Virus record (IMG/VR): IMGVR_UViG_3300042902_000256
Location: 1-38,657 of that record
Direction: 5' to 3' (one strand)
Length of the DNA stretch: 38,657 bases
Source: a virus
Shown: positions 1 to 38,657 of the stretch, piece by piece
Numbering within the stretch: position 1 is the first letter of the stretch
How the letters are laid out: every line of letters starts with the position of its first letter
The notes under the pieces: generated by a model
What the model saw: the letters and a program-made list of their open reading frames with translations, nothing else
Database searches by the model: none
Told to the model about the DNA's origin: nothing
Position numbers and translations under genes: made by a program

Positions 1-10
1 CACGAAAGCC

Positions 11-79
11 GCCTAACGCCTAGCTGTGCCGCCGAGTGCAGCGCAGCGGAACGAGGTCGGAACGAGCGCCGTGTTAGGC
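11..79 (+). repeat. attC recombination site 1 (integron cassette)
   Basis: The site opens with GCCTAAC (11-17) and closes with its exact reverse complement GTTAGGC (73-79). These match the integron core consensus RYYYAAC/GTTRRRY, and the 69-base length is normal for attC. The interior is imperfectly self-complementary and contains two GGAACGAG copies. An upstream cassette must have lain to the left (or at the right edge of the window, if the molecule is circular). Cassette ORFs to the right read in the expected direction. A GGAG at 83-86, just past the site, acts as ribosome binding site for the next ORF. Confidence 0.85.
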
Positions 80-95
80 GCTGGAGAATTGAGAA

Positions 96-260
96 ATGAA
101 CACACTGGAACTTGTAAAAACGCTTAACCACCAGGCAAACGAAATTGCTTCTGCTGAGCATAATGGGTGGAGCAACACCATGCGCGAGGCCGCAGACAAA
201 TTGGAGGAATTGCAGGAGCGCATTTATCAGCTTGAAAACCAATGCGCTAAGAGCGCATAA
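96..260 (+). CDS. Small cassette protein, 54 aa, helical
   Basis: This 54-codon frame begins with ATG at 96, nine bases after a GGAG, and ends at TAA 258-260. The protein is polar and probably all helical. Its C-terminal half (EAADKLEELQERIYQLE) has a heptad-like pattern suggesting a short coiled coil. It has no signal peptide or membrane segment. It sits directly after attC 1 and fills its cassette, as cassette genes do. I do not recognise the family and infer no function. Confidence 0.6.
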   Translation: MNTLELVKTLNHQANEIASAEHNGWSNTMREAADKLEELQERIYQLENQCAKSA

Positions 261-268
261 CTACAAAG

Positions 269-288
269 CTAACCGGATTGCCGGTTAG
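269..288. repeat. Perfect 8-bp hairpin after first cassette ORF
   Basis: CTAACCGG (269-276) and CCGGTTAG (281-288) pair perfectly around the loop ATTG. No T-run follows, so it is not a typical intrinsic terminator. Its outer bases, CTAAC...GTTAG, look like the R''/R' ends of an attC site with the interior deleted. It lies where the attC of the 54-aa cassette should be. It may be a collapsed attC, or a simple mRNA stem-loop. Confidence 0.5.
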
Positions 289-308
289 ACAGAACAGGAG
301 AACATGAA

Positions 309-605
309 GTGCCAGAGACAAACGAAAGCCCCGCTAGTGAAACAAACGCCGATGCAGGCAAGTCCGATTTGTTAAGCGATTTGTTATCTAGCGGGTTCGA
401 TTCTGCTAGCGACCTCATCGGATACTGCGCACTGCACTGTGAAACGCCCCGCGCCCTGTTTAATGGTAAGCAAATAAACGACATGATTAGGCTTGCTGGG
501 TATCCTTCAAACTGGGTACAGGAAGTACCCGCCGATGAGTGGTTTTCCGTACACCAGGACATGTTAGATCTGTGCAAATTAGCCAGAGAAAGATTAGCTA
601 GATAA
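309..605 (+). CDS. Hypothetical cassette protein, 98 aa
   Basis: GTG at 309 is chosen as start because AGGAG at 296-300 lies eight bases upstream; the ATG at 304 is in another frame and stops early. The first ~20 residues are polar and disordered (MPETNESPASETNADAGK). The rest is a mixed helical domain with cysteines in the CALHC segment and tryptophans near the C terminus. The stop TAA (603-605) lies inside the AGATAAC that begins the next attC-like site, a common cassette arrangement. No family was recognised. Confidence 0.6.
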   Translation: MPETNESPASETNADAGKSDLLSDLLSSGFDSASDLIGYCALHCETPRALFNGKQINDMIRLAGYPSNWVQEVPADEWFSVHQDMLDLCKLARERLAR

Positions 606-657
606 CGATTGAGCTTACGGGCTTGCCGATTTGGAACCATATAGATTGGAGTAATGA
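600..657 (+). repeat. Degenerate attC-like site 2
   Basis: It begins AGATAACGATTGAGCT, closely resembling the start of attC 3 (GATAACGATGAAGCT), and contains the short pairing CGG/CCG around GCTTG. The right end (GTAATGA, 651-657) departs from GTTRRRY, so this is probably a decayed site or a boundary of fused cassettes. It carries the GGAG (648-651) used by the next ORF. The assignment rests on position and left-end similarity only. Confidence 0.35.
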
Positions 658-659
658 AT

Positions 660-878
660 ATGCAAAACGAAACCACCAAAGATAAACCAGCCGCCGCAGT
701 AGGCAAGTCCGCCGTACAGCGTTTTGTTATCCGCCTGCGGTGTTTGTTTGGAAATCACGCATGGGAGTGCTACCCAGCATACGAAAACAAAATACCGTCA
801 CACGTAAAGCTGAAGTGTGGATTTTGTGGACATGCACCGCAAAAGCGATGGATCAAGATACCGCCTTATTGCGGATAA
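660..878 (+). CDS. Small cysteine-containing cassette protein, 72 aa
   Basis: ATG 660 is preferred over ATG 654 because GGAG at 648-651 is then eight bases upstream. The 72-aa product has a basic N-terminal part (VIRLRCLFGNHAWECYP) and a C-terminal KCGFCGH knuckle, with a further cysteine near the end. A single zinc-binding fold of the form C...C-x2-C...C is possible. The stop TAA at 876-878 falls inside the left end of attC 3. There are no membrane segments. Function is unknown. Confidence 0.6.
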   Translation: MQNETTKDKPAAAVGKSAVQRFVIRLRCLFGNHAWECYPAYENKIPSHVKLKCGFCGHAPQKRWIKIPPYCG

Positions 879-936
879 CGATGAAGCTCAAGGGCCGCGA
901 GCTTGCGAGCGGTCCATTTGAAGCGCCGTGTTAGGT
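873..936 (+). repeat. attC recombination site 3
   Basis: The left end GGATAAC (873-879) contains the stop codon of the preceding ORF, and the right end GTTAGGT (930-936) fits GTTRRRY exactly. The interior has GGGCCGC and GCGGTCC, which pair around a GAGC-rich centre, giving the foldable single-strand structure that integron integrases recognise. Length is 64 bases. The left core matches only at TAAC, so recombination activity is uncertain. Confidence 0.72.
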
Positions 937-958
937 TGCGGGTTTAACGGAGGCTGAA

Positions 959-1156
959 ATGGTAATGGCGAGATTGCATATAATTTGTGGCAACTGTGGA
1001 TGCAACGATGAATGGGAGTTGCGGATAGTGCGAGACGGCGACGATGTGACGCAGGACGAGCCAAAGTTCGAGGATGCCGCTTATTTTTCGTGCGGCAACT
1101 GTGCCACATTGCACGATCTCAAGGACAATGCCAAGAGCGTTAAATTAGCAACCTAA
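959..1156 (+). CDS. Small zinc-ribbon cassette protein, 65 aa
   Basis: The start ATG 959 follows GGAGG at 949-953; an internal ATG at 965 is possible. The 65-aa protein has two CxxC knuckles, CGNCGC near residue 10 and CGNC near residue 46, separated by an acidic segment. This is the pattern of a small zinc ribbon. The stop TAA (1154-1156) lies within the ACCTAAC core of attC 4. Zinc binding is inferred from the spacing alone; the partner or target is unknown. Confidence 0.65.
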   Translation: MVMARLHIICGNCGCNDEWELRIVRDGDDVTQDEPKFEDAAYFSCGNCATLHDLKDNAKSVKLAT

Positions 1157-1248
1157 CGCTTAACTCAGGCGACCGCTGCCGCGCCTGTGACTGACTATTG
1201 ACGATACCGACCACGCGGCAGCGGGTCGGCTGGAGTGTAGTGTTATGC
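1151..1248 (+). repeat. attC recombination site 4
   Basis: The left core ACCTAAC (1151-1157) fits RYYYAAC, and the right core GTTATGC (1242-1248) fits GTTRRRY with one mismatch. Inner arms GACCGCTGCCGCG and CGCGGCAGCGG pair almost perfectly around an unpaired centre. The site shares a 30-base block (1161-1190) and a 26-base block (1212-1237) identically with attC 5. The next ORF starts at the ATG inside the right core, and the GGAG used for it (1232-1235) is inside the site. Confidence 0.85.
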
Positions 1249-1556
1249 ATTGGAACTTCAAAAAAGACCGCCCATATTTCGTGCTCGACCCCGAAGGTGA
1301 CGGGATCACATATTTCGAGACCATCGAGGATCGCGACAAATTCGCCGCCGAGTGCATACAACAATACCTCTACGACGAATGGAGCGAGGATGTGGTGAAT
1401 GTGGTTGCTGGCGTAGTGACGCACCGCGCCCAGCAGACTGACCGAGAAGACCGACCGGCAGAACTGGACGAGGAAGGTTGTGACGGTGACGGCCTCTACT
1501 GGGACCCTGACTGCGCATACAGATGCAACTACAAGCTGCTGCCTGTTGATGCATAA
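1245..1556 (+). CDS. Acidic hypothetical cassette protein, 103 aa
   Basis: ATG 1245 overlaps the right core of attC 4, and GGAG (1232-1235) within that attC gives nine-base spacing. The 103-aa product is strongly acidic, begins MHWNFKKDRPYFVLDPEGD and is rich in tryptophan, tyrosine and aspartate; four cysteines lie in its last third. Stop TAA 1554-1556 is within the GCATAAC left core of attC 5. No family was recognised. Being bounded exactly by two attC sites marks it as a cassette gene. Confidence 0.65.
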   Translation: MHWNFKKDRPYFVLDPEGDGITYFETIEDRDKFAAECIQQYLYDEWSEDVVNVVAGVVTHRAQQTDREDRPAELDEEGCDGDGLYWDPDCAYRCNYKLLPVDA

Positions 1557-1650
1557 CGCCTAACTCAGGCGACCGCTGCCGCGCCTGTGAATGTAAATTT
1601 TAGCAAGAACCGACACGCGGCAGCGGGTCGGCTGGAGTGACGGGTTATAT
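1551..1650 (+). repeat. attC recombination site 5
   Basis: The left core is GCATAAC (1551-1557) and the right core GTTATAT (1644-1650). The blocks 1561-1590 and 1614-1639 are identical to the corresponding parts of attC 4, while the central unpaired segment differs. That pattern, with conserved arms and a variable loop, is typical of attC sites sharing one source. It is the last clear attC in the array. Confidence 0.8.
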
Positions 1651-1665
1651 TTCGTGAGGTGCCAC

Positions 1666-1929
1666 ATGGCTGAACAGACTATCAAGACGATGGAAATACC
1701 GCTGGACCACCGGGACAAACAGACACCGATGATCACCAGCACGATGAAGCAGTACTGCATGGGTGAGTTTGAGTGGCAAGAGGATGTGCCGTATTACGAT
1801 GAAAACGGAGAGCTACACGAGCACACGGCGACCTATACGGTGCCCTGGGATCTGTGCAAGAGGATATACAAGCAGATGGCTACGATGGCGAATGGCAGCC
1901 CTGAAATGGAACTGGAACGAGAAATATAA
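1666..1929 (+). CDS. Hypothetical protein of the last cassette, 87 aa
   Basis: ATG 1666 is preceded by GAGGT at 1656-1660; a GTG at 1654 would add four residues. The 87-aa protein is acidic and contains a two-tyrosine stretch (DVPYYDENGELHEHTATY) followed by a C-terminal helix. The stop lies in ATATAAC (1924-1930), which resembles a left attC core, but no right core follows. The array therefore ends here or the last attC was lost. Function is unknown. Confidence 0.55.
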   Translation: MAEQTIKTMEIPLDHRDKQTPMITSTMKQYCMGEFEWQEDVPYYDENGELHEHTATYTVPWDLCKRIYKQMATMANGSPEMELEREI

Positions 1930-1978
1930 CAACGGACTATACTGCAAATGAAATCATCATCACCAAAAAGGTGCAATT

Positions 1979-2305
1979 ATGCTATCACCTGAGATTATAG
2001 CGATGATGACGCCGGAGCAACGGTTATGGCTGTCGCAGCAGGGGAATCGTGCAAGGGAGCTGCTGCGACTGGCACAAGAACCGCCAGACTATCTACCTGT
2101 ACCCAAGGCCTTTCAGCGCTTCGTTATCCTTGGCTCACTCGAATTTGACCGGCCGATAGTGCGCACCGCCCTCTTCTTCGACTGCGGCCACACCGGCCGT
2201 TATCGCACGGTAATAGGCACCACGCCGCAGCCAGGTACTACGGGATGGTACAACGGAATCCATCAGGTTGCCGAAACAATTCCACCCGTTCGCCTCATCT
2301 TCTAA
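1979..2305 (+). CDS. Hypothetical protein convergent with integrase, 108 aa
   Basis: The start ATG 1979 follows AAGGTG (1968-1973). The 108-aa protein starts with a short helical region (MLSPEIIAMMTPEQRLWLSQQ) and continues into a segment rich in beta-forming residues, with one cysteine-histidine pair (FDCGHTG). No attC follows it, so it is probably not a cassette gene. Its stop overlaps the integrase stop by three bases on the opposite strand (2303-2305 against 2302-2304). I recognise no family. Confidence 0.55.
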   Translation: MLSPEIIAMMTPEQRLWLSQQGNRARELLRLAQEPPDYLPVPKAFQRFVILGSLEFDRPIVRTALFFDCGHTGRYRTVIGTTPQPGTTGWYNGIHQVAETIPPVRLIF

Positions 2306-3339
2306 ATCAGCTTTCTCGCCACCGCAGACGGCCTGATATGCGTGTACCGCTTCAACGTCTTCCAGTCTGTGTGGCCGGTAATACTCGCCACCTCCTCGAT
2401 GGCTAGCCCCATCTCAAAAAACCGACTGGTGGCCTCATGGCGCAAGTCGTGGAATCGCACGTCGGCAATGCCCGCCGCCTTCTTCGAGCGATTGAACTCC
2501 TGAGTGATGCTATCTGCAGCCAGATTAAACAGCGTCACAGCCCGAGCCTCGGCGGGGTTGGCCTTCTCCATGGCTGCCTTAATTCTCTCCTCGGCATCCT
2601 TCTTGGCTATGTTCAGGATAACCCGAGCCCGAGGCGTGAGCGGCACCTCACGCGGCTTGCCAATCTTGGTATCAGGTACCAGCAGCCTATCGCCCAGGTC
2701 ATGCTCTGGCTTTGCCTTGGCTAATTCCCCACGCCGCATCGCCGTTTCCACGGCAAACCACGCCACCGGACACAGCTTGTCAGACCCAGAGAACGCGACG
2801 ATCTTCTCCAGCTCCCAATCCTCCACCCGCCTGTCGCGCTGATTGCCTGCAGAGAGCGTCTTTGTCACCCTCAAAATGCCCTTGGCCACCGTCACAGGAT
2901 TCGCCACCAGGTGAATGCCCCACAGCGCCATGGCCGTATCGATAGCATGAGAGAGAGTGCCAAGCTCCTTGCGCACCGTATCCGCCACCACATCATCCAG
3001 ACGATCATCCACGTAATCAATCACCGACTCCGCAGACAACGCCGCCAGCGACAAATCACCCAGCTCTCTGGTGATGATGCTGATGCGTGACAGCTCCTTA
3101 ACTGAGCTCTTCTTCCGGGGAGTGATGAGCAACTGGTACTTCTCCAGCATCGCCTCCACCGACATCCGCGCAGCCGCTGAGTGGTCGCGAAACAGACCCT
3201 GCGCCATCTCCTCTTCAAGGGTTCGCGCCCAATCCTGAGCCGCCGCCTTAGTACGGAACGTCTCCGATACAGGCTTGTGACCAGTCTTCCTAATTATTGC
3301 CTGCCACCGGCCGCTGGCCAGCTTTCTGAATGTCGCCAT
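2302..3339 (-). CDS. int: Tyrosine integrase, 345 aa
   Basis: It catalyses site-specific recombination between phage and host attachment sites. From the chosen start (MATFRKLASGRW) the protein has an N-terminal arm-binding domain (~1-55), a core-binding SAM-like domain (~58-150) and a C-terminal catalytic domain. The full active-site set is present: R202 (MRRGE), a lysine near 225-228, H297 and R300 (HDLRH), H323 (TGHTD) and nucleophile Y332. An upstream extension to 3525 is open but would run through the tRNA fragment, so it is rejected. The gene reads away from the attachment core, which lies about 110 bases upstream, as in P4-type integrases that use tRNA genes. The enzyme appears intact. 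Confidence 0.95.
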   Translation of the reverse strand: MATFRKLASGRWQAIIRKTGHKPVSETFRTKAAAQDWARTLEEEMAQGLFRDHSAAARMSVEAMLEKYQLLITPRKKSSVKELSRISIITRELGDLSLAALSAESVIDYVDDRLDDVVADTVRKELGTLSHAIDTAMALWGIHLVANPVTVAKGILRVTKTLSAGNQRDRRVEDWELEKIVAFSGSDKLCPVAWFAVETAMRRGELAKAKPEHDLGDRLLVPDTKIGKPREVPLTPRARVILNIAKKDAEERIKAAMEKANPAEARAVTLFNLAADSITQEFNRSKKAAGIADVRFHDLRHEATSRFFEMGLAIEEVASITGHTDWKTLKRYTHIRPSAVARKLI

Positions 3340-3384
3340 AGAGCGCGATATTGCACCAAATGGCATACCGTGGCTAGACGCCAA

Positions 3385-3402
3385 TGTGATGAAATTGTGA
3401 TG
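3385..3402 (+). promoter_or_regulatory. Putative integrase arm-type site, integrase side
   Basis: TGTGATG occurs twice in direct repeat here, separated by AAAT. The same 18-base arrangement recurs at 3617-3634 with 16 of 18 bases identical. Paired short direct repeats on both sides of an attachment core are the usual layout of arm-type binding sites for the N-terminal domain of phage integrases. Binding by this integrase is inferred. Confidence 0.6.
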
Positions 3403-3450
3403 GAGGGAAATTTTGACGCGGAAGAAATCCGCGTAACCTATTGGTTTTAT

Positions 3451-3499
3451 TGGTGTCCCGGATACGATTCGAACGTACGGCCTTCCCCTTAGGAGGGGG
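3451..3499 (-). other. attP: Attachment core: 3' part of tRNA-Arg(CCU)
   Basis: Read on the minus strand, the segment contains an anticodon stem-loop with loop CTCCTAA (anticodon CCU), a variable region, a T arm with GTTCGAATC, the acceptor 3' strand and the encoded CCA. No matching 5' half (GTCCCGG start) lies upstream, so this is a fragment and not a functional tRNA. Such a fragment is what a phage carries to rebuild the 3' end of the host tRNA gene after integration. Host downstream sequence would normally follow its CCA end. Here the integrase follows and arm-type repeats flank both sides, which fits intact attP. Confidence 0.8.
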
Positions 3500-3616
3500 T
3501 TTAATACAATAGCCAACGATGGCAATCAATGGCTATTAGTTGTTTATTATCAACACCTTGCCGCACTCCGATTGTCATTATTTGCCATTGTAAAACATGG
3601 CTTTCCATTCTGGCAC

Positions 3617-3634
3617 TGTGATGGAATTGTGATC
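3617..3634 (+). promoter_or_regulatory. Putative integrase arm-type site, late-gene side
   Basis: This is the second copy of the double TGTGATG motif (16 of 18 bases identical to 3385-3402), in the same orientation but on the other side of the tRNA core. Between it and the core lie further short repeats of ATGGC/GCCAT (3519-3604) that could bind accessory factors such as IHF or an excisionase. Having both arms in one molecule supports an unintegrated attP. Confidence 0.55.
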
Positions 3635-3651
3635 AACCAACGACGCCAGCA

Positions 3652-4071
3652 CTATTGACTGGCCACCAGCCTTGGCCACCTGTCGTGTACGGCCATGAAC
3701 TCGGGCAGTGTCGGGGTGATGGTGACGACGTAGACGCGGTGCTCGTTGCCGTTGCGGGTTAGGCAGCCCTGGATAAACTGTCCTTTGGTCACATGGTACC
3801 AGTGGCTTTTGCCTGCTTCATCCTTCTCCATGAATCCATCGACTGCTATCAGTACCGGCTTTGGCTGGTACTGGTTCCACTTGCCGGCTTCGATGCTGTC
3901 GTGGCGGGCCCAGCCGGTTTGGGGCAGGGTGCCCTCCTCCCCTTTACGCCGTCCCCAGGTCACAAGCTGTACGCTGCCGTCGTGCTTTCTGACCGGCACG
4001 GCTGCATTGGGTTGGGGAAAGTAGACGGTGACGTTCTTGCCGTCTACCTGATATCGGACGCCTCCACACAT
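3652..4071 (-). CDS. Compact SRAP-family protein (YedK/HMCES type), 139 aa
   Basis: SRAP proteins form a thiazolidine crosslink between Cys2 and abasic sites in single-stranded DNA, shielding them. After removal of Met1, C2 is exposed (MCGGVRY). The other family signatures are present in compact form: WGRR at 39-42, DGFMEKD with E82 in the place of the catalytic glutamate, and VHDRWP with H129 in the place of the catalytic histidine. At 139 aa it is much shorter than cellular members (about 220 aa or more). It starts five bases after the stop of a 31-aa ORF and has little Shine-Dalgarno sequence of its own, so translational coupling is likely. It may protect phage DNA during replication or recombination; that role is inference. 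Confidence 0.8.
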   Translation of the reverse strand: MCGGVRYQVDGKNVTVYFPQPNAAVPVRKHDGSVQLVTWGRRKGEEGTLPQTGWARHDSIEAGKWNQYQPKPVLIAVDGFMEKDEAGKSHWYHVTKGQFIQGCLTRNGNEHRVYVVTITPTLPEFMAVHDRWPRLVASQ

Positions 4072-4075
4072 GCGG

Positions 4076-4171
4076 CTAGTATAACCGGGCGGCTTCTATC
4101 AGGCAGCGGATTATGAAACCGATGATAGCCATGCCCTTGGTAGTGAGCGTGATGGTGATGTGAATCTTCAT
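4076..4171 (-). CDS. Small hydrophobic ORF upstream of SRAP gene, 31 aa
   Basis: This short frame starts at ATG 4169-4171 behind AGGGG on the minus strand and stops five bases before the SRAP start. The product begins MKIHITITLTTKG and continues with a hydrophobic stretch (MAIIGFIIRCLIEAA) that could span or sit in a membrane. The good ribosome binding site and tight spacing suggest it is translated and couples translation into the next gene. No family was recognised. Confidence 0.5.
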   Translation of the reverse strand: MKIHITITLTTKGMAIIGFIIRCLIEAARLY

Positions 4172-4231
4172 GATAGTAACCCCTGTTATTTAGAGGTTAC
4201 TGATTATCAGGATTTTTTGTGGGAAGTCAGC

Positions 4232-4281
4232 AAGGGGCCGGCCCCGTTCCGGAACCGTTCCGGAACCGGGGCCGGCCCTTT
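4232..4281. terminator. Long GC-rich hairpin, probable terminator
   Basis: AAGGGGCCGGCCCCG and CGGGGCCGGCCCTTT form near-perfect arms of about 15 bp. The centre holds two tandem copies of the palindrome GTTCCGGAAC. The structure separates the late-operon end and the secreted-protein gene from the SRAP gene. A T-rich segment (GATTTTTTG, 4211-4219) lies beyond the hairpin on the low-coordinate side, too far for a canonical terminator. It could stop transcription in either direction or bind a dimeric protein. Confidence 0.5.
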
Positions 4282-4326
4282 AGGGTTTCTGGCATCCATG
4301 CACGTCACCACCCTATTACATGAATT

Positions 4327-4357
4327 TTGATATCTCGACCGTCATACAGGGTATAAC
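4327..4357 (+). promoter_or_regulatory. Putative sigma-70 promoter of secreted small protein
   Basis: TTGATA (4327-4332) and TATAAC (4352-4357) resemble -35 and -10 boxes, but the 19-base spacer is long. The palindrome GGGTATAACCC (4349-4359) covers the -10 box and could be an operator. The location just upstream of an isolated plus-strand gene in a minus-strand region fits a moron with its own promoter. Confidence 0.35.
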
Positions 4358-4380
4358 CCAATCAAAAAAGGCGGTGAGCT

Positions 4381-4563
4381 ATGCGTTTTATCCTTCCAGT
4401 TACCTTGTCCCTCATTGTGGCAGGATGGGTTCTATCCTCGGCACCTGGAGCAGCCGCGTGTAGATCAGCCTACGACGCGGCCGGGAGAGCCGCTATCGAT
4501 GAGCAGCGGCGGGGTGTGCCGATGGCCCCAGCGCTGGAGGCGCTGGAGCGAGCCTGCCGGTAA
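4381..4563 (+). CDS. Small secreted protein (moron), 60 aa
   Basis: ATG 4381 follows AAGGCGGTGAG. The first ~26 residues (MRFILPVTLSLIVAGWVLSS...GAAAC) form a signal peptide: a basic start, a hydrophobic core and a small-residue cleavage region. Cleavage before or at C27 is possible, so a lipoprotein cannot be excluded, although the lipobox is imperfect. The mature part is only about 34 residues, with a second cysteine near the end. It lies alone on the plus strand between a promoter-like sequence and the convergent tail genes. This is the usual setting of lysogenic-conversion genes, but its function is unknown. Confidence 0.6.
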   Translation: MRFILPVTLSLIVAGWVLSSAPGAAACRSAYDAAGRAAIDEQRRGVPMAPALEALERACR

Positions 4564-4573
4564 CCGACCTGCA

Positions 4574-5191
4574 TCACCAGGCGATCGCCTGAATGGCGAT
4601 ACCGGCAGCTGTGTGGTCGAGGTAGTTGGGGTCTGTGGTCAACAGCTGCGTGCGGGCGACGATGTCTGCCACCGATTCCTGCAAACCACATTTCTTACTC
4701 CACTGTGTGGTCCAGTTTAGGCCCAGCTCGGTAACCATAGCCTCCACGTCCGTTACAGGTATGCTGAGGTGACGCACGTTGTTGGCGTCACGGATATCCA
4801 TAGTTGCCAGCCCCAGCCTAGTGGCTAGGCGAGTGCCGTCATCCAGCTTGCGCACATCCGCATCGGTTGCGTCCATCGTGATGCCGTTGGCGCAGGTATG
4901 GCCGGTAGCAAGTGCTACGTCCATGCTGTTACTGATAGCGCTGAGTTTGTTCTCTACCAGCTCACTCAGTAGTTTCTCCGCCGCTGCTATGGGGTCTGCC
5001 TCCTCCCACCTCGTACCGTCGAGCGATAGACGCGGGGTGTGCATGTCGTCGGGGACTGGCGGTGCGTTGGTGACGAAAATATCAGTCATATTAACGTCAA
5101 TAGGACAATCAACCGAACGCGCGGTTATCTCGTCAACTGAAACGACATTTTTTAATGTCCTGTCGGTATTTAACACCGCGTTTATTTTCAT
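4574..5191 (-). CDS. Tail fibre-associated protein with DUF4376-like domain, 205 aa
   Basis: The N-terminal ~80 residues are variable. The C-terminal ~120 residues (from the SNSMDVALATGH region to the AIAW end) resemble the DUF4376 domain of phage tail fibre and fibre-assembly proteins. Its ATG overlaps the stop of the tail fibre gene (5188-5191), so the two are coupled. It is the last gene of the late operon. It is probably a fibre chaperone or distal fibre component; domain recognition is by pattern only. Confidence 0.6.
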   Translation of the reverse strand: MKINAVLNTDRTLKNVVSVDEITARSVDCPIDVNMTDIFVTNAPPVPDDMHTPRLSLDGTRWEEADPIAAAEKLLSELVENKLSAISNSMDVALATGHTCANGITMDATDADVRKLDDGTRLATRLGLATMDIRDANNVRHLSIPVTDVEAMVTELGLNWTTQWSKKCGLQESVADIVARTQLLTTDPNYLDHTAAGIAIQAIAW

Positions 5192-6528
5192 TGCACCAGC
5201 CCTGTTATATTAAATTTAATTTCGCCTGTTGCGCCCAAGCTCCCAACGTCGATAGTGGCAGCACTCCCGCCGGAGTTTATGTAAAAAAACCGTACCGGCT
5301 GCCCCGGGTCAGCAGCCGCAAGCAGTTGATAGCTGCTCCCGCCTGTATACATCGACGCGACATAACCAAAACTCGCCGACGATGCACTCCTAAATAGATT
5401 AGGAATGATTACCTCCATCAATCCGGTGCCGCTTTTCGCCGTCCATTTAATCGCGATGCTATAGGTAATTAGACCACCGGATTTGATGTAATACCCTGTC
5501 TGCGTAGTGTATGTAAATGTCCCATTAGTAAATGCCGGAACAAACGCCCCGTACCCTACCCAATCACTCGTCACCGTCACCGTCACCGCCCCAGACGGCG
5601 CACCAACCTGCCACGTTGCCCCGTCGTTGTAGATAATCGATACCCCGGTGTCAAACGACTCTGCCAACACCTGCACATCGTAGGCGGCGGCAATAATCGA
5701 CTGCATCCACAGTTCAACGTCGGTGCCATTGGTGGCGTCGGACGTAACCAGCATCACGTCGTTATAGGCCAGCGCCTGCCCGTCATTAGAGAGCATGCTG
5801 ATTTTTGACGTGGCGGATAAACCCGCCGTGGCCTGCAGAGCAGTGACGGTGAGCAGCACAGGTTTGTACACGCCCGCTGCCGCTTTTGGGGTGAGCAGCA
5901 GGGTTAGGTTTGCGCCCACGTTATCCGTGACGGGGAATGGCAGCGTTGCGATGTTTGTGTAGTAGCCGGCCGTGGCTACGGCGGTGCGCATTTTCTGGCT
6001 GGCAGAATCGTATGTGAGATGGAACTCATTAACGCCGTTGCTGTGAACGGCGCGAATAGCACCGTTATACAGCTGAATAGATGCCGCACCACCCACCGCC
6101 TCACCACCCTCCGCCGCGATGGTGACGGTGTTGGCGCTGCCGTCGATGCGCGCAAACACATAACCCAGCGAGGCCAGATCGGCAGCGCCAGGCAGAGTGA
6201 GTGTGATATTTCCTGCCGAGGCATCCACCTCAATGAGCCCCGCCTGATCCAGGGTGAGGGTGGCCGTGGCGGTGAGGGTGGTGACGTTGCCGCCAGCGAA
6301 GCGCTTGAGCCCCTTGAGCAGCTGATTGAGGTCGGCATCGCTCGGTGTCTGGCCGCTGCCGGCAACGATGGCGCGCAGGGCCTCACCGATTTTGTAGTAC
6401 CAGTGCGCCCCAGGAACGGTGGGGGGAGTAACACCCGGCACACCTTCCTGCGGGTAGCCGTTGCTCGGCGTAGTCGGCGCGCTGGGCGGGGTGGCGCTGG
6501 CGCCGCTTTCATAATTGCGTGTTTCCAC
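5188..6528 (-). CDS. Tail fibre protein, 446 aa
   Basis: GTG 6528 is chosen because AGGAGG lies six bases upstream. The longer open frame to 6732 only overlaps the preceding baseplate gene. After a Pro/Ser/Thr-rich N terminus comes a short helical region (HWYYKIGEALRAIVAGSGQ). The rest is long beta-rich sequence, full of Gly, Thr, Ala and Val, with repeats of aromatic-plus-glycine turns, typical of trimeric fibres. Position after the gp48-like baseplate gene matches gpS of Mu. It should recognise the host surface, making it the most variable structural gene. Confidence 0.8.
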   Translation of the reverse strand: METRNYESGASATPPSAPTTPSNGYPQEGVPGVTPPTVPGAHWYYKIGEALRAIVAGSGQTPSDADLNQLLKGLKRFAGGNVTTLTATATLTLDQAGLIEVDASAGNITLTLPGAADLASLGYVFARIDGSANTVTIAAEGGEAVGGAASIQLYNGAIRAVHSNGVNEFHLTYDSASQKMRTAVATAGYYTNIATLPFPVTDNVGANLTLLLTPKAAAGVYKPVLLTVTALQATAGLSATSKISMLSNDGQALAYNDVMLVTSDATNGTDVELWMQSIIAAAYDVQVLAESFDTGVSIIYNDGATWQVGAPSGAVTVTVTSDWVGYGAFVPAFTNGTFTYTTQTGYYIKSGGLITYSIAIKWTAKSGTGLMEVIIPNLFRSASSASFGYVASMYTGGSSYQLLAAADPGQPVRFFYINSGGSAATIDVGSLGATGEIKFNITGLVQ

Positions 6529-6541
6529 GTTGTGCCTCCTG

Positions 6542-7135
6542 TTAGATGTATTCGTGTATGACGACGGTGTGCGCCGGTTTGGTGCGGGCGATGGCGCACT
6601 CCAGCCGTTTGTTGGGTGAGACCTCTCCCAGCGACTCATCAACGCCGGACTGCACGGAGAGCTGCTGCACCGGGCTATCTGGTGCGGTGAGTGCCCAGGC
6701 ATAGGCCCAGTCGCTGCCGTAGAGGGGAGCACTCACGCTCATGCCCACGTTGTGCGGTGTGAACTCGGTGATGGTGGCGCCGGGGTAACCGATGCGCTCG
6801 GCCAGGTCGATAAAATACTGGCGCGACTGCCCGCCGCGTGCGGTGAGTTTGGCGTGCAGGTTCTGGCGGCGTTGCTCGATGGTTTCGGGTTCACCCAGGC
6901 AGGTGTCTGGCAGGGCGGCAAACGTCTCCCACTCGGGCAGCAGTTGATACGCACGACGCGGGTCGGTCTCATCCAGCAGCTGCTCGGCGCTGTCATCCAC
7001 ACGGGCGAACTCAGCAGCAATGGCCTGCAGCAGGGCGAAGAAGCGTTTGCCCGGTGCGATGAGGCTCTCCCACAGGGCGCCACGTGGCAGGAGTGCCGTG
7101 AGCTGCCGGGTGTAATGGTCGCTGTTGTAACTCAT
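6542..7135 (-). CDS. Mu gp48-like baseplate/tail protein, 197 aa
   Basis: The protein has the layout of the Mu gp48/YmfQ (DUF2313) family: an N-terminal helical part (YTRQLTALLPRGALWES) with the family's LLPxGxxW feature, followed by a segment resembling ARGGQSRQYFIDLAERIGYP. It links the baseplate wedge to the fibre. Its ATG overlaps the stop of the baseplate J gene (TAATG), and the tail fibre gene follows, as in Mu. Confidence 0.85.
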   Translation of the reverse strand: MSYNSDHYTRQLTALLPRGALWESLIAPGKRFFALLQAIAAEFARVDDSAEQLLDETDPRRAYQLLPEWETFAALPDTCLGEPETIEQRRQNLHAKLTARGGQSRQYFIDLAERIGYPGATITEFTPHNVGMSVSAPLYGSDWAYAWALTAPDSPVQQLSVQSGVDESLGEVSPNKRLECAIARTKPAHTVVIHEYI

Positions 7136-8211
7136 TAGAGCGTCAACCAGGTGATGGTGCCGAGGGTCGCCAGCTCGCCGGGGCTGAGGGTGATGTCGGC
7201 CACTGGCGTGGTGAGTACGTGGTTATTCTCGCCGATGGCCACGCTGATCGCCTCGCGGACATGAGAGAGCAACACGGTGCCGCTGCCGGCACCGTCCTCT
7301 ACCTGCGCCTCACGACGGAACAGATCCAGCAGCTCCGCCTCGACAGCCGCCTGTACCGTAGAGGTGTTGGGGTTGAGCTGGATGGTCATATCCACCGGCA
7401 CGGCGGTGGGGGCGTAGACGGTCACGTTGGCCGTGACGGGGCGCAGCGTATCAATGTGTGCCTGCACCGTGGCCACCTCGCCGGCGTCGGGGATAATGCC
7501 TGCGTCATCGTCGCGGGTGAAATAGACGCCGACGGTACTGGCACCATTCCACAGCGGCATCGGCCAAACACGTGTGACGCCGGCGATCTGTTTTGCCCAC
7601 AGGGTATAGTCGCCTATTGCGCCGCCCTGCGGTGTAGCCTGCACACGCTCACGCAGGCGCTGCAGTAGTGATGGGTCTCCCTCGGCATCCGTGCCGCCAG
7701 TGAGGCCACCAGCCGCCACGGTGGCGCTGCTCTGCACGCCAGCGATTGGTGACACCAGCGTGAGCGACTGGCCGGCGCCGGCATTGGTGAGCTGCCCGCC
7801 CGTGGTGGCGGTGACGGCCACGGTGGCGATGCCGCTGGCAATGATGGCCTCGGCATCCGTGGTGTACTCAATGCCGTCACTACGCTGCAGCAGTTTGCCA
7901 GCCTCAATCACGCTGCCATCGGTGCCGGTGAAGGTGGTGTTGCCGGTGGCGGCGGCCTCACCATTGCGCGGCACGTCCCACCATGCGGCGTGCTGATCCA
8001 GGATATCTCTGTCATTGTCCTCGCCGGGGATCATCTGGCGCGACATCCACACCTGGTGACCGTAGAGGCCGTGAACCACAGCGGCAACGGCGCGGGCGAT
8101 AACATAGAGTAGCGAGCGGAGGATGAACGAATCGGCACCAGCCAGGCGGCTGTCGATATCGCTCTGGATGCGCTGGAGGATGGTCTGTAGTGATGGTCTT
8201 GCCCACGCCAT
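7135..8211 (-). CDS. Baseplate J-like protein (Mu gp47), 358 aa
   Basis: It is a wedge component of the contractile-tail baseplate. The N terminus (RPSLQTILQRIQSDIDSRL), the motif region around MIPGEDNDRDILDQHAAWW and the later GGTDAEGDPSLLQRLRERV are features of the Baseplate_J family. Length is normal for Mu gp47. It lies between gp46-like and gp48-like genes, keeping Mu order, with only three bases to the first and an overlap with the second. Confidence 0.9.
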   Translation of the reverse strand: MAWARPSLQTILQRIQSDIDSRLAGADSFILRSLLYVIARAVAAVVHGLYGHQVWMSRQMIPGEDNDRDILDQHAAWWDVPRNGEAAATGNTTFTGTDGSVIEAGKLLQRSDGIEYTTDAEAIIASGIATVAVTATTGGQLTNAGAGQSLTLVSPIAGVQSSATVAAGGLTGGTDAEGDPSLLQRLRERVQATPQGGAIGDYTLWAKQIAGVTRVWPMPLWNGASTVGVYFTRDDDAGIIPDAGEVATVQAHIDTLRPVTANVTVYAPTAVPVDMTIQLNPNTSTVQAAVEAELLDLFRREAQVEDGAGSGTVLLSHVREAISVAIGENNHVLTTPVADITLSPGELATLGTITWLTL

Positions 8212-8652
8212 TTAGATGGCCTCCAGTGAATAGTTAAACACGTCATCAAATTGCGAGTTATCCGGCAGCGTGAGTACCACGCGCAACGCGAGCATGCCGC
8301 GCCCTGCCCTTTCTGCGGTAACACTCACTGCCATCACCACGCCCTTGTCGATGAGCCACTGCAGCGCCTCTTCGGCGTACTCTCTGGCGCGTTGCAAAAC
8401 GTTTGGCAACTCTTTCTCGCGGCCCAGCAACCACAACCGACTTCCCTGAATGTGATCGTCGAACATGTCCATCCAGCAGCCACGGCGGTCGGTTGTGCCG
8501 TCGGGGATTTCGTCATCGTTATCCGCCCGGCGGTCGGTGTACAGCGAGACCATCACCGCCGTGGTGAGGCCGGAGTCGGTGGCCAGGTCGTGACCATCGA
8601 GGGCGATGTCGAAGCCGGTGGCGTTGTCGGTGGTGAATAGTTTCAGGTCCAT
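8212..8652 (-). CDS. Mu gp46-like baseplate protein, 146 aa
   Basis: The protein matches the GP46 family, the Mu counterpart of the T4 gp25/P2 W baseplate proteins. It starts MDLKLFTTDNATGFDIALDG and contains the conserved DRRGCWMDMF segment, then a basic helical part (LLGREKELPNVLQRAREYAEEAL) and a beta C terminus. It stops directly before the baseplate J start. The start follows the gp45 stop by two bases. Confidence 0.87.
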   Translation of the reverse strand: MDLKLFTTDNATGFDIALDGHDLATDSGLTTAVMVSLYTDRRADNDDEIPDGTTDRRGCWMDMFDDHIQGSRLWLLGREKELPNVLQRAREYAEEALQWLIDKGVVMAVSVTAERAGRGMLALRVVLTLPDNSQFDDVFNYSLEAI

Positions 8653-8654
8653 GT

Positions 8655-9269
8655 CTACATCGTCTGATTCGGTGTGCCAGTGGTACCGCCAGAGTCTCCC
8701 GGCGCCGTGTGACCGTTGTATATATCGCGCATGCCCTGCATGGAGCCGGTGGCATCACTCACGCTGCCCGCTGCATCAAAATCACCCGTGCATTGTGTGA
8801 GCGGCGTATCGAAAACCACCTTCGTGCTGGCGACAATCGTTGCCAGCGGCGTGGTGATGGTGGCGCTGGTACCGGCGTTCGCCACCAGCGAACCCATGGT
8901 GTCGATGAGCATCTGATTGCCGCGCCGGAAGTGAATGACATCACCCTCATCGGTAGCCAGCGCCACCTCGCCACTCGCCAGCCCCGTCAACCGGAAGCGC
9001 CGGTCGGCCACGTTGACGGCCACAGTGTGATCGCGGTCACCACCCAGGGAGAGCAGCAACGCCTCAGCGCCGGGGTGCGGGTTGCTGGTGAAGCCGTAGG
9101 GCTCCCAGTGCTCGATGTTGTCGAGCACCTCTTGACCGAGTGCGGCGATCTGTAGCTCCTGCAGCAGGGTGGAAGGATCAACCAGTTGCACCACGCCGCG
9201 TGTGGCAAGCATGCGCAGTTTGCGGTACAGAGGGCTTAGCATCTTTTCAAGCTGGCGCATCAGTTCCAT
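8655..9269 (-). CDS. Mu gp45-like baseplate spike/assembly protein, 204 aa
   Basis: This is the likely central spike of the tail tip, the gpV/gp45 counterpart. It has an N-terminal OB-like region (MLATRGVVQLVDPSTLLQEL) and an internal beta region. A C-terminal beta-helix-like stretch rich in Thr, Ala, Val and Ile ends with GTPNQTM. The family, its position between hub and gp46 genes, and its length fit Mu gp45. The start is behind AGGTG, and the gene overlaps the hub gene end by ten bases. Confidence 0.82.
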   Translation of the reverse strand: MELMRQLEKMLSPLYRKLRMLATRGVVQLVDPSTLLQELQIAALGQEVLDNIEHWEPYGFTSNPHPGAEALLLSLGGDRDHTVAVNVADRRFRLTGLASGEVALATDEGDVIHFRRGNQMLIDTMGSLVANAGTSATITTPLATIVASTKVVFDTPLTQCTGDFDAAGSVSDATGSMQGMRDIYNGHTAPGDSGGTTGTPNQTM

Positions 9270-10297
9270 GCCTGCACCTCGATCTTGTCGGGGATGGCGA
9301 TCAGGTCGAAGGCCTCTGGCGGCATCAGTTGCAGCTCGGTGCGCTCGCCATCTTTATCCAGCACCAGCTGCACGGCAGTGATGAGCAGCTGCTTGTTATC
9401 CAGCCGCATCCATTTATCTTTTACCGGCAGCCGAGTGTTGGGTTCCCACAAGCCGCCTGAGTGACGCCAGCCATTTACTGTGTAGGTGAGTGCCTCGCTT
9501 CTGCCATAAGCGGTGTTGCGCTGCCACTCGGCACGCTTTTTACAGGCAGCGGAATCAGCGGCCTGCTCGGCCACCATGACGTGCTTGCGTGCAGTACGCA
9601 CGGTGCTATCCGTAGCGCTGCCCATGTTGGTGGCAGCGGCAGCGGCGTTCCAGTTGTCGTTGCCGGCGGTCTGGCCCACTACCGTGATCTGGTTGAAACG
9701 GTCACGCATCGAGAAGCGACCCGAGGCCGACTTGATATTGACGCCCAGCTCCAGGGTGTCGGTCACCACCTTCGTGCCGGTGCGGGTGATTACCAGCGTG
9801 CCGTTGGCATCGCTCACCAGGCGCACGCCTCGCTGGCGGGCATGCTTCTCAAGAAACTCGAAGCCGGTATGGCCCGGTTCGATGCTAGGGCTGGCGAACG
9901 GCGCGCCCACATCGCAGTCGGCACGCGCAGAGAAGCCGAAGAGACCGCACACATACACAGCGAGTTGCAACAGGGTCTGGTTCTTGAACTGTTTGCCAGG
10001 CAGGCCGCAGTCCACCAGGTCAGCGGCCTTGCTACGACCGCTCACACTGATGGTGTGCTGGCTGGCGTCGTAGCTGGGCAATGCGTCATCCACATAGCCG
10101 GTTATCACCGGCTCGCCATCGCACAGCACCACACAGGCGTCGCCCGATTTAATGAGTGGCGGCTCATCACCATCACCCCAGTTCTCTGTGAGGGTGAGGG
10201 TGAAGGTGTTGCAGACCTGCTCAATGGAACGGTTGATGCGCACCGAGGTCCAGCCGGTGAGCACGTTGTTGTTGATGCGGATCGCCACCTCACTCAC
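9260..10297 (-). CDS. Mu gpP-like tail hub protein, 345 aa
   Basis: The protein (VSEVAIRINNNVLTGWTSV...) resembles gpP of Mu and gpD of P2, the baseplate hub counterpart of T4 gp27. Features are an N-terminal beta barrel with TFTLTLTENW, a middle region HTGFEFLEKHARQRGVRL and a C-terminal domain ending near RTELQLMPPEAFD. GTG 10297 is chosen because it overlaps the upstream stop and has GGAG at suitable distance; the longer open frame to 10405 lies wholly inside the previous gene. Confidence 0.85.
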   Translation of the reverse strand: MSEVAIRINNNVLTGWTSVRINRSIEQVCNTFTLTLTENWGDGDEPPLIKSGDACVVLCDGEPVITGYVDDALPSYDASQHTISVSGRSKAADLVDCGLPGKQFKNQTLLQLAVYVCGLFGFSARADCDVGAPFASPSIEPGHTGFEFLEKHARQRGVRLVSDANGTLVITRTGTKVVTDTLELGVNIKSASGRFSMRDRFNQITVVGQTAGNDNWNAAAAATNMGSATDSTVRTARKHVMVAEQAADSAACKKRAEWQRNTAYGRSEALTYTVNGWRHSGGLWEPNTRLPVKDKWMRLDNKQLLITAVQLVLDKDGERTELQLMPPEAFDLIAIPDKIEVQAWN

Positions 10298-11480
10298 TGA
10301 GAGTCTCCAGCGCCACCCCGCCCTGCACAAAGCCGGGGTGACGCAGGTTGTTGAGGTTGACCAGCTCGGTATCACGCAGGGCATTGCCGTAGAGTCGGTG
10401 CGCAATCACCAGCGCCGGCAACGTGGCGCGCGGAGTAAACGCCACCACCGCAGGCAGGCGCTTACCACGTGTGGAGAGGTCGGTCATTACAGCCACGCGC
10501 AGATCTGACAGGCTGACATAGAGCGCATCGTCTATTGGCGCGCCACTCACTACATCGGTGACCTGCTGACGGGTATCGATGTTGTCGAGCAGGCTATCGC
10601 GCAGGGTGAGCACGGCGTTGCGGGTGATGGGTGTATCGCCCTGCTTTGCCGGTGAGAGTTCCAGTGAGGCCGAGGCCTTGCAGGAGGCCACCACTGCCGC
10701 CGTGCGCACCAGCTCATTGAGTGCCTGCGAGTTTCTGGCGGCCTGCTGCGCACGCGGTGCGGTGGCACTGCTGGTGACATCGGTACCGGTGCCGAATAGC
10801 GTGCCGTAAATTGCCATTGCCCGTTGCGGCTCGGTGGCAATGCTGCTGATATTGGTTACCGCACCGGCGATGGCCGCGCCCAGCTCTGCCGGTGCACGGA
10901 TGATATCGGCCAGCGGCCCACTGACTGAGCCGGTGACATTAGCCACGGCGGCGAAGACATCATCGACCTCTGCCAGAAAGTCATCGACCGCGCCGGCAAT
11001 GTCGCTGATGGCGAATACACCGGCGAAGGCATTAATGGCATCGGCAAGGCTCTGGTCTGCTGCTGTCTGCACCGCGCCCTGTGTGGCCACCGTGGCCGTG
11101 GGGAATGCCTGTTCGCCGGCCTCCACAAACTGCATGGAGATACTGGCATAGCCGCCCTCGCGCGTGCTCTGTTTGATGCGTGGCGGCTTCTCCAGCTCAA
11201 CGGTGAGGCGCCCATAGTAGGGATGCACCAGTGTTCCGCTGCCACCTTCTTCAAACTTTGCGATGAGCGCATCACGGGCGAGGTGGTAGTCGGCACCGAT
11301 GACATAGCCTTCCACCTGGTAGCGGCGAGTCGCACGGCCCAGGTCTTCGACATAGGGCTTGTCTCGCAGCGGGTACTCATGCACCTGCTTGCGGCGACCG
11401 GCCTCCAGCTCCTCATCACGCAGCCAGAACTCTGCGCCCTTGTAGCTGCCCTTTGCGGTAAATCCGTCACGCCAGCTCAT
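10290..11480 (-). CDS. Mu gpN-like tail/DNA circularisation protein, 396 aa
   Basis: The N-terminal ~95 residues (MSWRDGFTAKGSYKGAEFW... VEGYVIGADYHLARDALI) are the DNA-circulation N-terminal domain of Mu gpN, a tail protein next to the hub. The remainder is largely helical and alanine-rich. The ATG overlaps the tape-measure stop (TGATG), which fixes the start four codons inside the longest frame. Despite the family name, the role is structural, in tail initiator assembly. Confidence 0.87.
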   Translation of the reverse strand: MSWRDGFTAKGSYKGAEFWLRDEELEAGRRKQVHEYPLRDKPYVEDLGRATRRYQVEGYVIGADYHLARDALIAKFEEGGSGTLVHPYYGRLTVELEKPPRIKQSTREGGYASISMQFVEAGEQAFPTATVATQGAVQTAADQSLADAINAFAGVFAISDIAGAVDDFLAEVDDVFAAVANVTGSVSGPLADIIRAPAELGAAIAGAVTNISSIATEPQRAMAIYGTLFGTGTDVTSSATAPRAQQAARNSQALNELVRTAAVVASCKASASLELSPAKQGDTPITRNAVLTLRDSLLDNIDTRQQVTDVVSGAPIDDALYVSLSDLRVAVMTDLSTRGKRLPAVVAFTPRATLPALVIAHRLYGNALRDTELVNLNNLRHPGFVQGGVALETLSE

Positions 11481-13267
11481 CAGTAACCCCACATCGTTTG
11501 GCCAGCGTCGACATCGAGGTCGATGCCAGTGGATTCCATCTCACGCACACGCGCCGGGGTGTTGCCGACGATCTCAATTTTCATAGAGGCCTTTTGCTCC
11601 TGCGCCGTGCGTTCATTGATGGCCACTGCACGCTTGGCCTCTTCGTTGCCGAACATCGCCAACGTCTTGGCGATACCCTCCCCCAGCGCATCACCGAAAG
11701 AGGTGCCCTGCACAAAATTCTCACTGATGGCGGTACCGATTGAGTCGCCGATTTCCCATGCGCCGTAGAGCATGCCGGCGGCACCCAGGGCATTACCTGC
11801 CCTGCTCAGTACACTCTTTGGTGCACCGGCCAGCGTAGAGCCAGGGGCATAACGAACGCCGCCCTTGCCTCCAGCACCTGCCGCCGCAGCACCGGCCAGG
11901 CCACCGGGGCCATTGACGATGTAGACAGGAATGGGCGAGCCGCCACCCATCATGCCGGTCGCCGCACCCGCCGCGCCTTTGCCACCCTTACCAAAGAGAG
12001 CTTGCGCGCCCTTATACAGGCTGAACATCTTGCGGCCAGCCACGGCCGCGCCAAGCAGGCCAACGCCCCATTTTGCCGTGTTTAGGGTGAGGTTCACGGT
12101 CTCTTTGTCTGCCGAGTGGAGGAAGTCGGCCAGCTCCTGCACTGGCCCGGTGAGGTTGTCACTGGCAAACTCATCCCAGCCGGATTTCAGGTAAGTGAGT
12201 GCGGAATTAAATTCACGCGCGGCGCGGGCGGAATCATTGATGGTGGTGGTGCCATCTCCGCTGACCTGCATGAACTTACTCATCGACTCAACCGTGCCAG
12301 TGCGCTGAAACTCGGCAGCAGCCGTGTTGAAGGCGCGCAGGGCCTCGGCATCGAACACGGCAGAGAGATTGGTCTGTTTGCCACCCGATGCCTTGACGAT
12401 CTCCACCATCAGCTCATTGATAGGCCGGAGCTGCTCTTTACCCTCTTTGAGTTTTTCCGGGTCGAACACACTAATGCCGCCCAGGTCTTTAAGCGCCTTG
12501 ATCTTCTTCGGGTCGGCCATGGCGCGCAGGGTTGCCTCGAAGGCGGTGGCGGCCATCTCACTGGAGCCTGTGCCCATGCGGATAACCTGCAGGGCGGCAC
12601 CCATTTCCTTCATTGCCTGCACACCACTGCGGCCGGTGGCGTTGTAGGCCGAGACCACACGCGGCCCGAGGTTGGCCAGGTCTTTCAGGGTGAAGGCGCC
12701 GGCCTTGCCCTGCTCATTGAGTGAGTCGATCACCTTGAGCACTTCGCCCGGTGCGGTGATGCCCTGCTTCTGGAACTCAGCCAGCATGGCACCAACGCTC
12801 GCGCCATCCGCGCCGGTGGCCTGTATAGCCAGGCCAATGTTGCGGATGTTGTTTTGTGCAAAATCGAGGTCGCCGGTCTTCTCTACGATATCCTCAATGG
12901 CGCTGATCATCTGGCTCGGGTCAACACGGATGTCGGGGGCCTGCGATACCTCAAACACCTGCTGCTTGAGCTTGTCGACCTTATCGGCACCGAGGCCGGC
13001 ATTGATACCCAGGCGGGTGTAACGCTCAGAGAGATCGCCCACCTGCTTTACCGCCAGCGCCACCGTGGCACCCGAGATTAAACCGGTGTAACGGTTACCG
13101 AGTTTGTCGAGCCCGCGACCAGCTATTTGCGACATGCGCGCCATGCCGCTAAGGTGCTGTGCGCCACGCTGCCCCATGCGCTCCAGCGCCTTCTCATAGA
13201 CCCTGGACTGCTGCGGCAGATTACCGGCCAGGTCTACTGTGACTGCCTGCTTTATGTCGCGTGACAT
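11480..13267 (-). CDS. Tape measure protein, 595 aa
   Basis: It sets tail length and travels into the host during injection. The 595-aa protein has an N-terminal helical part beginning MSRDIKQAVTVDLAGNLPQ, a tape-measure core region (GMARMSQIAGRGLDKLGN through VEIVKASGGKQ), and a hydrophobic Gly/Ala-rich middle near residues 390-470. Position after the frameshifted chaperone and before gpN is standard. The start overlaps the chaperone stop region (CCGTAAATG). Confidence 0.9.
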   Translation of the reverse strand: MSRDIKQAVTVDLAGNLPQQSRVYEKALERMGQRGAQHLSGMARMSQIAGRGLDKLGNRYTGLISGATVALAVKQVGDLSERYTRLGINAGLGADKVDKLKQQVFEVSQAPDIRVDPSQMISAIEDIVEKTGDLDFAQNNIRNIGLAIQATGADGASVGAMLAEFQKQGITAPGEVLKVIDSLNEQGKAGAFTLKDLANLGPRVVSAYNATGRSGVQAMKEMGAALQVIRMGTGSSEMAATAFEATLRAMADPKKIKALKDLGGISVFDPEKLKEGKEQLRPINELMVEIVKASGGKQTNLSAVFDAEALRAFNTAAAEFQRTGTVESMSKFMQVSGDGTTTINDSARAAREFNSALTYLKSGWDEFASDNLTGPVQELADFLHSADKETVNLTLNTAKWGVGLLGAAVAGRKMFSLYKGAQALFGKGGKGAAGAATGMMGGGSPIPVYIVNGPGGLAGAAAAGAGGKGGVRYAPGSTLAGAPKSVLSRAGNALGAAGMLYGAWEIGDSIGTAISENFVQGTSFGDALGEGIAKTLAMFGNEEAKRAVAINERTAQEQKASMKIEIVGNTPARVREMESTGIDLDVDAGQTMWGY

Positions 13268-13757
13268 TTACGGTCTCATCTCTCTGATGTAGGCCAGCTG
13301 CCGGAACAGCTGGCTGAGTGTTTTATGATGCACGTCGCGCTCATGAAAGCCGCAACGCATTACCAGCGCAACGACGGTGCGTTCAATCTCCTGCGCCGTC
13401 GCCTTCAGCTCGCCCCCGAGCGGTGAGCGCCTCCAGCGCCTTGTGCGCGGCGCGCTCCATCTCTTCGGCCTTGAGTTGCAGCAACAGCATGTCATCGGGG
13501 TGGAGCTTCTTGAGCAGCGACAGATCGAACGGCACCTCAAGGCCGCCGACGCTTTTAATCTGCCGACATAACATCAGCGCACCCATGACGGTGGGGCTGC
13601 TCACCAGCGCCGGGCCTTGTGACGTCATCACCGCCCGCTCACTCTGTTCGCCGCACTCCAGCAGATCGGCAACCGTAGGCTCAACGAGCACCACGCTCTT
13701 GTGCGTGGACTCGCCGATTTTCAGGCCGTGAGTTAAATCAAACTGCACCTGAGCCAT
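13268..13757 (-). CDS. Tail assembly chaperone, frameshifted long form (about 163 aa)
   Basis: The region encodes a gp41/gp42-type chaperone pair in which ribosomes shift -2 at 13410-13417. The upstream part is the 124-aa frame 13383-13757. The downstream part uses the frame ending at 13268 (ELKATAQEIERTVVALV ... AYIREMRP). The joined product has 116 residues from the first frame and 47 from the second. Long forms of this kind bind the tape measure during tail assembly. The first frame's own product ends at 13383. No separate start is needed for the second frame, and the 13540 start only overlaps. Confidence 0.8.
13383..13757 (-). CDS. Mu gp41-like tail assembly chaperone, short form, 124 aa
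   Basis: The short form begins MAQVQFDLTHGLKIGESTHK and ends in the charged TARGRAEGDGAGD. Its central part (VEPTVADLLECGEQSE ... LLKKLHPDDMLLLQLKAEE) matches the Mu gp41-type tail assembly proteins, where most ribosomes terminate at this stop. It follows the tube gene by four bases and precedes the tape measure, the universal position of these chaperones. Confidence 0.85.
   Translation of the reverse strand: MAQVQFDLTHGLKIGESTHKSVVLVEPTVADLLECGEQSERAVMTSQGPALVSSPTVMGALMLCRQIKSVGGLEVPFDLSLLKKLHPDDMLLLQLKAEEMERAAHKALEALTARGRAEGDGAGD
13410..13417 (-). promoter_or_regulatory. -2 ribosomal frameshift site GGGGGCGA
   Basis: On the minus strand the in-frame codons CGG GGG CGA make the slippery string GGGGGCGA. 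Slipping two bases back gives GAG as next codon, exactly in the frame of the downstream part. To my knowledge the same octamer and a -2 shift are known for the Mu tail chaperone gene. A -1 shift would not enter the correct frame here. Confidence 0.8.
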
Positions 13758-13761
13758 ACCG

Positions 13762-14121
13762 TTACACCTCGTCGCAGGCGATGGCTTCCATCTTCAGCGA
13801 GACGGTGCCGTCTTTGCTGTTGAGGGAGGCGGGCTCGGTGGTCCAGGCCTCGCGCAGTACGAACTGCGCGCCGCTGTCGGTCTCGAACAGCACGGTGGCG
13901 CCGGTGATGTCGGAGAGCTCGCGCAGCGAGAGGTCCTTGTTGTGGTTGACCGTGCACTCCATGGAGGGCACCACGTCCTCTTCGCGGTAGCCATGTACCT
14001 CACCACCACCCATCACGGCGGTGCGATTGGAGCCGCCGACATTAAGGGTGGCGCCGCTGTCGGCTTTAAGGCGCTTGCCGTCTACAACGATGGTGGCGCG
14101 GCCGGTAAATTTTCTGCTCAT
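13762..14121 (-). CDS. Tail tube protein (Mu gpM-like), 119 aa
   Basis: The protein forms the inner tube of the contractile tail. It starts MSRKFTGRATIVVDGKRLKA, shows the GGSNRTAVMGGGEVHGYREE segment in its centre and ends in a beta strand (VSLKMEAIACDEV), all matching Mu-type tube proteins. Length is normal. AGGAGAT precedes the start. It lies between the sheath gene and the chaperone. Confidence 0.9.
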   Translation of the reverse strand: MSRKFTGRATIVVDGKRLKADSGATLNVGGSNRTAVMGGGEVHGYREEDVVPSMECTVNHNKDLSLRELSDITGATVLFETDSGAQFVLREAWTTEPASLNSKDGTVSLKMEAIACDEV

Positions 14122-14154
14122 CGAAATATCTCCTGGTTAATTCCTGCACCCTGC

Positions 14155-14173
14155 CCTCCCTCACTGAGGGAGG
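14155..14173. terminator. Stem-loop between sheath and tube genes
   Basis: CCTCCCTC and GAGGGAGG pair perfectly around ACT. The stem lies in the 61-base gap between the sheath stop and the tube start. No T-run follows. It probably acts as an attenuator or mRNA-stabilising stem, allowing tube and sheath to be made in different amounts. Confidence 0.45.
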
Positions 14174-14182
14174 ACGTGTGTG

Positions 14183-15652
14183 TCATTTACGGAACTGTGT
14201 CTGTTGAGCGTGGACGCGGTACTGGCCGACCAGCTTGGGCGAGTCCTGCACATTGAGGCGATTGCGATCACCGCCGCCGATGCCGTCGCCAATCTCACAG
14301 ACCAGCGCGGTTTTGTAGCCGGCGTAGTCCTGCACCCAGCCCTTGAACTCCAAGACGGCGTACAGGGCGAGCAGCTCGGCCTTGGCGAGCTTGGGCTGCA
14401 TGATGGCCTGACCGGCACCGAACTTGGCATCGTCTTCGGCGAGCTTGTGACGCGGGTACTTGGAGCTGAACATTTTGCGTTGCTCGAAGCGGATGCGCTC
14501 CAGCGTCTCGGGCACGTTGATGTCGAGATAGGAATCGTCGGCAATGTCGGCGGCGTTCACCTGGTACATAGTGATCTGTCGCTCGATCATCACGCTGCCA
14601 TCGCTGCCGACCTTGTAGGAGGCAACGCCATCGAACAGCAGCAGGTTACGCTCGGCATCCGTCCAGCGCAGCTCGATGGCCGGTGCCATGATGTTGGGCA
14701 GTTTGAGGGTTTGCAGCGGGCGGGCCGGGTCGATGGCTAGCGCAGCGGCCGCCACCACCGTATTCACAGCGGCCCAGATGTACGGCGGCTGCGGTGCGAG
14801 GTTGGTGCCCATGCAGGTGACATGCGGATTGTTGCGGCTGTCGCCGTGGGTGACGGTGTCGGCATGGTTGCCACGGAACGCGGTGAAGGCGCGAGCGCCA
14901 ATCTGACGGGTAGGCCCCCAGCGGCTGTCGAGTTCCGTCTCCAGCTTCACCAGATTGGCGGCATCGGTAAACGGGCAGGCGATCCAGTTGTACCACTCAT
15001 CAGCCATAGCCGCGATGGCAACGGCCAGGTCAGGGTTGGTGGTGCCACCGGACATGGCCACAATGGCGGCCGCGATACCCTTGGGCAGCTGCTCGCCGTA
15101 GTAGCCCAGGCGTACATCGATGCCGTTGCCGGTCTCGCCCTTCCACTTGGCGGTGAAGGTGACAACGCCGGCAACGTTGGCGGCAGTGACCGGCAGCGTG
15201 GTATCGGCTGCAACAGCGGCGGCAATGGCGTCACCAATCACGGTGGCGGTATCGGCCACAGTAACGCCGACGTTGACCTGCTTGCCTGCGATGTAGAGCG
15301 CCAGGGTACCGGTGCTGGTGGCCGTGCCGGTGATGGTGATGGTGCCAGTGGCTACCGCACCGGCAGCGGCCTCATCCAGCGCAATGGCGGTGATGTTCAT
15401 CCACTGATTGGCAGCGAGCAGCGCGATGAGCTGCTCTGCCAGCATGGAGCCACGACCGAAGTACTCTTCGGCCTGTGCCGGTGAGGTGATGCGTGTGGGT
15501 ACACCCTCGGCCACCGTACCGGCAGAGAGGCGCTGACCGATGACCAGGATCTTGAATGAGGGATCGGCGTTGTTGGCCAGCGAGTTGTCGAACTCGACAT
15601 AGATACCGGGCAGACGCAGCGCGGCGGGGATGCTGTTGAATGGGACAGGCAT
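14183..15652 (-). CDS. Tail sheath protein (Mu gpL-like), 489 aa
   Basis: It is the contractile sheath subunit. The N terminus (MPVPFNSIPAALRLPGIYVEFDN) and the C-terminal region (DDSYLDINVPETLERIRFEQR ... PRHKLAEDDAKFGAGQAIMQP) are characteristic of Mu-type sheaths. An Ala/Thr/Val-rich insertion (about residues 115-190) is likely an outer domain. ATG 15652 is preferred over the TTG two codons upstream because GGAG is then nine bases away. Length is near Mu gpL. Confidence 0.92.
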   Translation of the reverse strand: MPVPFNSIPAALRLPGIYVEFDNSLANNADPSFKILVIGQRLSAGTVAEGVPTRITSPAQAEEYFGRGSMLAEQLIALLAANQWMNITAIALDEAAAGAVATGTITITGTATSTGTLALYIAGKQVNVGVTVADTATVIGDAIAAAVAADTTLPVTAANVAGVVTFTAKWKGETGNGIDVRLGYYGEQLPKGIAAAIVAMSGGTTNPDLAVAIAAMADEWYNWIACPFTDAANLVKLETELDSRWGPTRQIGARAFTAFRGNHADTVTHGDSRNNPHVTCMGTNLAPQPPYIWAAVNTVVAAAALAIDPARPLQTLKLPNIMAPAIELRWTDAERNLLLFDGVASYKVGSDGSVMIERQITMYQVNAADIADDSYLDINVPETLERIRFEQRKMFSSKYPRHKLAEDDAKFGAGQAIMQPKLAKAELLALYAVLEFKGWVQDYAGYKTALVCEIGDGIGGGDRNRLNVQDSPKLVGQYRVHAQQTQFRK

Positions 15653-15658
15653 GCTCAA

Positions 15659-15844
15659 TTACTCCTTGCTGGTGGCGGGCTTGGCCGGGCGCTTGCCCTC
15701 GACCACGCTGCCGTCATTGATACGGCGCACCCAGTAGACTGAGCGCTCCACTTCCGCACCCTCTTCGGGAAGGAACTCACGCGCCTTGCCCTCCAGGTGC
15801 ACCTTGCTGCCGGGCGTTGCCGGCTTGATGTAGATCTTACTCAT
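15659..15844 (-). CDS. Mu gp38-like protein (DUF2635), 61 aa
   Basis: This small protein (MSKIYIKPATPGSKV... ending PAKPATSKE) matches the DUF2635 family found before Mu-like sheath genes. It has a beta-rich body with PEEGAEVERSVYWVRR and a Lys/Pro tail. Function is unknown, but its conserved place suggests a tail assembly or initiator role. It ends six bases before the sheath ATG. Confidence 0.8.
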   Translation of the reverse strand: MSKIYIKPATPGSKVHLEGKAREFLPEEGAEVERSVYWVRRINDGSVVEGKRPAKPATSKE

Positions 15845-15847
15845 TGC

Positions 15848-16411
15848 TTACCCCTTCGGTGTTTCAGGTAGTGGAACTAAATCATCAGCGGCAGGCTCAT
15901 CGCCGCCCGCCGCCATGCTGTGTGCGATGCCGACATTGTTGAGGCTGCCCACAGTAATGGTGGCCACACTCACACCCGTGGCCGGTGTGGCACTCCACAC
16001 CGTTTCGCCCAGGGTGATGCCGAGCTGGAACTCCACCGCCCATACCAGGTAGCTGTCGAGCTCGGGCTTGAAGCTGTCTTCCCCTACGCGCAGGATCTCA
16101 GCACTGCGCTGTACGGCATCAACATTAAAATCGGCTTCTTGAGAAACACGCACCGCCACGGTGGCGGCGAGGTTGCGCACGCTCATGTCGGCGTCGGTGT
16201 CATTCGGGCTGATAATGCAGTAAGCGGTGAAGCGCGCCGTAAAGTCGGCGGTGCCGTCACCAAAGTCATCTTCTTCCAGACCATCAAGCTCCAGCAAAAC
16301 GGCGGGGATGCTCACCTTGCGCTGCAGCTTTGGATAAGCAGCGCAGGTTTGCAGGCCGGTGATGTCGGCACTGAGGCGGGCGATGATGGCGGCGTGGATG
16401 GCGTCAAGCAT
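15848..16411 (-). CDS. Mu gp37-like protein (DUF1834), 187 aa
   Basis: The first ~140 residues resemble DUF1834/Mu gp37 proteins: MLDAIHAAIIARLSADITGL at the N terminus, then a VSIPAVLLELDGLEED segment and a beta region around FTARFTAYCI. These are thought to act at the head-tail or tail-terminator position. The C-terminal ~45 residues are low-complexity and variable. It overlaps the preceding gene by eight bases. Confidence 0.75.
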   Translation of the reverse strand: MLDAIHAAIIARLSADITGLQTCAAYPKLQRKVSIPAVLLELDGLEEDDFGDGTADFTARFTAYCIISPNDTDADMSVRNLAATVAVRVSQEADFNVDAVQRSAEILRVGEDSFKPELDSYLVWAVEFQLGITLGETVWSATPATGVSVATITVGSLNNVGIAHSMAAGGDEPAADDLVPLPETPKG

Positions 16412-17036
16412 GTGCGGCGGCTCGCTTTATCTCGATGTTGAGTTCTTTATTGACAAGGCGTGCCAGGTACGACTCAGCCTTAGCAACCCACTGCACAAAG
16501 ATGTCTTCGGCTTCTTCGATCTCGACCCGCACCTTGACTACCGGGAAGCGGCCATGCGTGTCGGTGCTGTAGTCTGTGCCGCTACGACCACTGCGGTGCG
16601 GGTACATGTCTGGATCGAAATGCTTGGAGCTTTTGCGAATCCATATCTTCTGGCGTGACGAATAGATAGATGCCTTGAAGGCACCAGTGAACATGTGCTT
16701 TCCTACCTTTACGCCCGCCTTGAGCTGGCGGCCCCCACCCAGATAATCGGCATCAATAGCACGCAGGCCAAAGAACACCTTGCCGCGCATCAGCGTTCTG
16801 GATGTGCGATAGGCCAGCATTCTTTTACGCAGCACCTTCATGGGCAGACCGGTTGAGCCGCTTATATCTTTTGACGCTTCCTTTTTCAGCCATGTCATGG
16901 TCTTGTCTACCGCGCGACGGTAGGCCAACTGCACCCGCTTCTCGGTGAGACCGAAGAAGCGTGTGAGATGCGCAAATTCATCCTTGCCGACACCGCTGAT
17001 ATTCAGCTTCATGCCAGGCATGCCTCTGCTGCTCAT
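16404..17036 (-). CDS. Minor tail protein Z-like (GPZ family), 210 aa
   Basis: The true start is the ATG at 17036, which overlaps the upstream stop (TGATG); the longer frame to 17201 is a shadow. The protein shows the GPZ-type pattern: MKLNISGVGKDEFAHLTRFF, then a helix with AYRRAVDKTMTWLKKEASKD and the motif STGLPMKVLRKRMLAY. A basic C terminus follows. Members join or complete the tail. It lies between the lysis-type membrane proteins and the gp37-like gene. Confidence 0.75.
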   Translation of the reverse strand: MSSRGMPGMKLNISGVGKDEFAHLTRFFGLTEKRVQLAYRRAVDKTMTWLKKEASKDISGSTGLPMKVLRKRMLAYRTSRTLMRGKVFFGLRAIDADYLGGGRQLKAGVKVGKHMFTGAFKASIYSSRQKIWIRKSSKHFDPDMYPHRSGRSGTDYSTDTHGRFPVVKVRVEIEEAEDIFVQWVAKAESYLARLVNKELNIEIKRAAAHA

Positions 17037-17404
17037 CAGGTCACCTTCATCACAACGGCGGCACCGATGACACCGCTGACCATGATGGTGAGTGCGTTCC
17101 GCACCAGCCAGTCGAACAGGCTGGCACTTTGCGTATTGAGTGCCTGTGCGGTTTCCAACAGCCGCAGGCGGCGATCGATCTCCGCTTTTTCTGACCGCCA
17201 CATGGCGGCGATTTCATCCACCTGCTTGCCGATGCGGTTGGTAAGGTCGGCCACGCGGCCAAGGTCGCCATCCAGGCGGATGAGTTCGTGTAGCGCCTTT
17301 GCCAGCTCCTTCACGTCGGAGCGCATACCGTTGAGAGAGTCGCGCACCTCGCGCTTAACGTCGGCAAGGTCTTGCTTTATGGAATCAACTTCTGCGGGAG
17401 GCAT
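17036..17404 (-). CDS. Coiled-coil membrane protein, 122 aa
   Basis: The first ~95 residues are a long charged helix with heptads (VDSIKQDLADVKREVRDSLN ... EIAAMWRSEKAEIDRRLRLL). The last ~22 residues (LFDWLVRNALTIMVSGVIGA...) form one membrane helix. This resembles haemolysin XhlA-type or spanin-like phage proteins. Its ATG overlaps the stop of the holin-like gene (TAATG), suggesting a joint role in lysis. The exact family is uncertain. Confidence 0.6.
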   Translation of the reverse strand: MPPAEVDSIKQDLADVKREVRDSLNGMRSDVKELAKALHELIRLDGDLGRVADLTNRIGKQVDEIAAMWRSEKAEIDRRLRLLETAQALNTQSASLFDWLVRNALTIMVSGVIGAAVVMKVT

Positions 17405-17793
17405 TATTCTTTCGCCCCTTTCATGCGCCCCAGCATGTGGGGGCCAAAGTAGAAACCACCCACGCCCACCACCAGCCAGCCGAACTTGCCGTCGGCCACA
17501 TCGATGATGAACTGGCTGAACGCCGGGTCGAATTTATAGGCCACCACCGCAGCCAGGATGAGGCCGACAAACGGGAAGATGACGGCGAAGGCGATGACGC
17601 GGCGGGTGACACTGCGCGTCGTGGACTCACTGCCCAGAACCTTTTGCAGCTCCACCCAGTTTTCGCCAAGTTTACGATTAAGCTCGGCGCGTTCCTCATC
17701 CGTGAACACCATGGCGTCGAGGCCCTTGATGCCAGCATCCAACACCTTGCCAGCGGCGTCAGGCCCTGCGTTAAACCAGCCGAACATTCCCAT
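17404..17793 (-). CDS. Holin-like membrane protein, 129 aa
   Basis: The N-terminal half is polar and helical (DEERAELNRKLGENWVELQ). The C-terminal half has two hydrophobic segments, IAFAVIFPFVGLILAAVVAY and FGWLVVGVGGFYFGPHML, followed by the basic tail GRMKGAKE. This layout matches the GTA/3TM-type phage holins. ATG 17793 is chosen behind AAGGAGAG. It would permeabilise the inner membrane so that the endolysin acts. The endolysin is about 20 kb away, at 37769. Confidence 0.65.
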   Translation of the reverse strand: MGMFGWFNAGPDAAGKVLDAGIKGLDAMVFTDEERAELNRKLGENWVELQKVLGSESTTRSVTRRVIAFAVIFPFVGLILAAVVAYKFDPAFSQFIIDVADGKFGWLVVGVGGFYFGPHMLGRMKGAKE

Positions 17794-17803
17794 CACGCTC
17801 TCC

Positions 17804-18127
17804 TTAACTTTTTGGCCGCAACACCAGCACTGTGAGGCCGGTACCGTCAGGTTGCAGGTCTACCACTTCATATACCGAAGCCTTCACCGTGAGCGTGGTG
17901 ACATCTTCCACCACCGCGCTCAGGTCAACGCTCTGATCTACCGTGAATTGCGGCTCGATAATCTCGGTGCGCAGTGAGCCAATACGCGGTTGAATCCATG
18001 GAGCAGCGAACTCCCCTTTGACCGGCACCACCGTGACGCCATCGCCGGAAATATCCAGCGTGGCGCCGTCACCCAGCAGGGAAAGCAGCGACTTATCAGC
18101 GCGGGCAAAGGTTTGTCCGAAGTCCAT
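17804..18127 (-). CDS. Head-tail joining protein, 107 aa
   Basis: The protein (MDFGQTFARADKSLLSLLGD ...) resembles lambda gpFII-type head-tail connectors in size, beta content and position between capsid-side genes and tail genes. It starts behind AGGAGC. It has no catalytic motif. It would sit at the bottom of the connector, where the tail docks. The assignment is mostly contextual. Confidence 0.55.
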   Translation of the reverse strand: MDFGQTFARADKSLLSLLGDGATLDISGDGVTVVPVKGEFAAPWIQPRIGSLRTEIIEPQFTVDQSVDLSAVVEDVTTLTVKASVYEVVDLQPDGTGLTVLVLRPKS

Positions 18128-18139
18128 GGAGTGTTGCTC

Positions 18140-18508
18140 CTAGCTGTACTTCTTCTCGCCAGTCATGCTGAGCGCACGACTGAAGGTGGGGGTGGTACCT
18201 GCTACGGTATCCACACCACGCACGTACTTTTTGAGGCCGTCACCGTTGAGGATGATGGACTCATAAGCGGCCGCCGCGTTGGTGACCTGTGTGAAGGCAC
18301 CACCGGTAATGGCGACAAAGGTGCTGTTGTCGTCACTGTGTTCCAGGGTGACGTCGAGGGTGTGGTCGGCACCGCCACCGGCAGAGCTGTCGAGGGTGAA
18401 CTTGACGTCGCCCTCGAAGGCGCTGATATCGACACCGGTACCGTTGGCGGTGGCCGTGATGGCCGCCGCGCCAAGGATGGAAGTGGGGATGATATTTTTA
18501 GCTCGCAT
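18140..18508 (-). CDS. Structural protein near capsid genes, 122 aa
   Basis: A beta-rich protein of 122 aa (MRAKNIIPTSILGAAAITAT ... LSMTGEKKYS) with many Thr, Gly, Ala and Asp residues. It lies between the capsid-side coiled-coil gene and the head-tail joining gene. Decoration or head-completion proteins often have this profile, but I do not recognise the family. The start has AGGAG at good distance. Confidence 0.5.
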   Translation of the reverse strand: MRAKNIIPTSILGAAAITATANGTGVDISAFEGDVKFTLDSSAGGGADHTLDVTLEHSDDNSTFVAITGGAFTQVTNAAAAYESIILNGDGLKKYVRGVDTVAGTTPTFSRALSMTGEKKYS

Positions 18509-18566
18509 GGTCTTGCTCCTGATTAGTTAGGGTGTGCCAGCACACTCGAATGGTGCGCCTTCCCGG

Positions 18567-18992
18567 TTACTTGCCTTTAGCTTTAGCCTCGGCGGCTTTG
18601 GCGATCTCCTCGGCCTTGGTGTTGGCGTCAGCGATGATCTTCTTCGCCTCCTCCTCAGCAGCGGTAACGATATCCGCTGCCTTCTCCTCGGCTTCCTGCT
18701 GCAGTTCAGCCAGGGCGTCGGCCTCGGCGGCAGCAGCAGCGGCGGCCTCTTCGCGCTTTGCCTTCTCATTGGCTTCGCGCTCGGTCTTGGTCTTGTTGAA
18801 CTCAGCCTGCCGCTTGCGTGCCTGCTCTTCGCTGGCAGCCTCGGCACGCGGGCGCGCCATGCGCATAAGTGAACGGGCGGCGTCTTCGCCGATGTCTTCG
18901 GGCACCAGTAGGACGGTGCCTTCTTTCACAGCCAGGCCTGCGATGGCCGTACTGATGGTGATAAAAATGGCGCGTGACATTTTCTGTGACAT
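18567..18992 (-). CDS. Ala/Glu/Lys-rich coiled-coil protein, 141 aa
   Basis: The N-terminal ~50 residues (SRAIFITISTAIAGLAVKEG TVLL) are partly hydrophobic. From about residue 52 to the end the sequence is a continuous Ala/Glu/Lys helix with strong coiled-coil character. GGAGG lies eight bases before ATG 18992, favouring this start over the ATG four codons downstream. The position next to the capsid gene would fit a head accessory protein, but low complexity prevents family assignment. Confidence 0.5.
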   Translation of the reverse strand: MSQKMSRAIFITISTAIAGLAVKEGTVLLVPEDIGEDAARSLMRMARPRAEAASEEQARKRQAEFNKTKTEREANEKAKREEAAAAAAAEADALAELQQEAEEKAADIVTAAEEEAKKIIADANTKAEEIAKAAEAKAKGK

Positions 18993-19011
18993 GGTGATTC
19001 CTCCTTACATA

Positions 19012-19029
19012 GCCCGGCTACTGCCGGGC
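19012..19029. terminator. Stem-loop after major capsid gene
   Basis: GCCCGGC and GCCGGGC form a perfect 7-bp stem with a four-base loop, 9 bases past the capsid stop on the minus strand. No T-run follows. A stem at this place could stabilise the abundant capsid mRNA 3' end or partially attenuate readthrough. Confidence 0.5.
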
Positions 19030-19038
19030 CTGTCTGCC

Positions 19039-20892
19039 TTATGAGTTGATGCAGAAGCTCTCGGCGTGGCCGATGGCAACGTCGGCATCCTGAAACACGC
19101 GCAGGATGAGGCCACCGCTGCCGGCCTTGGTGGCGAGATCAGGATTGACGTCGATGACACCCCAGAGGCCGACCATCACGTCTTCCCAGTTACCGAAGGC
19201 GATCTTGTTGGCGGCCAGCTGGTTGGAGACCGCCACCGGGTGACCGTTGGCATTCTCGCCGTCCATTAGGAAGATGCCGCTGCCGGCGTCCTTCTTGGTG
19301 GTCTTGAGGTTGCCGCGCACGCCGGAGGTGGTGACGTAGGCCAGCTTGCCCTCCAGCGCGTTGTCGGCGGCGACGGCGGTCTCGAACCCGACCAGCTCAG
19401 CCCAGGTGGGCGCGCCGGCACTGGAGACCGACTGCGTGTTGACGCCAGCCATGTTAAAAACACCCAACGGCTGGTTGTTGGTACCGGTGCCGGCAAGGAT
19501 GCCGTAGTCGATACCCAGCGCCGCACCCTTGAGCAGGGCGTTGTGCACCACACGCTCAACACTCGGGCTGCTCTGCTTGAGCAGGCGGCGCGACATGGGC
19601 ACGCCACCGGCCAGGGTCTTGGGTGCCATTTTGATGAGGCCGGTGTCCATGTTGGTGAGACCAGCATCCTCATCATCACCCACCCAGGTAAAGATCGGGT
19701 TGCTGAGGGCCTTGGGCAATTCGAGGTTGCCATCCAGGCCGTCCATCACGGTGGCCCCGAGCTGCATCACCACCGAGCGCGGGCGCAGGGTGTCGATGAA
19801 CATGTCGCCCATGTGCTGGGTGCCGATGAAGTCGGCATTAGCGGTGGCATTCATTCCGCGGGTGACGACGTCGAGCGGGACGAAGAAGCCGCGCGCCTCA
19901 CGGTCCATGCGCTCACCCAGTTCGCGGGAGCACTCCATCTCGAAGGCGGCGGCCGCCATCGCCTTGCTGTCGCCGTTGCGTGCTGCCACCACGGCGCTGA
20001 TGGCACGCATCAGGCTGTAGTTGCGCAGGTCGTTGGCGGAGAGGTCGAGGCGGGTGTCAGCAGGCGGGGTGCCACGGGTGCCGACATCATCCGCCGACGG
20101 CAGGCGTGCCAGGATGGCGGCGCGCATCTGGTCGAGCGTGTGACCCTTGGCGATTGCCTCGCGGGCCAGCTCTTCGCCGCCCAGCGTAGCGTGACGCTTG
20201 CCCATATCGAGCAGGTCGGCAACGCGCTTCTGCTCGGCGGCACGCACTTCGTTTTCGATGGCAGCGCGGTCAGCAACGACCGGTTGCGGTTTGGCAGGGG
20301 CGCCACGGTTTTCATCAACCGGCGCGCCGTTTTCGTCAAGCTTAGGCATGGTTCTATCCTCTATTTCAATTTCAAACGATTCACCGGCCGATCGGCCGAC
20401 ACCTACGGAGATATCAGCCGGTACGGTAACCAGGCTGATTTCGAGAGGTTCCCAGTCGGTGGCGCGGTAGATGTTAGGACCACCATCGACCTCCTCCTCA
20501 AGAACCAATTTGTGAACGCGGTACGCAAACGAGACAGCGGTGAGAATGCCATCCTGCACATCGCGGAATTTTTCAGATGCAACATCCGAGTTGCCGAAGC
20601 GCACCACCGCCTTGCCTTTTTTCTGCTCGATGCGGATATCGTTGACGGCACCCAGATGGATGTCCCAGTCATGATTAAAGAGCAGCGGCCCATTGGCGCG
20701 CATACGATCCAGTCGCACGCTCTTCGGGTTGTGGTCGAGTATCTCGATACCGAACCAGCGTTCCACGTCGCGTGTCTCACTGGAGAAGCTCAGCTCGACG
20801 GTGCGCTCATCCTGATTGACCGACTCACGGTTGAGCACGAACGACCGCTGCAGTGGCTTGTCGCATTTAATCTTTCGCGTTTGCGTCGGCAT
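19039..20892 (-). CDS. Fused prohead protease and major capsid protein, 617 aa
   Basis: One frame carries both functions. Residues ~10-185 are an HK97-type prohead protease: histidine in LLFNHDWD, serine in GILTAVSFAYRVHK and the closing LEISLVTVPAD. After a charged linker (~185-330, scaffold-like, with AEQKRVADLLDMGKRH) the rest is an HK97-fold capsid protein (GFFVPLDVVTRG, MGDMFIDTLRPRSVV, LAGGVPMSRRLLKQSSPSVE). The start ATG 20892 has AGGAGG six bases upstream and overlaps the end of the portal gene. Self-cleavage between linker and capsid domain would be expected. Fusions of this kind are known in some phages. Confidence 0.9.
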   Translation of the reverse strand: MPTQTRKIKCDKPLQRSFVLNRESVNQDERTVELSFSSETRDVERWFGIEILDHNPKSVRLDRMRANGPLLFNHDWDIHLGAVNDIRIEQKKGKAVVRFGNSDVASEKFRDVQDGILTAVSFAYRVHKLVLEEEVDGGPNIYRATDWEPLEISLVTVPADISVGVGRSAGESFEIEIEDRTMPKLDENGAPVDENRGAPAKPQPVVADRAAIENEVRAAEQKRVADLLDMGKRHATLGGEELAREAIAKGHTLDQMRAAILARLPSADDVGTRGTPPADTRLDLSANDLRNYSLMRAISAVVAARNGDSKAMAAAAFEMECSRELGERMDREARGFFVPLDVVTRGMNATANADFIGTQHMGDMFIDTLRPRSVVMQLGATVMDGLDGNLELPKALSNPIFTWVGDDEDAGLTNMDTGLIKMAPKTLAGGVPMSRRLLKQSSPSVERVVHNALLKGAALGIDYGILAGTGTNNQPLGVFNMAGVNTQSVSSAGAPTWAELVGFETAVAADNALEGKLAYVTTSGVRGNLKTTKKDAGSGIFLMDGENANGHPVAVSNQLAANKIAFGNWEDVMVGLWGVIDVNPDLATKAGSGGLILRVFQDADVAIGHAESFCINS

Positions 20893-22417
20893 CGTCTGCC
20901 TCCTCTTCTTGTGGCTTTGCCGGTGCTGCCTCGGCGGCTTGCTTCGGCGCGGCCAATGAAACCCCTTTCTCTTTTGCCATCGCCTCGAACTCGGCGATCT
21001 GCTGTAGCACATCCTCCACATCACGACCCAGCTGTGCGGCGGCCATCTGCGGAGAAAGCAGGCGGGCGTTTATGGCCTCGATGACGGCCTTAATGTCCTT
21101 GAAGGGATCGACCCACTCCCAGCGGCGGCCCTGGTGGCGGTGCTCGCTGTAGCGGTCTATGAGTTCTTCTTGAGAAACAACACGGCCCAGGCGACCATGG
21201 AACACGGCGTTATCTAGCCAGCGCAGGTAGATGCGCTCGCACACGGTGCCAGAGAATGAATCCTGCTTGACCTTCCACCGCTCGCGCTCTTCGAGCGTGC
21301 CGCTGCGAATGCTGGAGAAATTGACATCGGTAAGGTCGCCGGTAAGGCCGTGATAAGAGGCGCCGATACCCATCGCCATGTCCTTTTTCAGGGTCTTGGT
21401 GAAGGGTTCGAAGTTTTCATGCGGGTACTTCGGGTCGAAGCCGATGAAGGTTTTGTCGCCACTCAGGTGGCCGATGGTGCCGGCCTCAATTTCCTCAATC
21501 AGGTCGCCGCTGTCATCGACCTCATCGGCCTCATCCATGGCATGGCCGTTGCCCTCTTTATCGACCACCCAGCCCATCTTGCTGGCGCCGTAGCGGGCGG
21601 CGACGATGGCGGTTTCGATGTACTGCGAGAGCTGGTGGATGTTGAGCATGGCGCTGGCCAGCCAGCTGACGCCGCGCAGTTGCTCGGGCCGATCGGCCTC
21701 GAACCAGTGGATGATGTCGTCTGCCGGGACGCGCTCATGCTCATCGCGGATATATACCCAGCCACGGCGCTCGCCTGTCTTCAGCCAGTAGGCCACAGCA
21801 CGGCCCGCGGGGTTGAGCTCGATACCCATGCGCACACGGTTGCCGTTTTTGAGATCGGTGTTGAGCATATGATCCAGCCGCGCCGGGTCGAGCAGCTCTA
21901 TCACAAAGCCCCAGGGATTGCGGTGTGAGGGTTGCACGTCATGCAGGCGGATGAGGCACTCGCCATCTCTGGCCGTGGTGCGCACCGAGACGCGCTCGGC
22001 AGCGTGGCGCGAGTAGCGGCCGGTAACCTCGCACACACCACGACGTGACCAGGCACGGTACTCGCGCTCTACCCGACGGTTGCCGGCGGTATCGGCCTTG
22101 TCGCCGCGCAGCTTTCCCTGCACCTGCAGGGTGAAGCCGTCGGGGCCGACTACGTGAGTCTCAACCAGAGAGAGGAATGAGCGCGCCAGGTTGCTGTTTT
22201 GCTCCTGCTCGCGGGCGCGCATGCGAATGATAGAGAGCTGGCTTTTGAGTTCCTGATTGATGTCGCCGCCGTTGCTCAGCCAGTCGGCAGTGAGGCGATC
22301 CTGCTTCGCCGCCTTCCAGGCACGAGCGAGGCGAAACGGCTGCCAGCGCGGGCGGACTGATGGTACCGCCTGCGCCGGTGATTCTTCCGTGCGTTTGAAT
22401 TTCGAAAGCCAGCTCAT
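20867..22417 (-). CDS. Portal protein, lambda gpB type, 516 aa
   Basis: The portal is the dodecameric ring through which DNA is packaged. The N-terminal portion with RLTADWLSNGGDINQEL and the segments NLARSFLSLVETHVVGPDGF and LDPARLDHMLNTDLKNGN are family features of lambda-type portals. The C terminus is a Glu/Ala-rich tail. Length (516) is close to lambda gpB (533). A weak ribosome binding site precedes ATG 22417. Confidence 0.9.
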   Translation of the reverse strand: MSWLSKFKRTEESPAQAVPSVRPRWQPFRLARAWKAAKQDRLTADWLSNGGDINQELKSQLSIIRMRAREQEQNSNLARSFLSLVETHVVGPDGFTLQVQGKLRGDKADTAGNRRVEREYRAWSRRGVCEVTGRYSRHAAERVSVRTTARDGECLIRLHDVQPSHRNPWGFVIELLDPARLDHMLNTDLKNGNRVRMGIELNPAGRAVAYWLKTGERRGWVYIRDEHERVPADDIIHWFEADRPEQLRGVSWLASAMLNIHQLSQYIETAIVAARYGASKMGWVVDKEGNGHAMDEADEVDDSGDLIEEIEAGTIGHLSGDKTFIGFDPKYPHENFEPFTKTLKKDMAMGIGASYHGLTGDLTDVNFSSIRSGTLEERERWKVKQDSFSGTVCERIYLRWLDNAVFHGRLGRVVSQEELIDRYSEHRHQGRRWEWVDPFKDIKAVIEAINARLLSPQMAAAQLGRDVEDVLQQIAEFEAMAKEKGVSLAAPKQAAEAAPAKPQEEEADDADANAKD

Positions 22418-22440
22418 GCGCCGCAGTGTGTGGCTGGCGT

Positions 22441-22462
22441 TTGACAGTTATATATATGTCAA
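22441..22462. promoter_or_regulatory. Inverted repeat TTGACA-N10-TGTCAA
   Basis: TTGACA (22441-22446) and TGTCAA (22457-22462) flank an AT-rich centre (GTTATATATA). On the minus strand it lies about 25-45 bases before the portal start and includes promoter-like -35 and TATATA elements. It may be a secondary late promoter or an operator; there is no direct evidence. Confidence 0.3.
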
Positions 22463-22541
22463 TGTCAGGGGTGGGACAGTGGCAATGCCAATCATTTCAA
22501 CATTGCCAGCACCAATAAACAGATCGTTGAATTAATTCAGG

Positions 22542-22691
22542 CTAATCACTGTTCGATTTGCTGAAATCAGGTTCGCCGGTCGGCACCCATATCTGGTCGA
22601 GGATGTCCCACCGCCAGCGGGTAGCGCCGGGAGGAATGCACGGCGGTTTCGGCACGCCGTAGCCGAAGAGAAATCGAACAATCGCTTTCAC
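22542..22691 (-). CDS. Small hypothetical protein upstream of portal, 49 aa
   Basis: GTG 22689-22691 follows GGAGGTAAC on the minus strand, a strong ribosome binding site. The 49-aa product is proline- and tryptophan-rich in its middle (GYGVPKPPCIPPGATRW) and acidic at the end. It fills the gap between the HTH gene and the portal. Between 22418 and 22541 I see only the inverted repeat. Confidence 0.45.
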   Translation of the reverse strand: MKAIVRFLFGYGVPKPPCIPPGATRWRWDILDQIWVPTGEPDFSKSNSD

Positions 22692-22776
22692 GTTACCTCC
22701 TGTCCGCGCTTCGCGCTCCCATCCGGAACGTGAAGCGTGGCGTTAACCATTTTGTTGACCCCAACAAGATGGTTCG

Positions 22777-23082
22777 TTACCTCACCCAGTACCATGTCTG
22801 GTACCTGGCGATCATGCCGATCGTTAGCGGGTGTACCTGCATCATCGCCGCCACTTCGGGCTGCGTGTGTTTCTCAAGAAGCGCACGCACGCTTCGCACC
22901 TTCTCGGCGGTGAGCTTGGCGTTGCACCGCGGCGCCTTAATGCGCCAACGCCGCATGGCGCGCAGAAAGGTACTCTCTGACACGCCGGCATCATTGGCAG
23001 CGGCCCGGCGATTAAGCCCCGCCAGGGCGAGGTGCATCATCACCTCGCCCTTACCCAGTGAAACAACGCCTGCTGCAGGCAT
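22777..23082 (-). CDS. HTH protein within packaging genes, 101 aa
   Basis: Two helix-turn-helix-like segments are visible: NRRAAANDAGVSESTFLRAM (about residues 24-43) and a second around TQPEVAAMMQVHPLTIGMIA (about 73-92). GGAGGG precedes the start. A DNA-binding protein between terminase and portal genes is uncommon. It may regulate late genes or help packaging. No family is assigned. Confidence 0.55.
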   Translation of the reverse strand: MPAAGVVSLGKGEVMMHLALAGLNRRAAANDAGVSESTFLRAMRRWRIKAPRCNAKLTAEKVRSVRALLEKHTQPEVAAMMQVHPLTIGMIARYQTWYWVR

Positions 23083-23094
23083 GATTCGCCCTCC

Positions 23095-23643
23095 CTACCT
23101 GAAGCGGATCTTGATATTGCGCGGCGACTTCTCGCCACGCGCCAGGGCAGCGGCGCGCTCCTCGTTGTTCACCTCGCGCCTGTACTTGTCGCGATGCACG
23201 ATGAGCTCGGCGCTGTTGCGTTCGATGGCGCGCGGGCCGAACTGGCCTTTGAGCAGGTCGAGCTCGTCGGCGGTGGCGCGGTTCTCGATGGCGGCCTCAA
23301 TGGCGTCTAGCATTTTGCGGGCGTGGCTGCGGCCGTCGTAGGGTGTACCGCTGGTGAGGTCGGGCGTGATGATGATGACGCCGGTGAACAGCGATTTGCG
23401 ACGGCCATCGGTGTGGGTGACGTAGGCGGTCCAGTCATAACGGCCGGCGGCCCAGGCGGTGGTGGTGGCGCTGGTGACGCTCACGGCGTGGTTGTCGCCA
23501 TCGGCGGTGCTGTCGATTGTGTAGGCTCCGGCGGCATTGAGCAGGGCGTAGTGCAGCGTCCAGCCGTCGCCAGCCTTGTAGTCGGTGAGGCTGCGGGTCC
23601 AGCTGAGTGAGTCGCCTGCGGCTATTCTTCCCGGTTCTATCAT
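23095..23643 (-). CDS. Putative head completion protein, 182 aa
   Basis: The N-terminal ~90 residues form an Ig-like beta domain (IAAGDSLSW ... WTLHYALLNAAGAY ... WAAGRYDWTAYV). The C-terminal half is helical and charged (GRSHARKMLDAIEAAIENRA ... IERNSAELIVHRDKYR). Proteins of this architecture lie between terminase and portal genes in related phages, the place of lambda gpW. The role in closing the head is inferred from position. AGGAGC precedes the ATG. Confidence 0.55.
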   Translation of the reverse strand: MIEPGRIAAGDSLSWTRSLTDYKAGDGWTLHYALLNAAGAYTIDSTADGDNHAVSVTSATTTAWAAGRYDWTAYVTHTDGRRKSLFTGVIIITPDLTSGTPYDGRSHARKMLDAIEAAIENRATADELDLLKGQFGPRAIERNSAELIVHRDKYRREVNNEERAAALARGEKSPRNIKIRFR

Positions 23644-23652
23644 TGTTTGCTC

Positions 23653-25644
23653 CTAGAAGTTGTCCCAGACCTTGCGCTTGCCTGTGCGTTTGCGCCGGGT
23701 GCTGGTGGTGGGTGGTGGTGTTGTGGTTTCCTGTTCGTGCTGCGCCTCGGGCTCGGCAGGCTCTTTGCGGTCGGGCTTTTCGCTCTCCAGTATTTTCTCC
23801 AGGCGGTTCCAGTAGTGCGGGTCTACGCGGCCGCTGCGCAGGCGCCCGAGGTTGACCTCGCGGTGGTGACCGATGGCCCAGGCATAGGTGAGGGTGTCGA
23901 GCGGTTCGTTGCGCTTCCAGCGGGCGCCTTTCTTTTGCACGTAGCGGCGTTTCTCGGGGTCGAAGTATTCGGAGAGCAGGCCGTCGTAGTAGGTGTCTGG
24001 CAGGTCCTGACAGAAGCGGAAGTAGCGATCGTCCGGTGCGTGGCCGGTGTCGGAGGCGAGGCGCGAGAAGATGAAATCTTTACAGTGCTCGGTGCCGACG
24101 TTCCACACACCGTAGCCGCCGCGCAACACGCGCCCGCGCCGGCCCTTGTCGATGTGGCTGGGCTGGGCGGCGATGGGGCGATTCATGCGGTTGGTGGCGC
24201 CCTGGATGGCGAAGCACGGTAGGCGCAGGCTGGTGCGGCTGACGAACTGGCGCACCTGCTCGGAGCGGTGGCCGCGTGAGTCGATACCGGCGGCGCGGTA
24301 GCGCAGGGTGTGGCCGAAGGCGTTGACCGGCCAGGTGTGGAGGTAGGCCTCCAGTTCGTTCCAGATCTCGGGGCGAGAGGTGTCGCCCTGCAGCTCGTGG
24401 TACTCGATGACCCAGGCGTGGTGAGCGCCCCAACCGAGCACCTTGATGGCGAGCCAGTCGTCCTGTGTGTCGACGCCGACGGTGAGGGCGAGGCAGCCGA
24501 CGGGGATGGTGCGCGGCGGTACGGCCTCGGCCCGCTTGGCCAGTTCGTGAGGTTTGAGTGAGGTGGTCTGGTCTTCCCACGGCTCACCGAGGTTGGTGTT
24601 GATGAAGGTTTTGAGCAGGGCCTGGTCGCCTTGTGCCTCTCGCCACTCCAGGGCGAGATCCTGCCAGGAGGGGCCGAGGCCGATGGGGGCGTAGAGGGCG
24701 CTGATGTGGTAGCCGCGGCGCTTGACGCCGGGGCGGCGCGGTATCCAGTTGCCGGCGGCAAGCATTCTTGGTTTTTGGTGCTCTTTGATGTGGTGGCCAC
24801 AGTGTTCGCACTCGTACCAGACGCCGGTGACCTGCTCCGCCCAGCGCAGGTTGCTCCACTTGAGGGCCTGTGCCTCGCCGCAGGCGGGGCACGGTACGTG
24901 GTATTCGCGCTGGTCGCTCTGCTCGTATTCACGCTCTATCAGGCTGCCTCCCTTGACGGTGGGGGTAGAGATGAGCAGCAGCTTGCTGCGCTCGAAGGCC
25001 TTGAGGCGTCCACGGGCCAGGGCGACCGGGTCGCCCTCCTCGCCTACCTCGGAGGGGAAGCGGTCGAGGTCATCGAGCACGAGGTTGCGCACCGACTTCT
25101 GCGCGTAGCTGTTGGGCGAGTTGCCGCCGGCGAGGAACAGGATGCCGCCGGGGAAGTCGATGGCGTCCTGACGGTTGGCGCTGTCACGCGAGCGGCGCCC
25201 GCCGAGGATGGCGCGCACGCGCTCGGTCTCCATGATGAGCGGGTTGAGCTTCTGCAACTTCCATGTGTCGCGCGATTCGAGCGTGGGCATGAGCACCATG
25301 GAGGGCGATGGTGCGTGGTCGAGGGTGTAGCCAAGCCAGTTGACAGTGGCCTCGGTGACGCCGACCTGTGAAGATTTAATCACCACCACTTCGCGCACCG
25401 GGGACTGTACCGAGAGGCTGTCCATGATCTCGCGCAGCACGGGGTTGCGGGCGGTACTCCAACGCCCCTGCTCACCGCTCTGTTTGGAGGAGAGCCAGCG
25501 GTACTTGTCGGCCCACTCGGAGACGGTGAGGCGGTCGCGCGGCTTGATGGCGCGCGCCAGGGTGGCCAGGCACTCTACCGCGCCACGCGGCAGGGCGACG
25601 CGCGAGCGGCGCGGCGGTGCGGGTGGCAGCAGGTTGTTAAGCAT
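23653..25644 (-). CDS. terL: Terminase large subunit, lambda gpA type, 663 aa
   Basis: It is the ATP-driven packaging motor and nuclease. Visible features are the adenine/Walker A-like KSSQVGVTEATVNWLGY (about residue 90), the Walker B-like NLVLDDLDRFP, a zinc-type pair CPACGE ... CEHCGH (about residues 255-285) and the C-terminal nuclease region with GVDTQDDW and GIDSRGHR. Length is normal for gpA (641 in lambda). GGGAGG precedes the start, and the gene overlaps the small subunit by eight bases. A gpA-type enzyme suggests cos cleavage. Confidence 0.95.
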   Translation of the reverse strand: MLNNLLPPAPPRRSRVALPRGAVECLATLARAIKPRDRLTVSEWADKYRWLSSKQSGEQGRWSTARNPVLREIMDSLSVQSPVREVVVIKSSQVGVTEATVNWLGYTLDHAPSPSMVLMPTLESRDTWKLQKLNPLIMETERVRAILGGRRSRDSANRQDAIDFPGGILFLAGGNSPNSYAQKSVRNLVLDDLDRFPSEVGEEGDPVALARGRLKAFERSKLLLISTPTVKGGSLIEREYEQSDQREYHVPCPACGEAQALKWSNLRWAEQVTGVWYECEHCGHHIKEHQKPRMLAAGNWIPRRPGVKRRGYHISALYAPIGLGPSWQDLALEWREAQGDQALLKTFINTNLGEPWEDQTTSLKPHELAKRAEAVPPRTIPVGCLALTVGVDTQDDWLAIKVLGWGAHHAWVIEYHELQGDTSRPEIWNELEAYLHTWPVNAFGHTLRYRAAGIDSRGHRSEQVRQFVSRTSLRLPCFAIQGATNRMNRPIAAQPSHIDKGRRGRVLRGGYGVWNVGTEHCKDFIFSRLASDTGHAPDDRYFRFCQDLPDTYYDGLLSEYFDPEKRRYVQKKGARWKRNEPLDTLTYAWAIGHHREVNLGRLRSGRVDPHYWNRLEKILESEKPDRKEPAEPEAQHEQETTTPPPTTSTRRKRTGKRKVWDNF

Positions 25645-26188
25645 TGCTGCCTCCCATGCTGGCGACGCGGCGGCGCATGGTCTCTGCCAGCGACTGCTGC
25701 AGATGCAGCACGGCCTCGGCGATGGCGGCGTGGGTCTCTTCGAGGTTGGTGAGTGGGTAGATCACCGGGGCGAGCTGGTCGGCGAGGTTTTCCAGGTGCG
25801 TGGTGAGGGTGGCGCCGAAGTCGTTAAGCACGAAATCGACATCCTCACGGGCGATGAGACTGCCGGCGAGTTTGTCGCGCTCCATCTCCTCCTTGTCGGC
25901 CGAGGCGGCCATGCGGCGGGCCTCGCTCACCGCCTTGAGGCGCTTGGCCTGCTCCATGCTCGGGTCTACGTGCTGCTCTGGGGTGGTGGTACGCTCTTCG
26001 GCGTGGCGGGCGGCCACATCATCGCGCTGGCCGGCGGTAGCCTCGATGAGGGCAATGCTCTCGGCTACCTTGACGCGCTTGCCGTCATCGGTGAGCACCA
26101 GCCTCCCCTCACTCCCCAGCTTGGTGATATACGACTTAGAGCGCCCGAGGTGGCGGGCGAAGGCGGCGCGGGTGAGGGTTTCGCTCAT
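25637..26188 (-). CDS. terS: Terminase small subunit, Nu1-like, 183 aa
   Basis: The N-terminal ~50 residues form a winged HTH (TRAAFARHLGRSKSYITKLG ... VKVAESIALIEATAG), as in Nu1 of lambda, for cos or pac binding. A charged middle helix and a C-terminal part (DFGATLTTHLENLADQLAPV) for binding the large subunit follow. ATG 26188 is chosen; an upstream ATG at 26212 is possible. Its DNA site may lie in the repeats just upstream (26237-26490). Confidence 0.8.
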   Translation of the reverse strand: MSETLTRAAFARHLGRSKSYITKLGSEGRLVLTDDGKRVKVAESIALIEATAGQRDDVAARHAEERTTTPEQHVDPSMEQAKRLKAVSEARRMAASADKEEMERDKLAGSLIAREDVDFVLNDFGATLTTHLENLADQLAPVIYPLTNLEETHAAIAEAVLHLQQSLAETMRRRVASMGGSNA

Positions 26189-26212
26189 GATGCTCTTATC
26201 CAGGTGGTGCAT

Positions 26213-26495
26213 GCGGTGGTTTTCTCCAGTTGCTGGCTTGTCACACCCTTGTCACGCCCTTTGTCACACCATTTTCTTTTGTAACTTTTTGAATTTATTA
26301 ACTTGCTACACTTGCTACACTTGTCACACATAAAAAACCCGTGCGCGTAAAAATGTGTGCGCGATAAGGCGTTTTTATTTTTACGCGCATGTGTGCGCGG
26401 GAGGTGTGTCAGGCGTGACAAGTGTGCATGGCAGACGCGGCGCGGGTTTGCGCGGTTTGTTGCGTGTGTCAACGGGTGTGACAGGTGTGTCAACA
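26213..26495. other. Repeat-rich non-coding block, candidate origin or packaging site
   Basis: Three tandem 11-base units CTTGTCACRCC (26237-26270), three 9-base units CTTGYYACA (26302-26328), and inverted copies GGCGTGACAAG (26412-26422) and GGTGTGACAGG (26475-26485) crowd this gap. A perfect inverted repeat of 13 bases lies in the centre, and an AT-rich stretch at 26273-26300. It sits directly after the P4-alpha-like primase gene, whose relatives bind iterons, and just before the terminase small subunit gene, whose relatives bind cos. Either role, or both, is possible. The minus-strand frame through it is made of repeats and is not called. Confidence 0.6.
26342..26389. repeat. 13-bp perfect inverted repeat
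   Basis: TGCGCGTAAAAAT (26342-26354) and ATTTTTACGCGCA (26377-26389) are exact reverse complements with a 22-base spacer. The arms contain A/T runs, so the structure could extrude or serve as a dimer binding site in the candidate origin. On either strand it may also act as a terminator with U-rich arms. Confidence 0.6.
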
Positions 26496-28934
26496 TCAGG
26501 CGGACTCCTCCAGTTTGTTGTGCCATTCGAGGTAGGCGTCGGTGAGCCACTGTGATTTTGTCTGACCTTCTTTAATGGCAGTGCCTGCGGCGGTGAGCGC
26601 CTCGGGTGGCGGTATCACCATGCGCTGGCGACGCGTGCTGCCTGTGTAGTGATAGCTCTCATAAATGTGCATGGGGCCGGCCGTCCAGCCAGGCAGGCGG
26701 TTTACGTGGCCGATGAATTGATTGCTCTCGCGCGGGTTGCGCACGCCGTTCTCTCTGCACCATCGCAGGTAGGCTGTGTAGATGTGCTGATTGGCACAGG
26801 GCCTGATTGGCCAGGTTAGATCGCCGTCGAGCAGCTCCTGGATGAACCGGTCTTCGCTCGGTTTGCTGAGCTGTATCAGCGCCTGTTTTGCCGAGGTCAT
26901 CGGCGGGCGCTTCTTCGGGTGGAAACCGCTGATGTCGAGATTGAGAAGGTAGTGGTATAGCGCCTCTACGCCGCCGTTCTCTATCTCCAGCCACACCTCA
27001 TCGTAGAACTCCTCACCCAGCATCTGTGGCGTCCACACCACCAGGTGGCGGCGGTCGTCGTTTTCGATGGGCAGCGGCTGCCCTTCGTTCGACAGGTAGA
27101 CGATGTTGACCTGATTGCGCTGGCGGTAGGCGGCCACGTTTTTCGGGTTGACCCGTATCCAGTCGCCTGTGACCAGTTCCTTGAGCTCGTTTTTTATGTG
27201 CCACATCTCGGCACGAGTGACCACTTCTTCAGCCAGGATAAATAGTTTAGAGTCGGCCCAGTCGCTGTTGAATTTGTCTTCCAGGCCGCGCTGGTTGAGC
27301 ACGGTTGAGTAGTCGCCGTAGATTTTCGCCAGCGTCTGGAACACGGCGCTTTTGCCGGTGCCCTGAGGGCCGTGCATGATCACCGCACTGCTCATCTTGG
27401 CGCCCGGATTCTGCAGCGGGTAGGCCATCCATCTGAGCAGCCAGTGATAGACCTCATCGCCGTTCTGCTCACCCGAGCAGAGGTAAAGCAGCAGGTCGAG
27501 GATGTTCTGGCACTCGCCCCGCTTTGGCTTGAGCGGCCAGCCCTGCCAGGTGTTTAGCAGGACACCATCGTCTTTTTCCGTTGGGTCGAAACCGACCTGG
27601 TCGAGGTAATAGGCACCGCGTGAGATCCACGTCGGGTGGCGCTTCACATCATCCCAGCGGACGCCCGCGTTGAGCACGGCGGCCATCTGGTCTTTGTGTG
27701 CGATCTTCTTTGTCCACAAATCGAAGAGATATTTTCCGGTGCCATCATCCAGCGGCACGAAGCGCTCCACCGCATCAGCTAGAGGCATCACCGAGACTGC
27801 ACGGCGGCGGCTCTCCCCCTCCCCCTGAGTAGGATTCCCCGCCGGGGGAGTCGACACGGCGTTGCCCCACCCGGCCTTGGAGATTGCCTCCTCAAGCTGT
27901 ACCCGAACGGAGGCCAGGCCACCGCACGGGAATAGATAGAGGTCGTTAAAGTCGGTGAGTTTGGCCCCGCTACGTTCCTCGGGAAACACGGGCGCCACCC
28001 AGGCACCACTCACCGCCAGCGCGGCGGTACTGGCAGCCTTGATGCCGGGGTTCTCCTGCCGGTGCGGCTCGCCGCAGTGGCTACAGGCGGGTATATTCAC
28101 GGCGGTGGTCTCGCCGCACTCGCGGCACTTCTGCATGTAGTCATCATCGGCCAGCAGCAGGATGCGCGCCCTCGGGTAGGCTTTGCGCAGCTGCTGCGCG
28201 ACGGGCATCAGGTTGTTGGCGTCGAAGGCCACTGCCACCGGCAGACCGGTCGCCTCGTGGGCGGTGGCGCAGGTGGCGTACCCCTCCCCCACCAGCACCA
28301 CGCCGCTCACCATGCCCATCAGGTGGAAGTGGCCGACCTTGCTCAAACCCTTAGGCCAGTATTGTTTCTCCAGTTTCTTGCCGCGATTCTTGCCGCGAAT
28401 GACCTGCAAACCATGAACCGAGCCGGCTGTATCCATCATCGGCACGGCAAAGGTGCCGTTCCCGGCTGGTGAGAAGCGCACGCCGTGGGCCTGCACACCC
28501 TTGCGCTCCAGGTAGTCAGAGCTGCCAGTCGGCAGGTAGGTCGACCAGGCTCGCCCGGCCTTTGCGGCGGCGCGGCGCGATTCTGCATCGCGCTCCGCCT
28601 TCGCCCGGCGGGCATTCTCCTTGTGGCGTTCATTGATGGCGGTGCGCTCGGCACTGCTCATGGTAACGCCGCTGCCTTTCAGGTCGAGTTCAACCTTTTG
28701 CTTGCCGTTGTCATTGCCCTGGTAGACCCCGAACGACCCGACGATAAAGGTGCGACGGCTGCCGTCCTTGTCGGTGAAGTCGTGGTCGGTCAGCCAATAC
28801 CAACCACGGCTCTCCTTATCCAATCCCTCAACACGGCAGCGCTTAGGCTTGTGCGTATTGATCTCAATCGCATCAATGAGAAGGCCAGCGTTCTGTAGCT
28901 GGCCGAGCACGTCATCATAGTTCTCCCAGCTCAT
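26496..28934 (-). CDS. Primase-helicase, P4 alpha/D5-like, 812 aa
   Basis: It should prime and unwind phage DNA at the origin. The N-terminal ~170 residues are linker-like and rich in basic helices. A TOPRIM domain follows (VVLVGEGYATCATAHEATG, then LLLADDD). Unusually, a zinc-type segment (CRECG ... CSHCGE, about residues 265-290) is inserted between LLLADDD and NPGIKAAST. The C-terminal half is a superfamily-3 helicase with Walker A HGPQGTGKS (about 521), LFILAEEV as Walker B and NIVYLSNEGQPLPI as sensor. The start ATG 28934 overlaps the stop of the 74-aa gene (ATGA). The candidate origin lies immediately downstream. Confidence 0.9.
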   Translation of the reverse strand: MSWENYDDVLGQLQNAGLLIDAIEINTHKPKRCRVEGLDKESRGWYWLTDHDFTDKDGSRRTFIVGSFGVYQGNDNGKQKVELDLKGSGVTMSSAERTAINERHKENARRAKAERDAESRRAAAKAGRAWSTYLPTGSSDYLERKGVQAHGVRFSPAGNGTFAVPMMDTAGSVHGLQVIRGKNRGKKLEKQYWPKGLSKVGHFHLMGMVSGVVLVGEGYATCATAHEATGLPVAVAFDANNLMPVAQQLRKAYPRARILLLADDDYMQKCRECGETTAVNIPACSHCGEPHRQENPGIKAASTAALAVSGAWVAPVFPEERSGAKLTDFNDLYLFPCGGLASVRVQLEEAISKAGWGNAVSTPPAGNPTQGEGESRRRAVSVMPLADAVERFVPLDDGTGKYLFDLWTKKIAHKDQMAAVLNAGVRWDDVKRHPTWISRGAYYLDQVGFDPTEKDDGVLLNTWQGWPLKPKRGECQNILDLLLYLCSGEQNGDEVYHWLLRWMAYPLQNPGAKMSSAVIMHGPQGTGKSAVFQTLAKIYGDYSTVLNQRGLEDKFNSDWADSKLFILAEEVVTRAEMWHIKNELKELVTGDWIRVNPKNVAAYRQRNQVNIVYLSNEGQPLPIENDDRRHLVVWTPQMLGEEFYDEVWLEIENGGVEALYHYLLNLDISGFHPKKRPPMTSAKQALIQLSKPSEDRFIQELLDGDLTWPIRPCANQHIYTAYLRWCRENGVRNPRESNQFIGHVNRLPGWTAGPMHIYESYHYTGSTRRQRMVIPPPEALTAAGTAIKEGQTKSQWLTDAYLEWHNKLEESA

Positions 28935-29155
28935 GCAGTCAGACCACCCCACTGCAAACCTGCCGAGTTCACTATGCCGCCGAGCCCTACCCTAGCCAAA
29001 TACCGCGCTGTTCCGCACCCGCATAGGGGAGTTGTGGGGAGGACCCGCCGTGCTGGTAGTTGATGCATGCGTGGTGCAGTCGTGTGAACGATGTCGTGAA
29101 CTGTCCGCGCCACTGCGCGAAACGAATTAATCAGGGGAGCGGGGAAATGAATCAT
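28931..29155 (-). CDS. Small early protein overlapping both neighbours, 74 aa
   Basis: ATG 29155 has GGAGG seven bases upstream and overlaps the TraR-like stop (ATGA). Its own stop overlaps the primase start in the same way. The protein begins MIHFPAPLINSFRAVARTVH and has a central PTTPLCGCGTARYLARVG segment. It is basic and lacks membrane segments. Ash-type or host-inhibition proteins occur at this position upstream of primases in P4-like elements, but similarity is only suggestive. Confidence 0.6.
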   Translation of the reverse strand: MIHFPAPLINSFRAVARTVHDIVHTTAPRMHQLPARRVLPTTPLCGCGTARYLARVGLGGIVNSAGLQWGGLTA

Positions 29156-29337
29156 GGCCGTACCTCCGCCATGCAAGAGCGGCACACCGCAAATCCCTGG
29201 TTGCGCCGGTCATTTACCTTGCCGCACCGCACGCAACCAACGGGGCCAACCAGATGCCGGGGAACTGTTCGCTCTTTCTCGATAGCCTGCTCACGCTGCT
29301 GCAGCTCTACATCCATTGCGCGTTCTGCATCACCCAC
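29152..29337 (-). CDS. TraR/DksA-like zinc-finger protein, 61 aa
   Basis: The C-terminal part has the four-cysteine finger CVRCG ... CRSCMAEVRP. The N-terminal half is one helix (AMDVELQQREQAIEKERTV). Small TraR-type proteins bind the RNA polymerase secondary channel and alter promoter choice without ppGpp. The start is GTG 29337, with GAGGTG seven bases upstream, overlapping the upstream gene's stop. It lacks the coiled-coil tip of full-length DksA, as TraR does. Confidence 0.7.
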   Translation of the reverse strand: MGDAERAMDVELQQREQAIEKERTVPRHLVGPVGCVRCGKVNDRRNQGFAVCRSCMAEVRP

Positions 29338-29569
29338 GGATATTCACCTCGCGCACTAGAGCCAGAGGGCGCGTCAGCTCCTTCTCAGCCGCCCTCAGGT
29401 CGGCAGCAATAATCATCTCACTCTCGTAATATTCCAGTGCCTCGGACTCACCACCCCAGTCACCATCAGCAGTGGTGTGCGCCTCTTTCAGTGACCGCGC
29501 ATTGGCATCGATGAGCTCGGCAGCACAGAGCAACAGGAACGGCAGGCGCTGCATATCGAAGCCGCTCAT
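29330..29569 (-). CDS. Hypothetical early protein, 79 aa
   Basis: It begins MSGFDMQRLPFLLLCAAELI with a short hydrophobic stretch and continues as an acidic helix (WGGESEALEYYESEMIIAAD). The ATG overlaps the stop of the preceding gene (ATGA), and its end overlaps the TraR-like start. I do not recognise a family. Tight coupling shows it belongs to the leftward early operon. Confidence 0.6.
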   Translation of the reverse strand: MSGFDMQRLPFLLLCAAELIDANARSLKEAHTTADGDWGGESEALEYYESEMIIAADLRAAEKELTRPLALVREVNIRG

Positions 29570-30126
29570 GACTCACAATTCCTGTCGAGTTCTCGCAATA
29601 GCGCCAGATGTTTATCCATGCTGTCGAGAAGCTGTTCGCGCGTGTTCTTGCTATTGAGGATGTTGTCATCGGCCATGTCATCCACCACCGCCGTATTAAG
29701 CTCTGCAAACTCCTTGAGCAGCTCGGCATAGATAGCAGGCGCCTTGCCGCTGGTGTCGATGGGGATGTGAGCCAGCCCCGCGTTGTGCAGCAGGAGCGCC
29801 TGCAAGTCGTACCCAAGCCGATTTCCCAGTGCATCCAGGGCAACAATAAGCGGCGCCTTGAACGCCAGCGGAAAGAAGGTGGTGCCATCGATGGCGCGCC
29901 AGAGCTTCTTGGTGTTCGCATCCTCCTTGCGGCGCATCACCGTCACGGTGTCATGGCGGTGTACCGCCTCAAAGTGCGGCGCATCATCACCCGGGGGGAC
30001 CATGTCCAGATAGGCGGGGACGAAAGCATCACGCAACGCCTCGCGGGTGATCTTCTTCTGATCCTGCAGGCCGGTGATGTAGTCACGAATGAGCAGGTGC
30101 TCGGGTTTTTGTCCTGTGTGTGACAT
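29566..30126 (-). CDS. Early regulatory-type protein, 186 aa
   Basis: ATG 30126 is preferred (GAGGTG upstream). The protein has a central segment, KKLWRAIDGTTFFPLAFKAP, followed by a helix with LGNRLGYDLQALLLHNAGLA. Proteins with such a segment recur in early operons of related phages, but the biochemical role is unknown to me. The last ~60 residues are acidic and helical. It lies downstream of the terminator at 30156-30215, so its expression may need antitermination. Confidence 0.55.
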   Translation of the reverse strand: MSHTGQKPEHLLIRDYITGLQDQKKITREALRDAFVPAYLDMVPPGDDAPHFEAVHRHDTVTVMRRKEDANTKKLWRAIDGTTFFPLAFKAPLIVALDALGNRLGYDLQALLLHNAGLAHIPIDTSGKAPAIYAELLKEFAELNTAVVDDMADDNILNSKNTREQLLDSMDKHLALLRELDRNCES

Positions 30127-30155
30127 GGTTAACACCTCTGGCAGTCACTAGGCTG

Positions 30156-30215
30156 AATAAAAAAGACGCCTGCCCAAACACCGTAAGGAGTGACGGGGAA
30201 ACAGCGGGCAGGCGT
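30156..30215 (-). terminator. Intrinsic terminator in leftward early operon
   Basis: ACGCCTGCCC and GGGCAGGCGT pair (10 bp) around a 30-base loop that itself has a CCGT/ACGG stem, and the minus strand then continues CTTTTTTATT. This is a strong intrinsic terminator after the Cro-like gene and before the 186-aa early gene. It resembles early-operon terminators subject to antitermination. Confidence 0.7.
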
Positions 30216-30256
30216 GCTCTGAAAACGGCGCCATTGAAGGCGTGGTGTGGGTAAGG

Positions 30257-30463
30257 TCATGCTGCCTCACCCTTTTGTTGACCTGCGCGCAGGGCTAGAT
30301 AGTCGTGCAGTCGCTGGATACGACGGACGCCGGGGTCTGGTATCTCCCCTGAGAGCAGTTTGTAGTACCAGCGCGTGGTCAACTTGGCGGCCCGGCATGT
30401 CTGCGTGACAGGCACCTTGCTGCTCCGCGCCAGTTCCAGTGTTTTTTCTAGGAGAGTACTCAT
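30257..30463 (-). CDS. Cro-like HTH protein, 68 aa
   Basis: This small DNA-binding protein has an HTH (VTQTCRAAKLTTRWYYKLLS, about residues 19-38) followed by RIQRLHDYLALRAG. It is divergent from the repressor and the first gene of the leftward operon. Its promoter contains two operator palindromes. It likely acts as Cro, shutting off the repressor or early transcription; this is inferred from context. Confidence 0.7.
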   Translation of the reverse strand: MSTLLEKTLELARSSKVPVTQTCRAAKLTTRWYYKLLSGEIPDPGVRRIQRLHDYLALRAGQQKGEAA

Positions 30464-30475
30464 GGCACTCAGTAT

Positions 30476-30512
30476 GAAGGATGCTTCGCATTCAAGTCAA
30501 GAAGTATGCTTC
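30476..30512. promoter_or_regulatory. Leftward early promoter with two operators
   Basis: The palindromes GAAGGATGCTTC (30476-30487) and GAAGTATGCTTC (30501-30512) lie 25 bases apart, and a half-site CGAAGCAT follows at 30519-30526. On the minus strand, TTGACT lies between the operators and CATACT about 18 bases downstream, so a promoter runs leftward through them. The same arrangement recurs at 34145-34180. The repressor and the Cro-like protein are the likely ligands. Confidence 0.75.
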
Positions 30513-30557
30513 GCACCTCGAAGCATTATTTTTATTGAAGGGTGTAGCATTACTCGC

Positions 30558-30947
30558 ATGCCATCATCGCTTGACAACTTTCTGACAAACTTAGAGCAGC
30601 TCCTCACCACTGGTGACTGGAGTAATCGAAAGCTCGCCCAGAAGTCTGGGGTCTCTGACAGACTTATTGGTATGTACAGGCACAGGGAGTCCGTGCCGTC
30701 TATGGACAAGGCAGAGCGAATTGCCAAAGCGCTAGGATTTGAGCTATGGCAAATGCAAATGCCTGACTTCGCCCCAGACGTGATCAGAAGCGGAAAATTT
30801 AGTCAGCTCTATCACACCTACATCGAGGCCGATGACAGTGGCAGGCGCGTACTGGAGACCCAAGCCGAATACGTTGCCGGGCACAACAAGTCGACCACCA
30901 ATGATGAACGAATACGAGAAGAGCCGGGGAAGTACTCGGCCTCCTGA
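30558..30947 (+). CDS. Phage repressor-type HTH protein, 129 aa
   Basis: The N-terminal ~65 residues carry an XRE-type HTH (WSNRKLAQKSGVSDRLIGMY, then ESVPSMDKAERIAKALGFEL). The remaining ~60 residues are a short dimerisation-type region. There is no LexA/S24 peptidase domain, so RecA-driven self-cleavage is not expected and induction must use another route. ATG 30558 is the first in-frame start beyond the operators. It is divergent from the Cro-like gene. Confidence 0.75.
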   Translation: MPSSLDNFLTNLEQLLTTGDWSNRKLAQKSGVSDRLIGMYRHRESVPSMDKAERIAKALGFELWQMQMPDFAPDVIRSGKFSQLYHTYIEADDSGRRVLETQAEYVAGHNKSTTNDERIREEPGKYSAS

Positions 30948-31106
30948 CAGATGACCGAGGCACGCGAGCTTAGCCTCGTTTGCATACCGGGCGCCATGGC
31001 AGGCGAGGCGAAGAACATGGATTGGTTTGTTATGTCCACAGTCATATATATACCCATCGGGAATGGGGATAATACGCAGCAACCATAACAGAAGGACATT
31101 GTTTAT
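30948..31106. other. Gap between repressor and cargo genes
   Basis: No gene is seen in these 159 bases. The segment contains a small inverted repeat (CCCAT...ATGGG, about 31053-31067) after AT-rich sequence (ATATATATA). The latter could serve as a -10 region for the ParB-domain gene at 31107. A transcription start here is only a suggestion. Confidence 0.3.
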
Positions 31107-32450
31107 ATGGCACAATTTGACACCCTGTCGCTCAATACGCTTCTGCTTGACAGCGAGAATCCGCGTCATGATGTTATAGAAGACCAGAAAGAGATCGTCC
31201 GCTGGATGATGAACAGCATTGGCGACAAGGTCTACCACCTTGCCCAGCATATTGCCAAACACGGCATTTCGCCCCTTGAGCGCACCATGGTCATGCCGCT
31301 TAACGGCAAGAAGAAAGGCCACTACATGGTGCTTGAAGGTAACCGCCGCGTTACTGCACTGAAGCTTCTGCACGAACCCGAGCTATGCCCCACCAGTCGC
31401 GACCGTACCCGCTTCGCGGCATTGGCCAGTACAGCAGTGGGCCTACCTGATGAAATCTCGGTGGCCATTGTAACAAGCCGGGACGAAGCAGACCCCTGGA
31501 TACTGGTACGGCACCAGGGAGAGCAAGGTGGTGCCGGCACCGTGCAGTGGGGGCCAGCAGCGGCAGAGCGTTACAGCAGCCGCATGAACCGGCAGGGGCA
31601 AGATGCCTACGCTGTTCAGGTACTGGACTACGCCACCCAAACCGAGCTGGTGGCACAGGAGGTAATTGACAATGTGCCCACCACAAACCTTTCACGTTTA
31701 TTACGAGACCCCTATGTTCGGGAACGTTTAGGGCTTAGCGTTAACCCTGCCGGCATGATGAGTGGCTTGCTGGAGCAGAAGGAGCTAGACAAAGCGCTGG
31801 CTTACATTCTGCAGGAGCTGGGTACCAAAGCCATTACGGTTGACCGCGTCAGGCACAAGGATAACCGCCGCAGCTACATTGAAGATGTTATTAAAACAGC
31901 CAGTGTTGACACCAGCAGGCTGGAAAGCGAACGCTACGATCTTGCGGCTGTTGCCGCGCAGGCCAAAAAACCCTCCAAGCGAAAGAAGAGAGACAACGCC
32001 CCCTCCATCGCCAGACCAACGCTCATCCCAGCTGACTTCAGAATGAAGATTGACGACACCCGCCTCAACTCCATCTACAAGGAGCTGAAAGGGCTCAACG
32101 TTGAGGACTACACCAATGCGGTGTCGGTGACGTTTCGCCTATTTCTTGAGGCGATGGTGAAAACCTACTTGAAAAACACCGACCCAAAATGGTCGCCAAG
32201 CGCAAAAAGCAACGAAGAGCTTTTTAAGCAGGTACGACGTGTTGCCAACGAATTGAAGGCTGCCGACAAACTGACCGAGGACCAGGCAAAGCCCGCGCTT
32301 ACCGCCTGCGAAAACCCCGACTCGTTTTTCTCCATTAAAACCTTTAACTCCTATGTGCACAACCTGCACATGCACCCGATGGCCGGGGATTTGAAGCGGG
32401 CCTGGGATAACTTTCAGCCCTTCATCCATGCGCTGGAGGAGTACGTTTAG
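31107..32450 (+). CDS. ParB-domain protein with HEPN-like C terminus, 447 aa
   Basis: Residues ~1-110 are a ParB/Srx-type domain: LLLDSENPRH, then HLAQHIAKHGISPLERTMVM and YMVLEGNRRVTALKLL with the EGNRR motif at 77-81. The middle (residues ~110-300) contains TTNLSRLLRDPYVRERLGLS and a basic KKPSKRKKR stretch. The C-terminal ~150 residues are helical, ending with FNSYVHNLHMHP (about 413-424), which recalls the Rx4-6H-type active site region of HEPN ribonucleases. A nuclease or NTP-dependent effector is therefore plausible. The stop overlaps, tail to tail by three bases, the methylase stop. It is unlike the second ParB-like gene at 36102. Confidence 0.6.
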   Translation: MAQFDTLSLNTLLLDSENPRHDVIEDQKEIVRWMMNSIGDKVYHLAQHIAKHGISPLERTMVMPLNGKKKGHYMVLEGNRRVTALKLLHEPELCPTSRDRTRFAALASTAVGLPDEISVAIVTSRDEADPWILVRHQGEQGGAGTVQWGPAAAERYSSRMNRQGQDAYAVQVLDYATQTELVAQEVIDNVPTTNLSRLLRDPYVRERLGLSVNPAGMMSGLLEQKELDKALAYILQELGTKAITVDRVRHKDNRRSYIEDVIKTASVDTSRLESERYDLAAVAAQAKKPSKRKKRDNAPSIARPTLIPADFRMKIDDTRLNSIYKELKGLNVEDYTNAVSVTFRLFLEAMVKTYLKNTDPKWSPSAKSNEELFKQVRRVANELKAADKLTEDQAKPALTACENPDSFFSIKTFNSYVHNLHMHPMAGDLKRAWDNFQPFIHALEEYV

Positions 32451-33355
32451 GCGGACAACTCACGGATATATGTTGCGTAGTCTTGCACCAGTTTTGGGGT
32501 GACATCGAAGGGGCTATCGAATTCCGGCACGTCCATGGTGTCTGAAAATATAATCAGCTCACTGCCATCGTAGTGCTTGCCCGCACTGTAGGCTATGCCG
32601 TAGGTCTGTTGACGGTACCCTGGGTACATTGCCTTTATTTCAGGCACATTGTCGTAGGAGACCACCCACTTGTGGCCTTCCAGCGACGTTACAAAGTCTG
32701 CCAGTATCTGGTGATCATCATGACCGTAATGGTTTTCATAAAGCTCCTGCCCTTTCTTGTAATAGGGCGGGTCAAGGTACACCAGTGACTTCTCATCGAG
32801 CTCTGGCGTGACATGATCCAGAAACGCCATGGCGTCCTGATTATAGAGCTTGATACGGCTCTTGTATGAAGCGATCTTTCTTATCTTCTTTATCAGTGCC
32901 TCTTTGTTGAAGCGCGCATCTATCTTGTACTTGCCTTTTTGCTCCAGGCCACCAATCACGCCGCCAGTGAGAACGCCTGAGTGGTTGGTGCGGTTCATAT
33001 AAAAGGCAGCAAACCCCAAATCCAGTGACTCAGGGTCGGTTAGAGTGAAATAGCGCTCCCGCTGGCGCTCCCACTCTTTCATAGTGAGTGGTGCACGGGT
33101 AATGCGCCGGCAAAACAACTCTGTATTATTGATGATTGAATACCAAAAGGCGTAAACGGCCGGGTCGATATCATTCAGGTGTATTGTCCTGGCATACTCA
33201 AGGCGCAGTAAATCAATCGCCAGCCCGGCACCACCGGCAAAGGGCTCCACATAATCACCATCTCGCAATCCGTTCTCCAGGTAGAGGATTTGAAAGAAAC
33301 GGCTCCATCGGGTTTTACCGCCGGGGTAACGCAATGGTGATGCTGTATGGCCCAT
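32447..33355 (-). CDS. dam: DNA adenine methylase, Dam/D12 class, 302 aa
   Basis: It transfers methyl from S-adenosylmethionine to adenine N6. The class signatures are present: PLRYPGGK at 7-14, the cofactor loop YVEPFAGGAGLA at 35-46 and the catalytic DPPY at 195-198. Target specificity cannot be read here; GATC is a guess. Length is normal for Dam-type enzymes. It sits between HigA and the ParB-domain gene and probably shares the toxin-antitoxin transcript. It may protect phage DNA from host or self nuclease. Confidence 0.92.
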   Translation of the reverse strand: MGHTASPLRYPGGKTRWSRFFQILYLENGLRDGDYVEPFAGGAGLAIDLLRLEYARTIHLNDIDPAVYAFWYSIINNTELFCRRITRAPLTMKEWERQRERYFTLTDPESLDLGFAAFYMNRTNHSGVLTGGVIGGLEQKGKYKIDARFNKEALIKKIRKIASYKSRIKLYNQDAMAFLDHVTPELDEKSLVYLDPPYYKKGQELYENHYGHDDHQILADFVTSLEGHKWVVSYDNVPEIKAMYPGYRQQTYGIAYSAGKHYDGSELIIFSDTMDVPEFDSPFDVTPKLVQDYATYIRELSA

Positions 33356-33357
33356 GA

Positions 33358-33777
33358 TTATTCCTTGTCGATAAACACACCTGCCGGCACGCCGAAGCGG
33401 GCAGACAAACGTGAAATATGGTGAACGTTAAGCTGGCGCTTGCCGTTGAGCACCTCAGAGACCACGCTCTGGGTGCCAATTTCCGGCAGCTCGGTTTGCT
33501 TGATGCCACGTTCTTTCATCAGATGGCGCAGCACCTCAACCCCGCTTGCTGCAGGCGGCATGGCATGGTGCTGTGACTCCCACTTCTCAACCAGATCACC
33601 CAGGCTATCTGCCAGGCTGGCCAGGGGATGCCCTTCGTCGGCACCGCCCGCATCCAGCACCTCGTCGAGTACCTGCACCAACTGTTCGTAGTCAGCCTCT
33701 GACTTTGGAGCTGTCAGCAGCGGCGCCACATGCCCCCAGTGTGCAATAGCCTCGTCAACTTGTACCTTAGCCAGCAT
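33358..33777 (-). CDS. higA: HigA-type antitoxin, 139 aa
   Basis: ATG 33777 has GGAGG eight bases upstream; the longer GTG start overlaps the toxin. The N-terminal half is acidic and helical (toxin-binding). The C-terminal half has an XRE HTH (KERGIKQTELPEIGTQSVVS, then LNGKRQLNVHHISRLSARFG). HigA antitoxins bind HigB and repress the operon. Here the antitoxin follows the toxin, the usual hig order. The end is two bases from the methylase start, so the methylase is probably in the same operon. Confidence 0.85.
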   Translation of the reverse strand: MLAKVQVDEAIAHWGHVAPLLTAPKSEADYEQLVQVLDEVLDAGGADEGHPLASLADSLGDLVEKWESQHHAMPPAASGVEVLRHLMKERGIKQTELPEIGTQSVVSEVLNGKRQLNVHHISRLSARFGVPAGVFIDKE

Positions 33778-33782
33778 TGCGA

Positions 33783-34067
33783 TTACCTCCACTTGCCTTT
33801 GTCGTACTCGGTGTGGGTGAGAACTTCACGAATAAACACCTTCTGGCGGTTGAAATGGACGGCGGCAATCAAGCGTAACTTGTTGCCGCCCACATTAAAC
33901 ACGTAAAGGTCACCCACCTTGTCTACGCTGCTGAACAGCGCTTTAAGCTGAGCAAAGTCCTGCAGCTCAGCCTTCTTCATTACCTGATACCACTGCTCCA
34001 GCGCACTGGCGCAACTGTTGTGCTGCTCGGCGGCCTCCTTGATGCGCTTTTGAGTAATGATGTGCAT
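33783..34067 (-). CDS. higB: HigB-type mRNA interferase toxin, 94 aa
   Basis: The protein starts MHIITQKRIKEAAEQHNSCA and continues with the family region VDKVGDLYVFNVGGNKLRLI and AAVHFNRQKVFIREVLTHTE, ending YDKGKWR. HigB toxins cleave mRNA on the ribosome. ATG 34067 is chosen because the longer frame would run over the operator. It lies upstream of higA. The RelE-like fold and toxicity follow from family membership. Confidence 0.88.
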   Translation of the reverse strand: MHIITQKRIKEAAEQHNSCASALEQWYQVMKKAELQDFAQLKALFSSVDKVGDLYVFNVGGNKLRLIAAVHFNRQKVFIREVLTHTEYDKGKWR

Positions 34068-34076
34068 GGATAGATA

Positions 34077-34095
34077 ATATCGCAAATTGCGATAT
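34077..34095. promoter_or_regulatory. HigBA operator palindrome
   Basis: ATATCGCAA and TTGCGATAT are perfect arms around one central A. The palindrome is ten bases upstream of the HigB start and overlaps the probable leftward promoter (TATTAT on the minus strand). Autorepression by HigA is the standard mechanism. Confidence 0.8.
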
Positions 34096-34144
34096 ATGGC
34101 AAACACCCTTGCCGTTACCGATAAGGCTCAGAGAACAATAGCGC

Positions 34145-34180
34145 GAAGTATCCTTCTTGACAATATGCGAAGTATGCTTC
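34145..34180 (+). promoter_or_regulatory. Rightward early promoter with two repressor operators
   Basis: GAAGTATCCTTC (34145-34156) and GAAGTATGCTTC (34169-34180) flank TTGACA (34157-34162). The layout of operator, -35 box and operator is the same as at the leftward promoter, with 24-base spacing. The -10 box is weak (around 34180-34186). It precedes the rightward early operon starting at 34217, so the repressor at 30558 should control it. Confidence 0.75.
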
Positions 34181-34216
34181 ACTCTTAACCCGTACCCAAT
34201 CACCGGAGACGGATTT

Positions 34217-34579
34217 ATGAACACAGCACCCGGCAAAGTTTCTCAAGAAACGCACCTGCCGGCCGCGTTTCTTCAGGCATGGAAAGAAGGCATCGAGCTT
34301 GCCGGCCCTTCGCGTTTTAGCTGCACCGCCCGCAGCATTGAAGACGCCGCCCACTGGCGCCAGCTTACGCCAGACCTTGCCGTGATGCGCCGGACCATCG
34401 TTAACAAGTCCCAGGCTGAGGCCTATCTCATCGCCATCATGGCCAGCTTCTACAACGACGCCGAGGGGCAGAAGCTGCTCCAGAAGGCCGGCCTCACCTT
34501 TGGCGGCGGTGCGCTGGTAGTGGGCGACAAAGCCCGCTGCATCATCGCCCGCCTCTTCGCCAGTTACAGGGGGTGGTAA
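34217..34579 (+). CDS. First gene of rightward early operon, 120 aa
   Basis: GGAG lies about eight bases before ATG 34217; the longer frame starts inside the operator and is rejected. The protein (MNTAPGKVSQETHLPAAFLQ ...) has no recognised family. Its C-terminal region is helical and hydrophobic-patterned (AYLIAIMASFYNDAEGQKLL). First place behind a repressor-controlled promoter suggests an early function. Confidence 0.65.
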   Translation: MNTAPGKVSQETHLPAAFLQAWKEGIELAGPSRFSCTARSIEDAAHWRQLTPDLAVMRRTIVNKSQAEAYLIAIMASFYNDAEGQKLLQKAGLTFGGGALVVGDKARCIIARLFASYRGW

Positions 34580-34581
34580 CC

Positions 34582-34869
34582 ATGTACCTGCACCCCGCGC
34601 AGCCGCACCCGGCACAGCACCCGCTTATACGCGCCATCACCTCATTCAGCGCCGACGAACTGGCGCGCCTCACCTGCATGGTAGAGGGCTGCGACTTTGG
34701 CCCGGTTGTGTTCGTCTCGCCGTCCATCCTCCTGCATTGCCACCGCTGCGGTGAGGAGCTGATGGGCCGCACCATCGACGATCTTGAGCCCATGACTGAC
34801 GAGGACTACGACCTTCTGAACGTGCTTGATGACATGGACCGCTTCGATGACCGAGTGGAGGTGCGCTAA
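34582..34869 (+). CDS. Early protein with cysteine knuckle, 95 aa
   Basis: ATG 34582 follows GGTGG. The 95-aa protein has VEGCDFGPVVF and HCHRCGEELMG (about residues 29 and 53), giving a possible C...C-x2-C zinc site. The last 35 residues are strongly acidic. It overlaps the next gene by one base (TAATG). Function is unknown. Confidence 0.65.
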   Translation: MYLHPAQPHPAQHPLIRAITSFSADELARLTCMVEGCDFGPVVFVSPSILLHCHRCGEELMGRTIDDLEPMTDEDYDLLNVLDDMDRFDDRVEVR

Positions 34870-35228
34870 TGGTTAGCGTAAACAACCAGGGCGCATTTAC
34901 CACCCGCCCCGAGATTGGTGACCGCTACCTCTCACTGGATGGTGTAGAGCTCACCATTGCCGCCATGTGGGAGGGCGGCGTGGTATTTGAGGGTGCCGAG
35001 TTTACCGTTGCCGCCACCGAGCTGCTGCAGCTGTACCGCCCACTGTGCGCCGAGTGCGCCACCTACCACGAACCGGAATACCCGCACCAGCACACCGAGA
35101 CCTTTCGCAAAACCATCCGCCAGCGTTACGGGCGCGACGCCACCGACAACGACACCATGAAAGACATGGCACCCGGCCTTGCCGACTGGTTCGCGCTCGC
35201 CCAACAACCCAGAGGAGCCGCCGCATGA
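34869..35228 (+). CDS. Hypothetical early protein, 119 aa
   Basis: The ATG overlaps the previous stop. The N-terminal half is beta-rich (EIGDRYLSLDGVELTIAAMW). The middle contains CAECATYHEPEYPHQH, a Cys/His cluster that may bind metal. The C-terminal half is helical with FRKTIRQRYGRDATDND. It is part of a tightly packed operon, with no recognised family. Confidence 0.6.
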   Translation: MVSVNNQGAFTTRPEIGDRYLSLDGVELTIAAMWEGGVVFEGAEFTVAATELLQLYRPLCAECATYHEPEYPHQHTETFRKTIRQRYGRDATDNDTMKDMAPGLADWFALAQQPRGAAA

Positions 35229-35500
35229 ACACCAAACCGCATGTTTCCCAGGAAGCCGACCGCCGCGCCTACCAGGCGCAGCAGAACATCTCCGGCATTG
35301 CCCGCTACCGCCAGCAGCGCGAACAGCTGGAGGCATTAAAACTGCAGCTATCGCAGGCCGTAATGGCCGCCCACCCGCAGGCCACTTGCGAACGTATTGA
35401 GGCCGCCATCATCAGCGGCCACCGCCAGCTGGAGTGTGGCAAAGAGCTGGCCGATGCCGTCACCCACAGCAGCGCCCTGCTTGAAGAGGTGCTGGCGTGA
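35225..35500 (+). CDS. Hypothetical helical early protein, 91 aa
   Basis: ATG 35225 overlaps the end of the previous gene (ATGA). The product (MNTKPHVSQEADRRAYQAQQ ...) is almost wholly helical and Gln/Ala/Glu-rich, probably a small coiled-coil protein. It shares its end with the start of the next small gene (GTGA). Confidence 0.6.
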   Translation: MNTKPHVSQEADRRAYQAQQNISGIARYRQQREQLEALKLQLSQAVMAAHPQATCERIEAAIISGHRQLECGKELADAVTHSSALLEEVLA

Positions 35501-35658
35501 TTAAGCTGCTGTTCATCCTCCTGGGCATCAGCCTGCTCGCCACCGCCGCCGTCGCCTGCTTTTTGCGTGGCGCGCGTGGCGACGACAACACCATGGGCGA
35601 CGAAGCCGCCCACCCTTCCCGCTTTGACAACAATATGGAGAACTCCGATGGCCGGTAG
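35497..35658 (+). CDS. Small membrane protein, 53 aa
   Basis: GTG 35497 overlaps the preceding stop (GTGA), and the frame continues to TAG 35656-35658. Residues 3-23 (KLLFILLGISLLATAAVACF) form one membrane helix with C-terminal RGARGDDN on the other side. A cysteine at the end of the helix could be a lipidation site, but the pattern is not a clear lipobox. It overlaps the next gene by 11 bases. Role unknown. Confidence 0.5.
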   Translation: MIKLLFILLGISLLATAAVACFLRGARGDDNTMGDEAAHPSRFDNNMENSDGR

Positions 35659-35866
35659 AACCAACTATATAAACCTCAACAAGATCAGCGCCGACCGCAT
35701 AACCATCGGCGACTACTCCTTCGTGCGCGCACTGGTAGTGCGTAGCCATAAGCCCATGGTGTTAGAGCCCGCGCAGGAGCGTACCGGAGAGCCGCTCTTC
35801 GCCCTGCCGGGCGGCGGCGTGGCCACGGAGAAAGAGATCGTCACCATGCTCAAGGCTGCAGCGTGA
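35648..35866 (+). CDS. Hypothetical early protein, 72 aa
   Basis: ATG 35648 follows GGAGA with seven-base spacing. The 72-aa protein starts MAGRTNYINLNKISADRITI and is beta-rich, with a proline/glycine-rich turn (LFALPGGGVATEKEI) before a C-terminal helix. It has no family. It overlaps the next gene (TGATG). Confidence 0.6.
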   Translation: MAGRTNYINLNKISADRITIGDYSFVRALVVRSHKPMVLEPAQERTGEPLFALPGGGVATEKEIVTMLKAAA

Positions 35867-36090
35867 TGAGCCAGATGGTGGATATCGCCAAGCTGCGCGC
35901 CGCCGCACCCAAGGCATGGAACGACGTGTGGCGCATCATCAAGACCGATGCGCCCGACTTCGCCGCCTTCATGCGCGACCCCTTCCTTGCCGAGTGCATT
36001 GAGCACTTCGACGCCACCATCCAGTTTCCGCTTAACGACTTCCCCGAGCGCGCCCGTAGCCTCATCCCACCGGCCGCCATCATCAACTAA
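35866..36090 (+). CDS. Hypothetical early protein, 74 aa
   Basis: Start ATG 35866 overlaps the previous stop (TGATG). The protein is helical (MSQMVDIAKLRAAAPKAWND ...) with aromatic residues, and ends IPPAAIIN. No family. A GGAGAAC ribosome binding site for the ParB-like gene follows its stop. Confidence 0.6.
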   Translation: MSQMVDIAKLRAAAPKAWNDVWRIIKTDAPDFAAFMRDPFLAECIEHFDATIQFPLNDFPERARSLIPPAAIIN

Positions 36091-36101
36091 GGAGAACACC
36101 C

Positions 36102-37769
36102 ATGGACAAAGCCTACGAACTCAAGCCCGGCGAACTGGGCGACGTACCACTCGTCCTTATCGACCCCGATCCCGAACAGCCGCGCAAGGATTTTGACGAC
36201 GACTACATCGCCGAGCTGGCCGCCTCCATCAAGGCCGATGGCGTCATCCAGCCCATCGTGTTGCGCACCAACCCAGAGCAGCCCGGACGCTTCCTGATTG
36301 TTGCCGGCGAGAACCGCTGGCGCGGCAGCAAACAGGCCAAGATTAAAACCATCCCCGCGGTATTGCGCGAGGTGGAAGGGCTCAATCGCCTCATCATCCA
36401 GCTCAAAGAGAACCACCAGCGCAAAGACCTCAACCCCATGGAGTGGGCGCTGGCCATGCAGACCATGCACAAAGTGCACGGCCTCAAGCAGGTCGACATC
36501 GAGAAAACCCTCAAAGAGAGCGGCGTCGGCAACTTTGGCCGCGCCTACATCAGCAACATGATCCGCCTGCTGGAGCTGCCCGAGTGGGCCCAGACCATGA
36601 TTCGCCACAACGCCCTCACCGCCTCACACGGCAAGCACCTGCTGCCTGCCATGAAGAGCGAAAAAGTCATGGAAGAGCTGCGCACCGAACTTGAGGCAGA
36701 TAGTGACATCAGCACCAACGAACTACAGCAGACCATCTACTGGAAATTCAGCAAACACCACACCGACCTCACCAGCTACAATACCGCCTTCGACTACCGC
36801 GACAAATGCGTCGCCACTGGCTGCCAGAAAATGCGCAAGGTCAGCAGCAGCCACACAGAGAGCACCTTCTGTTTGGACGACGCCTGCCACGCCATCCTGC
36901 AGGCAGAGGCAAAAAAAGAGGAGAGCGCCCAACGCCAACAGCAGCAAGATCGCAGCAACAGCGGCTCCGGCGAAAGCGGTGTGCGTGAGGTTAGCTTCGA
37001 CGATGACAACCGCGTTGACATCAACCAGCAACAGCTCAACTTCCACCGTGACTACCGCCACATTGAAAGCGCCGGCTTCGACGTAAGCGGCTGCGAAGGC
37101 TGCAAGCACCGCCACATCGCCGTAAAAGGCGATGACACCGATAGCGCCGAAGAGGATGACTGCTGCTTCCTGGTCACCTGCTACATCCAAAAAGAGGACG
37201 AAGCCAACCGCGCCAGGCGGCTGCTTAAACAGTATATGAAGGGCGTCATCAGCCAGCTTATCGGCAACGACGCCAGCCTCGCTTTGCGCTTGCTAGCGTG
37301 GTGCTCTTGCGTCCCCAATGGTATCGTCTCATCAGACGACGATGAGTGGATAGTGGAAGGCAATTTCCCCATCTCGATTGACGACGACTACACTCATCAG
37401 CTGCTGTTTAAAAACGGGCTGTTCTCCATCAATCGCTTCCTCGACGCCGATGACGAACCCTTGCAGCAGCTCGCCGCCTACGCCGTCACCCAGCTTGACA
37501 GCGGGAATCTTGTAGACCTCTGGAAACGATTCAACTGCACCATCGACGACTACCGCATCAATGCCGAGTTTCTCGCGGAACACACCGCGGAAGAAATTGA
37601 AGCCCTGTTCAGTAATGCCGACATTCCCGCGGGCACCTTTGCCGAACTGGTCAATGCTCGTAACGATGGATGCCTCGACCAGTTCGCAATTGAACACAAC
37701 AACATGGCTGGCGTACCCGACGCCATGCGTTTTGTCTATGAACAGATGACCATGAAGGAGGAAAACTGA
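36102..37769 (+). CDS. ParB-like protein with cysteine-rich middle, 555 aa
   Basis: Residues ~10-110 are a ParB N-terminal domain: LIDPDPEQPRKDF (about 20-31), SIKADGVIQPIVLR and GENRWRG at 69-75, in the place of the GERRxRA CTP-binding motif. A KorB-type HTH region follows (LKQVDIEKTLKESGVGN). The middle has unusual cysteine pairs at 236/241, 257/262, 331/334 and 354-360, suggesting zinc or another metal. The C-terminal 170 residues are acidic and unassigned. ParB here could mediate plasmid-like partition, DNA condensation or gene control. No ParA gene is seen. Confidence 0.8.
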   Translation: MDKAYELKPGELGDVPLVLIDPDPEQPRKDFDDDYIAELAASIKADGVIQPIVLRTNPEQPGRFLIVAGENRWRGSKQAKIKTIPAVLREVEGLNRLIIQLKENHQRKDLNPMEWALAMQTMHKVHGLKQVDIEKTLKESGVGNFGRAYISNMIRLLELPEWAQTMIRHNALTASHGKHLLPAMKSEKVMEELRTELEADSDISTNELQQTIYWKFSKHHTDLTSYNTAFDYRDKCVATGCQKMRKVSSSHTESTFCLDDACHAILQAEAKKEESAQRQQQQDRSNSGSGESGVREVSFDDDNRVDINQQQLNFHRDYRHIESAGFDVSGCEGCKHRHIAVKGDDTDSAEEDDCCFLVTCYIQKEDEANRARRLLKQYMKGVISQLIGNDASLALRLLAWCSCVPNGIVSSDDDEWIVEGNFPISIDDDYTHQLLFKNGLFSINRFLDADDEPLQQLAAYAVTQLDSGNLVDLWKRFNCTIDDYRINAEFLAEHTAEEIEALFSNADIPAGTFAELVNARNDGCLDQFAIEHNNMAGVPDAMRFVYEQMTMKEEN

Positions 37770-38248
37770 TGCACCACTTCGGAAAGCGCTCACTCGCCGT
37801 TCGCGCCACCCTGCATCCAGTGCTCCAGGCATGGGTCGACCGCGTTATAAAAAGACGCAACATCACCCTGCTTGTTGGTCACCGTGATGAACACAAACAG
37901 AACGCCGCCTTTGCCAGTGGCGCCAGCACCAAGCAATGGCCCGACGGCAAACACAACACCCTGCCATCCGAAGCCGTCGACGTTGCGCCGTGGCCCATCC
38001 CAGAAGGCTGGGGAGACCTCAAAGGGCAGACAGCAAAAGCCCGCGACCTAGACTGGAAAGAGCGCGTGAAATTCTACGAAATGCTAGCCAGCTTCGAGGA
38101 TGCCTGGACAGAAATGTGCGACGAAGACCCCACCCTCGCCGAAGAGTACGATCCACGCTACGGCAAAGACTGGGACGGCGACGGCGACTACCGCGACCAA
38201 ACCTTCGACGACCTACCGCATATCGAGCTGGTGAGGAAAATAAAGTGA
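37769..38248 (+). CDS. M15-family peptidase endolysin, 159 aa
   Basis: The protein should cleave the L-Ala-D-Glu (or similar) bond in peptidoglycan. It opens with HFGKRSLAVRATLHPVLQAW, followed by TLLVGHRDEHKQNAAFASGA and the zinc ligands H62 (GKHNTLPSEA), D71 (VDVAPWP) and H151 (LPHIEL). Between D71 and H151 a loop KDWDGDGDY resembles a Ca2+-binding loop. No signal peptide is present, so release needs a holin such as the one at 17404. The ATG overlaps the previous stop (TGATG). It is the only lytic enzyme recognised. Confidence 0.85.
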   Translation: MHHFGKRSLAVRATLHPVLQAWVDRVIKRRNITLLVGHRDEHKQNAAFASGASTKQWPDGKHNTLPSEAVDVAPWPIPEGWGDLKGQTAKARDLDWKERVKFYEMLASFEDAWTEMCDEDPTLAEEYDPRYGKDWDGDGDYRDQTFDDLPHIELVRKIK

Positions 38249-38454
38249 CCACCGAGCAGATGATCGTTGAGCGCTACGGCGTCACCCTCAACACAGACCA
38301 GCTAGCCGAACTGCTGCACATGGGGAAGAAATCTGTCACCAACTCCATCAGCGCCGACCGCTTCCCCATCACCACCTTCAAGGCCGGCAAATACCGGCTC
38401 GCCCATGCCAGCGACGTAGCCAGCTACCTGGACAACCAGCGGGCGGCGTCGTAA
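38245..38454 (+). CDS. Small HTH protein, AlpA/excisionase-like, 69 aa
   Basis: GTG 38245 overlaps the endolysin stop (GTGA). The product has an HTH with LNTDQLAELLHMGKKSVTNS and a wing-like TTFKAGKYRLAHASDVASYL, resembling AlpA/excisionase-type winged helices. As the last gene of the rightward operon it could be the missing excisionase or a regulator. Weak evidence for either role. Confidence 0.6.
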   Translation: MTTEQMIVERYGVTLNTDQLAELLHMGKKSVTNSISADRFPITTFKAGKYRLAHASDVASYLDNQRAAS

Positions 38455-38495
38455 CGGCTTGATAAGCCGCGCCGCCACAGGCTTAGAAAAGAACC

Positions 38496-38515
38496 CCGAC
38501 GCTTTCCGGCGTCGG
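38496..38515. terminator. Hairpin terminator at end of rightward operon
   Basis: CCGACGC and GCGTCGG pair around a six-base loop. On the minus strand the stem continues into GGGGTTCTTTT; on the plus strand into CTTGATTAAAA. It likely terminates transcription at the end of the rightward operon, and perhaps also counter-transcription. Confidence 0.55.
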
Positions 38516-38540
38516 CTTGATTAAAATGTTGGGAGGCTGT

Positions 38541-38657
38541 ATGGGAAAGAGTGAGCATTATGAATTGCTGTCTGCAATAAATACGCTGCGCGCCGGGTGG
38601 CTGGAGCTGCGGCTTGCCAGATTGTTTGGGACGCGAATTGAGTGTGTTGGCTCAGAT
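38541..38657 (+). CDS. Partial ORF running off the right edge
   Basis: ATG 38541 follows GGGAGG at short distance and the frame stays open through the last base (39 codons). The visible part begins MGKSEHYELLSAINTLRAGW and is helical and basic, similar in style to small phage proteins. If the ends of the window join, the frame would continue through attC 1 to a TGA at 97-99. Otherwise its length is unknown. Confidence 0.5.
   Translation, partial: MGKSEHYELLSAINTLRAGWLELRLARLFGTRIECVGSD

Follow-up and report, generated by a model that had tools for sequence, protein, structure and literature searches.

Bacterial integrons are now viewed in part as stores of anti-phage defence genes. Among 10,705 phage genomes, Qi et al. 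2023 (PMC9892861) report three complete integrons, one In0 and 17 CALINs. According to the same authors, attC arrays occur in both temperate and virulent phages, some of them with DNA methyltransferase cassettes, and IntI1 recombines phage attC sites. A complete integron is likewise carried by a temperate phage of Vibrio anguillarum, Va_90-11-286_p16, and by the Shewanella prophage M16-3. The window analyzed here is the whole of IMG/VR record IMGVR_UViG_3300042902_000256, a single contig of 38,657 bases with unclosed ends. We consider it quite probable that the stretch at its start is the cassette array of a phage-type integron carried by a temperate tailed phage, from which attI and intI have been lost.

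Phage genome and attachment site

Profile matches identified terminase, portal, tail sheath, tape measure, primase, endolysin and ParB-like families in the window. Structural and packaging genes are thus accompanied by an integrase and an intact attP, which identifies the contig as a temperate phage of the Caudoviricetes. No end repeats that would close the contig were found in the whole record. The tRNA-Arg(CCT) half forming the attachment core (Table 1) was matched in 65 of 150 genomes of the host order, and the examined loci contain the tRNA gene. The site corresponds to an attP, not to an attL or attR, because arm repeats lie on both sides of the core and phage genes on both sides of the site. 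Since the phage contig possesses an intact attP, with the tRNA half and both arm repeats, the array lies in phage DNA. The initial annotation had made this dependent on an intact attP, and it holds for the assembled contig, whose ends are unclosed, so that the joining of array and phage in the assembly is probable and not certain. By eye, the T-stem of the phage tRNA-Arg half (3450-3501) is kept through paired changes relative to the host copies, so that integration at tRNA-Arg would probably restore a working tRNA.

The nearest terminase relatives in genomes belong to Candidatus Nitrotoga and other Nitrosomonadales (60-66%), and the host of the phage is probably a Nitrosomonadales-like betaproteobacterium. 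A single-protein search revealed no close relatives of the phage integrase in viral contigs. Searches revealed no phage DNA close to that of the window, which leaves its array without other individuals for comparison. Outside the array, a Dam-type adenine methylase gene is located at 32447-33355 on the minus strand (TIGR00571 66 bits, below the cut-off of 115). Two small overlapping genes at 33358-34106, also on the minus strand, resemble by eye a HigB/HigA toxin-antitoxin module.

Table 1. Features of the array, of the attachment region and of the opposite contig end.
Feature	Position	Strand	Remarks
attC1	11-79	-	37.6 bits, E 4e-7 on model strand; 7.0 bits on other strand
Cassette 1 gene, 54 aa	96-260	+	TAA in GCATAAC (255-261); weak Ead/Ea22-like match, E 0.012
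attC2, long loop	255-389	-	Boundary signature; imperfect stem, extra right-arm bases; weak score, 8.5 bits
Cassette 2 gene, 98 aa if GTG start (start uncertain)	309-605	+	TAA in AGATAAC (600-606)
attC3, long loop	600-732	-	Signature; stem 17.7, null fraction 0.05; not listed by covariance model
Cassette 3 gene, 74 aa	654-878	+	Open frame
attC4	873-936	-	Covariance model 43.2 bits, E 2e-8
Cassette 4 gene, 65 aa, CxxC pairs	959-1156	+	Zinc-ribbon-like by eye; no family match
attC5	1151-1248	-	Stem 24.8, above 260/260 null candidates; 17.7 bits, E 0.03
Cassette 5 gene, 103 aa, phage early-region protein family	1245-1556	+	Phage homologues, E down to 2e-21
attC6	1551-1650	-	Stem 26.1, above all null candidates; 21.3 bits, E 0.004
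Cassette 6 gene, 91 aa	1654-1929	+	Homologue in Nitrincola phage 1M3-16, E 3e-15
Proximal array boundary, ATATAAC	1924-1930	-	No attC stem after it, no recognisable attI
Orphan ORF, 108 aa, in slot of relatives' attI and intI	1979-2305	+	No relative, no family match
Phage tyrosine integrase	2302-3358	-	PF00589 E 3e-16; phrog_1 integrase E 8e-46
attP arm repeat, integrase side	3382-3401	+	18/20 identical to 3614-3633
attP core, 3' half of tRNA-Arg(CCT) gene	3450-3501	-	Matches in host-order genomes
attP arm repeat, structural-gene side	3614-3633	+	20-base repeat, 18/20 identical to integrase-side copy
Excisionase-like gene just ahead of array	38245-38454	+	phrog_1300 excisionase E 6e-7
attC0, probable distal attC	38449-38534	-	14.4 bits, E 0.17, fifth-best place; two right-arm stem bulges
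Cassette 7 gene, partial, runs off contig end	38541-38657	+	Open frame; stop probably at 14-16

attC sites and cassette boundaries

A cassette signature was defined as GTTNNNN at the start and its exact reverse complement at the end. Five consecutive signatures were found end to end (383-606, 726-879, 930-1157, 1242-1557 and 1644-1930). In 200 first-order Markov simulations of 38.6 kb, the longest tiling chain comprised three signatures and appeared in eight of them. Addition of the sites at 11-79 and 255-389 to the tiling signatures led to a total of six complete cassettes and six attC sites between positions 1 and 1930. The initial annotation had counted five; the sites are real, but there are six of them, plus a probable seventh at 38449-38534. 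All six plus-strand ORFs terminate in a TAA that forms part of the following boundary, within its left core (RNNTAAC); the initial annotation had stated this for several of them. With at least two tandem attC sites and their cassette boundaries, the window has the arrangement of a CALIN, an attC cluster without intI.

The stems of attC5 and attC6 scored above all 260 chance AAC...GTT candidates found elsewhere in the phage, whereas those of attC1 to attC4 did not. On the same stem scale, class 1 attC controls reached 9.7-21.3, indicating that weak stems are not unusual in real attC sites. The two arms of class 1 attC sites align in two registers. We then used a covariance model with 14 pairs. 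Its 20 attC sites came from viral contigs with intI and from one prophage integron, and none came from the window. In the model alignment, 91.7% of the cells were paired, against 76.5% in shuffles, and covariation was 0.46, against 0.18; none of 500 shuffles was as high. The five best places of the contig in an unfiltered search were, in order, attC4, attC1, attC6, attC5 and 38449-38534, each on the model's plus strand. The covariance check proposed in the initial annotation, performed here with our own phage-attC model, thus ranked four of the six sites above every other place in the contig. Together with the excess of tiling signatures over the Markov null, this result indicates that the array at 1-1930 is real. 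attC2 and attC3 had a low or absent model score; their long loops are outside the training range, and their assignment is based on the signature and an imperfect stem. We consider them weak sites.

ORFs 2 and 3 begin inside the loops of their own attC2 and attC3. These long loops (290-320 and 640-670) seem to enclose the translation start of the next gene, ribosome-binding site and start codon included, and a similar arrangement is apparent at L217 4914-5003 and at L229 2635-2749 and 3308-3425. The sequence AGCGNTTYGTTATC is present at the right end of both attC2 (375-388) and attC3 (718-731); a third copy, at 2115-2128 inside the ORF at 1979-2305, is perhaps the remnant of a lost boundary. 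A seventh attC placed after position 1930 was rejected, there being no stem; relatives have attI at that place, but the attI consensus is missing. The exact core of attC5/6 was found in no viral or genome contig. In 399 genomes of the host order, attC6 DNA gave only short matches without arrays, and the inspected ones were not attC sites. At the opposite contig end, the boundary of attC0 overlaps the stop codon of the excisionase-like gene. Because this site precedes an ORF running off the contig, the array probably spans the unclosed ends, with one cassette crossing the presumed join.

Integrons of related phages

No window ORF exceeded the TIGR02249 cut-off of 265 for integron integrases. 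The sole tyrosine recombinase (2302-3358, minus strand) scored 27.9, in agreement with the absence of an integron integrase stated initially. A search with the phage-type attI consensus gave nothing beyond chance in the window, and no relic of attI or intI was found there. The window contains neither the intI gene nor a recognisable attI site of a complete integron, and neither the phage-clade intI nor the conserved attI of a phage-type integron. For the ORF at 1979-2305, a single-protein search in viral contigs revealed no relatives and profile searches no family matches.

Complete integrons were found in relatives. In the Burkholderiales contig G124:C13, an array is followed by an integron integrase (454 bits, cut-off 265), then by an excisionase-looking short ORF and a phage-type integrase that adjoins host genes. 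Positions 1-6240 of this contig (L169) show a prophage-type integron with intI and the phage-type integrase side by side, the contig starting inside an attC. Use of the G124:C13 IntI as a query led to 60 IMG/VR contigs. Of 25 of these contigs that were examined, 15 have another tyrosine recombinase at a distance of about 2 kb or less, 14 times on the same strand. A terminase is common to the window and seven of ten further-read intI contigs (30-69%), several of which also have the portal, head protein and primase in common with it. All five viral-contig IntI proteins tested pass TIGR02249 (424-473 bits), and known phage records yielded only nine IntI relatives, at most 54% identical. In the IntI tree, a clade of 23 members (support 99/94) is formed by 21 viral contigs, the prophage copy of G124:C13 and G018:C15, where IntI lies beside a phage-type recombinase and is accompanied by the phage attI. 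This conserved attI (AACTTAAATTCGACGACACC...) is located between array and intI in relatives. Its core is matched exactly by 25 viral contigs, of which ten are outside the 60 intI contigs when compared by contig name.

In L195 and L217, plus-strand genes are followed by the array, intI, the phage integrase and then minus-strand genes. The window has the same gene order, except that intI is missing and the direction of the phage integrase is different: its array is placed between plus-strand early genes and the integrase, with late genes on the other strand. The succession of early operon, array, attI, intI and phage integrase, beside attP, is a recurrent layout in this phage group. The idea of an array standing by chance beside an integrase does not survive, as relatives have full integrons in the same slot. 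For this same reason the window seems to have lost attI and intI, and it looks like a member of the phage-type integron group after this loss. Because it contains no relic of either element, we infer its descent from a complete phage integron only from position and polarity. The nearest terminase relatives without intI gave seven model hits in 1.0 Mb, at two loci only. The hits in Candidatus Nitrotoga sp. M5 correspond to normally oriented integron cassettes that lie next to a phage terminase gene (L091 12553-14288). The Nitrotoga M5 assembly also contains an IntI nearly identical to class 1 IntI1 (G011:C86), which may represent a recent acquisition or contamination.

These relatives also bear on the possibility that a cassette array from a bacterial chromosome was joined to the phage contig end, as an assembly chimera or as a neighbouring element. 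The array is indeed at a contig end, where attC repeats break assemblies, and its G+C (0.48-0.55) is lower than that of most of the contig. However, it runs unbroken into the phage integrase and the attP with both arms, a further probable attC follows the excisionase-like gene at the opposite contig end, and the order of early genes, array, integrase and minus-strand late genes is that of the relatives. Such a junction appears very improbable, and we retain an array belonging to the phage.

Polarity, cargo and cassette exchange

Two relatives, L218 (IMGVR_UViG_3300034092_002355) and L219 (IMGVR_UViG_3300044858_004705), have flanks and shared cassettes that are 98.5-99.9% identical and differ by the exact loss of one cassette and the gain of another. 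The attC interior retained in this pair places the crossover at the GTT of the opposite strand. The initial proposal that the phage moves cassettes is thus supported in relatives by exact excision and insertion; the window itself gives no such support.

In class 1 attC sites, the bulged bases were in the left arm of the coding strand in all nine informative controls. In phage arrays, they were in the right arm of the intI-ward strand at 24 of 27 sites (Fisher p 2e-6 vs class 1). In the window, four of the six attC sites have them in the right arm and two are tied; multi-base extras are also on the right. In phage loci oriented by intI, the model gave about 120 hits, of which only two were not on the common strand. 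Whereas class 1 and chromosomal attC sites match the model on the strand opposite the genes, phage and window sites match it on the same strand as the genes, and the model strand of window attC1, 4, 5 and 6 is the direction of the ORFs. The bulge arms, the model strand and the L218/L219 crossover at GTT indicate that attC polarity in phage integrons is away from intI/int, as in any integron; the genes are inverted and read toward intI/int. The initial annotation has to be amended as regards polarity: the window attC sites point away from the phage integrase, and the genes, against attC polarity, toward it. In this orientation each window ORF lies within a single cassette, with the attC on the 5' side of the gene. 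The plus polarity (gene, then attC) was rejected: it is contradicted by the model strand, by the position of the bulges and by the footprint of the L218/L219 excision, and its crossover point would also cut ORFs 2 and 3. Genome G124 provided a control within the same genome, as its two chromosomal integrons have genes directed away from intI and its prophage integron has genes directed toward intI.

In the cassettes of relatives, Pfam matches were obtained for 10 of 10 plus ORFs, which were chosen among the longest and are not a random sample, and for none of 10 minus ORFs. The families were N6/N4, C5, D12 and Dam methylases, Mom (twice), PAPS-reductase-like (twice) and DHH. The larger sampled cargo thus consists mostly of DNA methylases, Mom and other DNA modification functions, which probably act against restriction. 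Cassettes of some relatives (L208, L219) may contain minus-strand genes. The content of the window cassettes, initially presented as undescribed, is not wholly so, since cassettes 5 and 6 have phage early-protein homologues. These are found in early gene clusters of other phages, one of them beside an annotated Thoeris anti-defence gene, and a cassette 5 homologue (53%) in the G124 prophage is itself a cassette. A single-protein search detected no close cassette 5 relatives in viral contigs, and no cassette 4 homologue was found in genomes of the host order. The neighbourhoods of the cassette 5 and 6 homologues fit an early accessory role, without proving it; a role of the six small window proteins in early host takeover or counter-defence is a guess.

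Alternatively, the phage could have acquired an ordinary bacterial CALIN from the chromosomal integron of a host, a route that has been described in Vibrio phages. Host cassettes (L300, L301 and L091 in Nitrotoga M5) nevertheless have their genes opposite the attC model strand, while window genes run with it; two of the window cassette genes, 5 and 6, have phage homologues, and relatives have a dedicated phage-type integron in the same slot. Although integron integrases occur commonly among host-group genomes and class 1 integrons are already known in phages (PMC9892861), we consider this origin unlikely. The attC-like boundaries might otherwise have a different function in the phage, such as transcription termination or the shuffling of early genes by homologous recombination, and take no part in integron recombination. 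This would suit a window without intI, whose attC2 and attC3 are degenerate, and attC stems could act as terminators. It is however at odds with the exact 7-base cassette signatures, with bulged bases of consistent polarity and with the exact excision and insertion seen in intI-bearing relatives, and is most improbable.

In the phage-type integron that we favour, the cassettes would form the tail of the early operon and be transcribed from phage promoters. Recombination of folded single-stranded attC sites, likely during phage replication, would swap cassettes, and the integron platform would be used for the exchange of early accessory genes. The window array may receive an integrase in trans from the host or a co-infecting phage, or it may be frozen. 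With somewhat less confidence, we lean toward a broader proposal, in which the phage lineage owns a dedicated integron, with its own integrase clade and attI and with inverted genes expressed from the phage early operon instead of an integron promoter. If so, there would be a phage-private cassette pool, rich in DNA modification genes, not normally expressible in bacterial integrons, nor the reverse, and the window phage would draw on this pool non-autonomously.

Phages, and not only bacteria, appear to exchange genes through integrons. A phage integron with DNA modification cargo, its own integrase clade and genes in the opposite orientation would place the same recombination device on the phage side as well. 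Gene direction relative to attC polarity provides a rule separating phage-type from bacterial cassettes in any dataset, and the reshuffling of counter-defence genes by phages during infection becomes testable. Phage integrons as such are known. The literature searched contained no report of an integron lineage specific to phages or of a systematic gene inversion; the lack of a report there of the inverted, recurrent phage-type form is not proof of novelty.

The phage CALINs and integrons of Qi et al. are, like the window, attC cassette arrays in phages. In the available portions of that paper (PMC9892861), we found neither a recurrent phage lineage nor an intI clade or attI specific to phages, and neither a slot next to the phage integrase nor inverted genes. 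Unlike the present one, the array of Va_90-11-286_p16 is reported to be a subset of the chromosomal integron of its host, and the IntI proteins of this phage and of M16-3 are about 44% identical to the phage-clade query. G124:C13 and the IMG/VR loci L195-L221 have the slot, attC type and gene direction of the window. They keep attI and intI, whereas the window is without both. The larger ones among their sampled cassettes code for methylases, Mom and similar enzymes, those of the window for small unknown proteins. Chromosomal and class 1 integrons likewise have attC hairpins with bulges, cassette boundaries, an attI by intI and attC polarity away from intI; their genes, however, are directed away from intI, whereas the window genes are directed toward the integrase end.
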